Source: Algisphaera agarilytica
GTDB lineage: Bacteria; Planctomycetota; Phycisphaerae; Phycisphaerales; Phycisphaeraceae
Assembly: GCF_014207595.1 (NCBI RefSeq)
Contig: NZ_JACHGY010000001.1
Coordinates: 3,230,836-3,294,835 of the forward strand
Direction: 5' to 3'
DNA length: 64,000 nucleotides
Of the stretch, positions 1 through 64,000 are shown one piece after another. Below the pieces are notes generated by a model that ran no database searches, was not told the DNA's origin, and saw nothing but the letters and a program-made list of their open reading frames with translations. The position numbers and the translations under genes were made by a program. The first letter of the stretch is position 1. Each line of letters begins with the position of its first letter.

Positions 1-585
1 GGTTGGAAGCTGCCCAAGCACACGGTCGTCCCCGTTGCCGGCGGCACCATCCTGCCCAAGATCTGGAAGGGCTACCAGGAGTTCATCGAGCTCGGCCTGG
101 TTGAGGACAACAAGCCCGCGATGTACGGCGCACAAGCCGAGGGCTGCAATCCGATTGTCACCGCGCTCGAAGAAGAAGCCGAGCTGTTCCGCCCGCAGAA
201 GCCCAACACGATCGCCAAGTCGATCGCCATCGGCAACCCCGCCGACGGCTACTACGTGCTCAAGAACATCCGCGAGTCGGGCGGCTACGGCGCCTCGGCC
301 AGCGACCCCGAAATCCTCGAAGCCATCAAGCTGCTCGCCGAGCACGAAGGCATCTTCACCGAGCCCGCCGGTGGCACGACCATGGCTTGTGCGATCAAGC
401 TGATCAAGTCCGGCCGCATCCCCAAGGACGAGCCGATCTGCGTCTGCATCACCGGTAACGGCCTGAAAACCCTCGAAGCGATGGACGGCCAATTCCCCGA
501 ATCCCGTGCCATCCCCGCTAAAATGGCTGACTTCGACCAACTGATTCAAGAAACCTCGCAAACCAAAGAGCCCGCCCATGTCTGA
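1..585 (+). CDS. thrC: Threonine synthase, C-terminal part (5' end outside window)
   Basis: A PLP enzyme that converts O-phosphohomoserine to threonine. The frame is open from base 1, so about 194 C-terminal residues are visible. The segment reads VPVAGGTILPKIWKGY, then AQAEGCNPI, then ESGGYGAS and FTEPAGGTT, and ends with a VCITGNGLKTLEA-like stretch. These are typical of the fold II PLP family and of threonine synthase. The stop overlaps the start of the sulfur-carrier gene by 8 bases, which suggests translational coupling. A threonine synthase paralogue acting on another O-activated homoserine cannot be excluded, because the N-terminal half and the PLP lysine are outside the window. Confidence 0.88.
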   Translation, partial: GWKLPKHTVVPVAGGTILPKIWKGYQEFIELGLVEDNKPAMYGAQAEGCNPIVTALEEEAELFRPQKPNTIAKSIAIGNPADGYYVLKNIRESGGYGASASDPEILEAIKLLAEHEGIFTEPAGGTTMACAIKLIKSGRIPKDEPICVCITGNGLKTLEAMDGQFPESRAIPAKMADFDQLIQETSQTKEPAHV

Positions 586-862
586 TACCACCCTTGCTGT
601 AGAAATCCCCACCGCGCTGCGTCCGCAGGTCGGCGACCAAGAGTCGGTCGAAGTGTCCGGCGGCACCGTCGGCGAATTGCTCGGCAAACTGAAAGCCGAG
701 TACCCCGACTTCGGCGCCAAGCTGTACAAGACCGACACGGAACTCAACCGCTTCATCAACATCTACCTCAACGATGAAGACATCCGGTTCCTCGAGAACC
801 TCGAGACCCCCGTGAAGGCCGGCGACCACCTCGCCATCGTCCCCGCAATCGCTGGCGGCTAA
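578..862 (+). CDS. MoaD/ThiS-family ubiquitin-like sulfur carrier protein
   Basis: A 94-residue beta-grasp protein ending in Ile-Ala-Gly-Gly. The terminal Gly-Gly is the hallmark of carriers that are adenylated and converted to a C-terminal thiocarboxylate by an E1-like enzyme. Internal features fit the MoaD/CysO type: a SGGTVGELLGKL helix region, a RFINIYLNDEDIR strand and a GDHLAIVPAIAGG end. It overlaps thrC by 8 bases and lies 555 bp upstream of a matching E1-like gene. That context favours sulfur delivery to amino-acid synthesis (cysteine or homocysteine) over molybdopterin synthesis, but this is inference. No Moa genes are visible nearby. Confidence 0.85.
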   Translation: MSDTTLAVEIPTALRPQVGDQESVEVSGGTVGELLGKLKAEYPDFGAKLYKTDTELNRFINIYLNDEDIRFLENLETPVKAGDHLAIVPAIAGG

Positions 863-871
863 AGCCGCCCC

Positions 872-944
872 GTGATGAGTAATGAGTGAACCGTGATGAG
901 TTCACTCGCTCCAACTTATCACTGTTCACTGTTAACTCATCACT
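872..944. repeat. Short intergenic inverted/direct repeat, gtgatgagt family
   Basis: The unit gtgatgagt occurs at 872 and 893. Its inverse actcatcac occurs at 935, next to cactgttcac, so the segment can fold back on itself. The same words reappear at 22511-22576 upstream of aroC. It fills the gap between the sulfur carrier and the NIL-domain gene. It explains why a reading frame appears to extend upstream of the true start at 961. Confidence 0.6.
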
Positions 945-960
945 CGGATTTGAGGTTGGC

Positions 961-1212
961 ATGGCTTCTCGAAAATGCTGGTTAACTTTTGAAGGCGGCT
1001 GTCAGGATCAGCCCGTGATCTGGCAGCTCTCGCAAGCGTTTCCCGCGGTGCAGTTTGATGTCCGGCAGGCGTCCGTCAGCCAACAGATCGGCATCATGGC
1101 CCTGCAGTTCACCGCCGAGGACGAAGAGCAGCTCGAAGCCGCGATCGCGTTCCTCGTCGACAAGGGCGTCCGCGTCGATCCGGTCGAGGGCGGCTCGTTA
1201 GTGGTGGGTTGA
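961..1212 (+). CDS. NIL domain-containing protein
   Basis: An 83-residue single-domain protein resembling the NIL domain, a ferredoxin-like fold found at the C-terminus of MetN methionine transporters and in proteins linked to sulfur amino-acid metabolism. Visible features are a KCWLTFEGG first strand, a QPVIWQLSQAF helix and an ALQFTAEDEEQLEAAIAFL strand-helix ending. The ATG at 961 is chosen because the longer frame from 886 runs through the repeat at 872-944. Its place between a sulfur carrier and an E1-like enzyme suggests a role in sulfur amino-acid synthesis or sensing. Confidence 0.78.
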   Translation: MASRKCWLTFEGGCQDQPVIWQLSQAFPAVQFDVRQASVSQQIGIMALQFTAEDEEQLEAAIAFLVDKGVRVDPVEGGSLVVG

Positions 1213-1216
1213 TCCC

Positions 1217-1411
1217 ATGAAGGTCCGCAACCCGGCCTGGTTCCGCTCGGCGATCGTCTCGAACTTCTTGGCGTTTGCCTGCTTCGCGGCTTCGACCATG
1301 TTGAACGCCAACCTCGCCTCGAAGGCGATCGTTCTGGGGCTGGGCTTCGCGGTTGCGGGCCTGTACATGTTTGCCGTCTCATGTAAGGACAGCAAAAAGA
1401 AAAAGGAATAG
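1217..1411 (+). CDS. Small two-helix membrane protein of unknown function
   Basis: A 64-residue protein with two hydrophobic stretches, about residues 13-30 and 37-54, and a lysine-rich tail ending SKKKKE, which suggests a cytosolic C-terminus. The family is not recognised. It starts 4 bases after the NIL gene stop and ends 5 bases before the E1-like gene, so it is almost certainly co-transcribed with both. Tight spacing and a plausible topology support it as real. Function is unknown. Confidence 0.65.
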   Translation: MKVRNPAWFRSAIVSNFLAFACFAASTMLNANLASKAIVLGLGFAVAGLYMFAVSCKDSKKKKE

Positions 1412-1416
1412 AAACC

Positions 1417-2535
1417 GTGTCATCCGAACTCGATCGATATCACCGCCAGATGCTCCTGCCCGGATTCGGGGAAGAGGGCCAACGTAAACTCCTGGACAGC
1501 ACCGCGCTGGTCGTCGGTTGCGGCGCGCTCGGCACAGTGATCGCCAACATGCTCGCCCGGGCTGGCGTCGGTCACCTCATCATCGTCGATCGCGACTTCA
1601 TCGAGATGACCAACCTGCAGCGGCAGGTGCTGTTCGACGAGAGCGATGTCGCCAACGCGATCCCCAAGGCCGAGGCGGCGAAGAACAAGATCGCCCAGAT
1701 CAACTCGCAGGTGAAAGTCACGGCGGTGGTCGAAGACGTCAACCACACCAACATGGAAAAGCTCGCCTGCGGTGATTACAACGACGGCAAGCCCGTCGAC
1801 ATCATCGTGGACGGCGTGGACAACTTCGAGACCCGTTACCTCGCCAACGACTGCGCGGTGAAACGCGGCATCCCGTACGTCTACGGCGGGGCGGTCGGCA
1901 CGGTCGGTGCGTCCTACGCCGTTCTCCCGCACACCGCGTCGGGTGACTCGGCGTGGGAAAAAGCGGGCAAGGCTACGCCCTGCCTCCGCTGCATCTTCGA
2001 GCAGGCCCCGCCGCCTGGCCTTAACCCGACCTGCGATACCGCGGGCGTCATCGGCCCGGCCGTTTCGATCATCAGCAACTACCAGGTCGCTGAGACTCTG
2101 AAGATCCTCACCGGCAACCTCGACCGCGTCTCCCCGACGATGCTCAACTTCGACCTGTGGGGCAACACGTTCCGCCAGTTCAAGGTGGCCCGTGCGTACG
2201 ACGTCGGCGATTGCCAGTGCTGCAAGCACCGCAACTTCGAGTTCCTCGACGGCAAATTCGGCAGCAGCACGACGACGCTGTGCGGGCGAAACGCTGTGCA
2301 GCTTACGCAGAAGGACGACGGTGCGAACGGTTCGAAGCTCGACTTCGACGAGATCGCCAAGCGGCTGGAGTCCCATGGCAGCGTGAAGGCCAACAAGTTT
2401 ATGCTCCGCGCGGACATCACGGACAACGGTGAAAATTACGAACTCACACTTTTCACCGATGGCCGCGCTATTGTGAAGGGCACGAAGGAGGCGAACGTCG
2501 CCAAGAGCGTGTACGCGAAATACGTCGGGGCCTAA
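1417..2535 (+). CDS. ThiF/MoeB/HesA-family E1-like adenylyltransferase
   Basis: A 372-residue enzyme predicted to adenylate the C-terminal glycine of a ubiquitin-like sulfur carrier. It has the ATP-binding GCGALGT loop near residue 35, then LIIVDRDFIEMTNLQRQ, which is characteristic of MoeB/ThiF. Zinc-ligand cysteines are seen in PCLRCIF and in DCQCCKH. The last 100 residues form an extra domain starting with LCGRNAVQ and containing LFTDGRAIVKGT, a C-terminal extension known in some ThiF/HesA proteins; no rhodanese domain is seen. The start is GTG, preceded by an A/G-rich ribosome site. The likely partner is the carrier at 578-862. Confidence 0.88.
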   Translation: MSSELDRYHRQMLLPGFGEEGQRKLLDSTALVVGCGALGTVIANMLARAGVGHLIIVDRDFIEMTNLQRQVLFDESDVANAIPKAEAAKNKIAQINSQVKVTAVVEDVNHTNMEKLACGDYNDGKPVDIIVDGVDNFETRYLANDCAVKRGIPYVYGGAVGTVGASYAVLPHTASGDSAWEKAGKATPCLRCIFEQAPPPGLNPTCDTAGVIGPAVSIISNYQVAETLKILTGNLDRVSPTMLNFDLWGNTFRQFKVARAYDVGDCQCCKHRNFEFLDGKFGSSTTTLCGRNAVQLTQKDDGANGSKLDFDEIAKRLESHGSVKANKFMLRADITDNGENYELTLFTDGRAIVKGTKEANVAKSVYAKYVGA

Positions 2536-2559
2536 CCCCGCTTCACAAGGAGTCGTTGC

Positions 2560-3051
2560 ATGGCATTCGAACAAGAGATCACCGTCTACCGTTTTCAGGC
2601 CGGTTACGCCGAGATGCTGCTGGACGGGTTAGACGCGGACAAGGCCTTCTCGCTGATCTGTGACGGCGGGGTGAGCCCGGCCTGGATCATCGGGCACCTG
2701 GGCTTTGTGTCCAACAACGTGGCGTCTCGTTTTGGCGGCGAATCCAAGATCGACCTGGAAGCCTGGGGCAAGCTCTTTAGCGGAGGCAGCACGCCGACCG
2801 CGGACGCGTCGGACTACCCGTCCTGGGACGAGTTGCTTGGTGTGTACCGGCAAGGGCACGAAGTTTTTATTGCCACGATTTCGGGCATCGGTGAAGATGT
2901 TTTGTCGGCCGAGAACCCCAATGAACGGATGCGGCAAGGCCTGCCCACCGTTGAGGATTTCCTCAGCTTCGTCGCCACCGGCCACGTCGCCATGCACCTG
3001 GGGCAACTCTCGACCTGGCGTCGTGTGCAGGGCCAGCCGCCGTTGTTCTAA
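2560..3051 (+). CDS. DinB-fold (YfiT/DinB superfamily) protein, copy 1
   Basis: A 163-residue four-helix-bundle protein of the DinB/YfiT superfamily. The three expected metal-ligand histidines are present: His46 in SPAWIIGHL, and His142 and His146 in GHVAMHLGQ. It ends with the LSTWRR tail typical of the family. Members include thiol-dependent transferases (bacillithiol or mycothiol S-transferases) and damage-inducible proteins. The substrate here is unknown. AAGGAG lies just upstream of the ATG. It is the first of three tandem paralogues following the E1-like gene. Confidence 0.82.
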   Translation: MAFEQEITVYRFQAGYAEMLLDGLDADKAFSLICDGGVSPAWIIGHLGFVSNNVASRFGGESKIDLEAWGKLFSGGSTPTADASDYPSWDELLGVYRQGHEVFIATISGIGEDVLSAENPNERMRQGLPTVEDFLSFVATGHVAMHLGQLSTWRRVQGQPPLF

Positions 3052-3095
3052 GGGCTGGCTCAAGGCTTCTCGATTCACCTCTTCAAGGACAAGCC

Positions 3096-3593
3096 ATGAT
3101 CCGCAACATCCTCAACCTTCGGTACGCCGCGAATCTAGATTACGCTCACCGTTTGGTCGAGGGGTTGGATGAAGCTCAAGCCAACGAAGCCCCCGCGGAA
3201 GGAATGAATACTCCACGCTGGATCATCGGCCACCTCGCTCAGACGGCTGATCAGGTCGGCTTGGGTTGGGTGTTGGAGATGGATCGCACAATCCCGGAGT
3301 GGGATGCGTGGTTCGATCTGGGCACCTTGCCGAGTGATCTGGCCGAGGAGCAGCCCTCGTTGGCCGAGGCGCTGGATCATCTCGATCGTTTGCACGGTGT
3401 CGTCAGTGAGCGAGTTCTTGCATCGCCGCCGTCGTTTTTTGAAAGGTCGTTACACGACGTCGCCCCCGAACGCTTCCGCAAGCGCTTCCCGACCGTGGGC
3501 AATGCCTTGGCCCACATCATGCTGTCGCACGAGATGCAGCACCTGGGGCAGCTCTCGGCGTGGCGGCGAGTGAAAGGGCTTTCTGCGGTTTAA
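3096..3593 (+). CDS. DinB-fold protein, copy 2
   Basis: A 165-residue paralogue of the flanking genes, with the same layout: His46 in TPRWIIGHL, and His145 and His149 in SHEMQHLGQLSAWRR. It is clearly diverged: its N-terminus is RNILNLRYAANL rather than a KEITVxRF type, and its C-terminus lacks the PPLF ending shared by copies 1 and 3. Intact metal ligands imply it is functional. The gaps to its neighbours are 44 and 18 bases, so one transcript probably covers all three. Function is unknown beyond the fold. Confidence 0.8.
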   Translation: MIRNILNLRYAANLDYAHRLVEGLDEAQANEAPAEGMNTPRWIIGHLAQTADQVGLGWVLEMDRTIPEWDAWFDLGTLPSDLAEEQPSLAEALDHLDRLHGVVSERVLASPPSFFERSLHDVAPERFRKRFPTVGNALAHIMLSHEMQHLGQLSAWRRVKGLSAV

Positions 3594-3611
3594 CGCGGGT
3601 GGTAACCAGGG

Positions 3612-4100
3612 ATGCAGATGGACTTCGCGAAAGAGATCACGGTGCTGCGTTTCATGCAGGGGTACGGGGATGACCTCGTGGCGGATATCGAGCCCCAGGA
3701 CATGTGCAAGCAACCGGTTGTCGGCATGAACCACCCGGCGTGGATCCTCGGGCACCTCGCGATGGCGGTCGACAGCCACGCTGAGAGCGTCGGCGGCACG
3801 CCGCAGCTCATCGATTGGCGGGACCGATTCGGTTTCGGTACGACGCTCACCACCGACCCCGCGGACTATCCCGCCAAATCGGAGTTGATCGAAACCTGGC
3901 ACGCCGCCAACGATCGGTTCATCGCTGCGGTCTCCTCCGCCTCGCCCGAGGACCTTAGCAAGCCCACGCTGGGCCCCGCGGCCTTGGGCCTGCCGACCGT
4001 TGGCGATTACACGAGTTTCTCGCTGACCGCCCACACGGCGCTGCACCTGGGGCAGCTCTCGGCCTGGCGCAGGGCCGACGGCCGTCCACCACTGTTCTAG
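3612..4100 (+). CDS. DinB-fold protein, copy 3
   Basis: A 162-residue paralogue with His48 in HPAWILGHLA, and His141 and His145 in AHTALHLGQLSAWRR, ending PPLF like copy 1. The N-terminal FAKEITVLRFMQGY closely resembles copy 1, so these two are the nearer pair. An in-frame ATG six bases downstream could also be the start. The third member of a tandem triplication lying between the E1-like gene and the cysteine desulfurase. Confidence 0.8.
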   Translation: MQMDFAKEITVLRFMQGYGDDLVADIEPQDMCKQPVVGMNHPAWILGHLAMAVDSHAESVGGTPQLIDWRDRFGFGTTLTTDPADYPAKSELIETWHAANDRFIAAVSSASPEDLSKPTLGPAALGLPTVGDYTSFSLTAHTALHLGQLSAWRRADGRPPLF

Positions 4101-4179
4101 ACCCAATAAACCGCTATCTTGTCGGGCTTCGACCCGCTCCTCGAGGCCAGAGTTACGTTGGCCGAACCTGAACCAAGAC

Positions 4180-5370
4180 ATGATTTACCTCGATAACGCC
4201 GCAACCAGTTTCCCGAAAGCCCCCGGTGTCGGAGAGGCCGCCGCCGCCTTCATCGCCAAGGACGCCGCCAACCCCGGCCGGGCCGGTCACCGCATGGCGG
4301 TTGCGGCCGAGCAGATGCTCGACGGTGTACGGCTGAGGTTGGCTCGCCTGTTCAACGCGCCCGACTTCGAACGCATGGTCTTCACCATGAACGGCACCGA
4401 TGCCCTGAACATCGCGATCAAGGGTGTGGTGTCGGCCAAGTCCGCGGGCGGGAAGGTGCCGCACGTGATCACGACGGTCCTCGAACACAACTCGGTCAGC
4501 CGACCGCTGCAGGCGTTGTCTGATGCGGGCAAGATCACGCTGACGCGCGTTGATTGCGACGATCAAGGTTTCGTGAGCCCCCAGGACATCAAGGCGGCGA
4601 TCAACGACGACACTGTGTTGATCGCGATGACCCACGCCAGCAACGTCACCGGGACGATCCAGGACGCGGCGGCGGTGGGCGCAATCGCCCGGGAGGCAGA
4701 CGTGCTGTTCCTGCTCGATGGGGCGCAAACGGTCGGCGTGGTTCCAGTCGACGTCCAGGCGATGCAGATCGACCTGCTCGCCTTTCCCGGCCACAAGTCG
4801 CTGCTCGGCCCGACGGGCACGGGGGCCCTGTACGTGGGCGAGCGTTGCCCGGCTTCCAGCGAGGACGCCAATGACGCAGAGCGCTTCCCGCCGTTCCGTG
4901 AGGGCGGCACCGGGGGCGACTCGGCAACACCGACGCAGCCCTCCCTCTTCCCGTATTACCTCGAGGGCGGCACGCCCAACACGGTCGGGATCGCGGGCTG
5001 GTCGGCGGGCATCGACCACGTGCTGAACAACCCCATGGCCGAGACCCTGGCCCACGAGCAAGCCCTGTGCGGCAAGCTCATCGACGCGGTGAAAGACGAC
5101 GAACGGTTCACTGTGCTCGGCAGCCACGACCCTCAGGCCCGCGTGGGCACGGTGGCGATCAACGTGGTCGGCATGGATGCGCCGGACGTGGGCTCGATCC
5201 TGGATGACAGCTTCGAGATCGCGGTCCGCCCCGGGCTGCACTGCTCGCCGTATGTCCACCAGAGCTTCGGCACCTACCCGGACGGCGCGGTGCGGGTGAG
5301 CCCCGGGGCGTTTACCACCGAGGACGAGATCGACCAGCTCATCGAGGCGCTCGACCAGATCGCCATGTGA
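4180..5370 (+). CDS. Cysteine desulfurase family protein (SufS/CsdA-like)
   Basis: A 396-residue PLP enzyme expected to take sulfur from cysteine as an enzyme persulfide and release alanine. The N-terminus YLDNAATSFPK is classical. PLP Lys206 lies in [16 protein letters not shown], and the persulfide Cys355 lies in RPGLHCSPYVHQ. EGGTGGDS and LEGGTPNTVG are also present. A short extra stretch, about residues 223-238, precedes the REGGTG motif. It is the last gene of the plus-strand run and is followed by a strong hairpin. The neighbourhood suggests it supplies sulfur to the carrier/E1 pair upstream. Confidence 0.88.
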   Translation: MIYLDNAATSFPKAPGVGEAAAAFIAKDAANPGRAGHRMAVAAEQMLDGVRLRLARLFNAPDFERMVFTMNGTDALNIAIKGVVSAKSAGGKVPHVITTVLEHNSVSRPLQALSDAGKITLTRVDCDDQGFVSPQDIKAAINDDTVLIAMTHASNVTGTIQDAAAVGAIAREADVLFLLDGAQTVGVVPVDVQAMQIDLLAFPGHKSLLGPTGTGALYVGERCPASSEDANDAERFPPFREGGTGGDSATPTQPSLFPYYLEGGTPNTVGIAGWSAGIDHVLNNPMAETLAHEQALCGKLIDAVKDDERFTVLGSHDPQARVGTVAINVVGMDAPDVGSILDDSFEIAVRPGLHCSPYVHQSFGTYPDGAVRVSPGAFTTEDEIDQLIEALDQIAM

Positions 5371-5400
5371 TCCGGTCTGAAATAACTCAACTCAAAGAAA

Positions 5401-5430
5401 AAACCCGGGCCGCGTAAACGGCCCGGGTTT
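5401..5430. terminator. Bidirectional rho-independent terminator
   Basis: A perfect 11-bp stem (aaacccgggcc / ggcccgggttt) with an 8-base loop, with A-rich sequence on the left and a T-run a few bases to the right. It lies between the convergent cysteine desulfurase and porin genes and can serve both. Confidence 0.85.
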
Positions 5431-5525
5431 CGGAGTTTTATGAGTTCGCGAGGTTGAGGCCCGGGTTCCAAGAAGGCCTTTAGCCAAGCGTCTCGTCAGA
5501 GCCGTGCACGACTCTGGGAGGGTTT

Positions 5526-6383
5526 TTAGTACTCCATGCCGACGCCGAGGAGGGCGGCGATTTCGAAATCGTCGCCGTCGTCGAGCAGACCGGCATCGTC
5601 GTTGACGAAGTACAGGTCCAGACCGGCCGAGGCCGACCAGACGCCGTAATCGGAGGGGATGAAGTCCAGCGGCATGCTGGCGGCAGCACCGATCTTGAAG
5701 AAGCCGAAGAACTCGTTGTCACCACCGGCGTCGGTGTAGTAGTCATCGATGCTCAGACCCAGAGCGATGGGGAAGCTCAGTTCCACAGGCAGGTCTTCGC
5801 TTTCGATGAAGAACGCCGAGAAGGCGCCACCGAGTTCGAGGTAGACGTCTTCCGAACCGCCAGCATCGCGGGTTTCGATGGCGAGCAGGGCGTAAGGCGC
5901 GAACGCGTAGTCACCCAGGGCTTCGCTGTCGTCGTACTCGACGCCGAAAGCGATTTCTTCGATGTCGGCGAACGCGTTGTTCGGCGAATAGTAGCCGGTG
6001 AACGTGGCGCTGACGGCGAATTGATCGTTGATGGCGTAGCCGAGGCCCGCATACAGGTCCGACTCGTACCAGTTCGAGGGGCCGCCCGCGACAGCGCCGG
6101 TGGCGTTGCTGTGGATCGACGACCAGGTACCGAGCGTGAAGTCGAGGCCGGTGTCACCCAGAGGGGCACCCACTTCAACGTAGGGCTGAACGATCAGACC
6201 GCTGTCTTCTTGCTCGATGCCACGGAACATGTAGGTGGAGACGACGTCTGCACCAGCGCTCCAGGACAGGAGGCCGTTGTTGACGGCGGGGGGCGCGTCT
6301 TGGGCGACGCTCGAGGTGGTCAGTGCCGCGGCAGCCAAACCACCAACCAGGCACAGCCCGGCAAATTTACTTTCCTTTGTCAT
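5526..6383 (-). CDS. TorF-like putative outer-membrane porin
   Basis: A 285-residue secreted protein with a Sec signal peptide (LCLVGGLAAAALTTSSVAQ, cleavage likely near residue 27-28). The mature part is rich in alternating beta strands with Asp/Gly/Tyr turns and ends in an aromatic residue (GVGMEY), as outer-membrane barrels do. The opening, SAGADVVSTYMFRGIEQED, matches the TorF/Gcw_chp type, where an N-terminal strand reads SxYxFRG. A clear AAGGAGT lies 7 bases before the ATG. It is transcribed alone and stops at the bidirectional hairpin. The transported substrate cannot be told. Confidence 0.72.
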   Translation of the reverse strand: MTKESKFAGLCLVGGLAAAALTTSSVAQDAPPAVNNGLLSWSAGADVVSTYMFRGIEQEDSGLIVQPYVEVGAPLGDTGLDFTLGTWSSIHSNATGAVAGGPSNWYESDLYAGLGYAINDQFAVSATFTGYYSPNNAFADIEEIAFGVEYDDSEALGDYAFAPYALLAIETRDAGGSEDVYLELGGAFSAFFIESEDLPVELSFPIALGLSIDDYYTDAGGDNEFFGFFKIGAAASMPLDFIPSDYGVWSASAGLDLYFVNDDAGLLDDGDDFEIAALLGVGMEY

Positions 6384-6800
6384 CTGAATGACTCCTTACC
6401 GTAGGGGGAACCCTTGAAACTGAATCCGGGGTGTGCCGTCAACGTGACGGACCCGTCTGTGAAACACTTGATTCGCCGAGATAAATACCAGATGCGTTAG
6501 CGTCCCGCAAGATTTGCATGAGCGTGGTGTTAGCATCTGCTCGGGCGATGGCTGAACGCCCAGCCAAGGCTTATCACCACCTATCGGCGGGACCTGCTCT
6601 CGGTGACCAGAAAAAGTCGGATTTATCGCGTTTACAGGCCAAAAACACCGCTTTTGACACAAAGCCAAGAAGATGATTTTGCCGAGACCGTTGACGCGGT
6701 CGAGGTGAACACCGTTCTCTGTGTGGGGCTTTCTGGGAGGCGAGATTATCGGGCGTGGGCCGAAACTTGGTGGAGCGGTGCGGGTACAGATCACGGCCGG
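6384..6800. other. 417-bp gap between KAP-like NTPase and porin: no gene supported
   Basis: This should hold the porin promoter and leader. The porin ribosome site is at 6391-6397. A 132-codon minus-strand frame and a 102-codon plus-strand frame exist, but neither has a recognisable motif and they lie opposite each other in the same DNA. No convincing promoter boxes or hairpins were seen. A small RNA cannot be excluded. Confidence 0.4.
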
Positions 6801-8393
6801 TCAGGCTGGCGTCAAGCCGCGATACAACTCCTGGACCCGTTGCGATTGGGTCCGGCGGACGGTTTCCAGGGTCAACCGATTGATGTGGTAGTCGGCGGTA
6901 TCCTCGGGTAGCAAGCGGCAGTGTTCCTGGACCACGTTGTAGAGGAACTTGAACGCGTCGCGTGGCTGGTGCATCTGATCGAGCGCATCGATCAGGGTTT
7001 CACGCGTCACGCTTTCCTCGAAGAAGTCGGTCAGCGAGAGCTCGCCGGTCTTGCTCGCGGTCTTGCATGCGTTGAGTCGGCTGGAGCACAGGTCGTAGAG
7101 CGTGGCCCCGGACCAGGTCAGCTTGTCGATCATGTTCTGCTTATCGAGGCGGGCTTCTTGGAAGAAGCTCGGGCTTTCCTTGTTGAGGAGGTAGCTCAGT
7201 TCGATGGGCAGCAGAAGCTTGAGGCCGATGCCGTCCTGCTTCAGGAACTTGTTGTCGAACATCGGCCAGATGAGATCGCGCATCTTGCCCGCGTCGCCCG
7301 CCACCGCGGTGGGTTCGTCGACGCGGTCGACCAGTACGACCATGCCCGAGTAGCCCAGGGCTTTGAGCACATCCACGAAACGCCGGGTCAACTGGTAACG
7401 GCTGTCACGCTGCTCGGCGGCGTCTTTACCCGCAGCGGGCAGCGGCTGGCCGACGAGGGTGGATACTCCCAACTCGCCGAATACGCCGCGGAGCGTCGCG
7501 GTGTTGCGGCCGATGGCGGGCATCTCTTTCGCGACTTTCCGGGCCAGCCCCCAGGTCCGCATGAACTGCACCGCCCAGGTAACCCACAACGCGATCGTCC
7601 CCGCCGCGACAAGTCCCAGCACCGGGATCATCCAGCTCGCGGGGGCACCGGTCACGGCACCGGTCGTCTCATCAACGGTCTTGCTGTAATCCAGCCAGGC
7701 GTACCAGCCGCCCAGGCCCGCCGTGACCAGCGTGACGAAGATGGCCGCGTTGCGCCAGAACGCGATGGGCAGACGCCATTTCAATCGCAAGGTTTTACGC
7801 AGCTTCCGCCATCGTGGAATCACGATGCCGGACGGCGGCTGGTCGTACAGGCCCGCCAATACCGCCAGGTCCAAGCGCTGTTGCTGAGTCAGTCGCTTGC
7901 GGAGCTTGGAAATCTTTTCGTTGGGCAGCGACATCGCCTCGTCGCCCGCCGTGGTGCCTTCGTTCAGCAGCGCGTTAACCAGCTTGGTCGCCGCCTCGGT
8001 CAGGATCGCGTCCTGGTGATCCGCCAAGCGGAAGTTGCGGATGATCTCGGAGGTGTCTTTCTTGTTGGCCCGGCTGAGCTTGTCCAAAACGGGGTTGAAG
8101 TCGTCGTAAGACACCGCGAGCACCCGCCGGTGGTCGTCCACCTCCAGCACATTGGCGTTGTGCTCGCTGATCTTGCGTTGCATGGTCAGGCGGATCGCGG
8201 TCTTGCCCGAGCCTTTTTCGCCGAAGACGACCGCCGTGCTGGGCTGGTCCAGGGTGCCGAAGATCTTGTTGATGTCGGGGTGGTGCAGCGACGAGTCGGC
8301 CAAGCGGTTGAACACCGCGTCGAGTCGTGCTTCTTCGGCCGCGAAGGGGTTTTCGATCAGGCCGTGGTGTTCCAGGAAACTTTCAACTTTCAT
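6801..8393 (-). CDS. KAP-like P-loop NTPase with two membrane helices
   Basis: A 530-residue protein. Walker A is GEKGSGKT at residues 58-65. Two hydrophobic helices follow at about 208-228 and 246-276, and then a Walker B-like strand, GMVVLVDRVDEP, near residue 345. Membrane helices inserted between Walker A and Walker B are the defining layout of KAP NTPases, so that family is the best guess. The rest is charged and helical. KAP proteins are often accessory or defence-associated, but no partner genes are evident. A long frame on the opposite strand is a codon-bias shadow. Confidence 0.6.
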   Translation of the reverse strand: MKVESFLEHHGLIENPFAAEEARLDAVFNRLADSSLHHPDINKIFGTLDQPSTAVVFGEKGSGKTAIRLTMQRKISEHNANVLEVDDHRRVLAVSYDDFNPVLDKLSRANKKDTSEIIRNFRLADHQDAILTEAATKLVNALLNEGTTAGDEAMSLPNEKISKLRKRLTQQQRLDLAVLAGLYDQPPSGIVIPRWRKLRKTLRLKWRLPIAFWRNAAIFVTLVTAGLGGWYAWLDYSKTVDETTGAVTGAPASWMIPVLGLVAAGTIALWVTWAVQFMRTWGLARKVAKEMPAIGRNTATLRGVFGELGVSTLVGQPLPAAGKDAAEQRDSRYQLTRRFVDVLKALGYSGMVVLVDRVDEPTAVAGDAGKMRDLIWPMFDNKFLKQDGIGLKLLLPIELSYLLNKESPSFFQEARLDKQNMIDKLTWSGATLYDLCSSRLNACKTASKTGELSLTDFFEESVTRETLIDALDQMHQPRDAFKFLYNVVQEHCRLLPEDTADYHINRLTLETVRRTQSQRVQELYRGLTPA

Positions 8394-8698
8394 GTGCTTT
8401 GATCCCCACTTCGGCAGGCCGTGGTCGTGCGTAAAATCTGTCCCGGTTATACACTACTTCGCGTTGAGAGTTGGCGGTAAACCCCCGCCGTGACCGAATT
8501 TTTGTCGAGGCCGTGACTGCGAGTTCCCGGGCCGCAAGACACCGAACCCCACGTGATGAATCCAGCCCGACGCAGCATGATCTGGTGGCCCTGAGCGGCC
8601 GACCCGCCCCCGTTTTTGAGTTGCCCTGAGGTGCGACTCGGGACCGCCCCGTGCTATCGCTCTTTCCCAGATCACCCTTTGCGTCGAGTCTCCATCCC
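8394..8698. other. 305-bp divergent intergenic region (KAP-like NTPase / trpE)
   Basis: It must contain promoters for both divergent genes. No tryptophan-rich leader peptide or attenuator-like hairpin pair was recognised before trpE. Short frames here overlap on both strands and show no family features. Confidence 0.4.
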
Positions 8699-10384
8699 AT
8701 GTCCGATCCTGCCACCCAGCCCCACCCCAGCCTGCCCGATCCGCAGAGGTTCGCGCAGCGTTTCGCCGCCGCGCAATCCGCCCCGGCCGAAAGCCACCCC
8801 ATCATCCCCGTGTTCCGCCGCCTGCTCAACGATTCGTTGACGCCGGTGTTGGCCTACCGCCGTCTGGTCCGCCCCGACGACCGCATGGCCCCGAGCTACC
8901 TCTTCGAGTCTGTCGTCGGCGGAGACCGTGTAGGCCGTTTCAGCTTCCTCGGCAGCCGTCCCGCCGCCGAGGTCGTTGCTCGTGGACACGAAGTCGTCTA
9001 CACCAACCATGCCGCGCCTGACGAGTCACGCACCTTCACCAGCGACGACCCGCTGATGGAAATGCAGAAACTCACCGCCAACTACGCGTTGGATGAAGAA
9101 TCCTACGCCTTGCTCCCGACCAACCTCCCCGGCGCGGGCGGCTGGGTCGGCGTCGCGGGGTACGACACGGTGCGTTACCTCGAAGGCGAGTCGCTGCCCA
9201 ATCCCGCAGCCGACGACCGTCAACTCCCCGATCTGCACATGCAGCTCTACCTCGACACGGTCGTCTTCGACCACGTGCAGAAGACGCTGCTGCTGATCAC
9301 TTTTGCGCAGGTCAAGGAACACGGCACGGCCGAGGACGCCTACGCCGCGGCGCAGTCGCGCCTGGACGACCTCGCGTCACGTCTTCTGGAGTCCGACGTC
9401 GCCGACGGCATCAGCCTCCCGCCGGGGCACGTCTCGCTCGACACGCCGCCGCCCACGCTGCCCGACAGCAACATGGGGCAGGGCGGTTACCAGAAGGCTG
9501 TCGAAGCCTGCAAGGAATTCATCCAGGCGGGCGACGCGTTCCAGATTGTGCCGTCGCAGCGGTTCGAGGTGCAGACCCAGGCCGACCCGTTCGACATCTA
9601 CCGTTCGCTGCGGGTGGTGAACCCGTCGCCGTACATGTTCTACCTGCAGATCGACGGCGGCATCCTCGTGGGCTCGTCCCCCGAGATCCTGGTCAATGTC
9701 ACCGACCGCATCGCCACCAGCCGACCCCTCGCGGGCACCCGCCACCGCGGCGCGACGCCCGCCGAGGACGCCCGCCTCGAAGCCGAGCTCCTGGCCGACC
9801 CCAAGGACCGCAGCGAGCACATCATGCTCGTGGACCTGCACCGCAACGACATCGGCCGGATCGCCGAGCCCGGCACCGTCGAACTCCCCGAGCTCCTGGT
9901 CGTCGAAAAGTACTCCCACGTCATGCACATCAGCTCGGCCGTCCAGGGCAGGGTCCGCGACGGCCTCACCGCCTGGGACGCCCTCCGCGTCAGCCTGCCC
10001 GTCGGCACGGTCAGCGGGGCCCCCAAGGTCCGGGCGATGCAGATCATCGACGACCTCGAGCCCACCCGCCGCGGCCCCTACGGCGGGGCGGTGGGCCACG
10101 CCGACTTCGCCGGGAACATGGACATGTGCATCGCCCTGCGGACGATGGTGATCCTTCCTTCTAGGGGCTTGGAGGTTGGGGGCTTAGGTGTCGGGAAAGA
10201 TGCGGGGGAAGGTGATCCAAGTCCCCAGGCCCCCAAGTCCCCAGGCGCCCAATGGACCGTCCATATCCAGGCCGGGGCGGGCATCGTCGCCGACTCCGAC
10301 CCAGACGCCGAGCACCAGGAGACCGTGAACAAAGCCGCGGCGCTCGCCAAGGCTGTCGAGGTCGCCGAACACCTGTTCACGTAA
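8699..10384 (+). CDS. trpE: Anthranilate synthase component I
   Basis: A 561-residue chorismate-utilising enzyme making anthranilate for tryptophan synthesis. The N-terminal domain has SYLFESVVGGDRVGRFSFLG, the region that binds feedback tryptophan in the family. The catalytic domain shows GTRHRGATPAED, LVDLHRNDIGRI and LPVGTVSGAPKVRAM, all expected. Between RTMVIL and WTVHIQAGAGIV lies a 32-codon insert (10157-10252) rich in Gly, Pro and Ser, not expected in the family. The ATG at 8699 is chosen over a GTG at 8651. No trpG, trpD or trpC is adjacent. Confidence 0.93.
   Translation: MSDPATQPHPSLPDPQRFAQRFAAAQSAPAESHPIIPVFRRLLNDSLTPVLAYRRLVRPDDRMAPSYLFESVVGGDRVGRFSFLGSRPAAEVVARGHEVVYTNHAAPDESRTFTSDDPLMEMQKLTANYALDEESYALLPTNLPGAGGWVGVAGYDTVRYLEGESLPNPAADDRQLPDLHMQLYLDTVVFDHVQKTLLLITFAQVKEHGTAEDAYAAAQSRLDDLASRLLESDVADGISLPPGHVSLDTPPPTLPDSNMGQGGYQKAVEACKEFIQAGDAFQIVPSQRFEVQTQADPFDIYRSLRVVNPSPYMFYLQIDGGILVGSSPEILVNVTDRIATSRPLAGTRHRGATPAEDARLEAELLADPKDRSEHIMLVDLHRNDIGRIAEPGTVELPELLVVEKYSHVMHISSAVQGRVRDGLTAWDALRVSLPVGTVSGAPKVRAMQIIDDLEPTRRGPYGGAVGHADFAGNMDMCIALRTMVILPSRGLEVGGLGVGKDAGEGDPSPQAPKSPGAQWTVHIQAGAGIVADSDPDAEHQETVNKAAALAKAVEVAEHLFT
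10157..10252 (+). repeat. In-frame G-rich/C-rich repeat-like insert within trpE
   Basis: A 96-bp stretch whose left half is G-rich (ggggcttggaggttggggg) and whose right half is C-rich (ccccaggcccccaagtcccc), so the halves can partly pair. This composition is typical of intergenic palindromes rather than of trpE. It is exactly 32 codons and keeps the frame. It lies at a variable turn just before the conserved QAGAGIV strand. Confidence 0.6.
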
Positions 10385-10405
10385 CGCTATGGATCACGGC
10401 GGCTC

Positions 10406-10540
10406 GACCCTCTCTCCCGCCGGGAGAGGGTTGGGGTGAGGGCACTTGGTCGGTGACACGCTCGTCGCCACAGAGTTACCCAGCTTCCCCCTCCGACCCG
10501 CTACGCGGGCCACCTCCCCCGGCGGGGGAGGGGTTTATCC
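10406..10540. repeat. Intergenic hairpins downstream of trpE
   Basis: Two compact palindromes: ctctcccgccgggagag at 10412-10428 and cctcccccggcgggggagg at 10513-10531, with similar C/G-rich flanks. They resemble dispersed intergenic repeats. They could also stop or stabilise the trpE transcript, though there is no T-run. Confidence 0.5.
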
Positions 10541-10585
10541 GCTCGGCATTGAACCCTTCGCCCCGAACTGGCCGATAAACCCTTC

Positions 10586-10855
10586 GTGGCCACCGACTTC
10601 AAAACTATCCTGAACCTCACCGTCCCGATGATCGTCCAGATCGGCAAGCGCAAGCTCCCGGTGAGCGAAGTCCTGTCCCTCGCCCCCGGCTCGATCATCG
10701 AGCTGCCCAAGTCCGCCGACGAAGAACTCGCCTTCTGCATCAACAACAAGACCATCGGTACCGGCTCGGCCGTCAAGGTCGGCGAAAACTTCGGCATCCG
10801 CATAACCGAGATCAACTCGGCACGGGATCGGGCTGAGACGGTCTTGGGTGGCTAA
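10586..10855 (+). CDS. FliN/SpoA-domain protein
   Basis: An 89-residue protein with one SpoA (surface presentation of antigens) domain, as in the flagellar switch protein FliN and type III secretion SctQ. Characteristic features are LNLTVPMIVQIGKRKLPVSEVLSLAPGS-type spacing, then ELPKSADEELAFCINNK and a GENFGIRITEI ending. It starts at GTG and lacks the N-terminal acidic extension of many FliN proteins. No other flagellar gene is within the window, so it is an orphan here. It could serve a flagellar motor encoded elsewhere. Confidence 0.8.
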   Translation: MATDFKTILNLTVPMIVQIGKRKLPVSEVLSLAPGSIIELPKSADEELAFCINNKTIGTGSAVKVGENFGIRITEINSARDRAETVLGG

Positions 10856-10866
10856 CAGCGGCTTTC

Positions 10867-11529
10867 CTAGGGTACCCTCAACTCGGCCAGCCTGTTTTCA
10901 AGCGGCTCCAGAATTATTTTCTTCTGTTCTGGATTAGTAAAACCAGCCGACACTTCTTGCTCAATAGTCCATTCTAGAGCTTCAATTTGAAGTTCTTGAA
11001 GGCTTAGGTATTTCCGCTCTTCCCACCAAGCTTCTAATCCATGGTTCCGCATAGCGTAGAGATAACTTGGTTTGGTGAAAGATGGGGCGGTACTTCCAGT
11101 TGATGGGGCTTGACGGCTTTTGTAGCCATAGCCGTAGTACTCAACTTGTGATTGGATGATGAAGAAACATGCGTCACCGACTGAGTGATTTCGCCATGCG
11201 GCGTACACACCGGAGTATGAGTATCTTTCGTCATCGATGGCATTAACTAAAGCAGGGAATGCATTCAGACCCAATGACTTGAGTTGGTCTTTTGCGTTCC
11301 AGATTCTCTCGTAGTTGGCGACGCGTGACGGATCAGGCTGTTCGTCCTCCTGATCGCCAAATATCGATATTGCTAATTCTGGGCCGTGGTACAGATCTTC
11401 GTGAGCGGGAGGGAAATCTGAGGCCAGCTGTTCGATCAGAAATTCTGCCCGATGTGAATCAGTAGGCGTATGTGCCACACATCCAAGCATAGAAAATGCG
11501 ATTAAAACACAAGAGATAATTTCTTTCAT
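10867..11529 (-). CDS. Predicted lipoprotein of unknown function
   Basis: A 220-residue protein with a short signal sequence and a lipobox ending FSMLGC (Cys17), so it is probably lipid-anchored. The mature part has a NAKDQLKSLGLNAFPALVNAIDD helix pair that recalls HEAT-like repeats, an aromatic HSVGDACFFIIQSQVEYYGYGY stretch and a charged helical C-terminus. The family is not recognised. Base composition is clearly poorer in G+C than neighbouring trpE and rpoN, suggesting a lineage-specific or acquired gene. Confidence 0.6.
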   Translation of the reverse strand: MKEIISCVLIAFSMLGCVAHTPTDSHRAEFLIEQLASDFPPAHEDLYHGPELAISIFGDQEDEQPDPSRVANYERIWNAKDQLKSLGLNAFPALVNAIDDERYSYSGVYAAWRNHSVGDACFFIIQSQVEYYGYGYKSRQAPSTGSTAPSFTKPSYLYAMRNHGLEAWWEERKYLSLQELQIEALEWTIEQEVSAGFTNPEQKKIILEPLENRLAELRVP

Positions 11530-11570
11530 CGCTGCCCATCGGAAAAATTAGCGGATCGAAATTAACGTGA

Positions 11571-13097
11571 TCAATACTCCCGGCGCTGACGTGCGGGCGG
11601 AATATTCAACTGCTTGCGATACTTCGCCACCGTCCGCCGGGCGATTTCGATGCCGTGCTTTTTGAGTTCGTCAACAAGCGCATCATCCGACCACGGCTTG
11701 TTCTTGTCTTCGTTGTCGATGACTTCCTTGAGCTTGGCCTGCACGGCGGTCCAGCTCATGGCGTCGCCCTGATCGGTTTCGGTGCCGCCGGAGAAGAACA
11801 TGCGTAGGGGGAAGATGCCGCGGGGGGTCTGGAGGTACTTCTCGCTGACCGCACGGCTGACCGTGGCGACGTGGATGCCGAGCTGGTCGGCGACGAGGGT
11901 CATGGGCAGCGGCTTGAGGGCTTGGGGGCCTTGGTCGAAGAAGTCGCGCTGGGCCTCGATGACCACGCCGATGACGCGGAGCAGGGTCGCGTGGCGTTGG
12001 CGGACAGCATCGATGAGCCAGCGGGCGTTGCGGAGGTTCGTGCCGATGAAGTCGCGGGTCTTCTTGTCCTCGCTCTTGTCGGCCGCGATCTTTTCGTACT
12101 CGGCGCTGATCTGCAGTGCGGGCAAGCGGCTGTGTGTGAGCTGGACCGAATAGGTGTCGCTCTCGTCGTCATAGTCGATCGTCGCGTCGGGCGTGATGGT
12201 GCGGACGGTGTCGGTCGCCAGTAGCCTGCCCGGGTGGGGGTGGAACTGCCGGAGGTTGTGCACCGCCTTCTGCACCGCCTCTATCTCCAGTCCGGTGGAC
12301 TTGGCGATCTTGGGGTAGCGGTTGGCTTCGATGTCTTTGAGGTAGTCGCTGACCAGCAGCCGTTCGGTCTTGAGGTCGGCGTCCGGCTCGAGGTAGGTCT
12401 TGTTGTCGATCTGCAGCAGCAGGCATTCCCGGAAGTCGCGGGCACACAGGCCGGTAGGTTCCAGGGCTTCCTGGAGCAGCTCGATGCACTCCTCAATCTG
12501 CTCGGCGGTCGTCCCGGCGGGGGCTTGGTCGAGCAGGTCCTGGAGCGGGTTGCGGAGGTAGCCGTCGGCGTCGACGAAGCCGATGAGGTATTCGCCGAGC
12601 TTGAGCGTGGGCTCGTCGATGTCTACGAGGTGCCACTGGTCGACGAGCTGGTCGTAGAGCGAGGCGCCGCGGGCGGCGGTGTTGGCCATCGCGTCCATCT
12701 TGGCGTCGCGCTCGCCGCCGGTGTTCACGGCCCGGCGGAACTCGGTGGCACCGCCCTCGGAGGTGTTGCTCGCCCAGGCCTCGCCGTACTGCTCGGACAT
12801 GTTGGAGAGGCGTTCGAAGTCGTCGGCCTGGCCGGTGCTGCCGTCGCCGTCGGACACGACGAGTTCGCGTTCACCCTCGCGATCGTCCCGCTTGGCCTGC
12901 TCCATTTCGGCCAGGAGCTTGTCGCGGTCGCTGCCCGGCTCGACCTGTTCGAGAGTGGGGTTGCTGGCCAGCTCCTGCTCGATGCGTTCTTCCAGGGCCG
13001 GCTGAGCCATCTGGAGGATCTCCATCGACTGGATCATGCGCGGGGCCAGCTTCATGCGCTGGTCCATGCGGAGGTGTTGGCCGGTATCGATTCTCAT
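11571..13097 (-). CDS. rpoN: RNA polymerase sigma-54 factor
   Basis: A 508-residue sigma factor that directs RNA polymerase to -24/-12 promoters and needs AAA+ activators. The N-terminal region I reads LAPRMIQSMEILQMAQPALEE, with Gln-rich spacing typical of activator contact. An acidic linker follows, then the core-binding domain (residues 130-330). A helix-turn-helix lies in LVADQLGIHVATVSRAVSEKYLQ, and the RpoN box is ARRTVAKYRKQLNIPPARQRR at the end. Length is normal. No linked hpf, ptsN or activator gene is visible. Confidence 0.95.
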   Translation of the reverse strand: MRIDTGQHLRMDQRMKLAPRMIQSMEILQMAQPALEERIEQELASNPTLEQVEPGSDRDKLLAEMEQAKRDDREGERELVVSDGDGSTGQADDFERLSNMSEQYGEAWASNTSEGGATEFRRAVNTGGERDAKMDAMANTAARGASLYDQLVDQWHLVDIDEPTLKLGEYLIGFVDADGYLRNPLQDLLDQAPAGTTAEQIEECIELLQEALEPTGLCARDFRECLLLQIDNKTYLEPDADLKTERLLVSDYLKDIEANRYPKIAKSTGLEIEAVQKAVHNLRQFHPHPGRLLATDTVRTITPDATIDYDDESDTYSVQLTHSRLPALQISAEYEKIAADKSEDKKTRDFIGTNLRNARWLIDAVRQRHATLLRVIGVVIEAQRDFFDQGPQALKPLPMTLVADQLGIHVATVSRAVSEKYLQTPRGIFPLRMFFSGGTETDQGDAMSWTAVQAKLKEVIDNEDKNKPWSDDALVDELKKHGIEIARRTVAKYRKQLNIPPARQRREY

Positions 13098-13225
13098 GGG
13101 CTAGGGCGTTCGGGGGCAATTCGACGAAGAGCGTTCACTTTGGCCCGGAATTTGCTCTACGGCATAACCTTACCACGCCAGACCACGCGGACCAATCCAG
13201 CTGGCATGAAATGTGGATAGGGCGG

Positions 13226-13843
13226 CTAAAACTCGCTCACTCGGCCCTGCACCGCGTCGCTCAGCACCGCCTTGCTGACGTTCTGGAGGTTCGACCCCGT
13301 TGGCAGCCCGCGGGCCAGCCGGGTGACTTTTACGCCCATCGCCTGGAGCTTCTCGGCGAGGTAGAGGGCGGTGCCATCCCCCTCGAGCGTGGGGTTGGTG
13401 CCGAGGATGACTTCGGTGATGGCGGGGCTGGTGCCGGCCTGACCCGCCTCGACGCGGCCGAGCAGTTTGTCGATGTTCAGGTCGCCCGGGCCCATGGCCT
13501 CCATGGGAGCCAGCCTGCCCATGAGCACGTGGTAGCTGCCCGTGTAGGCCCCGGTTTGCTCCATGGCGATGACGTCCGACGGCTGTTCGACGACGAGGAT
13601 GGTGCTGTGGTCGCGCGACTCGTCGGTGACGATGCTGCACGGGTCGGACTCCGAGACGTGGCCGGTGACCGAGCAGACCTTGAGGTTTTCGCGGAACGCC
13701 CGCACTGCGTCGGCCAGGCCGAGCGTGTCGGATTCGGGTTGGCGGAGCAGGTGGAAGGCGATGCGCTCGGCCGAGCGCTTGCCGATGCCCGGCAGCTTCT
13801 CGAGGTGGGCCAGCAGGTTGTCGTAGGCCGTGGGCTTTCGCAT
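13226..13843 (-). CDS. recR: Recombination mediator protein RecR
   Basis: A 205-residue protein that works with RecF/RecO to load RecA at gaps. The helix-hairpin-helix LEKLPGIGKRSAERIAFHLL and the Toprim domain (TILVVEQPSDVIAMEQTG, then GTNPTLEGDGTALYL) are intact. The zinc finger is not: only Cys57 and Cys69 remain, and positions 60 and 72 are Thr and Val where Cys is expected. The ATG at 13843 is chosen because MRKPTAYDNLLAHLEKLPGIG fits family N-termini; a GTG 18 bases upstream is an alternative. Confidence 0.93.
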   Translation of the reverse strand: MRKPTAYDNLLAHLEKLPGIGKRSAERIAFHLLRQPESDTLGLADAVRAFRENLKVCSVTGHVSESDPCSIVTDESRDHSTILVVEQPSDVIAMEQTGAYTGSYHVLMGRLAPMEAMGPGDLNIDKLLGRVEAGQAGTSPAITEVILGTNPTLEGDGTALYLAEKLQAMGVKVTRLARGLPTGSNLQNVSKAVLSDAVQGRVSEF

Positions 13844-13899
13844 GCCCCAAGCGTATGCCACAACCCGCCGACCGTCGAGCGGCCAATCACCCCAACGTT

Positions 13900-13924
13900 A
13901 GCCCCGGGTCGATGACCCGGGGCT
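13900..13924. repeat. Perfect palindrome between recR and the BFD-like gene
   Basis: The arms agccccgggtc and gacccggggct pair over 11 bp with a 3-base loop. It lies in the divergent promoter region of recR and the [2Fe-2S] gene. It lacks a T-run, so it is more like a dispersed palindromic repeat or an operator than a terminator. Confidence 0.55.
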
Positions 13925-13961
13925 GCCGCGGCGGCCAACCGCGCGGTGCTAAACTAACCCC

Positions 13962-14231
13962 ATGGACCCCGACGACCACGTCTGCCTCTGCTTCCACGTC
14001 AGCCAGCGGAAGATCGCCAACTACTGCAAGCGCGAAAAGCCGCCCGTCGCCAGCCTCATCAGCGAATGCCTCGGGGCCGGCACCGGCTGCGGCTGGTGTA
14101 TCCCTTACCTCAAGAAGCTGCACAAACAGGCCCTCGACGGCGTCGAACAGCCCGATTTGCCGGTTAGTCCTGCGGAGTACGCGAACCAGCGGGCGAAGTA
14201 TCGCAAGACAGGGGAGCGGGAAACGGATTAA
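13962..14231 (+). CDS. BFD-like [2Fe-2S]-binding protein
   Basis: An 89-residue small ferredoxin of the Fer2_BFD type. Four cysteines are placed as in bacterioferritin-associated ferredoxin: CLC near residue 8-10, then the CGWC pair near residue 46-49 in GAGTGCGWCIPYLKKL. In known members the cluster donates electrons, for example to release iron from bacterioferritin. Here no bacterioferritin gene is adjacent. The C-terminal 30 residues are a charged extension. The TAA stop falls inside the inverted repeat at 14228-14304. Confidence 0.82.
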   Translation: MDPDDHVCLCFHVSQRKIANYCKREKPPVASLISECLGAGTGCGWCIPYLKKLHKQALDGVEQPDLPVSPAEYANQRAKYRKTGERETD

Positions 14232-14304
14232 ACCGCGAAGACGCGAAGACTGCTAAGTCATCGCATCGGCCTTGCTCCGCGTTCTTCGCGCCTTCGTGGT
14301 TAAA
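14228..14304. repeat. Imperfect inverted repeat overlapping the BFD-like gene stop
   Basis: The left arm ttaaaccgcgaagacgcgaa and the inverse of the right arm, tttaaccacgaaggcgcgaa, match at most positions, separated by about 33 bases. The left arm supplies the stop codon of the upstream gene. It lies 28 bases before purQ. It has the look of a mobile intergenic repeat rather than a terminator. Confidence 0.6.
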
Positions 14305-14331
14305 CCGGATCGAACCCAGTAAAGTAGGCAC

Positions 14332-15105
14332 ATGACCCCCCAAACCCTCATCCTCCGCACGGCCGGGACGAACTGTGACGGCGAGCTCGCCAACGCCTTC
14401 GAGCTGGCCGGGGCCCCGGCGACCGTTGTGCATCTCAACGACCTGATCGACCACCCCTCGCGTCTCGAAGAATTCGACCTCATCGGCTTTGCCGGCGGAT
14501 TCAGCTACGGCGACGACATCGCGGCGGGGCGGATCTTTGCCAATCGGCTCAAGCACCGGCTGTACGAGCCGCTGCTCGCCGCGATCGACCGCGGCGTACC
14601 GATGTTCGGCACGTGCAACGGCTTCCAGATACTGGCCAAGCTCGGCCTGCTGCCCGATCCGCACGCCGGAGTGCAGGAAGTCACGCTGGCGGACAACGCG
14701 TCGGGCCGATACATCGACCGCTGGACGCCGATGCAGGTCGTGGCCGACAGCAAGTGCATCTGGACCAAGGGCCTGGAGGACCACGACCTGCCCATGGCCC
14801 ACGCCGAGGGCCGCTTCACCGCGCCCGACGAAGTGCTGGACCGCATTGAAGCCAACGGCCAGGTCGCGCTGCGTTACAAAGACAACCCCAACGGCTCGGC
14901 CCGCGACATCGCGGGCATCTGCGACCCCACCGGCCTGGTCTTCGGCCTCATGCCCCACCCCGAACGCTTCCAACACCCCACGAACCACCCGCAGTGGACC
15001 CGCATGGGCGAAGACTTCCTCACCCAAACACCCATCGGCCTGCAGTACTTCCACAACGCGGTGGTGTATGTGAAAGACAAGCAAGCCGCGGCTGTTGGCG
15101 GCTGA
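14332..15105 (+). CDS. purQ: Phosphoribosylformylglycinamidine synthase, glutaminase subunit
   Basis: A 257-residue class I glutamine amidotransferase subunit that provides ammonia for conversion of FGAR to FGAM in purine synthesis. The N-terminal TLILRTAGTNCDGE is typical. The catalytic Cys lies in FGTCNGFQILAKLGLL, and the His/Glu pair lies in GLMPHPERF. SYGDDIAAGRIFANRL is the conserved loop. It is a separate polypeptide, so the organism uses the multi-subunit PurL/PurQ/PurS system. purL and purS are not in the window. Confidence 0.95.
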   Translation: MTPQTLILRTAGTNCDGELANAFELAGAPATVVHLNDLIDHPSRLEEFDLIGFAGGFSYGDDIAAGRIFANRLKHRLYEPLLAAIDRGVPMFGTCNGFQILAKLGLLPDPHAGVQEVTLADNASGRYIDRWTPMQVVADSKCIWTKGLEDHDLPMAHAEGRFTAPDEVLDRIEANGQVALRYKDNPNGSARDIAGICDPTGLVFGLMPHPERFQHPTNHPQWTRMGEDFLTQTPIGLQYFHNAVVYVKDKQAAAVGG

Positions 15106-15106
15106 C

Positions 15107-15170
15107 GTGGGTGGGCACTGCCCACCGAAACGATTTGCAATTCATCCAAGGTGGGCGGTGCCCACCCTAC
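15107..15170. repeat. Paired gtgggc-type palindromes between purQ and fdhD
   Basis: Two near-identical 15-base palindromes, gtgggcactgcccac (15111-15125) and gtgggcggtgcccac (15151-15165). They fill the whole gap between two convergent genes. They may act as a bidirectional hairpin block, but there is no T-run, so a dispersed repeat is the better description. Confidence 0.6.
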
Positions 15171-16024
15171 AAGAGCACACGCTCGGGATGTGAATAGACA
15201 TTCATTCGGTTGTCACGCAGGAAACCCACCAGGGTTTGCTGGCTGTCTTGTGCGAACTCGGCTGCGAGGCTGGAGGGGGCGCTGACGGCGGCGACGATGG
15301 GTACGCTGGCCGAGAGGGCTTTCTGCATGATTTCGAAGGATGCCCGGCCGCTGACCAAGAGGGCGTGATCGGTGAGGGGTAGCCAGCCTTGCAAGAGGGC
15401 GTGGCCCAGCACCTTGTCGATGGCGTTGTGTCGGCCGATGTCTTCGCGGACCACAAGGAGGTTGCCCGCGGTGTCGAATAAAGCAGCGGCGTGAAGGCCG
15501 CCGGTTCGGTCGAAGGTGGCTTGCGAGGGGCGGAGCTTGTCGGGCAGGGCCAGCAGTGTGTCGCTGGTGATCTGGGCGTCGCTGAAGACCGGGGGGAAGT
15601 GGGCGTGGACCGCGTCGATCGAGGCTTTGCCGCAGAGGCCACAGCTCGACGAAGCGAAGACGTGTCGACTGAGTTTCTCGGGGTCGAAGTCGCAGGTGGG
15701 GGCGAGGAAGACGTTGAGGATATTGCCGTGGCTGTTGGCGGGGCGGCCGCAGGGTTCGACGCTCAGGATGTCGTCACCGTCGTGGATCACGCCTTCGCCT
15801 AAGAGGAAGCCGATCGCCATCTCCGCATCATGTTGATCACGCTGATCCGGATCAGGGTGGGGCGTTCGCATCGTGACCGACACCGCCTTGCCCCGAACCC
15901 GGATTTCCAGCGGCTCTTCCCCCGCGAGCTCGTCCTCGACGCGCAGCGGCTCCCGGCCCGCCTCGATCTTCAGGATCGACTGGGTCGTGGCGGGGCCGTC
16001 GGAAACAGGGGGCGGGGGCTTCAT
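15167..16024 (-). CDS. fdhD: Formate dehydrogenase accessory sulfurtransferase FdhD
   Basis: A 285-residue protein that carries sulfur from a cysteine desulfurase to the molybdenum cofactor of formate-dehydrogenase-type enzymes. The conserved Cys pair is in SSSCGLCGKASI. GFLLGEGVI, VREDIGRHNAIDKVLGHAL and LVSGRASFEIMQKAL are all family signatures. The ATG at 16024 overlaps the stop of the upstream oxidoreductase gene (ATGA), so the two are translationally coupled. The longer frame from 16141 lies inside the oxidoreductase gene and is rejected. Confidence 0.93.
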   Translation of the reverse strand: MKPPPPVSDGPATTQSILKIEAGREPLRVEDELAGEEPLEIRVRGKAVSVTMRTPHPDPDQRDQHDAEMAIGFLLGEGVIHDGDDILSVEPCGRPANSHGNILNVFLAPTCDFDPEKLSRHVFASSSCGLCGKASIDAVHAHFPPVFSDAQITSDTLLALPDKLRPSQATFDRTGGLHAAALFDTAGNLLVVREDIGRHNAIDKVLGHALLQGWLPLTDHALLVSGRASFEIMQKALSASVPIVAAVSAPSSLAAEFAQDSQQTLVGFLRDNRMNVYSHPERVLL

Positions 16025-18312
16025 CCTTCGGCTTGGGCCAGGGTGATGGGGATCAGCTTTGACACCGGGGTGTTCGACCCGACGGCGACAGACTTGAGGC
16101 TCACCAATGGGTTGAGTTCGGGGAAGTAGCCCGCGCTGCATCCCCGCGGGATGTCGTAGGCCACGACACGGAACCCCGCGACCTTGCGGACGGTGTCGTC
16201 GTTGAAGTGGCTCTCGATGTCGACGAGGTCGCCGTTGGTGAGGCCACGCTCGGCTAGGTCGTCGGCGTTGACGAACAAAATCTCGCGGGCGTTCTCGATG
16301 TCGCGGTAGCGGTCGTTGAGGCCGTAGACCGTGGTGTTGTACTGGTCGTGGCTGCGTAGCGTCATGAGCTTGAGTTGCCCGTCGGGCAGCGTCATGTCGT
16401 GGATCGGCGAAACGGTGAAGGCCGCCTTCTTGCCAGCATTAACCCACACGCGGTCGCGTGCGGTGTTGCCGAGGTAGAAGCCGTTGGGGTATTGCTTCAG
16501 GTTGAGCTTGTCGTTGAAGTTTTCGAAGCCGGGGATGACCGCGGCGATCTTGTCGCGGACGGTGCCGTAGTCCTCGGCAAAATCTTCCCACGGTGTGGGG
16601 TCGTCGGGACCAAACGTAGCCCGGGCGAGACGGCAGACGATCGCGGGCTCGCTGAGCAGGTGCTCGGAGGCGGGCGGGTTCTTGCCTTCCGAAGCGTGGA
16701 CCATCGACATCGAATCTTCGACGGTCACGCGTTGGTTGCCTGCCCCCGTCTCGTCACGTTCAGTTCGGCCGAGGCAGGGCAGGATCAGGGCGTCCTTGCC
16801 GACGACGGTGTGCGAGCGGTTGAGCTTGGTCGACACGTGGACCGTCAGGTCGCACGTTTCCAGGGCCGCGTAGGTCGCTTCGGAGTCGGGCGTGGCTGCG
16901 GCGAAGTTGCCGCCCATCGCGAAGAAGACCTTGCCCTTACCCATACGCATGGCGTGGATGGCTTTGACGACGTCGTAGCCGTGCGAGGTGGGGGGCTCGA
17001 AGTTGAAGACCTCGGCGAGTTTGTCCTGGAACGGCGGGGGCTTCTCGATGATGCCCATCGTGCGGTCGCCCTGCACGTTTGAGTGGCCGCGTACGGGGCA
17101 CGCTCCCGCGCCGGGCTTGCCGAGGTTGCCGCGGAGCAGCAGCAGGTTGACCGCCATCTGGATCGTGGCGACGCCGTGGCGTTGCTGGGTGAGCCCCATG
17201 GCCCAGCAGATGATGACTTTGTCCGAGGCGAGGTACAGGTCGGCCACGGTCTCGATCTCGGCCCGCGTCAGGCCCGACTGTTTCTCGATGTCGTCCCACG
17301 AGGACTGCTTCACGTCGTCGATAAATTCCTCGAAGCCCTCGGTGTGCTGCTTGATGAAATCGTGATCCAGCACTTTGCCGGGGTCGGCGCCCTCGGCGTC
17401 CACCACCAGTTTGCACAGCCCTTTGAACAGAGCCAGGTCGCCCGCGATCGTCGGCTGCAGGTAGTGCGACGAGATCGGTGTGCTGTGGTTGGTCAACATC
17501 GCCACCTTGTGCTGCGGGTGCACGAAGTTTTCCAGGCCACGTTCTTTGAGCGGGTTGATCGAAACGATCTTCGCGCCACGCTTGGAAGCCTTCTGCAACT
17601 CGCTGAGCATCCGCGGGTGGTTCGTCCCCGGGTTCTGGCCGACCACGACGATCATGTCGGCCTCTTCAAAGTCCTCGATGGTCACCGTGCCCTTGCCGAC
17701 GCCGATGGCTTTGTTGAGCGCCACGCCGGACGACTCGTGGCACATGTTCGAGCAGTCGGGGAAGTTGTTGGTGCCGAACTTCCGGCCGAAGAGCTGGTAG
17801 AGGAACGCGGCTTCGTTGCTGGTCCGCCCAGAGGTGTAGAAGATCGCTTCCTTGGGGCTTTCAAGTTTGTTGAGGTGCTCGGCGATCAATCCGAACGCGT
17901 CGTCCCACGAGATCGGCTCGTAGCGATCCGTCTCGCTGTTGTAACGCATCGGGTGGGTCAGTCGGCCCTGTTTCTCCAGCCAGTAATCAGTCTGCTGGCG
18001 GAGGGTGGCGACGTCGTACTGAGCGAGGAACTCGGGGCCGACCTTGCGTTTGGTCGCTTCCCAGGCCACGGCCTTCGCGCCGTTTTCGCAGAACTCGAAC
18101 GACGACCGGTCCTTCGGCTCGGGCCACGCACAACCCGGGCAGTCGAAGCCGTCGGCCTGATTGACGTTGAGCAGCGAAAGGGCGATCTGCATCTTGCCCT
18201 CCTGAGCCCCCACGTGTTTCATGGTGGAGATCAGGGCCCCCCATCCGCCCGCCGCGTGTGCGGGCTTATCGGTTGACGTAACTTCATCGTGGGACTGGTC
18301 TTGGCTGGGCAT
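16021..18312 (-). CDS. FdhF/YdeP-family molybdopterin oxidoreductase
   Basis: A 763-residue bis-MGD-type oxidoreductase resembling YdeP and other formate-dehydrogenase-alpha-like proteins. The N-terminal FDCPGCAWPEP replaces the usual [4Fe-4S] Cys motif, as in YdeP. NMCHESSGVAL and VVVGQNPGTNHPRM bind the cofactor. CPVRGHSNVQGDRTMG and the C-terminal molydopterin-dinucleotide-binding domain (LMTLRSHDQYNTTVYGLNDR) complete it. The physiological substrate is unknown; in E. coli the relative is linked to acid resistance. The overlap with fdhD implies that its cofactor needs FdhD sulfuration. Confidence 0.88.
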   Translation of the reverse strand: MPSQDQSHDEVTSTDKPAHAAGGWGALISTMKHVGAQEGKMQIALSLLNVNQADGFDCPGCAWPEPKDRSSFEFCENGAKAVAWEATKRKVGPEFLAQYDVATLRQQTDYWLEKQGRLTHPMRYNSETDRYEPISWDDAFGLIAEHLNKLESPKEAIFYTSGRTSNEAAFLYQLFGRKFGTNNFPDCSNMCHESSGVALNKAIGVGKGTVTIEDFEEADMIVVVGQNPGTNHPRMLSELQKASKRGAKIVSINPLKERGLENFVHPQHKVAMLTNHSTPISSHYLQPTIAGDLALFKGLCKLVVDAEGADPGKVLDHDFIKQHTEGFEEFIDDVKQSSWDDIEKQSGLTRAEIETVADLYLASDKVIICWAMGLTQQRHGVATIQMAVNLLLLRGNLGKPGAGACPVRGHSNVQGDRTMGIIEKPPPFQDKLAEVFNFEPPTSHGYDVVKAIHAMRMGKGKVFFAMGGNFAAATPDSEATYAALETCDLTVHVSTKLNRSHTVVGKDALILPCLGRTERDETGAGNQRVTVEDSMSMVHASEGKNPPASEHLLSEPAIVCRLARATFGPDDPTPWEDFAEDYGTVRDKIAAVIPGFENFNDKLNLKQYPNGFYLGNTARDRVWVNAGKKAAFTVSPIHDMTLPDGQLKLMTLRSHDQYNTTVYGLNDRYRDIENAREILFVNADDLAERGLTNGDLVDIESHFNDDTVRKVAGFRVVAYDIPRGCSAGYFPELNPLVSLKSVAVGSNTPVSKLIPITLAQAEG

Positions 18313-18614
18313 GGGGTGCGTATCTCAAGGAGATATAGGGTGAGTCGGTGCTTTGGAACACCGATATCGCTCAGTATACGTCCAGCGAGAAGGGGGCCGC
18401 GGGGCTCGCCAAAGATTACGACCCATAAACCCTCATTTATCGCATCCGAGGCCTGTTTCTGATAAACTGCTCGGCTCGCTATCTCTTCTCGTCGGCCGGT
18501 GTCGGTCGGCAGATTTTTGCACCAGGCGGCCTAACCGTGGGCCGCGACCCGGTGGTTCCCCAGCACACGTGGTGCAGGGCCGGGTAAATCGATTACGAAG
18601 GAAAAGCATTTCTT
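18313..18614 (+). other. 302-bp region between the YdeP-type gene and rpsA
   Basis: This probably carries the rpsA promoter and leader and the divergent promoter of the oxidoreductase. The only clear element is the rpsA ribosome site GAAGGAAA at about 18596-18603. A TAAACT box at 18463-18468 could be a -10 element, but no matching -35 was found. Confidence 0.35.
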
Positions 18615-20426
<1,812 letters not shown>

Positions 20427-20454
20427 TCCCGTCGAGTACAACTCACGTAACCCC

Positions 20455-20487
20455 AAAGCCCACGGACACCTGTCCGTGGGCTTTTTT
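20455..20487 (+). terminator. Rho-independent terminator of rpsA
   Basis: A 14-bp stem (aaagcccacggaca / tgtccgtgggcttt) with a 2-base loop, followed by a run of T. It lies 29 bases after the rpsA stop. Confidence 0.9.
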
Positions 20488-20552
20488 TGTTTATTTGGCT
20501 AACGAGGAGATTGAAGCTTCGTTCAAGGTGCCATGCGCTCTATGCTTTAGGT

Positions 20553-20897
20553 ATGGACCGCTATGACCTCCAGGATCGCTACCTCGATTTGACCCGAGTG
20601 ATTCTCCCGTCGCTAGGGCGTACTCGCGGTTGGGTAATTAAAGAAGACCACTGCTTCATGCGGATTGTGTTAGACCATGTGTTTGCCGACTGCTGGTACA
20701 ACCACGTTGACAAACGGCTGCGGGCGTACAAACAACTCAACGACACTCAGTTGGCCCAAGCGGTTGCAATTGCAGAGCAGATGACGAAAGCAGATTCCGC
20801 GACCATCGATGCGATGAATTCCCAGTCTTTGGAATGGCGGAACAAGCCTGTTCCACAAAGGGCCAAGCAGCACCCGCCACGTCTAGTGCGAAATTAA
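20553..20897 (+). CDS. Conserved-looking protein of unknown function
   Basis: A 114-residue soluble protein starting MDRYDLQDRYLDLTRVILPSL. It has a KEDHCFMRIVLDHVFADCWY core rich in His, Cys and Trp, then a helical QLNDTQLAQAVAIAEQM and a basic tail. The Cys/His pattern is suggestive but no family is assigned. The ATG at 20553 is preferred to one at 20487, which overlaps the rpsA terminator. GC content is lower than that of rpsA and aroC. Confidence 0.55.
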   Translation: MDRYDLQDRYLDLTRVILPSLGRTRGWVIKEDHCFMRIVLDHVFADCWYNHVDKRLRAYKQLNDTQLAQAVAIAEQMTKADSATIDAMNSQSLEWRNKPVPQRAKQHPPRLVRN

Positions 20898-20930
20898 ATC
20901 TAAACCGGCAGGTTACGGGGCTAAAGATGA

Positions 20931-21368
20931 TTGCTTCCACAATCACGACACTCAGTACCTCTATCGGTTGAAACTGACGAAGGTTCTATCTTTGAGACAG
21001 TAATGGCCAGGCATTGGTTTGAACAATCCGGTTCCCATGTTGACGCAACCCGAAAGTATTTCGTGTCAGTCTGCTCATTCACGTTTGAGTTCAACGACAC
21101 CGCTCAGATCAAAGAAGCGCTTGATTTCTATAGCCAAAGGATCCACCCCTCGTCTCGGCTACCCGATCCCGAGTGGGTGGGGAAAGAAGCCCGGATAGAA
21201 CCAGCGAAAGCTCGTCGTCGAATTGACATCCTAATCGATAGCCACCATTACGAAATCCAAAGGTGGTGGGAGAAAGTTCCGTTGCGCCTTCAGAAGAATG
21301 GCAAACGAGAAAAAGTTGCTAAAGCTCTCTCAAATGCCTTTGAGGAGTTCTCTGGTCAACAGATTTAA
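20931..21368 (+). CDS. Hypothetical protein in lower-GC patch
   Basis: A 145-residue soluble protein, or 122 residues if translation starts at the internal ATG at 21003 (MARHWFEQSG). It contains YFVSVCSFTFEFNDTAQIKE, a charged Arg-rich segment (EPAKARRRIDILID) and a helical end. No domain is recognised. With the preceding gene it forms an 0.8-kb patch of lower GC between rpsA and aroC, which may be recently acquired. It is convergent with aroC. Confidence 0.45.
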   Translation: MLPQSRHSVPLSVETDEGSIFETVMARHWFEQSGSHVDATRKYFVSVCSFTFEFNDTAQIKEALDFYSQRIHPSSRLPDPEWVGKEARIEPAKARRRIDILIDSHHYEIQRWWEKVPLRLQKNGKREKVAKALSNAFEEFSGQQI

Positions 21369-21412
21369 TCAATCGAGCCGAGAATCAAACCCCGCGTTTA
21401 ACCTCGAATCCG

Positions 21413-22504
21413 TTACCCCATTGTCCTCTGCCGCAGCATGTGGTCAGCGAGTGTGATTGCCATCATTGCCTCGGCCATGGGGACGAATCGTGGCAGGAGG
21501 CAGGGGTCGTGGCGGCCCTTGGTGGCGAGGGTCGTGGCGTTGCCGTCTTTGTCCACGGTGGGGCGGTCCTGGGGGATGCTGCTGGTGGGTTTGACGGCGC
21601 AGCGGAGGACAATGGGCATGCCGCTGGAGATGCCGCCGAGCATGCCGCCGTGGCGGTTGGTGTCGGTGGCGATGGGCGGGGCTTTGCCGGGTTCGGGGAC
21701 GAACGTGTCGCTGTGGCCGGTGCCGCGGGTGTTGGCGACGCCAAAGCCTTGGCCGAACTCGACGCCGAGCACGGCGGGCAGGCTGAACATCGCCTTGCCC
21801 AGGTCGGCCCGCAACTTATCGAACACCGGCTCGCCCCAGCCCGCCGGAACGTTCAGCGCGACGACCTTCGCGGCGCCGCCGATGGAGTCCTGCTGTTTGC
21901 GGACATCCTTGATGAGCTGTTCCATCTTCGCCGCGGCCTCGGCATCGGGGCAACGCACGTCGTTGGACTCGACCTGCTCCAGCGTGATTTTCGTCACATC
22001 GGGGATGTCGGCCACGATGTCGCCGACCTGATCGACCATGCCGAGGATCTGGATGCCGTGGGCGGTGTGGAGCAGCTTCTTGGCGATGGCGGCCGCGGCC
22101 ACCCGGACCGAGGTCTCACGGGCGGAGGAACGCCCGCCGCCCCGGTAGTCGCGGAAGCCAAATTTGGCGTCGAAGGTGAAGTCGGCGTGGCCGGGGCGGT
22201 ACTTGTCCTTGATGTCGCCGTAGTCGCGAGAGCGCTGGTCCTGGTTGCGGATCAGGATCGCGATTGGGGTGCCGGTGGTCCTGCCCTCGAAGACGCCCGA
22301 GAGGATTTCCGGGGTGTCGTCTTCCTTGCGAGGCGTGGTGATACGCGACTGGCCGGGCTTTCGGCGTTGCAGGTCGGGGATCAGGTCATCGACCGACAGC
22401 GGCAGGCCGGGCGGGCAGCCGTCTACGATGCAAACGTTGCCGGGGCCGTGGCTTTCGCCAGCGGTGGTGACGCGGAAGAGGGTGCCGAAGGTGGAGCCTG
22501 CCAT
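21413..22504 (-). CDS. aroC: Chorismate synthase
   Basis: A 363-residue FMN-dependent enzyme for the last step of the shikimate pathway, turning EPSP into chorismate. It has the family start GTLFRVTTAGESHG, the second signature GRSSARETS with nearby Arg/His, and the third in GMLGGISSGMPI. Length is normal. It stands alone: no other aro gene is next to it. trpE at 8699 uses its product. A gtgaacagtgatga-type repeat lies directly upstream of its start. Confidence 0.96.
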   Translation of the reverse strand: MAGSTFGTLFRVTTAGESHGPGNVCIVDGCPPGLPLSVDDLIPDLQRRKPGQSRITTPRKEDDTPEILSGVFEGRTTGTPIAILIRNQDQRSRDYGDIKDKYRPGHADFTFDAKFGFRDYRGGGRSSARETSVRVAAAAIAKKLLHTAHGIQILGMVDQVGDIVADIPDVTKITLEQVESNDVRCPDAEAAAKMEQLIKDVRKQQDSIGGAAKVVALNVPAGWGEPVFDKLRADLGKAMFSLPAVLGVEFGQGFGVANTRGTGHSDTFVPEPGKAPPIATDTNRHGGMLGGISSGMPIVLRCAVKPTSSIPQDRPTVDKDGNATTLATKGRHDPCLLPRFVPMAEAMMAITLADHMLRQRTMG

Positions 22505-22510
22505 AAGTCA

Positions 22511-22576
22511 GTGAACAGTGATGAGTGAACAGTGATGAGTGAAAAACGATCAAGCATTGTAGCGAAACTCATCACT
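22511..22576. repeat. Tandem and inverted repeat upstream of aroC
   Basis: The 14-base unit gtgaacagtgatga occurs twice head to tail (22511-22538), and the inverse actcatcact follows at 22567-22576. It shares its words with the repeat at 872-944. It separates aroC from the upstream Ctp protease gene. Confidence 0.65.
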
Positions 22577-22592
22577 GAGCACGGCTTGTGTC

Positions 22593-24878
22593 TCACTCGG
22601 TGGCCTGGGCGACGGCGGTGTCTTCCACGATCTGCCGGGTCTTGAGCACGAGCAGGGCGGCCTCGAGCTGGGGGTCCAGTCCCAGATCCAGTAGGTCGTG
22701 AGGCTGAGGCCGGGGCACTTCAACGGTCTCGTCCGCGTTGTCCGCGTCGATATCGACCGGCGTGAACCCGCCCAACTCCACCCAGGGCTTGGTCATCTTG
22801 ACCTCGATGGAATCTGCATCGGCGTCGCGGATCACGTCGATCTCCTGACGCAGTTCCAGGTTCCACGCGACCGTTTGATTGGTCACGTCGACCGTCAGGT
22901 CGGGGTCGATCCCCCAGGTTTCCGAGTCGGGTTTGCGATGGATGATGCGGCCCTTGGGCAGCTGGTAGTACTGGGTGGTGACCTTGAGGCCGTACTTCGG
23001 CTCGCGGGTTCGCGGGGGGAACCAGTGCACATCCTGAACCGAGCCCTTGCCGTAGCTGCGGTCGCCGATGACGAACGCCCGGTCCCGGTCCTGCAACGCC
23101 CCCGACACGATCTCACTGGCGGAGGCCGAGCCGCGGTTGATCAGGATGACGACCTCGAAATCGGGGTAGGTGTCGCGGCGTTTGGCGTCCCAATAGCTCT
23201 GGACTTCCTGGTCGCCATCCACGGTGTAGAGGATGGGGCCGTCGTCCAGGAATCGATTGACGATGTCGATCGCTGAAGTCAGCAGGCCGCCCGGGTTGTG
23301 GCGGAGGTCGAGGATCAGGCTGTTGAGGTGCCCGGTGCGTTGGAGGTCGGCCACGGCCTGGTCGATCTTGTTGACCGATTGCGGGATGAACTGGGTCAGG
23401 CGGATGTAGCCGATGCCCGAAGGCTGATCGATCCAGTAATCCCAGCCGCCGTCTTCGGTATGAGCCCAGCCCTTAACGGACTGGATTTCGATGCGGTCGC
23501 GTTTGATGGTGTAGGGCAACAGCTCGGGCTCGCCGATGCGGCGGATGCCCAGCTCCACCTCGGTGCCACGCGGGCCGGTGATTTCACGCACGGCCTTGTT
23601 GAGCGACCACGACGAGGTGTCCTTGCCGTTAACCGTCGCGATGACATCATCGGCCTTGAGGCCCGCACGCTGGGCGGGGGTGCCGTTCAGCGGGCTCACC
23701 ACAGTCAGCTGCTCGTTGCGTTTGGCGATCTGAACGCCGATGCCGGTGAACGAGCCCTGAGTCGAACGGCTGAGGAAGTCGATGTCCTCGGGCCAGTACA
23801 TGCTGGAGAAATCGTCGAGCGTGCCGAGGGCGCCTTCGGTCATTTCGTAGACCATCACGGCTTCGGGCAGCTTCACGGTCCGCTGGTTCTGCGCCAGGAT
23901 TTCATCCAAGCGAGACAACGCACGGAATTCGGTTAGTTCGCGGTCGGCGTCGATCAGCTCGGCCTTCATCCGCAGCAGGTCGCCGCGAAACGCGTTGCGT
24001 TTGGCTTCGTCGCCCAGGCTTTCAAAGGTCCCTGCGAGCGAGGGGGTGTCGAGCAGGGTGAGCAGCGGTTCGATCGCGCCCACGAGCAGCTTGTTGTAGC
24101 CTTCGTGATCGATGTGGAACTGGGCGACGGTTCGCAGCGACTCGCGCAGCATCTCGTCGTTGATGCCGCTGAGCCGGGTTTCCCAGGTCTCGTCGTCGGG
24201 CCGGGCGCGGTTGAGTTCGTCTTCCCGGCCGACGCGTTTGGCCCGGGCTTCCTGGAGGGCACGCAGCTCTTCCGGGGCGTACAAAGCCAGCACCCGCAGG
24301 TGCGAGCTCACCCGCTTCACATCATCGCGGTACCGGGCGTCTTCTTCGTAGAGCAGGTGAAGCCGACCGAACAGCACAGACGCCTCGACCCAGTCTTCAT
24401 CGAGTTCCGCCTGCTTGGCGGCGATCTCGGTTTTCTTGACCAGGTCCATCACCGCGGGGTCACGCAGGACCAGAAGCGGAGCGTCCGCGATGCTGTGGGC
24501 TTCGATTGCGGCGACTAACGCTTCTTCGAGGTCCCCGGCTTCGATCTCTTTGGATACGGTTTCGAATGCGTCTTCGTACGCATCGGTCCGGCGTTGCTCG
24601 CGGACTTGCTCGTTTTCGCGGTAACGCTCAAGGCTGGCGACCAGCGACGCGGCGTCCTCGGCTTCGTGTCGATTGGGATCGGCTTGGATGGCGTTGAGCA
24701 GATCATCAAACCGACCCTCGCTGGCCATGGTTTCCAGCGACGCCAACGCCTCGTCTGCAGAACTCGGGGAGGCGAAGCCAGCAGAAAAAGCCAGGACACA
24801 CCCAACGGCGGTCATTGAGAAAAAGCGTCGCGTTTGCAGCACATCGATCCTTTCGGCTTTCAGTCGAGACTTCGCCAT
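22593..24878 (-). CDS. S41-family C-terminal processing protease with PDZ domain
   Basis: A 761-residue exported serine protease of the Ctp/tail-specific type. A signal sequence (FFSMTAVGCVLAFSAGFASPSSA) is followed by about 300 residues of charged helical sequence not found in minimal CtpA. A PDZ domain starts near GSFTGIGVQIAKRN. The catalytic core has LRHNPGGLLTSAIDIV, the Ser in NRGSASASEIVSGAL and the Lys in RSYGKGSVQDVHWF. It probably cleaves envelope proteins at their C-termini. The ATG at 24878 is preferred to one at 24917 because it gives a normal signal peptide. Confidence 0.87.
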   Translation of the reverse strand: MAKSRLKAERIDVLQTRRFFSMTAVGCVLAFSAGFASPSSADEALASLETMASEGRFDDLLNAIQADPNRHEAEDAASLVASLERYRENEQVREQRRTDAYEDAFETVSKEIEAGDLEEALVAAIEAHSIADAPLLVLRDPAVMDLVKKTEIAAKQAELDEDWVEASVLFGRLHLLYEEDARYRDDVKRVSSHLRVLALYAPEELRALQEARAKRVGREDELNRARPDDETWETRLSGINDEMLRESLRTVAQFHIDHEGYNKLLVGAIEPLLTLLDTPSLAGTFESLGDEAKRNAFRGDLLRMKAELIDADRELTEFRALSRLDEILAQNQRTVKLPEAVMVYEMTEGALGTLDDFSSMYWPEDIDFLSRSTQGSFTGIGVQIAKRNEQLTVVSPLNGTPAQRAGLKADDVIATVNGKDTSSWSLNKAVREITGPRGTEVELGIRRIGEPELLPYTIKRDRIEIQSVKGWAHTEDGGWDYWIDQPSGIGYIRLTQFIPQSVNKIDQAVADLQRTGHLNSLILDLRHNPGGLLTSAIDIVNRFLDDGPILYTVDGDQEVQSYWDAKRRDTYPDFEVVILINRGSASASEIVSGALQDRDRAFVIGDRSYGKGSVQDVHWFPPRTREPKYGLKVTTQYYQLPKGRIIHRKPDSETWGIDPDLTVDVTNQTVAWNLELRQEIDVIRDADADSIEVKMTKPWVELGGFTPVDIDADNADETVEVPRPQPHDLLDLGLDPQLEAALLVLKTRQIVEDTAVAQATE

Positions 24879-24994
24879 CACCCGGACGGCACGGATACGC
24901 ACAGTATAGATCGGCACATCGGGCGATCGGTTTCAACCCGTCATATTACATACGCCCGGGCACAAGACAGGTTCAACAAGGAGTTTAGGCCCAT

Positions 24995-25030
24995 AAAAAA
25001 CCCCTCGAGCCCGGCGGGGCTGAGGGGTTT
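24995..25030 (-). terminator. Rho-independent terminator of clpX
   Basis: On the minus strand an aaacccctc-g-agccc / gggctgaggggttt hairpin with one bulged base ends in six T, 30 bases past the clpX stop. Confidence 0.85.
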
Positions 25031-25059
25031 GTAGTGGTCAGGGGAGATGTCGCGAGGAA

Positions 25060-26418
<1,359 letters not shown>

Positions 26419-26679
26419 ATGAACTCTCTAACATCCGTTGGTTCGACGGACCAGCCGACGAAAACTGAAATCTGGCCGGGGGAGCGAGCGGGTCGGCCCG
26501 GGCCGTGGAATCGGACGGGGATAGCCCGTCATGGTGAAAATCGTCCAGATCGAGAGGCACCCTTAGGAGCGGTTTGCAGGTCGATCCGAGTTTGTTGCTT
26601 TCGCGGCAGGGCTAAGCCAAATAACGTCTCACCAGCCCCAATTATAGCCGCGGCATCTGTTTGAGGAAGTCCGCCGTGG

Positions 26680-27243
26680 TTACCAATGCTTCGGCGGTTT
26701 GGGCAGCGGAGGCGGCTCGTCCGGCGGCGGGGGCTCGTCGTCGGGGTCGTCGTTTTTATCGGCAGGCGGCTCGTCGGAAGGTGGGGCGGGCGGCTCTGCT
26801 TTATCGGGCGAGGTCGCTTGGGTCAGGTCGCCGAGGTCCGTGATCTCGGGCTCATCGCCTTCGGGGACGCTGTCGGCGTCCAATTTGGCCTTGGCTTTGG
26901 CGATCATTTTTCGCTTGGCGAACTCGAATTCGTCGTCGCTGATCTGCCCTTGGGCGTGCATGTCGCGGAGGTCGGCCAGAGTAAAACCCATCGGGTTGCC
27001 CGTGCCGGCATCCTCGTCCATCGAATTCAATCGCTTGCGGAGAATGAAAAACGCGAGCCCGAGAACGATCGCAGCACCCAGCAGCACCGAGCTCCAGAAC
27101 AACACCTGCCCGGAGTTTTCGGCGAATGGGTTGCCCCCGGGCGCCTGGCCCAACGACCGACCCGCCCAACCGAGACAGACACCCGCCGCTGCGGCGTACC
27201 GCAACGGGGCCATCGAGTTCAGCCGGGCGGGGCGATGGACCAT
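26680..27243 (-). CDS. Membrane protein with SHOCT-like segment and acidic/proline tail
   Basis: A 187-residue protein with a probable signal peptide (YAAAAGVCLGWAGRSLGQA) and one transmembrane helix (about residues 46-67, LFWSSVLLGAAIVLGLAFFI). A short helical unit, FTLADLRDMHAQGQISDDEF, resembles the SHOCT domain. The tail is rich in Pro, Asp and Glu. The start is uncertain: a GTG at 27252 overlaps the tig stop (GTGA), while the ATG at 27243 is used here. It lies between tig and clpX, so a role at the membrane in protein quality control is possible but unproven. Confidence 0.65.
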   Translation of the reverse strand: MVHRPARLNSMAPLRYAAAAGVCLGWAGRSLGQAPGGNPFAENSGQVLFWSSVLLGAAIVLGLAFFILRKRLNSMDEDAGTGNPMGFTLADLRDMHAQGQISDDEFEFAKRKMIAKAKAKLDADSVPEGDEPEITDLGDLTQATSPDKAEPPAPPSDEPPADKNDDPDDEPPPPDEPPPLPKPPKHW

Positions 27244-27248
27244 GGGGA

Positions 27249-28649
27249 TCACTCCCCGTCCTTGGCTTCCACTTCGGTCACCGAGGCCTGCTCGATGATC
27301 TTGTCGAGCGTCTTCTGCTCACGGATCGAGAGGTAGAGCTGTTCGAGCTCGCCACGCTGACGCATCTCGTTACGCAGCTTCTCGGGGCGGCGTTGCTGCT
27401 GCATCGCCATCATCGCGATACGGCCGTTGATCTCGTTCTCGGTGACTTCGACTTCCAGCTCCTTGGCGGCCTTGTCGAGGACGAAGAAGGTCTTGAGCTG
27501 ACGCACGGCCTCGGCTTCGCCCTGGGTGCGGGCCTCGGCGAGTTCTTCTTCGATCTCCTCGGGCTGCTTGCCGGAGTAGAGCAGTTCCATCTGCTGACGC
27601 TGCAGGGTCCGCTCGATCTGACGGCCCTTGAGGCCCTCGGGCAGGTCAAGCTCGACGGCTTCGACGATCTGCTCGGTGGCCTGCTTGTGCATGTCGGCCT
27701 GCTGGGTCTGCTCGTTACGCTGCTCGAGCATGGTCTTGACGCGTTCCTTGAGCTCGTCTTCGGTCTGCATGCCGAACTGCGGGAGCAGGTCTTCGACGGC
27801 CGCGGGCTCGAGGCGGTGGACGTGGGTCAGGGCCATCACGAGGGTGATCGGCTGGCCCTTGATGCCTTCGTTTTCGTGGCCTTCGGGGCCGGTCATCGAG
27901 ATCGACACGGTGTCGCCGACCTTCTTGCCCGCGAGCTGCTTGCCCATATCGTCGACGAGGATGCCCGCGACGTGGCCCTTGAATTCCTTGTCTTCGCCGT
28001 GCACCAAGGTGTAGGCGGCGGGGTGCTCGTGCACGACTTCGGCGTCGTCACCGGCGTTTTCACCGGCCAGGACCTTGACGTCCGACTGCACGTAGTCGCC
28101 TTCAGCGACGGTGGCGTCTTCCACGGCCGACATCTGGCCGTAACGCTCACGGTACTGCTCGATCTCGGCGTCGACGTCGGCGTCGGTCACGTCGAAGGTC
28201 TTCTTCTCGACCTTGATGCCATCGAACTTGGGAAGCTCGAAGTCGGGGGTGACTTCGACTTCAACGGTGTAGGTCAGCGAGCCCGACTCGGGCACTTCCA
28301 GTTCATCGATGTCTTTCACGTCCGGCTCGCCGATGACGTCGAGGCCTTCATCTTCGAGGGCCTGGTGGTACGACTCGCTCAGGAGCTGGTTCTTCACGTC
28401 GCCCTGGATCGATTCGGCGAAGCGCTTTTCGAGCAGCCGACGGGGGGCACGGCCCTTGCGGAAGCCGGGGAGCACCGCGTCGTTGCTGAGGTTGGTATAG
28501 GTGTCTTCGATCTTGCCCTTGATGCGGGACTCGGGCAGCTCGATGGTCAGACGCTTCAGGGCCGGGCCCGCGTCTTCGACTTTCACGGTCTGCTCGGGGC
28601 GGGCTTCTTCGGCATCAGGGGCGTCAACGACAGCGGATTCATCGGCCAT
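27249..28649 (-). CDS. tig: Trigger factor chaperone
   Basis: A 466-residue ribosome-associated chaperone. The N-terminal ribosome-docking loop is GFRKGRAPRRLLEKRF. A central FKBP-like domain follows (about residues 180-265: EGDYVQSDVKVLAGEN, then LVDDMGKQLAGKKVGDT). The long helical C-terminal domain is rich in Gln and Glu. Length is slightly above the E. coli protein owing to an acidic N-terminus (DESAVVDAPDAEEARPEQ). The gene is first in a tig-membrane protein-clpX series. Confidence 0.94.
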   Translation of the reverse strand: MADESAVVDAPDAEEARPEQTVKVEDAGPALKRLTIELPESRIKGKIEDTYTNLSNDAVLPGFRKGRAPRRLLEKRFAESIQGDVKNQLLSESYHQALEDEGLDVIGEPDVKDIDELEVPESGSLTYTVEVEVTPDFELPKFDGIKVEKKTFDVTDADVDAEIEQYRERYGQMSAVEDATVAEGDYVQSDVKVLAGENAGDDAEVVHEHPAAYTLVHGEDKEFKGHVAGILVDDMGKQLAGKKVGDTVSISMTGPEGHENEGIKGQPITLVMALTHVHRLEPAAVEDLLPQFGMQTEDELKERVKTMLEQRNEQTQQADMHKQATEQIVEAVELDLPEGLKGRQIERTLQRQQMELLYSGKQPEEIEEELAEARTQGEAEAVRQLKTFFVLDKAAKELEVEVTENEINGRIAMMAMQQQRRPEKLRNEMRQRGELEQLYLSIREQKTLDKIIEQASVTEVEAKDGE

Positions 28650-28841
28650 GGCGATTCAATCTTTCTATGGGTGTTGGCGTTCGCCAACGGGTTGCAGTGA
28701 AAGGCACGGGAGTGCAACAGTGCGTCTGACTGGCGGATTGAAGGTTCCGCGAGCGATCCACCGACCCGCGCCAGGCTCGCTCCCGTGGGGCGGCCGGTAT
28801 CTCGGTGGAGCACAGCATTATGCGAATATCTGAGGGTAAAG

Positions 28842-29780
28842 TCAATCGTTCGCGGCTTTTCGGAGCCCCGAATAGACCTCTTCGATGTGGGGGATTGCTT
28901 GACCGGCGGCCTTGGCGGCTTGGCACGGATCGCCAACGATCGCCTCGATCTCCATCGCTCGTCCCGCCTCGTAGTCCAGCATCATGCTGGTCTTGTAGGG
29001 CTCCATCTTCGCGGTGTAGTCGAGCATCTTCTGGATGAAGGCGTCTTCGATCACCTTGCCGTCCACCGCGAGGGCGGCGGCCTGGACCTCGTGCATGAGG
29101 GCTTCGATCCGTCGGCGGGTGCCCGGGTCGGCCATCATGACATCGGTGGTCTGATTCAGCACCACCGACAGTCCGTTGTAGGGGATGTTCCAGACGAGCT
29201 TCTTCCAGCGGGACAGCCGCAGGTCGTCCACGTTGATGGTCTCGATGCCAGCGGCGTTGAAGTCCTCCACGACGCCGGGGAAGTGCCGGGCGGCGAGGGA
29301 GTTGGCGGCCTCGGGCTGATACACGCCCATGTGGATGTGCCCGTAGTCGAGGTGCTGGATGTGCCCCGGTCCGATCTTGTTGGAGCAGAGAAAGCAGAGC
29401 CCGCCGAGCACCCGGTCTTCTCCCACCAGGGCCGCCGCGTCCGTTTCGGGGTGCAGCCCGTTCTGCAGCACCAACACCACGCCATCCGGCTTAACGCAGT
29501 TGGCCAGCAACTCGGGCAGTTGCTCGTTTTGCGTGGTCTTCAGGCACACCACTGCGACGTCGCACGCGGGCAGGTCCGCGGGGTCGCCGTAGGCTTGGAC
29601 CTGATCTGCGGATAATGTGAAATCGCCGCGGATTGACTCGACGGTCATCCCGTGGTCACGGACGTGCTCGTAATCGCTGCGCAGCAGAAAGTGGGTGTCG
29701 AACCCGGCTTTGGCGAGCAGGCCGCCGTAGTACCCCCCGAGGGCGCCGGTGCCGAGGATAGCGTAGGTGTTTTTCGACAT
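28842..29780 (-). CDS. Ketopantoate reductase family protein
   Basis: A 312-residue NADPH-dependent reductase of the PanE/ApbA type, reducing 2-dehydropantoate to pantoate in CoA synthesis. The Rossmann loop is ILGTGALGGYYGG. VCLKTTQNEQLPELL and VLVLQNGL follow. The catalytic Lys region is SRWKKLVWNIPYNGLSV, and the C-terminal domain has MLDYEAGRAMEIEAIVGDP. Several paralogues of unknown substrate exist, so the specific reaction is likely rather than certain. It is transcribed towards tig with its own start. Confidence 0.82.
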   Translation of the reverse strand: MSKNTYAILGTGALGGYYGGLLAKAGFDTHFLLRSDYEHVRDHGMTVESIRGDFTLSADQVQAYGDPADLPACDVAVVCLKTTQNEQLPELLANCVKPDGVVLVLQNGLHPETDAAALVGEDRVLGGLCFLCSNKIGPGHIQHLDYGHIHMGVYQPEAANSLAARHFPGVVEDFNAAGIETINVDDLRLSRWKKLVWNIPYNGLSVVLNQTTDVMMADPGTRRRIEALMHEVQAAALAVDGKVIEDAFIQKMLDYTAKMEPYKTSMMLDYEAGRAMEIEAIVGDPCQAAKAAGQAIPHIEEVYSGLRKAAND

Positions 29781-29814
29781 GAACCAAAGCGTCGCGGTGA
29801 AGGCTCAAGGTTCG

Positions 29815-30546
29815 TTAAAAGTCGAAACGTACCCCGACCTCAAAAGTGTTGATGTGGTGTTCACGGAAAATCAGGCCTGACGCGATATCGCCATTACCGC
29901 TTTCCGTAAAGCCGCGGAAGCGGTAGCCGCCCGTGAGCGTGACGTTGTCTGCAACCCGGTAGCTTAGGCCAGCCATGAGCTGGTAGGTGAAAGTCGTGAA
30001 CGTATCGTCGATGGAGTCAATCGCGGCGGTGGTGGTGATGCCGTCGATCGTGACCGAGTTGATGAGCGTAGAGTCGAGGTCGGCGTCGGATTGGACGACA
30101 CTGAAGCCGATCCCACCCCCGAGATACAGATTAAAGTCTTTGGACCCGAGGGGGATGTCGTAATAGATATTGCCCAGGCCAGAGAGATACGTGATGTCGC
30201 CGTCGGCATTGATATCGAAGGCGAGAAACTTCACATCGGTATAGTCGGTACGGAAGTAGTTGGCTTCAAATTCGAGTCGCCAATTATTCAGGTACACCCC
30301 AAAAATTCCCGAGTAGGTGAAGTCTTCATCAAAGGCAAACTCCAACTCATTGGATGAGCCGATGATGTCGTTACTGGTGATGTCATACTCGAGCTGCCAG
30401 CCCACTAGGCCACCGACGTACAAGCCATGCCGTGGCTCAAACATGAAGTCTTCAAAATCCTCGAGATCGTCGGCCAATGCAACAGGGCCTGCGGTGAGTG
30501 CGAGGAGGAGAACGAGCCTTGGGATCAACTTCAGGATGACATTCAT
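29815..30546 (-). CDS. Outer-membrane beta-barrel protein (OmpA/OmpW-like)
   Basis: A 243-residue exported protein with a signal peptide (LIPRLVLLLALTAGPVALA). The mature part begins with an acidic patch (DDLEDFEDF) and then shows strands typical of a small barrel: HGLYVGGLVGWQLEY, then YLGGGIGFSVVQ, then TYQLMAGLSYRV and LTGGYRFRGF. It ends in Phe (VGVRFDF), the outer-membrane insertion signal. The specific family is not certain. No Shine-Dalgarno is obvious before the ATG. Confidence 0.7.
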   Translation of the reverse strand: MNVILKLIPRLVLLLALTAGPVALADDLEDFEDFMFEPRHGLYVGGLVGWQLEYDITSNDIIGSSNELEFAFDEDFTYSGIFGVYLNNWRLEFEANYFRTDYTDVKFLAFDINADGDITYLSGLGNIYYDIPLGSKDFNLYLGGGIGFSVVQSDADLDSTLINSVTIDGITTTAAIDSIDDTFTTFTYQLMAGLSYRVADNVTLTGGYRFRGFTESGNGDIASGLIFREHHINTFEVGVRFDF

Positions 30547-30708
30547 GGGGGGAATTTAATTAGGAGAAAAACTGATAGGTAAAATGTCGAATATAGCGGC
30601 GACCCAGGTGCGTTGCCTTGAGGGGCAAAGAATCGCCAGTTTCGTTTGGAGTGAGTGTGTGGTCTCTTGTCAGCCCAGGACCCAGAACTTATCGCTCAGG
30701 TGATTACT

Positions 30709-31581
30709 TCAGTTGGGATGTGTGGCATCGACAGCGGAATGCACGTTAGGCCGTCGGCGACGGCGCACGGTCAGAGCCCCAGCCGTGAGGGCGAAAATGG
30801 CCGCCGATGTGGGTTCGGGGCTGACCATCACGTTGTCGATAAGCAACGCACTGTTGACGATGGTGTCGCTGACATCCACCACGCCGAAACCGAAGGTGTG
30901 GACGCCGGGGTCGAGATTAACCATAAAGGTTTGGTAAGGGATCACGCCATCGAACCCGGTGGTAAAGGAAAGCATGGTGAAGAGGCTGGTATCTTCCAGG
31001 TTACCAAGCAGGAACAATTCGCCGTTAAGGGCGAAGAATGCGGTGTCGCTGAAATCGCTGGGTTGATCCAGTTCATCGGTAATGAATGCGTAATCAAAAC
31101 TCAGCGTGGTGGGGGCAAGCACCTCGATGGTTTGCCGAGCCGCCGAACCCTCGGTTGCGCCCTCGGATTGGTTGTCGAGGTCGGTGACGCCGACGAAAGC
31201 ATCGATGTCGCCCGGGTTCAAGCCGAGAAACACGTCCAACACGATGTCGACGGAAACGGTCGCGGTGTAGGGGTTTTCGAGGAAGTTATCGACGGTGCCG
31301 GTAGTTTCGAGAAACAGTTGTTGTGTACCTTCGGTCGGGCTCAACAGGGCGCTGCCGCCGACAGTGCCGGTGACATTTGCTTCTCCCGTGGTCGAGAAAT
31401 TACCGATGCCTGTCTCGAATCCGCCCAGCATGATTCCCACGCCAGTGGGGATTCCCAAGTCTTGGGTCGGCACAACAATTGGCAGGAGTTGTGCCTGCGA
31501 AGTTGAAGCAGTTGCGAGCACGATTGCTGTGGCAGCAAGCGAATACACTTTACGCCCTAGATACCCTGTGGAAAAATTCAT
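30709..31581 (-). CDS. PEP-CTERM sorting domain protein
   Basis: A 290-residue exported protein. A signal peptide (VYSLAATAIVLATASTSQA) is followed by a beta-rich domain with VSVDIVLDVFLGLNPGDIDAF and FAFALNGELFLL-like strands. The C-terminal sorting signal is SPEPTSAAIFALTAGALTV followed by RRRRR. Such signals are cut by an exosortase and send proteins to the envelope or extracellular matrix. Eighteen or so residues continue after the Arg cluster, which is unusual because the signal normally ends the protein. The ATG at 31581 gives the normal signal peptide. Confidence 0.78.
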   Translation of the reverse strand: MNFSTGYLGRKVYSLAATAIVLATASTSQAQLLPIVVPTQDLGIPTGVGIMLGGFETGIGNFSTTGEANVTGTVGGSALLSPTEGTQQLFLETTGTVDNFLENPYTATVSVDIVLDVFLGLNPGDIDAFVGVTDLDNQSEGATEGSAARQTIEVLAPTTLSFDYAFITDELDQPSDFSDTAFFALNGELFLLGNLEDTSLFTMLSFTTGFDGVIPYQTFMVNLDPGVHTFGFGVVDVSDTIVNSALLIDNVMVSPEPTSAAIFALTAGALTVRRRRRPNVHSAVDATHPN

Positions 31582-32039
31582 TTTTGCTGGAGCCCGTGAA
31601 TGAAAGTCAGAAAGAAAGTGCCTCGGAAGGGAACACCCCATCAAATGCTGACTATAAGATAACTGGGACCCACTTAATGTCAACGAGTTAATACATTTAG
31701 CATTAAACAGGTGTCAATTGGTCGCAGTTTTGGGGCAAATTAGCTGTAGTGCTCTTGAGCAAGATGAACTATTTGTTGCAGACTTGGGCATTGGCGATTC
31801 CATCGGTCTTGTACTTCGCGAAGAAGGTAAGCCCATCGCTTTTTTGATCGGTACGGTCCTTGGTGCGAGTTCTGCGCCATGATCTATGCCGACAGTACTG
31901 TACCTGTTGCCTAGAGTTGTCTGGCTGGTGCTTGTACATCGGAGTCGGTGATGTGCAGCATAGATGGATCACTCGTCCATCTAATTAGCAAACCTCGATA
32001 GCCCTGTTAATTGGGGCGATCCAAGAGAACTGACCCGTC
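31582..32039. other. 458-bp divergent intergenic region with low GC
   Basis: This holds the promoter of the PEP-CTERM gene and presumably that of the Fpg gene. A 67-codon minus-strand frame at 31769-31972 has no recognisable domain and is Cys/Arg-rich in a way typical of chance frames. It could be a decayed gene remnant. No hairpin with a T-run was seen. Confidence 0.4.
31688..31717 (-). promoter_or_regulatory. Possible sigma-70 promoter of the PEP-CTERM gene
   Basis: On the minus strand TTGACA (31717-31712) and TATTAA (31693-31688) are separated by 18 bases, about 107 bases before the start codon at 31581. The -35 is perfect and the -10 is a partial match. A second TTGACA lies closer to the gene. 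Confidence 0.35.
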
Positions 32040-32846
32040 ATGCCCGAATTGCCCGAAGTTGAATGTTGGGGTCGCCGAGTCGCGGAAAAGCATTGCCTGG
32101 GGCGGTCGATCCGTTCGGTCTACGCCAAGCCGGACGAACGCATCGTGATCGACGGCGTTACCCCACGGAAGCTCGCTTCGGCGCTCAAGGGGCGGACCGT
32201 CGAGGCCTGCCACCGGCGTGGCAAACAGATGTGGTGGACGTTGTCGGGGACCGGGGGGAGCCTGCTTTGGCACTTTGGGATGACTGGGGGGTTTTGCAGT
32301 TATGGGAAAAAGACCGATCGGCCCAAGTTTCTCAAAGTTGAGCTGCAGCTTGATGATGGCCGGTACTTCGGTTTTACCGACCCGCGGAGGTTCGGGCGTA
32401 TCCGATTGGCCGCCGACCCGCTGAACGAGCCGCCGCTGTCCGAGCTCGGCCCCGATGCCCTGCTGGATCTGCCCGGCCTGGCGTGGTGGACGCAGGAATT
32501 GGCCCGGCGGAAAACCGCGATCAAGGCTTTACTGCTCAATCAATCCTTCCTGGCCGGGGTGGGCAATTGGATCGCGGATGAAGTCTGCTATCAGAGCAAG
32601 ATCGCGCCGCAGCGGTTGGCCCGGGACCTTTCGCCCGCTGAGGTCAAACGGCTCCGGGCCAAGCTCAAACACGTCTTGCAGAAAGCCTGCGATTGGGAGG
32701 CGGACTACCGGCGGTTCCCCAAGACTTGGCTGTTCCACCACCGCTGGGGCAAAAACGAAGACGCCCTGACCGGCCGCGGGGAGGAGATCGAGTTCGACAC
32801 AGTCGGCGGGCGGACCACCGCATGGGTGCCCAAGGTTCAGGTCTGA
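32040..32846 (+). CDS. mutM: Formamidopyrimidine-DNA glycosylase, zincless-finger type
   Basis: A 268-residue base-excision repair enzyme that removes oxidised purines and nicks the site. The N-terminal MPELPEVE supplies catalytic Pro1 and Glu2. LLWHFGMTG and TDPRRFGRI are the DNA-contact loops, and LAGVGNWIADEVCY is the helix-two-turn-helix. The C-terminal zinc finger has no cysteines: the region reads HHRWGKNEDALTG and then FDTVGGRTTAWVPKVQ. This matches the zincless beta-hairpin of plant and fungal Fpg enzymes rather than the usual bacterial four-Cys finger. Confidence 0.9.
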   Translation: MPELPEVECWGRRVAEKHCLGRSIRSVYAKPDERIVIDGVTPRKLASALKGRTVEACHRRGKQMWWTLSGTGGSLLWHFGMTGGFCSYGKKTDRPKFLKVELQLDDGRYFGFTDPRRFGRIRLAADPLNEPPLSELGPDALLDLPGLAWWTQELARRKTAIKALLLNQSFLAGVGNWIADEVCYQSKIAPQRLARDLSPAEVKRLRAKLKHVLQKACDWEADYRRFPKTWLFHHRWGKNEDALTGRGEEIEFDTVGGRTTAWVPKVQV

Positions 32847-32869
32847 AAAGCCAGCTACTTGGATACGGC

Positions 32870-33988
32870 TCAGTCTTCGATTTCGCCGGGGGCCACGCCC
32901 TGGGGGTTGGATTCAACCTGGCGTTTGTCGCCCGCGGCGTATTCGCCGCCGAACCGGATCGTGGCGAGTTCGCGGGAGCAAACCAGGTCGACCCGGCGTG
33001 TGCGGGTGACCTCGATGGTCGGCGGGGTGTCGCCGGGCAGATTCAGCGACAGGTGCGTGCCGCAGATCAGCGTCGCGTCGGGCTGGGCGAACACTTCCTT
33101 GGCGTGCAGGCTGCGGAGAACGATGAGGTCCGGCCCGGTGCAGGTCAGGGTGAATCGGCCCTTGACCCACGACGCGGTGAACCCTTCGTGTTCGCTCTCG
33201 CCGTCGATCGTGAGCTGATGGGTATCGATCGGGTCGTGCTCGACGTTGAAGATGGCCAGGAACTTGTCCGAGTAGTCGACGAGGTACCCCGGGATGTCGA
33301 GCTTCTCCCCCGCGGGGGCGTTGGGGTACTGCACCTCCGCCACGACGGGTTGGCCGATGTGGCGTTCGAGTAGTGGCTCGTATGCGTTGGCGGCGGCGCC
33401 GAGCAGGTCATCGCCGAGTTCCTGGACGTGTCCCTGGTTGCTGGAGATGGAATCGTTTTGCGTGTGCTGGGCGATCTGCCCGATGAACGCGGTCAGGGCT
33501 TTGCTGAACGCGTCACGGAACGTGTTGACGAGGTTTTGGAAGCCGCGCCGGGTTTTGCGGATCGGCCCGGGCCGGAAGCTGCGGCGGATCTGCTTCATCC
33601 GGCGACGCGATTCACGGTGGCTCAGCCCCTCAGCGATCCGCGCCACCGCCACGCAATCCTCCATCTGCTTGGGGTAGATCAACGCGCTGGTTTTCTCAAT
33701 CCCATGAGAGCTTTCGTAGGACGCATCGAACACCAGCTCGAGCCCCTTGGAATACACGATCAAATCGCCCCACATCGATCGGCCGTTCTTGTTCAGGTAG
33801 GTCGCGTGGTAGCGGTTCAGCAGCTTCAGGCACTTGTCCTTGCGCCACTGATTCACCAGCACGCTGACCAGCGCGACCAGGAAGATCAGGACGATCGTCA
33901 GCCCGAACGCCTGTTCGATGATCAGGTGCCACCACGGAGTCTTCTCCGCTTCCTGTGCTAAAAGTACGACCCCGATACCAGTGTTCAT
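32870..33988 (-). CDS. Membrane-anchored protein of unknown function
   Basis: A 372-residue protein with one strong N-terminal transmembrane helix (residues about 24-46, FGLTIVLIFLVALVSVLV), then a basic, largely soluble part. Segments include KDKCLKLLNRYHATYL, SYESSHGIEKTSALIYPKQ, a very basic RRRMKQIRRSFRPGP stretch, then YEPLLERHIGQPVV and a beta-rich C-terminus. The layout resembles a conserved membrane family of unknown function, but the match is from memory of pattern only. The ATG at 33988 is used because residues upstream look non-coding. Confidence 0.6.
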   Translation of the reverse strand: MNTGIGVVLLAQEAEKTPWWHLIIEQAFGLTIVLIFLVALVSVLVNQWRKDKCLKLLNRYHATYLNKNGRSMWGDLIVYSKGLELVFDASYESSHGIEKTSALIYPKQMEDCVAVARIAEGLSHRESRRRMKQIRRSFRPGPIRKTRRGFQNLVNTFRDAFSKALTAFIGQIAQHTQNDSISSNQGHVQELGDDLLGAAANAYEPLLERHIGQPVVAEVQYPNAPAGEKLDIPGYLVDYSDKFLAIFNVEHDPIDTHQLTIDGESEHEGFTASWVKGRFTLTCTGPDLIVLRSLHAKEVFAQPDATLICGTHLSLNLPGDTPPTIEVTRTRRVDLVCSRELATIRFGGEYAAGDKRQVESNPQGVAPGEIED

Positions 33989-34086
33989 GCTCCGTTTGTA
34001 GAACACCGCCGCATCGGCGTCAACGCGGCGTCTGCCGGTCTGCATTGACCCTGCCCGGGCACCCACGGATAATGCTCAGTCAAACC

Positions 34087-34121
34087 AAAACCCCGCGAGA
34101 GCTTTGAATACTCTCACGGGG
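34087..34121 (-). terminator. Hairpin terminator downstream of xylA, beyond the tRNA
   Basis: The arms aaccccgcgagag and ctctcacggggtt pair over 13 bp with one wobble. On the minus strand the stem is followed by a T-rich stretch (ttttggttt). It is the first terminator-like structure after xylA, so xyl transcripts would read antisense through the tRNA before stopping. Confidence 0.6.
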
Positions 34122-34135
34122 TTGAAGTTGGGGCT

Positions 34136-34209
34136 GCCCGCGTAGCTCAGTTGGATAGAGCACGGCTTTCCTAAAGCCAAGGTCGCAGGTTCGAATCCTG
34201 CCGTGGGCA
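34136..34209 (+). tRNA. tRNA-Arg (anticodon CCT)
   Basis: A complete cloverleaf of 74 bases. The acceptor gcccgcg pairs with cgtgggc (one G-T), the D-arm is gctc...gagc, the anticodon stem is cggct/agcca-like with loop ttcctaa giving CCT, and the T-arm is gcagg ttcgaat cctgc. CCA is not encoded. It reads AGG codons. It lies on the opposite strand to xylA and 34 bases from the xylA stop. Confidence 0.92.
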
Positions 34210-34243
34210 TTTCGGGATCGCGATCCGAAAAACGTTTCCGTGA

Positions 34244-35581
34244 TCAGATGAACCGGTTCAGGATCGACTCGAACAGTTCCTGCTTGCCGCTGATCTGCGC
34301 GGGTTCGCCCAGGGCCGCGCCGAGGTCGGCGAGTTGGGGCAGGGACAGGTCGCCCGATTCGAACTTCGCGCCGTCGCCGCTGTCGAAGCTGGCGTAACGC
34401 GTTTGGCGGAGCTTCTTGTAGTCCGAGTTTTCGAGGATGGCTTCGGCGGTGATCGCGGCACGGGCGAAGGCGTCCATGCCCGCGACGTGGGCGATGAACA
34501 GGTCTTCGAGGTCGGTCGAGTTGCGGCGGGTCTTGGCGTCGAAGTTGATGCCGCCGCCCTGGAGGCCGCCCGCTTCGAGGAAGACGAGCATGCACTCGGT
34601 AAGTTCGTAGAGGTCGACGGGGAACTGGTCGGTGTCCCAACCGTTCTGGTAGTCGCCGCGGTTGGCGTCGAGGCTGCCCAGCAGACCGGCACCCGCTGCG
34701 ACGGCCATCTCGTGTTGCATGGTGTGGCCCGCGAGGGTGGCGTGGTTGAACTCGAGGTTGAGCTTGAAGTCACCCAGGAGATCGTGCTCGCGGAGGAAGC
34801 CGATGACGGTCGCCGAGTCGAAGTCGTATTGGTGCTTGCTGGGCTCGCAGGGCTTGGGCTCGATGAAGAACGTGCCGGTGAAGCCCTGGCTGCGGGCGTA
34901 GTCCTTGGCCATGTGCAGGAAGCGGGCGAAGTGGTCTTGTTCGCGCTTCATGTCGGTGTTGAGCAGCGACATGTAGCCCTCACGGCCGCCCCAGAAGACG
35001 TAGTTCTCGCCGCCGAGCGCGATGGTCGCGTCGAGCGCCCCCTTGAGCTGGGCTCCGGCGTAGGCGACAGTGCCGAAGTCGGGGTTGGTCGAGGCGCCGT
35101 TCATGTAGCGCGGGTTGCTGAACAGGTTGGCGGTGCCCCAGAGCAGCTTCACGCCGGACTCGGCCTGCTTGCCCTTGAGGTATTCCACGATCGTCGACAG
35201 CCGGTTCTGCGATTCGGCGAGTGTCGGGCCTTCCTGCACGAGGTCGAAGTCGTGGAAGCAGTAGTAGGGCACGCCGAGCTTGGTGATGAACTCAAACGCG
35301 GCGTCGGCTTTGGCCTTCGCGGCGGTTTCCCAATCGCCCGAAGCGAGCGCGGCGTCCCAGGAAAAATCTTTCGTGCCCGGCCCAAACGGGTCGGCTCCCG
35401 TGCCACAGAAGCTGTGCCAGTACGCCACGGCAAACTTGAAGAGTTCCTTCATTGGCTTCCCGGCGACGACGCGGTTCTCGTCGTACCAGCGGTAGGCCAG
35501 CGGGTTGTTCGAGTCGGTGCCTTCGAAGGCGATTTTCTCGATGCCGGGGAAGTAGGTTGTGTCGCCGAGGGTGACGCTCAT
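34244..35581 (-). CDS. xylA: Xylose isomerase
   Basis: A 445-residue enzyme interconverting D-xylose and D-xylulose. Family signatures are present: [67 protein letters not shown] for metal binding, and [16 protein letters not shown]. The length is that of the class II enzymes. The gene is 65 bases downstream of xylB and probably co-transcribed, with the divergent AraC regulator as likely controller. Confidence 0.96.
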
Positions 35582-35646
35582 GGAGGAGTCCTTTGGAGAG
35601 TTGAGGTGTGAGGTTTGAGGGGTGAGTCTTGAGAAGAGCGGGCTTG

Positions 35647-37128
35647 TTAGAGCAGAGCCTGCAAATACTCCGACCAGCGCGTGTACGCGTCGCGGGTCTG
35701 TGTTTGTTCGTCTGAGTTTGGATCGGTCCCGCCGACACGTTCGAGGTTGGCGAAGGCGTCTTCGGGGGAGGCGTAGATGCCCGCTCCGATGCCCGCGCCG
35801 CGGGCGGCACCGACCGCGCCGTCGGTTTCGTAAAGCTCGATCTGGCAGTCGGCAATGTTGGCCAGCGTTTGGCGGAACAGCGGGCTGAGGAACAGGTTGG
35901 CCCGGCCGGCCCGGATGACGCCGAGGTCCACGCCGGTCTCGCGCAGGATGTCCATGCCGTAGGCAAAGGAGAAGGCGATGCCCTCCTGCACCGCGCGGGC
36001 GATGTGCTCGCGGCCGTGCCGGTTGAAATCCGCAAAGCCCAGGTGACCGCCGACCTCGGCGTTGCCCAGCATGCGTTCAGCTCCATTGCCAAAGGGCAGC
36101 ACACTCAAGCCGTCGCTGCCGACCGGGGCTTGCTCGGCCAGGTCGTTGAGTTGCACGTAGTCGAGATCGCCGCCCACCATACGCTTACCCCAGGCGTTGG
36201 CGATGCCCGTGCCGTTGATGCAAAGCAAGAGGCCCAGCCGCGGGTCGTCGTCGGCGTGGTTCACGTGGGCGAAGCTGTTGATGCGCGACTGCGGGTCGTA
36301 CTTCACGGTGTCCGCTACGCCGTAGACCACGCCGGAGGTCCCCGCCGTTGCTGCGATCTCCCCGGCGTTTAGCACATTCAGAGACAGCGCGTTATTCGGC
36401 TGATCGCCCGCTCGGTAGGTCACGGGCGTGCCCGCGCTGAGCCCAAACAGCTCGGCGGATTGAGCGGTCAGCTCGCCCTGCAAGCCAAACGTCTGCACTC
36501 GATCCGCCAGCATGTTTTCGGGCACGCCGTAGTGATCGAGCAAAACGCTTGCGGGTTGCTTGTCTTGGAAGTCCCACAGCATGCCCTCAGACAAGCCGGA
36601 CACGGTGGTCACCGTCTGCCCGGTCAGGCGAGATGCGAGGTAGTCGCCCGGCAGGCAGACCTTGTCGATCTGTTCGAAAAGCTCCGGCTGGTTTTGCTGT
36701 ACCCAGCGCAGCTTCGAGGCTGTGAAGTTGCCCGGCGAGTTGAGCAGCCGCGGCAAACACGTCTCGGAACCCAGCGCTTCAAACGCGTCGTTTCCGATCT
36801 CCACCGCTCGGCTGTCGCACCAGATAATGCTGGGCCGAAGCGATTGGCCCGCTTTGTCCAAGCAGACCAGCCCGTGCATCTGGTAGGCGACCCCGACGGC
36901 CTTGACGTCACCGGCGGCGATTCCCGCGGTGCTCATTGCGCTGCCCACCGCCCGCCGCGCCGCGTCCCACCACGTCTCGGGGTCCTGCTCGGCCCAGCCG
37001 GGCTGAGACGCATCGATCGCCATCTCGGTGGGGGGGTACTGACCGGTCGCGAGGATCTGGCCGGTGTCTGCCTGCACCAGCGCTGCTTTGACGGACGAAC
37101 TGCCGAGATCGATACCGAGTAGAACCAT
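35647..37128 (-). CDS. xylB: Xylulokinase
   Basis: A 493-residue FGGY-family kinase that phosphorylates D-xylulose to xylulose 5-phosphate, which enters the pentose phosphate pathway. The N-terminal phosphate loop is [36 protein letters not shown] and the second-domain signature [20 protein letters not shown] are present. The start has a normal position just inside the divergent promoter region. It is the first gene of the xylBA pair. Confidence 0.93.
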
Positions 37129-37193
37129 GGTCGGGGCCGTGAGGGAGATGAAGGAAGCTGATCATGAATAGCGCATCACGCGCTACGGGTTAG

Positions 37194-37218
37194 AGCCATG
37201 GTATTGTGCCACATGGCT
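37194..37218. promoter_or_regulatory. Candidate operator of the xyl locus
   Basis: Perfect 7-base inverted arms agccatg and catggct with an 11-base spacer, in the 139-bp gap between divergent xylB and the AraC-type regulator. The position suits a dimeric regulator controlling both directions. The site is predicted only from symmetry. Confidence 0.45.
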
Positions 37219-37267
37219 TCATGGAAACCTTGACGATCCGGGCAATTGGTAGCACGATAGGCGCATC

Positions 37268-38182
37268 ATGTCGGTGCAAGCCCAAGGCCGCCACTATTTC
37301 AACCCCCAAGCCTGCCCCGTCGGCGGGGTGCGCGTCGCTGCGCCCAAAGCCACCGGACGCAAGAAGGCCGCCCACCCACACGACCTCACCGAGGTTGAGC
37401 ACGACCACGACTTCAACGAGCTGGTCATCGTCACGGCCGGCCGAGCGCTGCATCACCTCAAGGGGTTTACGTACCCCATCGCGATGGGCGACGTGTTCTT
37501 GCTTCAGCGCGAAGACCGCCACTACTACAGCGACCGCGACGGGCTGGAGCTGATCAACATCATGTACGACCCGGCCTTGCTGGAGATGCCCACCGATGAG
37601 CTCCGGCAGATCCCCGGGTTCAACGCGATGTTCCTCTTCGAGCCGATGTACCGTCGGCAGCACCGCTTCGAAAGCCGCTTGCACCTGGCCCCCGTCGACC
37701 TCCAAAGCACGACACGCCTGGCGTCCACCATCCTCGACGAGGTCGAGCAGCAACGCCCCGGCTACGCCATCGCCGCCAAGACCAAGCTCTTCGAACTCAT
37801 GATTGCGCTGTCCCGTCAGTACGACCGCACCGAGACGACCGAGGGGCAATCGCTGCTCCGGTTGGGCAGCGTGATCGGCGAGTTGGAGAACAGCTACGAC
37901 CAGCCGTGGACCCTCGAAGACATGGCCGAGGCCGCCCACCTCTCGCCGAGCCAACTCGTGCGTGTCTTCCGCAAAGCCACGGGGCAGACACCGCTGAACT
38001 ACCTGATCCAACTGCGCATCCGCCAAGCGACCAGGCTGCTCGAAGACAGCGACCTGAACATCACCCAGATCGCGCACCAGGTGGGCTTTACCGACAGCAA
38101 TTATTTTTCGCGTCAGTTCCGCCGGTGCATGGACGCCACGCCCACGCGGTACCGCCGGGCCCATAACTACCTAGCCCGTTGA
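37268..38182 (+). CDS. AraC-family transcriptional regulator (RhaS-like)
   Basis: A 304-residue regulator. The N-terminal cupin has HDHDFNELVIVTAGRALHHL followed by GDVFLLQREDRHYY, a sugar-sensing fold as in RhaS/RhaR. The C-terminal domain carries two helix-turn-helix motifs: TLEDMAEAAHLSPSQLVRVF, and then ITQIAHQVGFTDSNYFSRQF followed by the RCMDATPTRYR end. It is divergent from xylBA, so regulation of xylose use is the simplest reading. Its last 16 bases overlap the convergent glycerate kinase gene. Confidence 0.88.
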   Translation: MSVQAQGRHYFNPQACPVGGVRVAAPKATGRKKAAHPHDLTEVEHDHDFNELVIVTAGRALHHLKGFTYPIAMGDVFLLQREDRHYYSDRDGLELINIMYDPALLEMPTDELRQIPGFNAMFLFEPMYRRQHRFESRLHLAPVDLQSTTRLASTILDEVEQQRPGYAIAAKTKLFELMIALSRQYDRTETTEGQSLLRLGSVIGELENSYDQPWTLEDMAEAAHLSPSQLVRVFRKATGQTPLNYLIQLRIRQATRLLEDSDLNITQIAHQVGFTDSNYFSRQFRRCMDATPTRYRRAHNYLAR

Positions 38183-39306
38183 GCGATCCAATCACGCACG
38201 ACTGATTCGGTCTTTTCGGCCAAGAGTATTGAGGCGTGTTGCATGGCGTAGTGGATGGGGTGCCCGGACGAAATGGCGTGACAAGCGTGCAGTTCACGCT
38301 CGTGCAGCGGGGCGGTGTCGCCTTCGATGGCCCCCGCCAGCGCGATCGTTGGTACGCCCCGTTGCTTTGCGGTTTGCGCAACGCCCGTGACCGCCTTCCC
38401 GGAGAGCGACTGGGCGTCGAGACGTCCCTCGCCGGTCAGGCAGAGGTCACACGATGCGACACGTTGGGCGAATCCGGTTGCGTCTAAAACAAGATCAATG
38501 CCCGGCAACAGAGTCGCTCCTGCAAAAGCGATCAATCCCGCGCCGAGCCCGCCCGCGGCGCCAGCGCCGGGGATGTGCTCGACGTCGATGTCCAGTTGTT
38601 CGCGGATGAGTCGCGTCAGGTGTTGCAGACCATCGTCGAGGACCATGACCTGATCGGGCGTTGCTCCTTTCTGCGGGCCGTACACCGCCGAGGCACCGCT
38701 GGGTCCGGTGAGCGGGTTGGTCACGTCGCAAGCGGCCTGGATGACAACGCCGGACATGTTCGGCATGACATGGTCGATGTCGATGCGTGCGATCTGTGCG
38801 AGCAGACCGCCGCACATCGGCCCGGGTATGAGCAGACCGTTACTGTCGTAGAAGCAGACCCCCAAGGCTTGGGCCATCCCCGTACCGCCGTCGTTGCTGG
38901 CGCTACCCCCCAGGCCCACCAGGATGCGTTGGCTCCCACGGTCTAGTGCCTCAGCGATCAAGTGGCCCGTGCCTAGCGTGGTGGTCCGCAGTGGGTTGCG
39001 TTGAGACTCGGCCAGTCGCTCCAGGCCCGACGCGGCGGCCATCTCGATCAATGCGGTGTGCTCGGATAGCGTCGCCCACCTCGCCTCAACCGCCTGGCCC
39101 CGCGGGCCTGCGACTGTCGTTTCGTGTTGGTGGAATTGATCTGCCGACCCGAACGCCGACACGAACCCCTCGCCCCCGTCGGCCACCGGACAGCGGTCGA
39201 TTTCGATCGTCGGATCGACGCGGGCAATCCCCACGGCCATGGCGTCCGCGGCGGCCCGGGCCGATAACGATTCCTTGAAACTGTCCGGGGCTAGCATGAT
39301 CCGCAT
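38167..39306 (-). CDS. Glycerate kinase
   Basis: A 379-residue kinase of the GarK/GlxK type phosphorylating D-glycerate. The start MRIMLAPDSFKESLSA is the family N-terminus, and CPVADGGEGF, ILVGLGGSASNDGGTGMAQA, ACDVTNPLTGPSGAS, PGAGAAGGLGAGLIAF and LTGEGRLDAQSLSGKA are all conserved. A longer frame to 39747 exists, but the added N-terminus lies antisense to recN and is not credible. It is divergent from recN with a 55-base gap. Confidence 0.92.
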   Translation of the reverse strand: MRIMLAPDSFKESLSARAAADAMAVGIARVDPTIEIDRCPVADGGEGFVSAFGSADQFHQHETTVAGPRGQAVEARWATLSEHTALIEMAAASGLERLAESQRNPLRTTTLGTGHLIAEALDRGSQRILVGLGGSASNDGGTGMAQALGVCFYDSNGLLIPGPMCGGLLAQIARIDIDHVMPNMSGVVIQAACDVTNPLTGPSGASAVYGPQKGATPDQVMVLDDGLQHLTRLIREQLDIDVEHIPGAGAAGGLGAGLIAFAGATLLPGIDLVLDATGFAQRVASCDLCLTGEGRLDAQSLSGKAVTGVAQTAKQRGVPTIALAGAIEGDTAPLHERELHACHAISSGHPIHYAMQHASILLAEKTESVVRDWIAQRAR

Positions 39307-39361
39307 CGCGTGGTATGCTACCTCAAACGAAACCCAAACATTAACCGAGCGAGGTGCACGG

Positions 39362-41110
39362 ATGCTCCGCGAATTGCATATCTCCAACCTGGCGGTGATC
39401 GAAGACGCAACGGTCGAGTTCGAGCCCGGGCTCAACGTCTTCACCGGGCAGACCGGGGCGGGGAAATCACTGGTGATCGGGGCGTTTGAAGCCCTGATCG
39501 GCCTCCGCAAAGCCACCGACATGATCCGCCCCGGGGCCGACGAGGCCCGGATCTCCGGCGTGTTCGAGGCCGACACCCCGGCCTTGGCCGCGGCCCTCAC
39601 CGCGGCGCTCGACCAGACCATCGAGCCGGGCGACGAGATGCTCATCACCCGCAAGCTCTTCGCGTCCGGCCGATCGTCGCTCTCCGTCAACGGCCAGCCC
39701 GCCACCGCGGCGATGATGCGCCGCGCCGCCGACCTGCTCGTCGACATCCACGGCCAGTACGACCATCAGTTCCTGCTCAAGCCCTCCAACCAACTCACCA
39801 TCCTTGACGCCTTTGCGGGCTGCGTGGCACAGCGTGAGAAGTTCGCCGTGGCCTTCGCCGAGCGGCGTGAGCTGCGGATGGAAAAAGAAGAACTCGCCGC
39901 CTCGGCCACGCTCCGTCGGCAGCAGCTCGAACTGTACGAATTCCAGGCCGAGGAGATCGATACGGCCGAGCTCCAGCTGGGCGAGTTCCCCGAGTTGCAG
40001 GCCCGCGAGACGGTGCTCGGCAACGTGCAGAAGATCAAGGGCGAGGCGAGCGCCGCGCACAGTGCGCTCTACGACGCCGAGGGTTCGGTGACCGAGCGGC
40101 TGCAGGCGATCACGCACCTCATGATCGATCTGGCCGAGCTCGACCCCGGGCTCGCCGAGGTGACCGATCAGGTCCGCACCTGCACGCTCAGCCTTCAGGA
40201 AGCCGCGTTTGAACTGGGACGCTACGTCGATCGACTCGAGCACAACCCCGAGGAAGCCGCGGAGGTGGCCGAGCGGTTGAACACCATCAACCGCCTCGTC
40301 CAGAAGTACGGCGACGGCGTGCCCTCGCCCGACCCCGTCGAGTCGGTCCTGAACTTCCGCGACGAACTCGGCGAACAACTCGACCACCTACGCAGCCAGA
40401 ACCACGACCAGTCCCGCATTGACGAACGCATCGCTCAACTCGACAAGCAACTCGCCCAGCTCGGCGAAAAGCTCACGCTCGCCCGGCGGAAAGCCGCGAA
40501 GAAACTCACGCCGCAGATCGAGAAACAGCTCGCCGACTTGGGGATGGCCGAGGCGAAGCTGTCGGTCGCCTTCGACCGTATCGACGATTCGCCGACGGGG
40601 TTCGACGCCGTCGAGATCATCGTCCAGACCAACCCCGGCCAGGAGGCCCGCCCGATCCGCAAGATCGCCTCGGGCGGCGAGTTATCCCGCACCATGCTCG
40701 CGATCAAGTCCGTCCTCGCCACCACCGGCGACGGCCAACGCATTAGCGTGCTGGTCTTCGACGAGATCGACGCCAACATCGGCGGCCGCCTCGGCAGCGT
40801 CATCGGCAGTAAACTCCGTGCCCTTGCTAAGCCGCAAGCGGCGGGCAAGAGCAATCGCCAAATCGCGAAATCACCCAATCACCAAATCCTCTGCATCACC
40901 CACCTCCCGCAGATCGCCGCTTTCGCCGACCGCCACTTCCACATCGTCAAGACCGTCGTGGGCAAGGGCAAAGCCAAGCAGACCCACACCACCGTCGGCA
41001 CCCTCGAGGGCGACGCCCGCGTCAACGAACTCGCCGAGATGATGGCCGGCGAGAAAGTCACCGCGACCAGCAAGAAGCAGGCGAAAGAATTGCTCAATCA
41101 GGCGATGTGA
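39362..41110 (+). CDS. recN: DNA repair protein RecN
   Basis: A 582-residue SMC-like ATPase acting early in double-strand break repair. The start is LRELHISNLAVIEDATVEFEPG-like and Walker A is GQTGAGKS. A coiled-coil middle follows (residues 160-400). The C-terminal lobe has IASGGELSRTMLAIK (signature), VLVFDEIDANIGG (Walker B) and CITHLPQIAAFADRH. Between LRALA and HQILCITHLPQ lies a 17-codon insert (40829-40879), not expected in the family. The ATG at 39362 is chosen because family members begin ML.ELHI.N. Confidence 0.93.
   Translation: MLRELHISNLAVIEDATVEFEPGLNVFTGQTGAGKSLVIGAFEALIGLRKATDMIRPGADEARISGVFEADTPALAAALTAALDQTIEPGDEMLITRKLFASGRSSLSVNGQPATAAMMRRAADLLVDIHGQYDHQFLLKPSNQLTILDAFAGCVAQREKFAVAFAERRELRMEKEELAASATLRRQQLELYEFQAEEIDTAELQLGEFPELQARETVLGNVQKIKGEASAAHSALYDAEGSVTERLQAITHLMIDLAELDPGLAEVTDQVRTCTLSLQEAAFELGRYVDRLEHNPEEAAEVAERLNTINRLVQKYGDGVPSPDPVESVLNFRDELGEQLDHLRSQNHDQSRIDERIAQLDKQLAQLGEKLTLARRKAAKKLTPQIEKQLADLGMAEAKLSVAFDRIDDSPTGFDAVEIIVQTNPGQEARPIRKIASGGELSRTMLAIKSVLATTGDGQRISVLVFDEIDANIGGRLGSVIGSKLRALAKPQAAGKSNRQIAKSPNHQILCITHLPQIAAFADRHFHIVKTVVGKGKAKQTHTTVGTLEGDARVNELAEMMAGEKVTATSKKQAKELLNQAM
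40829..40879 (+). repeat. In-frame low-complexity insert within recN
   Basis: A 51-bp stretch encoding 17 residues between Walker B and the conserved CITHLPQ strand. The second half repeats caatcgccaaatcgcgaaat-like words with a period of 8-9 bases, unlike the rest of recN. Such A/C-rich reiterations are typical of intergenic DNA. It preserves the frame. Confidence 0.45.
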
Positions 41111-41113
41111 GAA

Positions 41114-42262
41114 TCAGTCTGCGCCGCGCAGACGTGGCTGTGATGCGTCGGCGATGGGTTGTTCACTGAAGAAGATCACATAACCGCCGCCGCCCGCGCC
41201 GCTGACCTTGTACCCGAGCGCCGAGTCCTCGTGCTCGGCGATGGCCGCATCGATCGCGTCGTTGCGCATCAAGGGGAACATCGCGGTCTGCGCATCGAAG
41301 CTCCGGGTCATCGCCTCGCCAACCCCCGAAGCATCTTTGCGATGCAGCGCGGACCAGAGTCCTTCGGATGCCTCGGCCAGCCTCTTCGTATCGGCGGGGT
41401 TGGGGTTTCGCTCGTCGAGCACATTGAAACTGCCGGGGCGGGCACCCACATACTTCACGTACAGCCGGTCCTGGAGGAACTGGATCAAATCGTGGTCGAC
41501 GCAGTTGTCGATCTGCGTCGGCCAGTAGCCGCCGTCGTAGTGCATCCGCGTGATCCCGGGGTAGACGATGCTGATGGCGTCCTGGCTCCCGGTGACGTCG
41601 CCGCTACCCGGCGGGTTTTCGAAGGCGAACAAAACCTTCGCAAGATATTCCGGGTCGTCGACCGGCAAGCGGCGTCCCCAGAGTTTCACTGCGGTGGCCC
41701 GGGTCGAGCTGGCCATGCCGCTTCGGGTGTCGTAGCGGTCCTGGTGATCGATCGAGCAGCCGATGACCGGGCCGGGGTGAAGCGAGTTGATGAAAGGTTG
41801 GTCGAGCCAGCCGCCCGCCAGATCGATGCGGTGCGGGATGAAGTCCTGGTCGCGCAGGCTGGTCGTGCTGCGCTGGGTGAGGCCCGGGTGGGGGCGACGC
41901 TCGGAAACCAGGTATTGCACGCCGTGCGCTTCGATAGCGTCTTGCTTCTCTTGGGAGTGGCCGTCGCGGTTGACGAAGAAGATGTCGGGCTGGATGTCTT
42001 GGATCTCGGGCAGGAAGTCGAGCAGGCCGTCGCCTCGGGAAACGCGGACTTCGTGGACCCCTTGGATCGCCCGCACCATGTACGCCCGTTCGCGCTCGTC
42101 GGTGACGGGGGAACGCCCCTTGAGTTTGAGCACCGTGCTGTCGCTGCCGAGGCAGACGTATAGCTCGCCCAGCTGCGCGGCTTCAAGCAGGAAAGCGACG
42201 TGACCCGAGTGCAAGAGATCGAAGCACCCGCTGATCATGACTCGTGTGTTGGGTCGATCCAA
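41114..42262 (-). CDS. Cytidylyltransferase-GHMP kinase fusion protein
   Basis: A 382-residue two-domain protein. Residues 1-135 form a nucleotidyltransferase with the CTP-binding HSGH at 18-21 in GCFDLLHSGHVAFL and a KGRSPVTDERER loop. Residues 140-382 form a GHMP-type kinase: HRIDLAGGWLDQPFI, the phosphate loop SGMASSTRATAVK and KVSGAGGGGYVIFF at the end. The combination implies a sugar or polyol that is phosphorylated and then activated as an NDP derivative, comparable in logic to HldE or Fkp. The substrate is unknown. The gene is convergent with recN with a 3-base gap. Confidence 0.75.
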   Translation of the reverse strand: MDRPNTRVMISGCFDLLHSGHVAFLLEAAQLGELYVCLGSDSTVLKLKGRSPVTDERERAYMVRAIQGVHEVRVSRGDGLLDFLPEIQDIQPDIFFVNRDGHSQEKQDAIEAHGVQYLVSERRPHPGLTQRSTTSLRDQDFIPHRIDLAGGWLDQPFINSLHPGPVIGCSIDHQDRYDTRSGMASSTRATAVKLWGRRLPVDDPEYLAKVLFAFENPPGSGDVTGSQDAISIVYPGITRMHYDGGYWPTQIDNCVDHDLIQFLQDRLYVKYVGARPGSFNVLDERNPNPADTKRLAEASEGLWSALHRKDASGVGEAMTRSFDAQTAMFPLMRNDAIDAAIAEHEDSALGYKVSGAGGGGYVIFFSEQPIADASQPRLRGAD

Positions 42263-42362
42263 TCGTTCCTCCGGCTCCGAGTCAAGACGGTCTGTTGGAC
42301 TGGGAGCACCCCGGATTCAAATTTAGATTCGCGATCGAAGAAACATTGATCGAGAAAGGCGG

Positions 42363-42935
42363 TTAGCTCTGGCCCACGGTCAACGAGGTCGGCTGGCTAC
42401 CCACGGTGTGCGTCGGTTCGACGGTGATGTTCAGCGGACGGCGGAGGCCGTCGGGGCCGGTGGGGGGGATGCCGTCGTTGTCGATGATGCGTTGGATGGC
42501 CATGATGCCCTCGATCAGCGTCTCGGGACGGGGTGGGCAGCCGGGGACGTAGACGTCGACGGGGATGAACTGGTCGATGCCCTGGACGGTGGCGTAGGTG
42601 TCGAAGACGCCGCCGGTGCTTGCACAGGCGCCCATGGACAGGACCCACTTGGGCTCGGTCATCTGCTGGTAGATGCGTTGCAGCACGGGCAGCATTTTTA
42701 CGCTGACCCGGCCGGCCACGATCATGAGGTCGGCCTGGCGGGGGCTGAACCGCATGACCTCAGCACCAAAACGGGCCAGGTCGTAGCGGGACGACGCGGT
42801 GGCCATCAGTTCGATACCGCAGCAGGCGGTGGCGAAGGGCATCGGCCAGACCGAGCTCCGGCGTGACCAGTTGATCACTTTCTGGAGTTGGGTGGTGAGG
42901 ATGCCTTCGGCGGGGAGTGCGGCTTCGATGCCCAT
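42363..42935 (-). CDS. nuoB: NADH-quinone oxidoreductase subunit B
   Basis: A 190-residue subunit of complex I that holds the last iron-sulfur cluster (N2) before quinone. Cluster ligands are visible in [20 protein letters not shown] and [29 protein letters not shown] is the family core. It stands alone; nuoA, nuoC and nuoD are not adjacent. nuoH lies about 9.5 kb away on the other strand. Confidence 0.93.
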
Positions 42936-43019
42936 GGGGTGGACCTTGGTACGGGGTGACAGACGTTACAACTCTATTCTAGGGCCGTGGTGCGTCGCGT
43001 CCAACGCCGCGGGCCGGTC

Positions 43020-44738
43020 TTATTCCGATGCGGGCTCAGCGGGAGCGGGCTCACCGTCTACTGCCTCTGCTTCCGTTTCGTCGGTCTCGGGCAGCGGTTC
43101 TTCCTCGATCTCGGTCACGATGGGCAGGGTGATACTGAACGTCGCGCCGCGGCCGGGGGCGGATTCGACGTTGAGCGTGCCGCCGAGCATATCGGTGAGT
43201 TCCTTGGCGATCGTCAGACCCAGTCCGGTGCCGCCGTGGGACTTGGTCACACTGGGGTCGAGCTGGGTGAACTTGTCGAAGATGCGGTCTTGGTCTTCCT
43301 GGTTGATGCCGGGGCCGGTGTCGGCGACGGAGATGCGGACGTACGCCGCGTCGGCCGGATCGATCGACACCGCAGACGCCGAGCGATCCAATTTGCGATT
43401 CGGATCGAGCACCTCGGGCGGCGGCGGGGCGCTCTCGGCCCGGAGGGTCACGGTCCCGCCCGCGGGGGTGAACTTCACCGCGTTGGCCAGGAAATTGAAC
43501 ACCACCTGCTGCAGCTTGCCCGGGTCGGTCTCGATCATCGGCAGGCGGGGCGAGACCTCAACGAACAGCCGGACTTTTTTCTTATCGGCTTGCGGCCGGA
43601 TCAGTGTGACCAGGCCCTCGAGTGTGTCGATGACCGATACCGTGGCGAGACGCAGCTGCATCTTGCCCGCTTCGATCTTGGCGATGTCCAGCAGGTCGTT
43701 GATGAGTTCGAGCAAGCGTCGGCTGCTCACGATGATGTTCGAGGCGTAACGCTTACGCTTGTCGTCGATCGGGCCGGTGCGGTCGGCCAGGGTTTCCTGC
43801 AACACCTCGGCAAACCCGATGATCGAGTTCAGCGGCGTCCGCAGCTCGTGTGACACGTTGGCGAGGAACTCGCCCTTGACCTTGTTGGCCTCGAACAGGG
43901 CGACGTTGGACTCTGCCATGTCCATGAGCTTCATGTCCAGGGTTTTGTTGGCCGACTGGAGCTCGTCCTGATTGGCCTTGATGCTCTCGAGCATGGTGTT
44001 GAACATATCCGAGAGCTGCTCGAATTCGTCGCCGGTGTTGATGTCCGAGCGGATGAGGATGTCGCCTTCGGAGACGCGCTCGGCATAACCGCGCAGCACC
44101 CGCACCGGCGAGAGGATGATGCGGGTCGTGATGTAGTAGAACACCGCGATCGCCAGCAGCCCCGCGAACAGCCCGGCGGCGACGATGTAGATGCGGTTTA
44201 GCGTCTGCTGCATCGCCGCTTCCTGGTCGCGGAGTCGGACGAGCAGCACCTGTTGTAACGGGTCGGCGAGGCCGGCCGCGTCGAGCCCGGCCTCGAACGT
44301 GCCCTCCATCCGCGCCACGTCCGACGCCCGCACCGCCCGGGCGTAGCGGAAGGTGAGTTGGCCGTCGTCGTCGCGCGAGGCGTCGAAGAACTCCGAGGCG
44401 GCGGGGGTCTGATCGAAACGCTCGATCGCCTGCTCGAGGAAGGGGTCTTCGGCGGAAGTGGATTCGAGTTCGTCTTCTTCGATGAGGGTGAGCAATACGC
44501 CGGTGGTGAACACGGGGTTGTCGGTTTCATCCACGCGTTGCACGGGCTCGCCGAAGGTGATCTGCTCGGCCAGCCACATCTCGGCGAGGTCTTTGGCGCG
44601 GCGCTGCGGGGCCTGTTCGACCAGCGTCTGCATCCGCCAGCCCACCACCGTGAGCGCGGCGGTCATCACCAACACCACGGCGAGGCCGAAGAGCAACTGA
44701 CACTTGTTGGCGAGGCTGATGCGGATGCCCTTGAGCAT
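43020..44738 (-). CDS. Membrane sensor histidine kinase with HAMP domain
   Basis: A 572-residue kinase. The first transmembrane helix is at residues 13-30 (LLFGLAVVLVMTAALTVV). An extracytoplasmic sensor of about 150 residues and a second helix near 182-204 (IYIVAAGLFAGLLAIAVFYY) follow. HAMP then leads to a coiled coil. The phosphoacceptor is ANVSHELRTPLNSIIGF, and the ATPase domain has NFLANAVKFTPAGG, VADTGPGI and GGTGLGL. An acidic tail ends the protein. No response regulator gene is adjacent, so it is an orphan here. Confidence 0.9.
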   Translation of the reverse strand: MLKGIRISLANKCQLLFGLAVVLVMTAALTVVGWRMQTLVEQAPQRRAKDLAEMWLAEQITFGEPVQRVDETDNPVFTTGVLLTLIEEDELESTSAEDPFLEQAIERFDQTPAASEFFDASRDDDGQLTFRYARAVRASDVARMEGTFEAGLDAAGLADPLQQVLLVRLRDQEAAMQQTLNRIYIVAAGLFAGLLAIAVFYYITTRIILSPVRVLRGYAERVSEGDILIRSDINTGDEFEQLSDMFNTMLESIKANQDELQSANKTLDMKLMDMAESNVALFEANKVKGEFLANVSHELRTPLNSIIGFAEVLQETLADRTGPIDDKRKRYASNIIVSSRRLLELINDLLDIAKIEAGKMQLRLATVSVIDTLEGLVTLIRPQADKKKVRLFVEVSPRLPMIETDPGKLQQVVFNFLANAVKFTPAGGTVTLRAESAPPPPEVLDPNRKLDRSASAVSIDPADAAYVRISVADTGPGINQEDQDRIFDKFTQLDPSVTKSHGGTGLGLTIAKELTDMLGGTLNVESAPGRGATFSITLPIVTEIEEEPLPETDETEAEAVDGEPAPAEPASE

Positions 44739-44780
44739 CGGATCAGTTTATCCGGTCGGCGGGACGGTTGCGTGCGGGCC

Positions 44781-45251
44781 TCACGCCTCGGCGGGCTCGG
44801 CCTTGGCCTTACGGTTAAACAGCCAGCCGCCGTACACGAAATACTTGATGACGAAGGTTGTGCCCTGCACCAGGATGATCGCCAGCAGGTAGTACACGCC
44901 CAGCTTTTCGTGGAGCAGGCGGAAGACGAACCACTCGCTGACGCGGAAGACGACCGAGGTGCCCGCGAACGTGGCGAGCTGCTTGCCGGGCTGGTCGGTC
45001 CGCCCGTCGAAGACGTAGTAACGGAACAGCAGGAAGTTCATCACGAATACCGTGACCAGCGCCACGGCATACGAGGTGGCTTCGCGGACGCCGAAGGCCT
45101 CGTGCAGCAGGGCGGTGAGCCCGAGGTTCACCACAAAGCTCAACCCGGTGTTCACGAGGTAGCGGAAGAGCTTGCGGAAGCGGGGCGTCTCGGCCGGGGC
45201 TTCGGCGGTCTCTTGCGGGGGCAGGTCGGTGGTGGGGGCGCTTGCGCTCAT
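44781..45251 (-). CDS. GtrA-family membrane protein
   Basis: A 156-residue protein with four transmembrane helices (about residues 30-50, 58-78, 95-112 and 120-145) and the GtrA signature FRYLVNTGLSFVVNLGLTAL near the start. GtrA-type proteins are thought to flip or hand over polyprenyl-linked sugars used by membrane glycosyltransferases. The start overlaps the stop of the upstream glycosyltransferase gene by 4 bases (ATGA), so the two are coupled. Confidence 0.85.
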   Translation of the reverse strand: MSASAPTTDLPPQETAEAPAETPRFRKLFRYLVNTGLSFVVNLGLTALLHEAFGVREATSYAVALVTVFVMNFLLFRYYVFDGRTDQPGKQLATFAGTSVVFRVSEWFVFRLLHEKLGVYYLLAIILVQGTTFVIKYFVYGGWLFNRKAKAEPAEA

Positions 45252-47053
45252 GGCTGATCCGCCTCGCGTTGGACGGTGGGGTTTTGGTCCAGCCGATAGC
45301 TTACGTCGCTCTCGTCGTCGACGATCTCGTCACGCACCACGCGGTAGATGTAGATCGGCTCGACGGGCACGACCGCGGGTTCATGGTGTTCGATGGTGTC
45401 GACCAACTCGAAGCCCGCGACCTCGCCGCCGTCACGGAAGGGCTCGGACAAGTGAGCCCGCTGCCAGTGGTAGTAGTGCATGTCGCGGTTGTAGTTCAGC
45501 TCCGACTCGTCGGTGGGTTTGCGCAGGGTCTGCGTTTTGATCAGGTAGTCCACGCCCAGGCGATCGAGGTCGGCGAAGAAGGCAGAAGCGTCTTCGGAAT
45601 TGAATTCGGTGATGTCATACACCGTGGCGGGGTCGAAACGGTCGCGCCAGTAGAGCAGCGAGTGTCCGCGTGGCACGGCGGCGGTTTCGCCGGGGGCGAG
45701 GTTGGTTGCGATCCAGTCGACGGCGTATCGGTGGCGGATGTTCGCGTCGTCGTAGTAGCCCTGCTCGCGGGCACGGACATCCGCGGCGAACAGCAGCGGC
45801 CCGGTCGCGAAGCCGACGATGCCCAGGGTGATGCCGACGCGGACGATCGCCGAGCCGCGCAGGGCCATCACGCCCGTCACGCCCAGGACGATCATGAGCA
45901 GCACCGCGAGCCCAAGGAAGTCTTCCTTGTGTTGCCAGGGCATCACATCGAACCGGCCGAAGTCCATCCAACGGTTGCCCGCCCACGCCAACGCCATCAG
46001 CCCGATCACGACGGCCCCTGCGGCGCGTAGTTTCGGCTTGTTCTCGGTGATCGAGCCCATCCAGGCCAGCAGCCACTGCCCACCGGCCGTGGCGAACAAC
46101 GGTACGACAAAGAGTACGGGGTACGCGTAACGCAACCGGTAGACGCTGAACACGATGTGCACGAGGTTGTAGAACGCGAAAAACCCCAGCAGCATCAGCG
46201 CCATCTTGGGCCAGCGTTTCAGTCCGACGACCACGCCGATGGCCGCGAGGAGAAGCAGCGGGCCCTGGAAGATGATGTGGGCATCGGGGAAGGGTTCGAG
46301 CATCAGCCAGACCTTGCTCCACTCGATGTGCCAGCCCATGCCCGCCATCTCCTGGACGTAGGCATCGGCTCCGCCGGTGAGTTGCCCGGCCCATCGTTTG
46401 AACAGCATCCAGGTCGCCAGCGGCAGGCCCGCGACGAATGCCTTGGCGGTGTGCTTCAGCCAACCCTTGGGCTGGTCCCACAGGTTCACCGCCCAGACCA
46501 ACGGCACCAGGATCGCGCACTCCTGCCGACACAGCGTCGCCCAAGCCGCCGTCGCATATGCCCACTGCGAGCCTCGGCCCGACAGCCAGAACGTCGCGAG
46601 GATCAGCATCCCCATGAACGCCTCGAGCATCGTCTGGGTCGACATCAGCGAGAACAGCGGCGTGCCGAGCAGGGCGATCACCGGGATCAAAGCCGCCCGG
46701 CCGACCAGCCGCTTGGAGATCAGGAACATCAGCACCAGGCTTGTGGCGGAGCACGCCAGCCCGAGGATCATCGAGGCGTGGACGAACGGCCGATCGCCGG
46801 GGATCAGCATCGCCACCAAGCCCAAGGCGAACGGGTAGCCGGGCATGCGTTTGAGCGTGCCGGGCAGGTGGAGTCCGAAGATGGCCTGGGCCATGTCCAC
46901 CATCCCGAAGAAGTCGGGGTTGGGCATCTCAAAGCTCATGTAATACCGGGCCCAGCTCAGCAGCCCGCCCAACATGAGGACCGCGAGCAACCCCCACTCC
47001 CAACCCGCGACGCGGGGGCGTTCGGATAATTCAGCAGCGGGGTTGTCGTTCAC
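45248..47053 (-). CDS. Polytopic membrane protein, probable GT-C type glycosyltransferase
   Basis: A 601-residue integral membrane protein with about 10-12 hydrophobic helices in the first 430 residues. An early luminal loop has SFEMPNPDFFGMVDMAQA, the acidic position expected for GT-C/ArnT-like transferases. LHLPGTLKRMPGYPFALGLV follows. The last 170 residues are soluble. Coupling to gtrA supports transfer of lipid-linked sugars. The start is uncertain: GTG at 47053 (VNDNPAAEL) or ATG at 47116. The divergent GT2 gene lies 267 bases away. Confidence 0.72.
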   Translation of the reverse strand: MNDNPAAELSERPRVAGWEWGLLAVLMLGGLLSWARYYMSFEMPNPDFFGMVDMAQAIFGLHLPGTLKRMPGYPFALGLVAMLIPGDRPFVHASMILGLACSATSLVLMFLISKRLVGRAALIPVIALLGTPLFSLMSTQTMLEAFMGMLILATFWLSGRGSQWAYATAAWATLCRQECAILVPLVWAVNLWDQPKGWLKHTAKAFVAGLPLATWMLFKRWAGQLTGGADAYVQEMAGMGWHIEWSKVWLMLEPFPDAHIIFQGPLLLLAAIGVVVGLKRWPKMALMLLGFFAFYNLVHIVFSVYRLRYAYPVLFVVPLFATAGGQWLLAWMGSITENKPKLRAAGAVVIGLMALAWAGNRWMDFGRFDVMPWQHKEDFLGLAVLLMIVLGVTGVMALRGSAIVRVGITLGIVGFATGPLLFAADVRAREQGYYDDANIRHRYAVDWIATNLAPGETAAVPRGHSLLYWRDRFDPATVYDITEFNSEDASAFFADLDRLGVDYLIKTQTLRKPTDESELNYNRDMHYYHWQRAHLSEPFRDGGEVAGFELVDTIEHHEPAVVPVEPIYIYRVVRDEIVDDESDVSYRLDQNPTVQREADQP

Positions 47054-47320
47054 AGGATCATCTCGCGGTTGGGGACGCAGTGTGGGTTTCGGGGGGCGGC
47101 GCCACAGGTGGATCAATGGTCACTCTGTGGCGGCGAACTCCTACCTATTTCGGCAGTTTCGGGCTCCGGGTAATGAGAATCCGTGGCGGAACCCACTACG
47201 GACTGTATTTCACGGCTCACCGAGAATTTATCAACCCCGCCGGGGGGCTGGCCGATGGGTAGATATCGCCAGTGGGCGTGGAACGAACCGGTCGAGGGCC
47301 CGCAAAGCGAGACGCTGGCG

Positions 47321-48304
47321 ATGAAACTGATCATCCAGATTCCGTGTTTAAACGAAGAAGAAACCCTGCCCGAGACGCTGGCGGACCTGCCGCGTGAGGT
47401 GGAGGGTTTTGATGAAGTCGAGTGGCTGATCATCAACGACGGCTCGACGGACCGCACCGTGGAGATCGCCAAGCAGCACGGCGTGGATCACGTGGTGTCC
47501 CATGTGGTCAACCGTGGCCTCGCCGCCGGGTTCTTATCGGGCCTGGACGCGGCGATCAAGGCCGGGGCGGACGTGATCGTCAACACCGACGCGGACAACC
47601 AGTACAACGCCCAGGACATCCCCGCTCTGACCGCGCCGATTCTTGAAGGTTCGGCCGACATGGTCATCGGCGCCCGGCCGATCGCCGAGACCGAGCACTT
47701 CTCCCCGATCAAGAAGTTCCTGCAGAAGTTCGGCAGCGGCGTGGTCCGCATCGCCAGCGGGACCGATGTCGCCGACGCCCCCAGCGGGTTCCGCGCGATG
47801 AGCCGCGACGCCGCGATGCAGTTCAACGTATTCAACCCGTACACGTACACGCTTGAGACCATCATCCAGGCCGGGCAGAAGCATATCCACGTCGTGAACG
47901 TGCCGATCCGCACCAACGGCCCGACCCGCCCGTCGCGTCTGGTGAAGAGCATCCGTGCCTATGTGACCCGCTCGATGGGCACGATCCTGCGGATCTCGAT
48001 GCTCTACCGGGCCAAGATGTTTTTCACCTGCCTGAGCCTGCTGCCCCTGGGGCTGGGCCTGCTGCTTTATGCTCGATGGGTGCTGCTGTACTTCATCGAG
48101 GATGAATACCGCAGCCGCGTGCCGAGCCTGGTGGTCGGCACGGTTTGCCTGCTCATCGGCGTGCAACTGCTCGTGTTCGGCTGGCTCGCCGACTTGCTCG
48201 CCGCGAACCGGCGGATCGTCGAGGATTGTCAGCTTCGTCTGCGTCGTCTTGAGGCCGATCACTTCACCGAACAGATCGAGTCGCAAGACAAGCCCACGGC
48301 CTGA
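47321..48304 (+). CDS. Family 2 glycosyltransferase with C-terminal membrane helices
   Basis: A 327-residue protein of the dolichol-phosphate mannosyltransferase (DPM1/GtrB) type. KLIIQIPCLNEEETLPETL, IINDGSTDRTVEIAKQ and VNTDADNQY (the DxD site) form the catalytic domain. Two membrane helices follow near residues 236-260 and 275-295. It would charge polyprenyl phosphate with a sugar, which the GtrA and GT-C proteins next door could flip and use. ATG at 47321 is chosen because family members start at this strand; the upstream frame is not conserved in kind. Confidence 0.87.
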   Translation: MKLIIQIPCLNEEETLPETLADLPREVEGFDEVEWLIINDGSTDRTVEIAKQHGVDHVVSHVVNRGLAAGFLSGLDAAIKAGADVIVNTDADNQYNAQDIPALTAPILEGSADMVIGARPIAETEHFSPIKKFLQKFGSGVVRIASGTDVADAPSGFRAMSRDAAMQFNVFNPYTYTLETIIQAGQKHIHVVNVPIRTNGPTRPSRLVKSIRAYVTRSMGTILRISMLYRAKMFFTCLSLLPLGLGLLLYARWVLLYFIEDEYRSRVPSLVVGTVCLLIGVQLLVFGWLADLLAANRRIVEDCQLRLRRLEADHFTEQIESQDKPTA

Positions 48305-48315
48305 ACCGCGTCGGC

Positions 48316-48765
48316 TTAGATCCGCACCTTCGCCACGACTTTTAAAACTTCCGAGGACCCACCGCACTCGCAGACGGGCTTGTGTCCGTCTTCGGGGAAG
48401 AAGATCGCGAAGTCGCCCGGCTGCAAGTCCAGCCGAGTCTCGTGTGGCCCGGTATAAAACGCGACATCACGCTCGGCGTCGAAAGGCTCGGTCACGTCCA
48501 ACCGCTCAATCGGTTCAACGTAGATCGACTCACGCCCGGTGAAAATCGCCTGCACATCCAGGTAGGCCCGGTGCGATTCAAACCGTCGATCCTCGGCGGG
48601 CTGGGTGGTGTACCGCTCGACGTTGAGAAACAAGTCGTCGCCGCGGATTTCGATCTTCCCGTCGGGGGTGGTGAGGTCAAACGAACGCAACGCAACAAAC
48701 GCTTCGCCCAGCAGCGGGTGCAGCTCGGCGTAGCGGTCGGCGTGTTCAGCAGGGGTGTAGATCAT
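48316..48765 (-). CDS. YhcH/YjgK/YiaL family protein
   Basis: A 149-residue cupin-like protein of the family that includes the beta-galactosidase beta subunit and YhcH. ESHRAYLDVQAIFTGRESI and GDFAIFFPEDGHKPVC are signatures, with the metal-binding His/Glu residues in SHRAYLDVQ and PEDGHKP. Members are linked to sialic acid and other sugar metabolism, possibly as anomerases or isomerases. The substrate is not evident here. It is convergent with the GT2 gene with a 12-base gap. Confidence 0.87.
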   Translation of the reverse strand: MIYTPAEHADRYAELHPLLGEAFVALRSFDLTTPDGKIEIRGDDLFLNVERYTTQPAEDRRFESHRAYLDVQAIFTGRESIYVEPIERLDVTEPFDAERDVAFYTGPHETRLDLQPGDFAIFFPEDGHKPVCECGGSSEVLKVVAKVRI

Positions 48766-48789
48766 TGCGTTAACTCATCATGTGGCGTT

Positions 48790-49587
48790 TTACGTGTCAT
48801 CGTGTTGCGAGTCTTCGCGGAGATGCCGCCAGTAGCGTTCGGGTTGTTCGAGGATGCCACGGGTGATCTGATAATGAGCAGTATCTTCGAGTGTTGTTTT
48901 TTCGAGACGCCCATCATCAAAGCTGTAGATCGTGGCGTTGGGGTATGTCAGGAGTATCGGGGAGTGGGTCGCGATGATGAACTGGCTTAGCCCAGAGCGT
49001 GCTCGGTCGTGCATCAGCGCCAAAAGTACGAGTTGGCGCTGCGGCGACAGTGCAGACTCGGGTTCATCCATCAGGATCAGGCCACTGTTGATTTGGGACT
49101 GGAGGATTTCAAGAAAAGCTTCGCCGTGTGACCGGGTGTGCAGTGACCGGCCGCCATAACGTTCATAGGCGATTCTTCCGAACTCCGGGTCGGCTGCTCT
49201 TTCGTCCAGCAGTGATGCGAAATGGGCTCCGAATTCTGCCCGCAGAAAGAAACCGTCTGTGGGCTTCTGCGTGAATGAAGGCAGCAGGGATGAAGAGAGC
49301 ATGCTGCGATCTTCGGGCCCGTGATTAGACTGGGCTTCGTTACGACCGCCCCCCGAAACAGGCAGATCACTCAGATCAGCGATCGCTTCAATGAGTGTCG
49401 ACTTGCCGCTGCCATTTTCGCCAACCAGAAAAGTGACGGGTCCGTCGAAGGCGATTGGTAGCTGGGTAAGCCACGGGAGATTAAACGGGAAGGCGTCGCC
49501 TATTTGAAAATCAGGGTCGCGGAGGACGACCTGATGAAGATAAGGCGGTCCATCGGTGATGGCCCGGGGTTGACGCCTCTTAGCCAT
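48790..49587 (-). CDS. AAA-family ATPase (predicted ATPase, ABC/SMC type)
   Basis: A 265-residue P-loop ATPase. Walker A is VGENGSGKSTLIEAIADL, and the D-loop region is LILMDEPESALSPQRQL with Walker B and the signature neighbourhood. The switch His is in FIIATHSPILLTYP. No membrane helix, nuclease or TOPRIM domain is seen. The start codon follows the ilvN stop by 3 bases, so it is probably in the ilvN transcript. Function unknown; such ATPases appear in many accessory and defence contexts. Confidence 0.8.
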   Translation of the reverse strand: MAKRRQPRAITDGPPYLHQVVLRDPDFQIGDAFPFNLPWLTQLPIAFDGPVTFLVGENGSGKSTLIEAIADLSDLPVSGGGRNEAQSNHGPEDRSMLSSSLLPSFTQKPTDGFFLRAEFGAHFASLLDERAADPEFGRIAYERYGGRSLHTRSHGEAFLEILQSQINSGLILMDEPESALSPQRQLVLLALMHDRARSGLSQFIIATHSPILLTYPNATIYSFDDGRLEKTTLEDTAHYQITRGILEQPERYWRHLREDSQHDDT

Positions 49588-49590
49588 GCT

Positions 49591-50202
49591 TTATCCCGGA
49601 GGCAGTTCGCTGGCGTCCATGCCGGTGCCGTCGTCGGCGGCCGCGGCGGCTTTGGCCAGGGCGATGCGGCGGAAGGCGCTGGCGTTGCCGCGACGCATGG
49701 CGATGACGCCGGTGCGGGCCAGCTCGATGATGCCGTAGGGCTCAAGCAGTTCGAGGAACGCGGCGAGCTTCTCTTCGCTGCCGGCCATCTCGATCATGAT
49801 CTGATCGCTGGCGACGTCGACGATCTTGGCGCGGAACAGGTTGGCCAGCGTGATGATCTCTTCGCGCTTGTCGGCGTCGCCTTGCTCGGTCTTCGTCGAG
49901 ACCTGAACGAGCACGAGGTCACGCTCGACATAGGCCACGTCCTGATAGTCCACGACCTTGACCACGGGGACGAGCTTCTGGAGCTGCTTGCGGACCTGTT
50001 CGAGGACCGAGGAGTCGCCGTTGACGACGATGGTCATGCGGGAGAGCTCGGGGGTCTCGGTCCGGCCGACGACGAGGGAATCGATGTTGAACCCGCGGGC
50101 GGCGAACATGCCGGCCACCTGGGCCAGGACGCCGGGCTCGTTGGTGACCAGGGCGGCGATGACGTGGCGCATCACCAGATCGGTGGAAGAGGAGTCATTC
50201 AT
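49591..50202 (-). CDS. ilvN: Acetolactate synthase small (regulatory) subunit
   Basis: A 203-residue regulatory subunit for branched-chain amino-acid synthesis. The N-terminal ACT domain reads HVIAALVTNEPGVLAQVAGMFAARGFNIDSL, and TIVVNGDSSVLEQVRKQLQKL follows. The C-terminal domain has MIEMAGSEEKLAAFLELLEPYGIIELARTG. It carries an extra tail after SAFRRIALAK. ATG at 50202 is chosen over 50229. The catalytic subunit gene ilvB is not next to it in this window. Confidence 0.93.
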   Translation of the reverse strand: MNDSSSTDLVMRHVIAALVTNEPGVLAQVAGMFAARGFNIDSLVVGRTETPELSRMTIVVNGDSSVLEQVRKQLQKLVPVVKVVDYQDVAYVERDLVLVQVSTKTEQGDADKREEIITLANLFRAKIVDVASDQIMIEMAGSEEKLAAFLELLEPYGIIELARTGVIAMRRGNASAFRRIALAKAAAAADDGTGMDASELPPG

Positions 50203-50562
50203 GGGCGGCATGATACCCGCGTCGTGCATCGGGCGGGCAGGTGGGATCGCGAGGCCGGAAAATGGTCTGGGGATAACCTGTGCAACAAGTGATCTGTGTT
50301 CAGAAGTGAGGGGTGAGGGGCTGGGAGTGGGGCGCTAAGATCGTGTTAATCCAGGGAGATTGGCTAATTCAATAGCGCGATAAACCTATATTTATCATTG
50401 CGATAGACAACAATTGGCGTCCGTTTCATGGGTGGCGGGTCAGGTGTGGGCCGAGGCATCGGGGGATTCCCTCTGTGAATGATGCCGTGATGTGGAAAAC
50501 CTGCGGTGGTCTTTCGGTTTTAACCGTTGCCTAACCGATGTTTATGGTACTTCAGCAGAAGT
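50203..50562. other. 360-bp gap between lepB and ilvN
   Basis: No gene is seen. A purine-rich tract (gaagtgaggggtgaggggct) at 50304-50323 resembles the tgaggttt-type tract at 35600-35625 between xylA and xylB. An A/T-rich stretch at about 50370-50410 (cctatatttatcattgcg) could belong to the ilvN promoter region. Confidence 0.35.
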
Positions 50563-52314
50563 TCAATGCACGAATCGCATATCGCCGAAGTTGGGCAGCA
50601 GCTGTTGTCCCCCGGGGCTGACGGCGTAGGGGGCGGGGAAGTAGATGAAAAACGCCCGGCCGACCATCAGGCCGCGCGGAACGACATGGGCGTAGTCGCG
50701 GGCAAAGGGGTACCCCGGGACCGGTTCCCAGTCGTCGGCCTCCTCGAACATCCGCTTCTCGATCCAGGGCTGTACATCGCCCCAGAACCGGCCGTCGCTG
50801 CTGATCGGTGAGTTGTCACCCAGCACGAAATACCGTCCTGGGCGGATCGGGATCGGCGGGACTTCCCGCAGCGTTCCATTGGCTGCGCGACGCATCGCCC
50901 CGAAAGTCGCGACCTGGGCGTTGCTGCTGAGTGAGGGGGTGTAGGCGATATCGCGGTCCAGTTCCACGCCGTGCAGGGTGGCCGAGCCGCCGATCACCCG
51001 GATGGTAACCTCGGGGCGGTCCTGCGGCGGGACGCGCAGCTTGAGTGTGTCCATCGGCAGGTCAAACGCTTTGCGAATCACAAGCTCGCCATCGACCCAG
51101 ACCAGTAGTTCCTGGTCCACGATCCACAGTTCCAACTCGTAGGCTCGGGGCGGATCGGGCCATGCCTTGGACTGACCCAAGGCCAGGGTTGTCCGGCCCG
51201 AGTCGTTCTCTCGGAGCAGTTCGACTTTTCCATCGGGATTGAATCGCGCGACGACCGTTTCAACCTCGTGTTCGAGTCGCGTGGTGGCTACGAATTCGAT
51301 ACTGAGGTCTTCGTTTGCGCCGCGTTCGACGGTGGCGGCGAGCCGTATGTCTTCGATGGGTTGCCGCCCGAACACCCCGCGTCCGCCGGTGAGGGTGTTG
51401 TAGGGATAAAACGTTCCGCGGCCGTGGTACTCGGCCCAGTTGAATCTCAGCTCACCGAAGGTGGATGATGAAGGGGAGCCGCCCGTTGCATTGGCCGTCG
51501 GGTTGAAACTGTACGAGCGTTTCCAGCCTTCCTCGGCATTCCCGAGGTCCCATGCTCCGACCTGTTCACTCGGCGGCACCCAGGGGCAGTCCCAGTCGAA
51601 GCGTCGTCCGCGCGTGTAGCGGTTCGGGTTGTCCTCCCCGGGCGAGGGCAAAGCTCGGCCGTGATCGAGCGGGACGTATTGGCTGTGATAGATCGGCTGC
51701 CAGACGGCCCGCTGGATCTTCTCCCAGTGGCGGTTTTCCTTCGGGTCGGTCTTGCGGGCGATGCGCCAGGGGGCGCTAGGTTGGTCGAAGGGGCGGACGT
51801 AGACGTTGCCGTCGATCAGGTGCAGCGATTCGTTGGGTAGGCCGACCAAGCGTTTAATGTAGTTGGTTTTCGGGCCGGGGGATCCGTTGTCGTTGAGGCG
51901 TTGGGGGTTCTTGAAGACCACGACGTCCCAGCGGGTGGGCTCGGCGACGTAGTAGACGTACTTCTGGACCAGCAGGCGGTCGCCGGTCTGGGTCGGGCTG
52001 CTCAGGGGGACCGGCTGCGGGTACTTGCACATCGGGCAGGTGGCGGTTTGCAGCTGATTGCGTGTCATTCGGTTGGGCTGGCCGGACTGATCGACGGCGA
52101 AGTCGTAGCCGCACTGCTCGCACCGCAGGGCGGCGTGTTCGCCCAGGAGCGTGGGGGCCATGGAACCGGTGGGGATGATGAAGGCTTCGACGACGTAGGC
52201 CCGGAAGATGAACGCGAGGATGAACGCGATCACGATCGACTCGAAGGTTTCCTTGATCGTCTCGTCGGTCGATTTCGGATGACGGGCATTGGATTTCGAG
52301 TGGGGTTGCGACAC
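50563..52314 (-). CDS. lepB: Signal peptidase I with zinc-ribbon and beta-sandwich inserts
   Basis: A 583-residue membrane protease that removes signal peptides. One N-terminal helix (residues 25-42) precedes the catalytic Ser51 in IIPTGSMAPTLLGEH. A four-Cys zinc ribbon (Cys65, Cys68, Cys93, Cys96) follows at once. Box C/D gives GDRLLVQKYVYY and the general base Lys154 in TNYIKRLVGLP. A beta-rich insert of about 300 residues then separates these from box E, GDNSPISSDGRFWG. The bacterial enzyme is normally 200-320 residues. The insert resembles a concanavalin-like or LamG sandwich. Confidence 0.88.
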   Translation of the reverse strand: MSQPHSKSNARHPKSTDETIKETFESIVIAFILAFIFRAYVVEAFIIPTGSMAPTLLGEHAALRCEQCGYDFAVDQSGQPNRMTRNQLQTATCPMCKYPQPVPLSSPTQTGDRLLVQKYVYYVAEPTRWDVVVFKNPQRLNDNGSPGPKTNYIKRLVGLPNESLHLIDGNVYVRPFDQPSAPWRIARKTDPKENRHWEKIQRAVWQPIYHSQYVPLDHGRALPSPGEDNPNRYTRGRRFDWDCPWVPPSEQVGAWDLGNAEEGWKRSYSFNPTANATGGSPSSSTFGELRFNWAEYHGRGTFYPYNTLTGGRGVFGRQPIEDIRLAATVERGANEDLSIEFVATTRLEHEVETVVARFNPDGKVELLRENDSGRTTLALGQSKAWPDPPRAYELELWIVDQELLVWVDGELVIRKAFDLPMDTLKLRVPPQDRPEVTIRVIGGSATLHGVELDRDIAYTPSLSSNAQVATFGAMRRAANGTLREVPPIPIRPGRYFVLGDNSPISSDGRFWGDVQPWIEKRMFEEADDWEPVPGYPFARDYAHVVPRGLMVGRAFFIYFPAPYAVSPGGQQLLPNFGDMRFVH

Positions 52315-52407
52315 GGGCTTCCTTGCGTATAAATCGTCGGCTCAGATTGTACGCGCTAGCGAGATGGGGCTAAACTCAGTGCCGAATGGCCCGCAGCGAT
52401 GCCGGGT

Positions 52408-52440
52408 ATTCCGATCCGAAATCCGAAATCCGAACTTCGA
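52408..52440. repeat. Short tandem repeat abutting the nuoH start
   Basis: The unit tccgaaa recurs about four times with a period of 7-8 bases, ending one base before the nuoH ATG. It leaves no recognisable Shine-Dalgarno sequence for nuoH. Confidence 0.5.
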
Positions 52441-52441
52441 A

Positions 52442-53770
52442 ATGCTCTCAGCTCAATTCTTCGTCAGCGGTCTGGTCATCGTGGTCCTGCTCCACGCCAT
52501 GCTGCTGTCCACGGCCTACCTGATCCTGCTCGAACGCAAAACCGCGTCGTGGGTTCAGGACCGCACCGGCCCCAACCGCACGAACTTCTCGTTCGGCCTG
52601 GACGACCTCTGGAAGAAGCTGGGCATCAACGGCCTGTTCGAAGGCAAGAAACACCTCGGCCTCGGTCAAGCCTTGGCCGACGGCCTGAAGCTGTTTGTAA
52701 AGGAAGACTACACCCCGCCGGGCGTCGACAAGGCGCTGTTCATCGCGGCCCCGGCCCTCGCGGTCATCCCGGCCCTGATCGGCTGGGCGGTCATTCCGTG
52801 GGGCGGCCTGTGGGACTTCCCGGGCATCACGATGTTCGGCACCGAGCTGGTCAAGGCGGGCACGGTCAGTGTCGCCGTCGCCCCGGTGCAGATCGGCGTG
52901 ATCTACATCCTCGCGGTCAGCTCGCTGGCGGTGTACGGCGTGGTCGTCGGGGCGTACGCCTCGAACAACAAGTACTCCTTCCTCGGCGGCCTCCGCGCGA
53001 CCGCCCAGATGGTCAGCTACGAGATCCCCATGGGCTTGTGCGTGCTGATCATGATCCTGACCTACGCCACGCCCGACACGCAATTGCTCACCAACCTGCA
53101 GACCGCGGGCGCCGGGGGCGTCTGGGGCATCGTGACGCACCCGCTCCTGGCGATCATCTTCTTCATCTGCATCCTGGCGGAGTGCAACCGCGCCCCGTTC
53201 GACCTCGCGGAGACCGAGCAGGAACTCGTCGGCGGCTTCCACACCGAGTTCTCCTCGATGAAGTGGGCGTTGTTCTTCCTGGGCGAGTACATGCACATGA
53301 TCGCGGGCAGCGCGTTCTTCTGCGTACTGTTCCTCGGCGGGTGGAGCCTGAACCCGGTGGGCGGCTGGATTCCGCTGGAGCTGCCGGTCAGTGCGGAAGG
53401 CTGGCTGGCGGGGATTTTGATTGTGTCGCTGAAGATTGGCGTCTTCGCGGGCAAGGTGTTCCTGCTGCTGTTCCTCATGATGTGGGTGCGCTGGACGCTG
53501 CCGCGTCTGCGGTTTGACCAGCTCATGAAGCTGGCCTGGCGCGGCCTGATCCCGCTCATGCTGCTGATGCTGCTGCTGTCGGGGTTCATCATCTTCCTCG
53601 ACCTCCCGGCCGAGAAGTTCTGGCTGTTTGTGGCCAACATCGTGTTGCTGCTGGTCGGCATGTTCGTGGGCCCGCGGCTACCCCAAGGCCCGCCGGTCAA
53701 CCGCCGGATCCCGCTGGCGGGTTCGCGTTACAGCCCGCTGGAATCCGAGGCGACGCCCGACCCCGCGTAA
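52442..53770 (+). CDS. nuoH: NADH-quinone oxidoreductase subunit H
   Basis: A 442-residue membrane subunit of complex I that forms part of the quinone site, with about eight to nine helices. LLERKTASWVQDRTGPNR is the family signature near residue 30, and ILAECNRAPFDLAETEQELVGG is the second signature. It has an extra segment of about 30 residues (GINGLFEGKKHLGLGQALAD) and a short hydrophilic tail. The ATG at 52442 is chosen because the frame upstream from 52289 overlaps repeat DNA and lepB. No nuoG or nuoI is adjacent. Confidence 0.94.
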   Translation: MLSAQFFVSGLVIVVLLHAMLLSTAYLILLERKTASWVQDRTGPNRTNFSFGLDDLWKKLGINGLFEGKKHLGLGQALADGLKLFVKEDYTPPGVDKALFIAAPALAVIPALIGWAVIPWGGLWDFPGITMFGTELVKAGTVSVAVAPVQIGVIYILAVSSLAVYGVVVGAYASNNKYSFLGGLRATAQMVSYEIPMGLCVLIMILTYATPDTQLLTNLQTAGAGGVWGIVTHPLLAIIFFICILAECNRAPFDLAETEQELVGGFHTEFSSMKWALFFLGEYMHMIAGSAFFCVLFLGGWSLNPVGGWIPLELPVSAEGWLAGILIVSLKIGVFAGKVFLLLFLMMWVRWTLPRLRFDQLMKLAWRGLIPLMLLMLLLSGFIIFLDLPAEKFWLFVANIVLLLVGMFVGPRLPQGPPVNRRIPLAGSRYSPLESEATPDPA

Positions 53771-53886
53771 ATCTCATCAACCGCTTACCGTTTGCTCATC
53801 CACAGGCGTCATGGTGTGTCACCTTGAGAAGGTGGCTCATCGCCACGCCGCTTCTTCCGGACTTCCTTTAGTTAAGAGAGATTCAC

Positions 53887-54237
53887 ATGTCTGACCCCCA
53901 CGGCCAAGAGTTCAAGCCCCTCGACCCCAACCAAGCCGGTGCCGACGGCCAGCGTCAGGTCCGCGTTCAATTCAACGAAGCCAACGTCGACACGCTCTAC
54001 GCCAACGCGTTCCGCACCAACCTCGGCAACCAGGAAGTCTTCCTGGACCTGGGAATCAACCGCTTCCTCGGCCAACAACCCACCGAGGGCGGCGACGGCC
54101 AGCCCGTCGGTTCGTTCCGCTTCGACGTTTCACACCGCGTCGCGATGAACCTGACCACGGCCAAGCAACTCGCCCAACACCTCAACCAGGTGATTCAACA
54201 AGTCGAGCAAAACGCGGCCGCTCAGAATCAGGCCTGA
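53887..54237 (+). CDS. DUF3467-type protein
   Basis: A 116-residue soluble protein. The core VRVQFNEANVDTLYANAFRTN and LTTAKQLAQHLNQVIQQVEQ matches the DUF3467 pattern, in which a strand with YAN is followed by a helix of LA..L...I. The N-terminus is hydrophilic and the C-terminus is Gln/Ala-rich. Function in the family is unknown. A good ribosome site (aagagagatt) lies before the ATG. It is monocistronic between nuoH and the ZIP transporter. Confidence 0.72.
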   Translation: MSDPHGQEFKPLDPNQAGADGQRQVRVQFNEANVDTLYANAFRTNLGNQEVFLDLGINRFLGQQPTEGGDGQPVGSFRFDVSHRVAMNLTTAKQLAQHLNQVIQQVEQNAAAQNQA

Positions 54238-54299
54238 GCCCAGCCTGCTCATCAGTCAAAGAAACTGCACCGCGGGGTGGGCCAGGCTCACCCCACCTT

Positions 54300-55502
54300 T
54301 TAATGCGCGTGGCCTTCGTGCGATCCGTGGTCGTAGCCTTCGTGGGGATCGGGTTTCGGCGCTTGGGCGGGGGCGTGATCTTCGTGGGTGTGGCCCTCGT
54401 GATCGGTATGGCCGTGTCCCGCGTGTTCGCCGTGATCGTGTCCTTCGTGCGGATCGATCTTTAACGCTGGTGGTTCGGCATGGCCGGGGTGGTCGTGTTC
54501 ATCTTCATGGCCATCGTCCGAGTGCTCGTGTCCGCTGTGGTCGTCGTGATCGAGGTGGCCGCTGTGGTGGTCGTGTCCGCCGTGGCCATGGTCGTGGTCG
54601 TGCATGGAGTGTTCGGCCGTGGCCATCGCGTAGGCCAAGACCACGCCCAGGATCAGCGCCGCGGTCAGCTTGCCCCGGTCGTGCGAGTGGAAGTGCAGCT
54701 CGGGCAGCAGGTCGCTCAGTGAGATGCAGAGGAACGTGCCCGCCGAGAACGCCAGGGCGTAGGCCACAAACCCGCCGGACTCCGCCAGCTCGGATTGTCG
54801 CAGCCCCAGCCCGAACAACACCACACCCACCGGGACCGCCAGGGCGAACAGGCCGTTGATCAGGTGACGGGTCGGTTTGGCGAAACCTGCGGAGGCGGTC
54901 AGGGTGATCACGGTCAAGGCGTCGAGCGGCTTGTGCAGCACGATCACCATAAACACCGCCAGCCCCGCGATCGCAGCCGAGGTGTGGCCGCTGTGCCCGC
55001 CCGCTTCACTCGCCACCGCCGAGGCCAGAGCGATCCCGGCGATGATGCTGTGCAGGCTCAGGCCGATCGCGGCGCCGGTCCACGAGAGCTTGTTGCCGGG
55101 GGTGTGGCCGGCCATGCTGTGGGCGTGCGCGTGGTCGTGGTGGTGAGCGTGTTCCTTGGGGTCGTGCTCGGGCAGGTCTTGGGCTGAGGTCAGCACCTTG
55201 CCCTCGTCGTCGAGCTCGGCGACTTCGTGGGTGTGGAAGCTGAAGAACCGCTCGATAAAGAACATGACCAGGAAGCCGACCAAAGCCCAGGTCATGACGC
55301 TCATCGGCGCGACGCCGGGGGCTTCCACCGCGTGGGGGATCATGTGCAGGATCGCCACGCCGAGCATGAACCCCGCGGTGAGGCTGATCGCGATTTGCAG
55401 TCGGGTGTGCGTCAGGCGGATCAGGATCGGGACGAGGCCGCCGAGGACTGAGGCCGCAATGATGGCCAGGCAGTAGACGATGAGGAGGGCGGTGGTAGAC
55501 AT
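54300..55502 (-). CDS. ZIP-family metal transporter with His-rich C-terminal tail
   Basis: A 400-residue transporter, probably for zinc or another divalent metal. About eight helices are seen in the first 300 residues. LHSIIAGIALAS in helix 4 and HKPLDALTV in helix 5 provide the metal-site histidines. An intramembrane loop has a second His cluster (HDPKEHAHHHDHAHAH). The last 100 residues are a tail with dozens of His, Asp and Glu residues and two copies of a DPHEGxDHG unit. ZIP His clusters are usually in a loop, so the terminal tail is unusual. Confidence 0.87.
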   Translation of the reverse strand: MSTTALLIVYCLAIIAASVLGGLVPILIRLTHTRLQIAISLTAGFMLGVAILHMIPHAVEAPGVAPMSVMTWALVGFLVMFFIERFFSFHTHEVAELDDEGKVLTSAQDLPEHDPKEHAHHHDHAHAHSMAGHTPGNKLSWTGAAIGLSLHSIIAGIALASAVASEAGGHSGHTSAAIAGLAVFMVIVLHKPLDALTVITLTASAGFAKPTRHLINGLFALAVPVGVVLFGLGLRQSELAESGGFVAYALAFSAGTFLCISLSDLLPELHFHSHDRGKLTAALILGVVLAYAMATAEHSMHDHDHGHGGHDHHSGHLDHDDHSGHEHSDDGHEDEHDHPGHAEPPALKIDPHEGHDHGEHAGHGHTDHEGHTHEDHAPAQAPKPDPHEGYDHGSHEGHAH

Positions 55503-55610
55503 ATTGAGAGTACGTTATCACACCCGTGCGAGTTTGTAGCAGTTCCGACAAGTCCTTAGACGGTTGGGACATTCCGAGTTAAGCGATCCGCGGTGGGTAT
55601 ACTTCCCGCA

Positions 55611-57734
<2,124 letters not shown>

Positions 57735-57806
57735 ACGTCCATTTGCGCGAGATTAATGTCCCGATCCGTTTGCCCCGGCACGCGCTTTCGTGTCTATTGT
57801 GATCCC

Positions 57807-59333
57807 ATGCCCCACTCCACCACCCTCCAACGGCCCGACGACTGCCTCATCGTGATCTTCGGCGCGTCCGGCGACCTGACCAAACGCAAGCTCCTCCCCG
57901 CCCTCTACTACCTCTGGGACCGCGGGATGACGCCCGAAAACTTCGGCATCCTCGGCGTGGCCCGGTCGAAGTACGACGACGACGCGTTCCGGAAGATGAT
58001 CTACGAGTTCAACCCCGACGGCTACGACGACGCCAAGTGGGCCGAGTTCTCCAAGCACGTCCACTACGAGGCCAGCGACTCGACCAACGCCGAGGCCTGG
58101 CCCGACCTGACCACGCGGATTAAGGGCCTCGCCCAGGAGCACGGCACGGGCACGAACATCATGTTCTACCTGTCCATGGCCCCGCAGTTCTTCGAGCCGA
58201 TCATCCAGAACGTCGGCGCGAGCGGACTGGTGATCGACGGCAAGCGGATGGTCCCGCTCAACAAAGAAGACCCGACCTGGCAGCGCATCATTATCGAGAA
58301 GCCCTTCGGCAAAGACCCCGAGTCGGCGGTCCAGCTCAACAACACGCTCGGCGACGTGTTCTGGGAAAACTCGATCTACCGGATCGACCACTACCTCGGC
58401 AAAGAGCTGGTCCAGAACATGCTCGTGCTGCGGTTTGCCAACACGATCTTCGAGCCGTTGTGGAACCGTGAATACATCGACCACGTCCAGATCACCGCCA
58501 GCGAGACAGTCGGCGTTGAGGGACGCGGCAGCTACTACGACAGCCCCGGCGGCGGCGCGATGCGGGACATGGTGCAGAGCCACCTGCTGCAGGTGATGTC
58601 ACTGGTGGCGATGGAGCCCCCGGTGAGCATGCACGCCGAGGACATCCGCACCGAGAAGATCAAGGTGTTCAAGGCCCTGCGTGTGCCCAAGGAAGAAGAC
58701 ATCCCGCAGATCGCGGTGCGTGGCCAGTACGGCCCCGGCGCGGTCAAGGGCGAGGCCGTCATCGGCTACCGCGAAGAAGACGGTGTCGATCCCGAGTCGC
58801 AGCGCGACACCTTCACCGCGATGCAGTTCAACGTCGACACCTGGCGGTGGGGCGGCGTGCCGTTCTACCTGCGGTCGGGCAAGGCGATGGCCGCGAAGAA
58901 GACCGAGATCGTCATCTACTTCAAGCCCACGCCTCACATCCTCTTCCGCGACCAGGCCCGCAACCAGAAGCCCAACCAGATCGTGATCTCGGTCCAGCCC
59001 AACGAAGGCATCCGCATCCGATTCGAAGGCAAGGAGCCAGGTGTGGGCATGAAGATGAACGAGGTCGTGATGGACTTCGACTACATCAAGCAGTGGGAGG
59101 TCGATCCGCCGGACGGCTACGCGACGCTGCTGCACGACTGCATGCGGGGCGACCAGACGCTGTTCAAGCACCGCGACGAGATCGAGAGCTCGTGGTACGC
59201 CTGTCAGCCCGTGCTGGACTACTGGGAAGAAAACCCCCAGCCCGACCTGCCCAACTACGCGGCCGGCACCTGGGGCCCGCCCGCGTCGGACCTCATGATG
59301 CAGCGCGACGGGCGGTATTGGCGAAACGACTGA
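57807..59333 (+). CDS. zwf: Glucose-6-phosphate 1-dehydrogenase
   Basis: A 508-residue enzyme for the first oxidative step of the pentose phosphate pathway, making 6-phosphogluconolactone and NADPH. IFGASGDLTKRKLLPALYYL is the nucleotide-binding start. IIEKPFGKD and the active-site RIDHYLGKELVQNM are conserved, and GGVPFYLRSGKAM follows. The ATG at 57807 is used; residues encoded upstream from 57756 are not family-like. It stands upstream of a secreted protein and pgl on the same strand. Confidence 0.96.
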   Translation: MPHSTTLQRPDDCLIVIFGASGDLTKRKLLPALYYLWDRGMTPENFGILGVARSKYDDDAFRKMIYEFNPDGYDDAKWAEFSKHVHYEASDSTNAEAWPDLTTRIKGLAQEHGTGTNIMFYLSMAPQFFEPIIQNVGASGLVIDGKRMVPLNKEDPTWQRIIIEKPFGKDPESAVQLNNTLGDVFWENSIYRIDHYLGKELVQNMLVLRFANTIFEPLWNREYIDHVQITASETVGVEGRGSYYDSPGGGAMRDMVQSHLLQVMSLVAMEPPVSMHAEDIRTEKIKVFKALRVPKEEDIPQIAVRGQYGPGAVKGEAVIGYREEDGVDPESQRDTFTAMQFNVDTWRWGGVPFYLRSGKAMAAKKTEIVIYFKPTPHILFRDQARNQKPNQIVISVQPNEGIRIRFEGKEPGVGMKMNEVVMDFDYIKQWEVDPPDGYATLLHDCMRGDQTLFKHRDEIESSWYACQPVLDYWEENPQPDLPNYAAGTWGPPASDLMMQRDGRYWRND

Positions 59334-59407
59334 GTTTTTTGCGACACTTCGGGTAGGATGGCGACCCTCGCGTTTCCTTTCTGTTCCCATCTGTATGGAG
59401 TGTCACG

Positions 59408-60115
59408 ATGAATTTCAGTTTTAAGTTCGGCGCGTTGGCTTTTGTTTCGGGTGCGTTTTTCTGTCAGGCGACCGTGTCGGCAGACGAAGTTGAACCCGTG
59501 GCGGTGGAGAAGGGCGGCATCGTCGCGGTCGAGGCCGAGGACTTTGTCGAGCAAACCAAGGATGAAATCCGGGCGTGGTACCGCGTGGATGAATCGACGA
59601 CCCCGGACGTGACGCCCGACGGCGACCCGCCCCACGTAGAAGGCGCCAGCGGCGGCGCGTACATCGAAATCCTGCCCGACACCCGCCGGACCCACGGCGA
59701 CAAGCTCATCCGTGGCGAGAACTTCAGCCCCGAGCCCGGCCACCTCGCGATCATCCACTACCCCATCGAGTTCGAGACCGCGGGCCGCTACTACGTCTGG
59801 GCCCGCATCTACTCGACCGGCTCGGAAGACAACGGCATCCACGTCGGGCTCAACGGCGAATGGCCCGCCGCCGGTCAACGCATGCAGTGGTGCCAGGGCA
59901 AGCACGGCTGGCGCTGGGAAAGCCGCCAACGCACCAAAGAGCAGCACTGCGGCGTGAAGCACAAAATCTTCATCGACATCCCCGAGCCGGGCGTGCACAC
60001 CATCAGCTTCTCCATGCGGGAAGACGGCATCGAGTTCGACAAGTTCATCCTGGTGAACGAACAGCACGAAGCGATGGAGGGCACCTCGCCCGAAGAAAAC
60101 CTCGCTCAAGAATAG
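59408..60115 (+). CDS. Secreted protein with carbohydrate-binding-like domain
   Basis: A 235-residue exported protein with a signal peptide (FGALAFVSGAFFCQATVSA). The mature domain opens with IVAVEAEDFVEQ, a start seen in CBM6/CBM35-like beta-sandwiches, and has YYVWARIYSTGSEDNGIHVGL and VHTISFSMREDGIEFDKFIL, which also fit that fold. No catalytic domain is present. It may bind a polysaccharide at the cell surface. It lies 74 bases after zwf and ends at its own hairpin, so it may be an independent insertion between zwf and pgl. Confidence 0.65.
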   Translation: MNFSFKFGALAFVSGAFFCQATVSADEVEPVAVEKGGIVAVEAEDFVEQTKDEIRAWYRVDESTTPDVTPDGDPPHVEGASGGAYIEILPDTRRTHGDKLIRGENFSPEPGHLAIIHYPIEFETAGRYYVWARIYSTGSEDNGIHVGLNGEWPAAGQRMQWCQGKHGWRWESRQRTKEQHCGVKHKIFIDIPEPGVHTISFSMREDGIEFDKFILVNEQHEAMEGTSPEENLAQE

Positions 60116-60147
60116 GCTTCAGCTTTTGATCAAATGTTGACGCTATA

Positions 60148-60173
60148 GCCCTCCGTCACCGGAGGGCTTTTTT
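60148..60173 (+). terminator. Rho-independent terminator after the secreted protein gene
   Basis: An 8-bp stem gccctccg / cggagggc with a 4-base loop, followed by six T. Confidence 0.9.
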
Positions 60174-60232
60174 CTTGAGGATACGGATAGCGCCCGGATG
60201 CAAACCCGCCCTAGGCCCGGTACCCTGCTGCC

Positions 60233-60988
60233 ATGATCAAACTCCCCGGCACCGTTGTTGTGAAACCCGATACCGAAGCCCTGTTCGAAAAGCTCGGCGC
60301 TGACCTCTTGCACTCGGCTGAGGTGGCGGTCGAGAAGCGGGGGGTGTTCCATCTTGCCCTGTCCGGCGGCGGCACACCCGAGCCGTTCTACGTCCGGCTC
60401 GTGACCGATCCGCTGTTCCGCGGCATCCCCTGGGCCCAGACGCACATCTGGATCGTGGACGAACGCTGTGTCCCCGAGGACCACGAGAAGTCGAACATCA
60501 AGATGATCCGCGAAGCCATGACCGACCACGCGGGGATCCCCGCGAGCCAGGTCCACGCAATGCCCGTCCTCGCCGACGACCCCGCGGCCGAGTACGAAGC
60601 GACGCTCGCCGAGGCCTTCGGGATCACCGACGCGCCCAGCGACTCGAACCACCCCGTGCTCGATTTCATCCTCCTGGGCATGGGCGGCGACTGCCACACC
60701 GCCAGCCTCTTCCCCGAGTCGCCCGCGCTGCACTCGACCCGCTGGATCGACACGAACGACGGCGAGAAGGTCGTCCCGCCCCCGCGTGTCACGATGACCT
60801 ACCCGCTGATCAACGCCGCCCGCCACGTGGGCGTCCTCGCGGTGGGCGTGGGCAAGACCGCGGCGCTGCAGAGCGTCGCCGACCAGGCCGCGTCGGGATC
60901 GCCCGACATCGAGCAGATCCCCATCAGCGGCATCGCGCCCAAGAGCAGCGACCTGATCTGGTACCTCGACCAGGCCGCGGCGGGCTAA
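60233..60988 (+). CDS. pgl: 6-phosphogluconolactonase
   Basis: A 251-residue enzyme that hydrolyses 6-phosphogluconolactone, the product of zwf. LALSGGGTPEPFYVRL, WIVDERCVPEDHEKSNIKMIREA and FILLGMGGDCHTASLFPES are the family signatures, with ICV-type VGVGKTAALQ near the C-terminus. Length is normal. Zwf and pgl are on the same strand 0.9 kb apart but separated by a terminator, so they are probably transcribed separately. Confidence 0.93.
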   Translation: MIKLPGTVVVKPDTEALFEKLGADLLHSAEVAVEKRGVFHLALSGGGTPEPFYVRLVTDPLFRGIPWAQTHIWIVDERCVPEDHEKSNIKMIREAMTDHAGIPASQVHAMPVLADDPAAEYEATLAEAFGITDAPSDSNHPVLDFILLGMGGDCHTASLFPESPALHSTRWIDTNDGEKVVPPPRVTMTYPLINAARHVGVLAVGVGKTAALQSVADQAASGSPDIEQIPISGIAPKSSDLIWYLDQAAAG

Positions 60989-61008
60989 GAAGCTCATGCG
61001 ACAAAATA

Positions 61009-61045
61009 AAACGGGTCTGCAGCGTAAGGCCGCAGACCCGTTTTT
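61009..61045. terminator. Bidirectional terminator between pgl and the PEP-CTERM gene
   Basis: A 12-bp stem aaacgggtctgc / gcagacccgttt with an 11-base loop, a T-run to the right and A-rich DNA to the left. It can stop both convergent genes. Confidence 0.88.
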
Positions 61046-61066
61046 GTTATTTGGATTCGCGGACGT

Positions 61067-61867
61067 TTACGCTCGGCGTCGGACGGCCAGGCCCAGGCTG
61101 GCAAGACCCAGTAGGGCCAGCGAGCTGGGCTCGGGGACCACGACGCTGATCCCCACGGTTTCGAGTGTGGAGCCGTCGAGGAGACTGATGACCTCGATCG
61201 AAAAGCTGTATTCGCCGATCGCTTCGGGCGAGAAGGCGTTGACCGAGGTCGGCGGCATCACAATGTTCGGAATCCCTGTTTCCAGAAAGTTAAACAGCAG
61301 GTTTTCTGAACCTTCCGCGAGGCTGGTGACGGGGGTATTACCTTGGATGGCCGCAGCGATAGCCCCGTTGGTGATGTTGATTCGGCCCTGTTCGCTGGTT
61401 GGTGTATTCACGCCCGGATCAAAGTCGTAAAGCAGATCGATCTGGAAATCCGCCAGTGTGGGGTCCGAGCCATTAATCCCCTCAACGAGGATGTAAAAGT
61501 TGAAATTCCAAGTGGCACCCTCCAATGACGAAGAGGATTGGTCCAGAGGATTCAGCGGATTACCGAAGTTGCTGCCGGGCTCTGCGAAGAAAGTTCCGAA
61601 GCCATCGTTGGTGACCACGTCGTTGCTGAATCGTTGGGTCGTGTTCATCGCCAGGGTGATCTGGGCGGATTGGCGGCCGGGCTGAGCATCAAAGTCGGCA
61701 ACGAATTGCGTGGACGCAGCCACGCTGTCGTTGGGGATGCCAACCCCGCCAAAAGTCGCGTTGGGGAAAGGACCAAACTGGTCAAAGGTCGGAACCGCGT
61801 GGGATGGGCTGGTCAGCTGGAGCGTAGCGATCGCGCAGCCCAAATAGAGGATCGTTTTTGTCTTCAT
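61067..61867 (-). CDS. PEP-CTERM sorting domain protein
   Basis: A 266-residue exported protein with signal peptide (ILYLGCAIATLQLTSPSHA) and a beta-rich domain containing SAQITLAMNTTQRFSNDVV and WNFNFYILVEGINGSDP. The sorting signal is VPEPSSLALLGLASLGLAV followed by RRRA at the very end, as expected for exosortase processing. Function of the exported domain is unknown. The ATG at 61867 gives a normal signal peptide. No exosortase gene is in the window. Confidence 0.8.
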   Translation of the reverse strand: MKTKTILYLGCAIATLQLTSPSHAVPTFDQFGPFPNATFGGVGIPNDSVAASTQFVADFDAQPGRQSAQITLAMNTTQRFSNDVVTNDGFGTFFAEPGSNFGNPLNPLDQSSSSLEGATWNFNFYILVEGINGSDPTLADFQIDLLYDFDPGVNTPTSEQGRINITNGAIAAAIQGNTPVTSLAEGSENLLFNFLETGIPNIVMPPTSVNAFSPEAIGEYSFSIEVISLLDGSTLETVGISVVVPEPSSLALLGLASLGLAVRRRA

Positions 61868-62029
61868 CTTTTGACCCGGTTTACAAATTTCTCCCGCCTC
61901 GGTTGCTACGCACGTAGGCAAATCCCCTAAGGCGTTTCCTCACTCTAGGGCAGGTCTTGGTAAAGGCAAGCGTTTTGCCTTGAATTTCCGAGATTTTCTT
62001 GATTCAGTAGCACCGCGCCAGGGCGATTC

Positions 62030-63271
62030 TCACCACATCTGCCCGCCGGGGTGGGGGTTGTGGTGGTTGAGGTGGTCGATGCCCGCCTGGACCGCGGCTT
62101 CGGTCTGCGAGGTGAATGCGCCCACCGCGGCCCGCAGCTTGGGGTGTTCGGTCAGCAGATCGGAGACGTCGATGGGGGCGTTGAAGTGCACATAGGCGTG
62201 CCGTCGGCACATGGGTGCGGGCATGCGGGTCAAGAGGTCCTCTTCCAACTTCTCGACGGTCTCGCTCACGCGGTCGAGCGTCGGCTTCTCGGCGGCGTAG
62301 CCCATGGGGTAGCTGGCGATCCGGTACGCCAGCATCGCTTCGTCCGCCCAGGTCGCAGCGGCGGCGTGGTCCACCGCACGCTCGGGATCGATACGCACCT
62401 CGTGGATCAACCGGCGGGCCGAGCGTACGCGGTCGAGCAGCGAGTCCTTGGGTTTGGGCGTGACTTCGAGCTTGGCTTCGAGGCGTTCGAGGACGTTCGT
62501 CGCGGCCTGCTCGACCAGCGAACCCAGGTCCGGGGCGTCGGGCACATCGAGCCCGCGTTGCTTGAGGTTGCGGTGCAGCGCGATCTCGGCCGCCTGATAC
62601 ACGGCCTTGATCGGCTCGGCGTGAAAGTCCGCCTCGACGCCGAGCTGATTACCCAACGGCTCGAATCGCTGGGTGACTTTCATCCGGGCGTTGGTCAGGT
62701 GGGTCGCTTTGATCGACACCGGCACCGCGAGGATGCGCCCCGAGGTGTCGTCGGCCTTCTGCAACGCCTGCTGCGCCTTGAGCGCGATAAACGCCGCGCC
62801 ATCCATGAACGGCGTCACCCGGTCGTTGGTCAGATACACGTTCCCCTCGGGGAAGATCGATAGCGCGTGCTTGCCCGCTTCGAGCGTGGCGAGCGCCTGC
62901 TTCATCGGCTTGGGGTCGCTGCCGTCACGATCCACGGCGAACGCGCCCATGCGCTGCATCGTGAAGCGGTGGACCCGGCCGCGGAGGAACACGTCGTAGG
63001 CCGCCATCAGCAGGCTGCTGATGCCGAGCTGCCGCAGGGCTTCGAGGAAGATCGCCGCGTCGGCGTGGGTCGAGTGGTTGGGCAGGAACACGAGCCGATC
63101 GCCGGGCTTGAGTTGTTCGAGCAGCTCGTCGTGGCCCGAGGGGACGACCTCCATGATCTGCTGCGTCCCGGGCAGGTGGCGGGTGCGGTTGTGGTAGAGC
63201 AGCAGGGCCGACCAGAAGCGGGAGTGCTTGGGCGGGAAGTATTGGTAGGGCTGGTCAGAAAAATCGAGCAT
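62030..63271 (-). CDS. PlsC-like acyltransferase
   Basis: A 413-residue protein with the glycerol-phosphate acyltransferase fold. The HX4D catalytic motif is in FLPNHSTHADAAI, and the substrate motif is SIFPEGNVYLTND. It lacks an N-terminal membrane helix. The C-terminal 200 residues are a long helical extension of no recognised family, so it is larger than PlsC (about 240). It probably acylates a lipid or another hydroxyl group; the substrate is not known. A methyltransferase gene follows upstream on the same strand. Confidence 0.78.
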   Translation of the reverse strand: MLDFSDQPYQYFPPKHSRFWSALLLYHNRTRHLPGTQQIMEVVPSGHDELLEQLKPGDRLVFLPNHSTHADAAIFLEALRQLGISSLLMAAYDVFLRGRVHRFTMQRMGAFAVDRDGSDPKPMKQALATLEAGKHALSIFPEGNVYLTNDRVTPFMDGAAFIALKAQQALQKADDTSGRILAVPVSIKATHLTNARMKVTQRFEPLGNQLGVEADFHAEPIKAVYQAAEIALHRNLKQRGLDVPDAPDLGSLVEQAATNVLERLEAKLEVTPKPKDSLLDRVRSARRLIHEVRIDPERAVDHAAAATWADEAMLAYRIASYPMGYAAEKPTLDRVSETVEKLEEDLLTRMPAPMCRRHAYVHFNAPIDVSDLLTEHPKLRAAVGAFTSQTEAAVQAGIDHLNHHNPHPGGQMW

Positions 63272-63312
63272 AGCGCGTTATCTACGCGATCGGTTGTTGG
63301 GGCCTGCGGGGT

Positions 63313-64000
63313 TTAGGCTTTTCGTCGCAGGATGCACTCGATGCGGTGGCCGGTGTGCGTGGCGCGGGCGATGTGCGAGACGATTTTTTCGTAGGAGCGG
63401 GCGACGCCGTTGATCTCGTTCTCGTCGCGCTGCGGCCGGGGGCGGAAGCCGCGGGTGGTGCGGAACACGAACTCCAGGCCGCAGTGCTCGAGGTAGTGGT
63501 CGAAGCTCAGACGCGTCGGCACGAACTGGTGGCCCAGCGCAAAATAGATCCAACCCGTCGGCTGGGCGTGGAGCGACAGACACTGGGCGTTGAGCGTTTG
63601 CAGGTAGATCACGCCGCCGGGGCGGAGCGCTTTTGCTGCGGTGTGCAGCACGTGGCGGGGGCGGGTGAGGTGCTCGAAGAGGTTGTCCATGATGACCAGG
63701 TCGTAGGCGCCTTCTTCGAGCTGCATCTCCTCGGCCGGGCCGACCTGCACGGGGATGCCGGTGCGGGCGGTGGTCTGCTCGGCGGCGTAGGGCGAGAACT
63801 CGATCCCCTCGGGCTGCCAGCCCATATCGCGGGCGATCTCGACGACGGGGCCCAGGCCGGTCGCAATCTCGAACATCCGGCCGTGGGTGCGGTAGGGCTC
63901 GAAACGCTCGAGCAGTTCGCGGGCCGAGCGTTTCTGACGGTCGGTGGGTTCGCCGCGCTCGACCATCTCTTTCCAGTGCCCGTCGTACTCGTGCGGCTGC
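63313..64000 (-). CDS. Class I SAM-dependent methyltransferase (5' end outside window)
   Basis: At least 229 residues, open to the window edge. The ATG at 63966 is not the true start, because an in-frame HEYDGHWKE-like segment lies before it. MFEIATGLGPVVEIARDMG is the SAM-binding loop, and IEFSPYAAEQ, YDLVIMDNLFEHLTRP and LRPGGVIYLQTLN complete the Rossmann fold. This resembles methyltransferases of the O-antigen, glycan or lipid type. A fused N-terminal domain outside the window cannot be ruled out. Confidence 0.8.
   Translation of the reverse strand, partial: QPHEYDGHWKEMVERGEPTDRQKRSARELLERFEPYRTHGRMFEIATGLGPVVEIARDMGWQPEGIEFSPYAAEQTTARTGIPVQVGPAEEMQLEEGAYDLVIMDNLFEHLTRPRHVLHTAAKALRPGGVIYLQTLNAQCLSLHAQPTGWIYFALGHQFVPTRLSFDHYLEHCGLEFVFRTTRGFRPRPQRDENEINGVARSYEKIVSHIARATHTGHRIECILRRKA

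Follow-up and report, generated by a model that had tools for sequence, protein, structure and literature searches.

The question raised by the trpE gene of Algisphaera agarilytica (genome G000 in what follows) is how a segment of its coding sequence comes to be written in short words that this organism otherwise has mostly between its genes. An earlier note on the 64,000-nucleotide stretch analysed here (the window) had described a 32-codon insert, G-rich on its left and C-rich on its right, placed in frame just before the QAGAGIV strand of the enzyme, and this description is borne out. The segment lies at 10157-10252 (residues 503-534), keeps the frame and is flanked by ALRTMVI and W-TVHIQAGAGIV. 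Because the net gain of TrpE is only 25 amino acids relative to the congener G002 and 18 relative to the congener G001, the figure of 32 codons describes the whole loop and not the exact inserted length. The gene that carries it codes, to judge from its sequence, for a genuine anthranilate synthase component I: its product scores 543.9 bits against the TIGR00564 profile (cutoff 517.7) and is the single TrpE match in the genome at the threshold used. Its true start may be an ATG located 16 codons inside the open reading frame.

Coordinates (window numbering) of trpE, of the repeat element within it and of the adjoining structural features
Feature	Position	Strand	Basis or remarks
trpE, anthranilate synthase component I, 577 aa	8651..10384	+	Open reading frame; TIGR00564 above cutoff; PF04715 and PF00425
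Beta strand preceding the loop, residues 498-503	10142..10159	+	AlphaFold2/DSSP
In-frame inverted-repeat element within trpE	~10161..10248		Dispersed words and inverted-repeat score; missing in congeners G001 and G002
Left arm, G/T-rich, GGGGCTTGGAGGTTGGGGGCTTAGG, encodes GLEVGGLG	10164..10188	+	Dozens of matches dispersed in the genome, mostly at 88-96%
Spacer, unique, 28 nt, encodes about GVGKDAGEGD	10189..10216		Dissimilar to the spacers of other copies
Right arm, A/C-rich, CCAAGTCCCCAGGCCCCCAAGTCCCCAGGCGC, encodes PSPQAPKSPGA	10217..10248	+	Includes a 16-nt tandem repeat (D1)
Beta strand following the loop, residues 535-542, TVHIQAGA	10253..10276	+	AlphaFold2/DSSP

The base composition of the insert is strongly asymmetric, its left third being keto-rich (skew +0.50) and its right third amino-rich (skew -0.44), and its two halves are inverse repeats of each other (z = 3.1; 31/2000 shuffles). 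By the same score a copy of this element in priA reaches z = 14, and the more modest value in trpE is found because the trpE copy has diverged. The folding energy of the corresponding RNA is not unusual in comparison with shuffled sequences (z = -0.5), and we therefore make no claim of an RNA structure. An imperfect 18-nt direct repeat (10137-10154 and 10201-10218, 15 of 18 positions identical) ties the host sequence that precedes the insert to the spacer and could be a trace of the insertion; considered as a target duplication, it was judged to be borderline by chance.

In an AlphaFold2 model for which 20 TrpE sequences were aligned, and which is confident overall (mean pLDDT 83), residues 508-531, between the two strands, have a pLDDT below 50. 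The residues that are invariant among the 20 sequences all lie outside the loop, the conserved TrpE motifs are intact, and the length of the loop varies across the whole family. The insert is most likely a tolerated disordered extension, a Gly/Pro-rich linker from which no specific function is expected.

The suspicion that the words of the insert are those of dispersed intergenic repeats proved to be well founded. Searched by BLAST with the trpE arm, the 4.17 Mb genome yields about 60 matching places, and the pattern GGGGGCTTRGG has 69 matches there versus 18 for its reversed control, with no comparable excess in any of 60 relatives. The counts rest on searches by pattern and by BLAST, together with 54 regions of the genome that were fetched and read; about 33 of the 54 clusters contain two or more words and are mostly intergenic, and the approximately 21 that contain a single word are probably due to chance. 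Some 16 copies are bi-armed, G-rich on the left and C-rich on the right without exception, and the repeat units, built of GGGGGCTTRGG words, alternate between 8 and 7 nt. The intergenic copies hug the borders of the genes: between the stop codon and the first base of the G-rich arm there are mostly 5-22 nt, and between the last base of the C-rich arm and the following ATG mostly 3-33 nt, in an order that is identical for co-directional and divergent neighbours. At least six copies are genic and in frame (in trpE, priA, a DUF58 gene, gpsA, mutL and an ABC-F gene). Those of trpE, priA and the DUF58 gene occupy length-variable loops, that of gpsA lies just before the LSGPS motif, and those of mutL and the ABC-F gene lie in the linkers of the respective proteins.

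This is not the only repeat DNA in the genome. At L146, L151, L155, L160, L176, L192 and L193, one-armed copies of the words adjoin a longer conserved repeat (gttgagccgggcgttcgctctttggaaat) and GTAGGTCAGGC...GCCTGAC palindromes, neighbours that, in sequence, look like GTAG-tagged REPs. In the spacer of L188 there are further heptamer arrays of the C side that belong to different word families (ccgaaatccgaaatctaaaatccgaaat), which suggests nested arms. Within the window, mnmG carries two in-frame copies (56409-56504 and 57354-57446) of another dispersed palindrome, with the peptide KPADAxLRRGSDA...PQPRAF, whose arms match about a dozen further places in the genome; the parallel that had been drawn between trpE and mnmG, each with a different element, accordingly holds. 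In recN, a heptamer-like tract (AATCGCCAAATCGCGAAATCACCCAATCACCAAATC; 40829-40894) lies in frame directly before the conserved CITHLPQ motif.

A comparison with the TrpE of relatives, as the earlier note had proposed, takes the matter further. The insert is missing from both congeners, G001 and G002, which have short loops without a repeat and an overall TrpE identity of about 66%, and its peptide, which that note had described as having no counterpart in typical TrpE, is not conserved across genera, so that the conservation which would have spoken for a normal loop under selection was not found. Beyond what that note had claimed, the element is bi-armed, it occurs in frame in other genes too, and the same TrpE loop is filled with different words in other genera. 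It is this use of different words at the same positions in different genera that is the less expected part of the finding. In TrpE of G015 there is a 35-residue loop at the same place, made of other G-rich and C-rich words that recur 12 times elsewhere in that genome. The PriA loop that follows GSATPSLES carries the words of G000 in G000 and AGTTTCG heptamers, with 91 matches genome-wide, in G024; in G020 it holds a strong palindrome with few further copies in that genome, and further repeat-like tracts occupy it in G010, G005 and G023. Three other open reading frames of G024, of which one is RecG-like and one hydantoinase-like (named by eye), contain its word set in frame as well, and the copies of that genome have arms of about 32 nt, the best of them aligning at 77-81% over nearly the full element.

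The intergenic counterpart of these loops is the gap between accB and accC, which contains a significant inverted repeat in 10 of the 25 genomes in which it could be measured (z from 4.4 to 13.5), again with differing word sets; its median length is 126 nt when armed versus 75 nt when unarmed. Even within one genus the words differ, though G000 and G002 are both armed at this gap, because the congeners' heptamer GGCTARC (the GCTARCGGCTARC pattern), with 29 matches in G001 and 23 in G002, is absent from G000. The reversed control of the same pattern occurs about 240 times in G016, and there must consequently be another abundant short word in that genome.

How such copies arise can be approached by comparing them with one another. 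Among the 16 copies of G000 no shared spacers were found (best score 11.0 versus a mean best of 10.4 after shuffling), nor were there any among the five copies of G024 that were examined, although young copies would be expected to have spacers in common had arm, spacer and arm moved together. The longest direct repeats that flank the copies average 4.1 nt versus 3.6 nt in shuffled sequence. Since the spacers are unshared and target duplication is lacking, the copies do not appear to stem from the transposition of an arm-plus-spacer unit. The two arms of a copy resemble each other no more than they resemble the arms of other copies (0.603 versus 0.600), and their origin by a local inverted duplication was rejected on this ground.

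We regard it as probable, with a good measure of doubt, that what trpE carries is an in-frame member of a family of short inverted repeats peculiar to this genome, consisting of a G/T-rich arm, a unique spacer and an A/C-rich arm in units of roughly 7-8 nt, and that its arms were added in place. The arms would have been added to the left and right of DNA that was already present and under no constraint, either between genes or in a surface loop. The process responsible would be a local one at the DNA level, for instance slippage or template switching, primed by words of which the genome already had many, and no complete unit would have been transposed. Selection would then retain only the in-frame, stop-free versions, and these in permissive loops. 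The lengths of the accB-accC gap would fit arms laid around an existing stretch, as would the peptide of the trpE spacer, whose GKDAGEG resembles the unarmed loops PEDAGW of the congener G002 and PADAGGW of G027. It is from these lengths and this one short peptide likeness, in sequences whose nearest relatives are distant (about 66% in TrpE), that the notion of arms around an old loop is drawn.

The principal competitor to such addition in place is a mobile palindromic unit of the RPE or MITE type, in which arms and spacer move as a whole through an enzyme acting in trans and the recurrence of the same loops merely reflects the small number of permissive sites. The dispersal of palindromes, in frame, through unrelated core genes of G000, and with other words through those of G024, is what such a unit would be expected to produce, as is the similarity of the best G024 copies over nearly their full length, with arms of some 32 nt. 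The spacers, unshared in both genomes, the lack of target duplication and the arms that are unmatched within copies all speak against it, and although transposition of a unit followed by rapid decay of its spacer is possible, we consider mobility of this type to be rather unlikely. Simple local expansion, by polymerase slippage that G-quadruplexes might assist, of DNA that is under no constraint would likewise yield a tandem, unit-like structure in low copy number that is strongly confined to gene borders and loops, and slippage has been discussed for heptameric repeats (PMC4692102). The shared vocabulary would then be a mutational bias and nothing else; bias alone, however, explains neither why exact words that are frequent in one genome are missing from a congener (the GCTARCGGCTARC pattern, 0 in G000 versus 23-29) nor the fixed order of a G/T-rich left and an A/C-rich right arm. 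It appears improbable to us.

Two more mundane explanations carry far less weight. That the segment is an ordinary lineage-specific loop of TrpE, maintained by selection and unrelated to any repeat, accords with the variable length of the loop across the family and with the preservation of the frame; it is nonetheless very hard to reconcile with the word-level DNA match to intergenic loci, the presence of the same family in five other genes and a peptide that is not conserved in the congeners, and we give it little credence. An artefact of assembly or sequencing might be feared in a genome that consists of 6 contigs and has repeats that are hard to assemble, but the genome is 99.75% complete, the window lies inside a 4.1 Mb contig, the frame is intact and the same architecture is seen in independently assembled genomes, so that this explanation is the least credible of all.

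The nearest known parallel to these copies is found in the G-rich heptamer repeats that Rehm et al. 2015 (PMC4692102) described in Xanthomonas (GGGAATC) and Nostoc (GGGGA(C/T)T). These occur genome-wide, with 70-75 inverted, converging pairs, and their G-rich strand lies mostly less than 50 nt after a stop codon or, in antisense, less than 50 nt before a start; 7-11% are intragenic in Xanthomonas, 68% are intergenic in Nostoc, and 83% of the repeats are found at corresponding positions, in unchanged words, in two species (PMC4692102). The approximately 16 bi-armed copies of G000 likewise form pairs that are inverted and converge, the G-rich strand lying at the 5' edge, and are located within 50 nt of a stop (sense) or a start (antisense) whatever the direction of the genes, and the family is mostly intergenic with an intragenic minority. 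They differ in that the tandem 7-nt GGGANTN or GGGGAYT units are replaced here by other words in mixed 8- and 7-nt units, in that the words of congeners differ at the same place and in that copies are found in frame in loops of several core proteins. Repeats of the heptameric type fold as G-quadruplexes in vitro; in the trpE copy long loops separate the G-runs. The in-frame trait, dispersed palindromic DNA that is apparently tolerated in unrelated protein genes, recalls the palindromic elements of Rickettsia (Ogata et al. 2000, as related in PMC10969869). In that account, however, the Rickettsia families of about 150 bp have a conserved encoded peptide, and the elements so described are set apart from ours, in which the spacer is unique to each copy and only the words of the arms are shared. 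The REP and BIME sequences, GTAG-tagged palindromes (PMC3733652), are also short, dispersed and intergenic, but the spacers here are long and variable and no regular GTAG tag stands beside the arms: GTAG or CTAC was found in only 5 of 16 flanks, in some of them as part of the stop codon. GTAG-like palindromes of a different type do occur elsewhere in this genome. The target-site duplication of MITEs was not seen in these copies. The tandem repeats of Borgs, as presented in PMC9879509, similarly turn young DNA repeats into disordered protein segments; they belong to extrachromosomal elements of archaea and are arranged in direct tandem, unlike the inverted pairs of shared words described here. 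We found no report of such repeats in planctomycetes in the open-access literature, a corpus that leaves most subscription journals outside.

It is conceivable, although we lean against so broad a proposal, that members of the family share a genome-wide process by which the words current in each genome are written, in the form of inverted arms, to either side of unconstrained DNA, and this at recurring intergenic and loop positions; a change of vocabulary would then lead to the rewriting of the same positions, in a manner like the concerted evolution of dispersed repeats. Whatever the process, two known oddities, the G-rich heptamers that hug gene borders and the palindromes inside proteins, are joined here in one bacterial family, in which the turnover of the vocabulary can be traced from one locus to the next. 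Comparisons across genera that might separate transposition from rewriting in place are readily made at the accB-accC gap and at the loops of TrpE and PriA. There is also a warning for annotation, since additional residues in a core protein of this group can be encoded by repeat DNA of recent origin and need not be functional domains.
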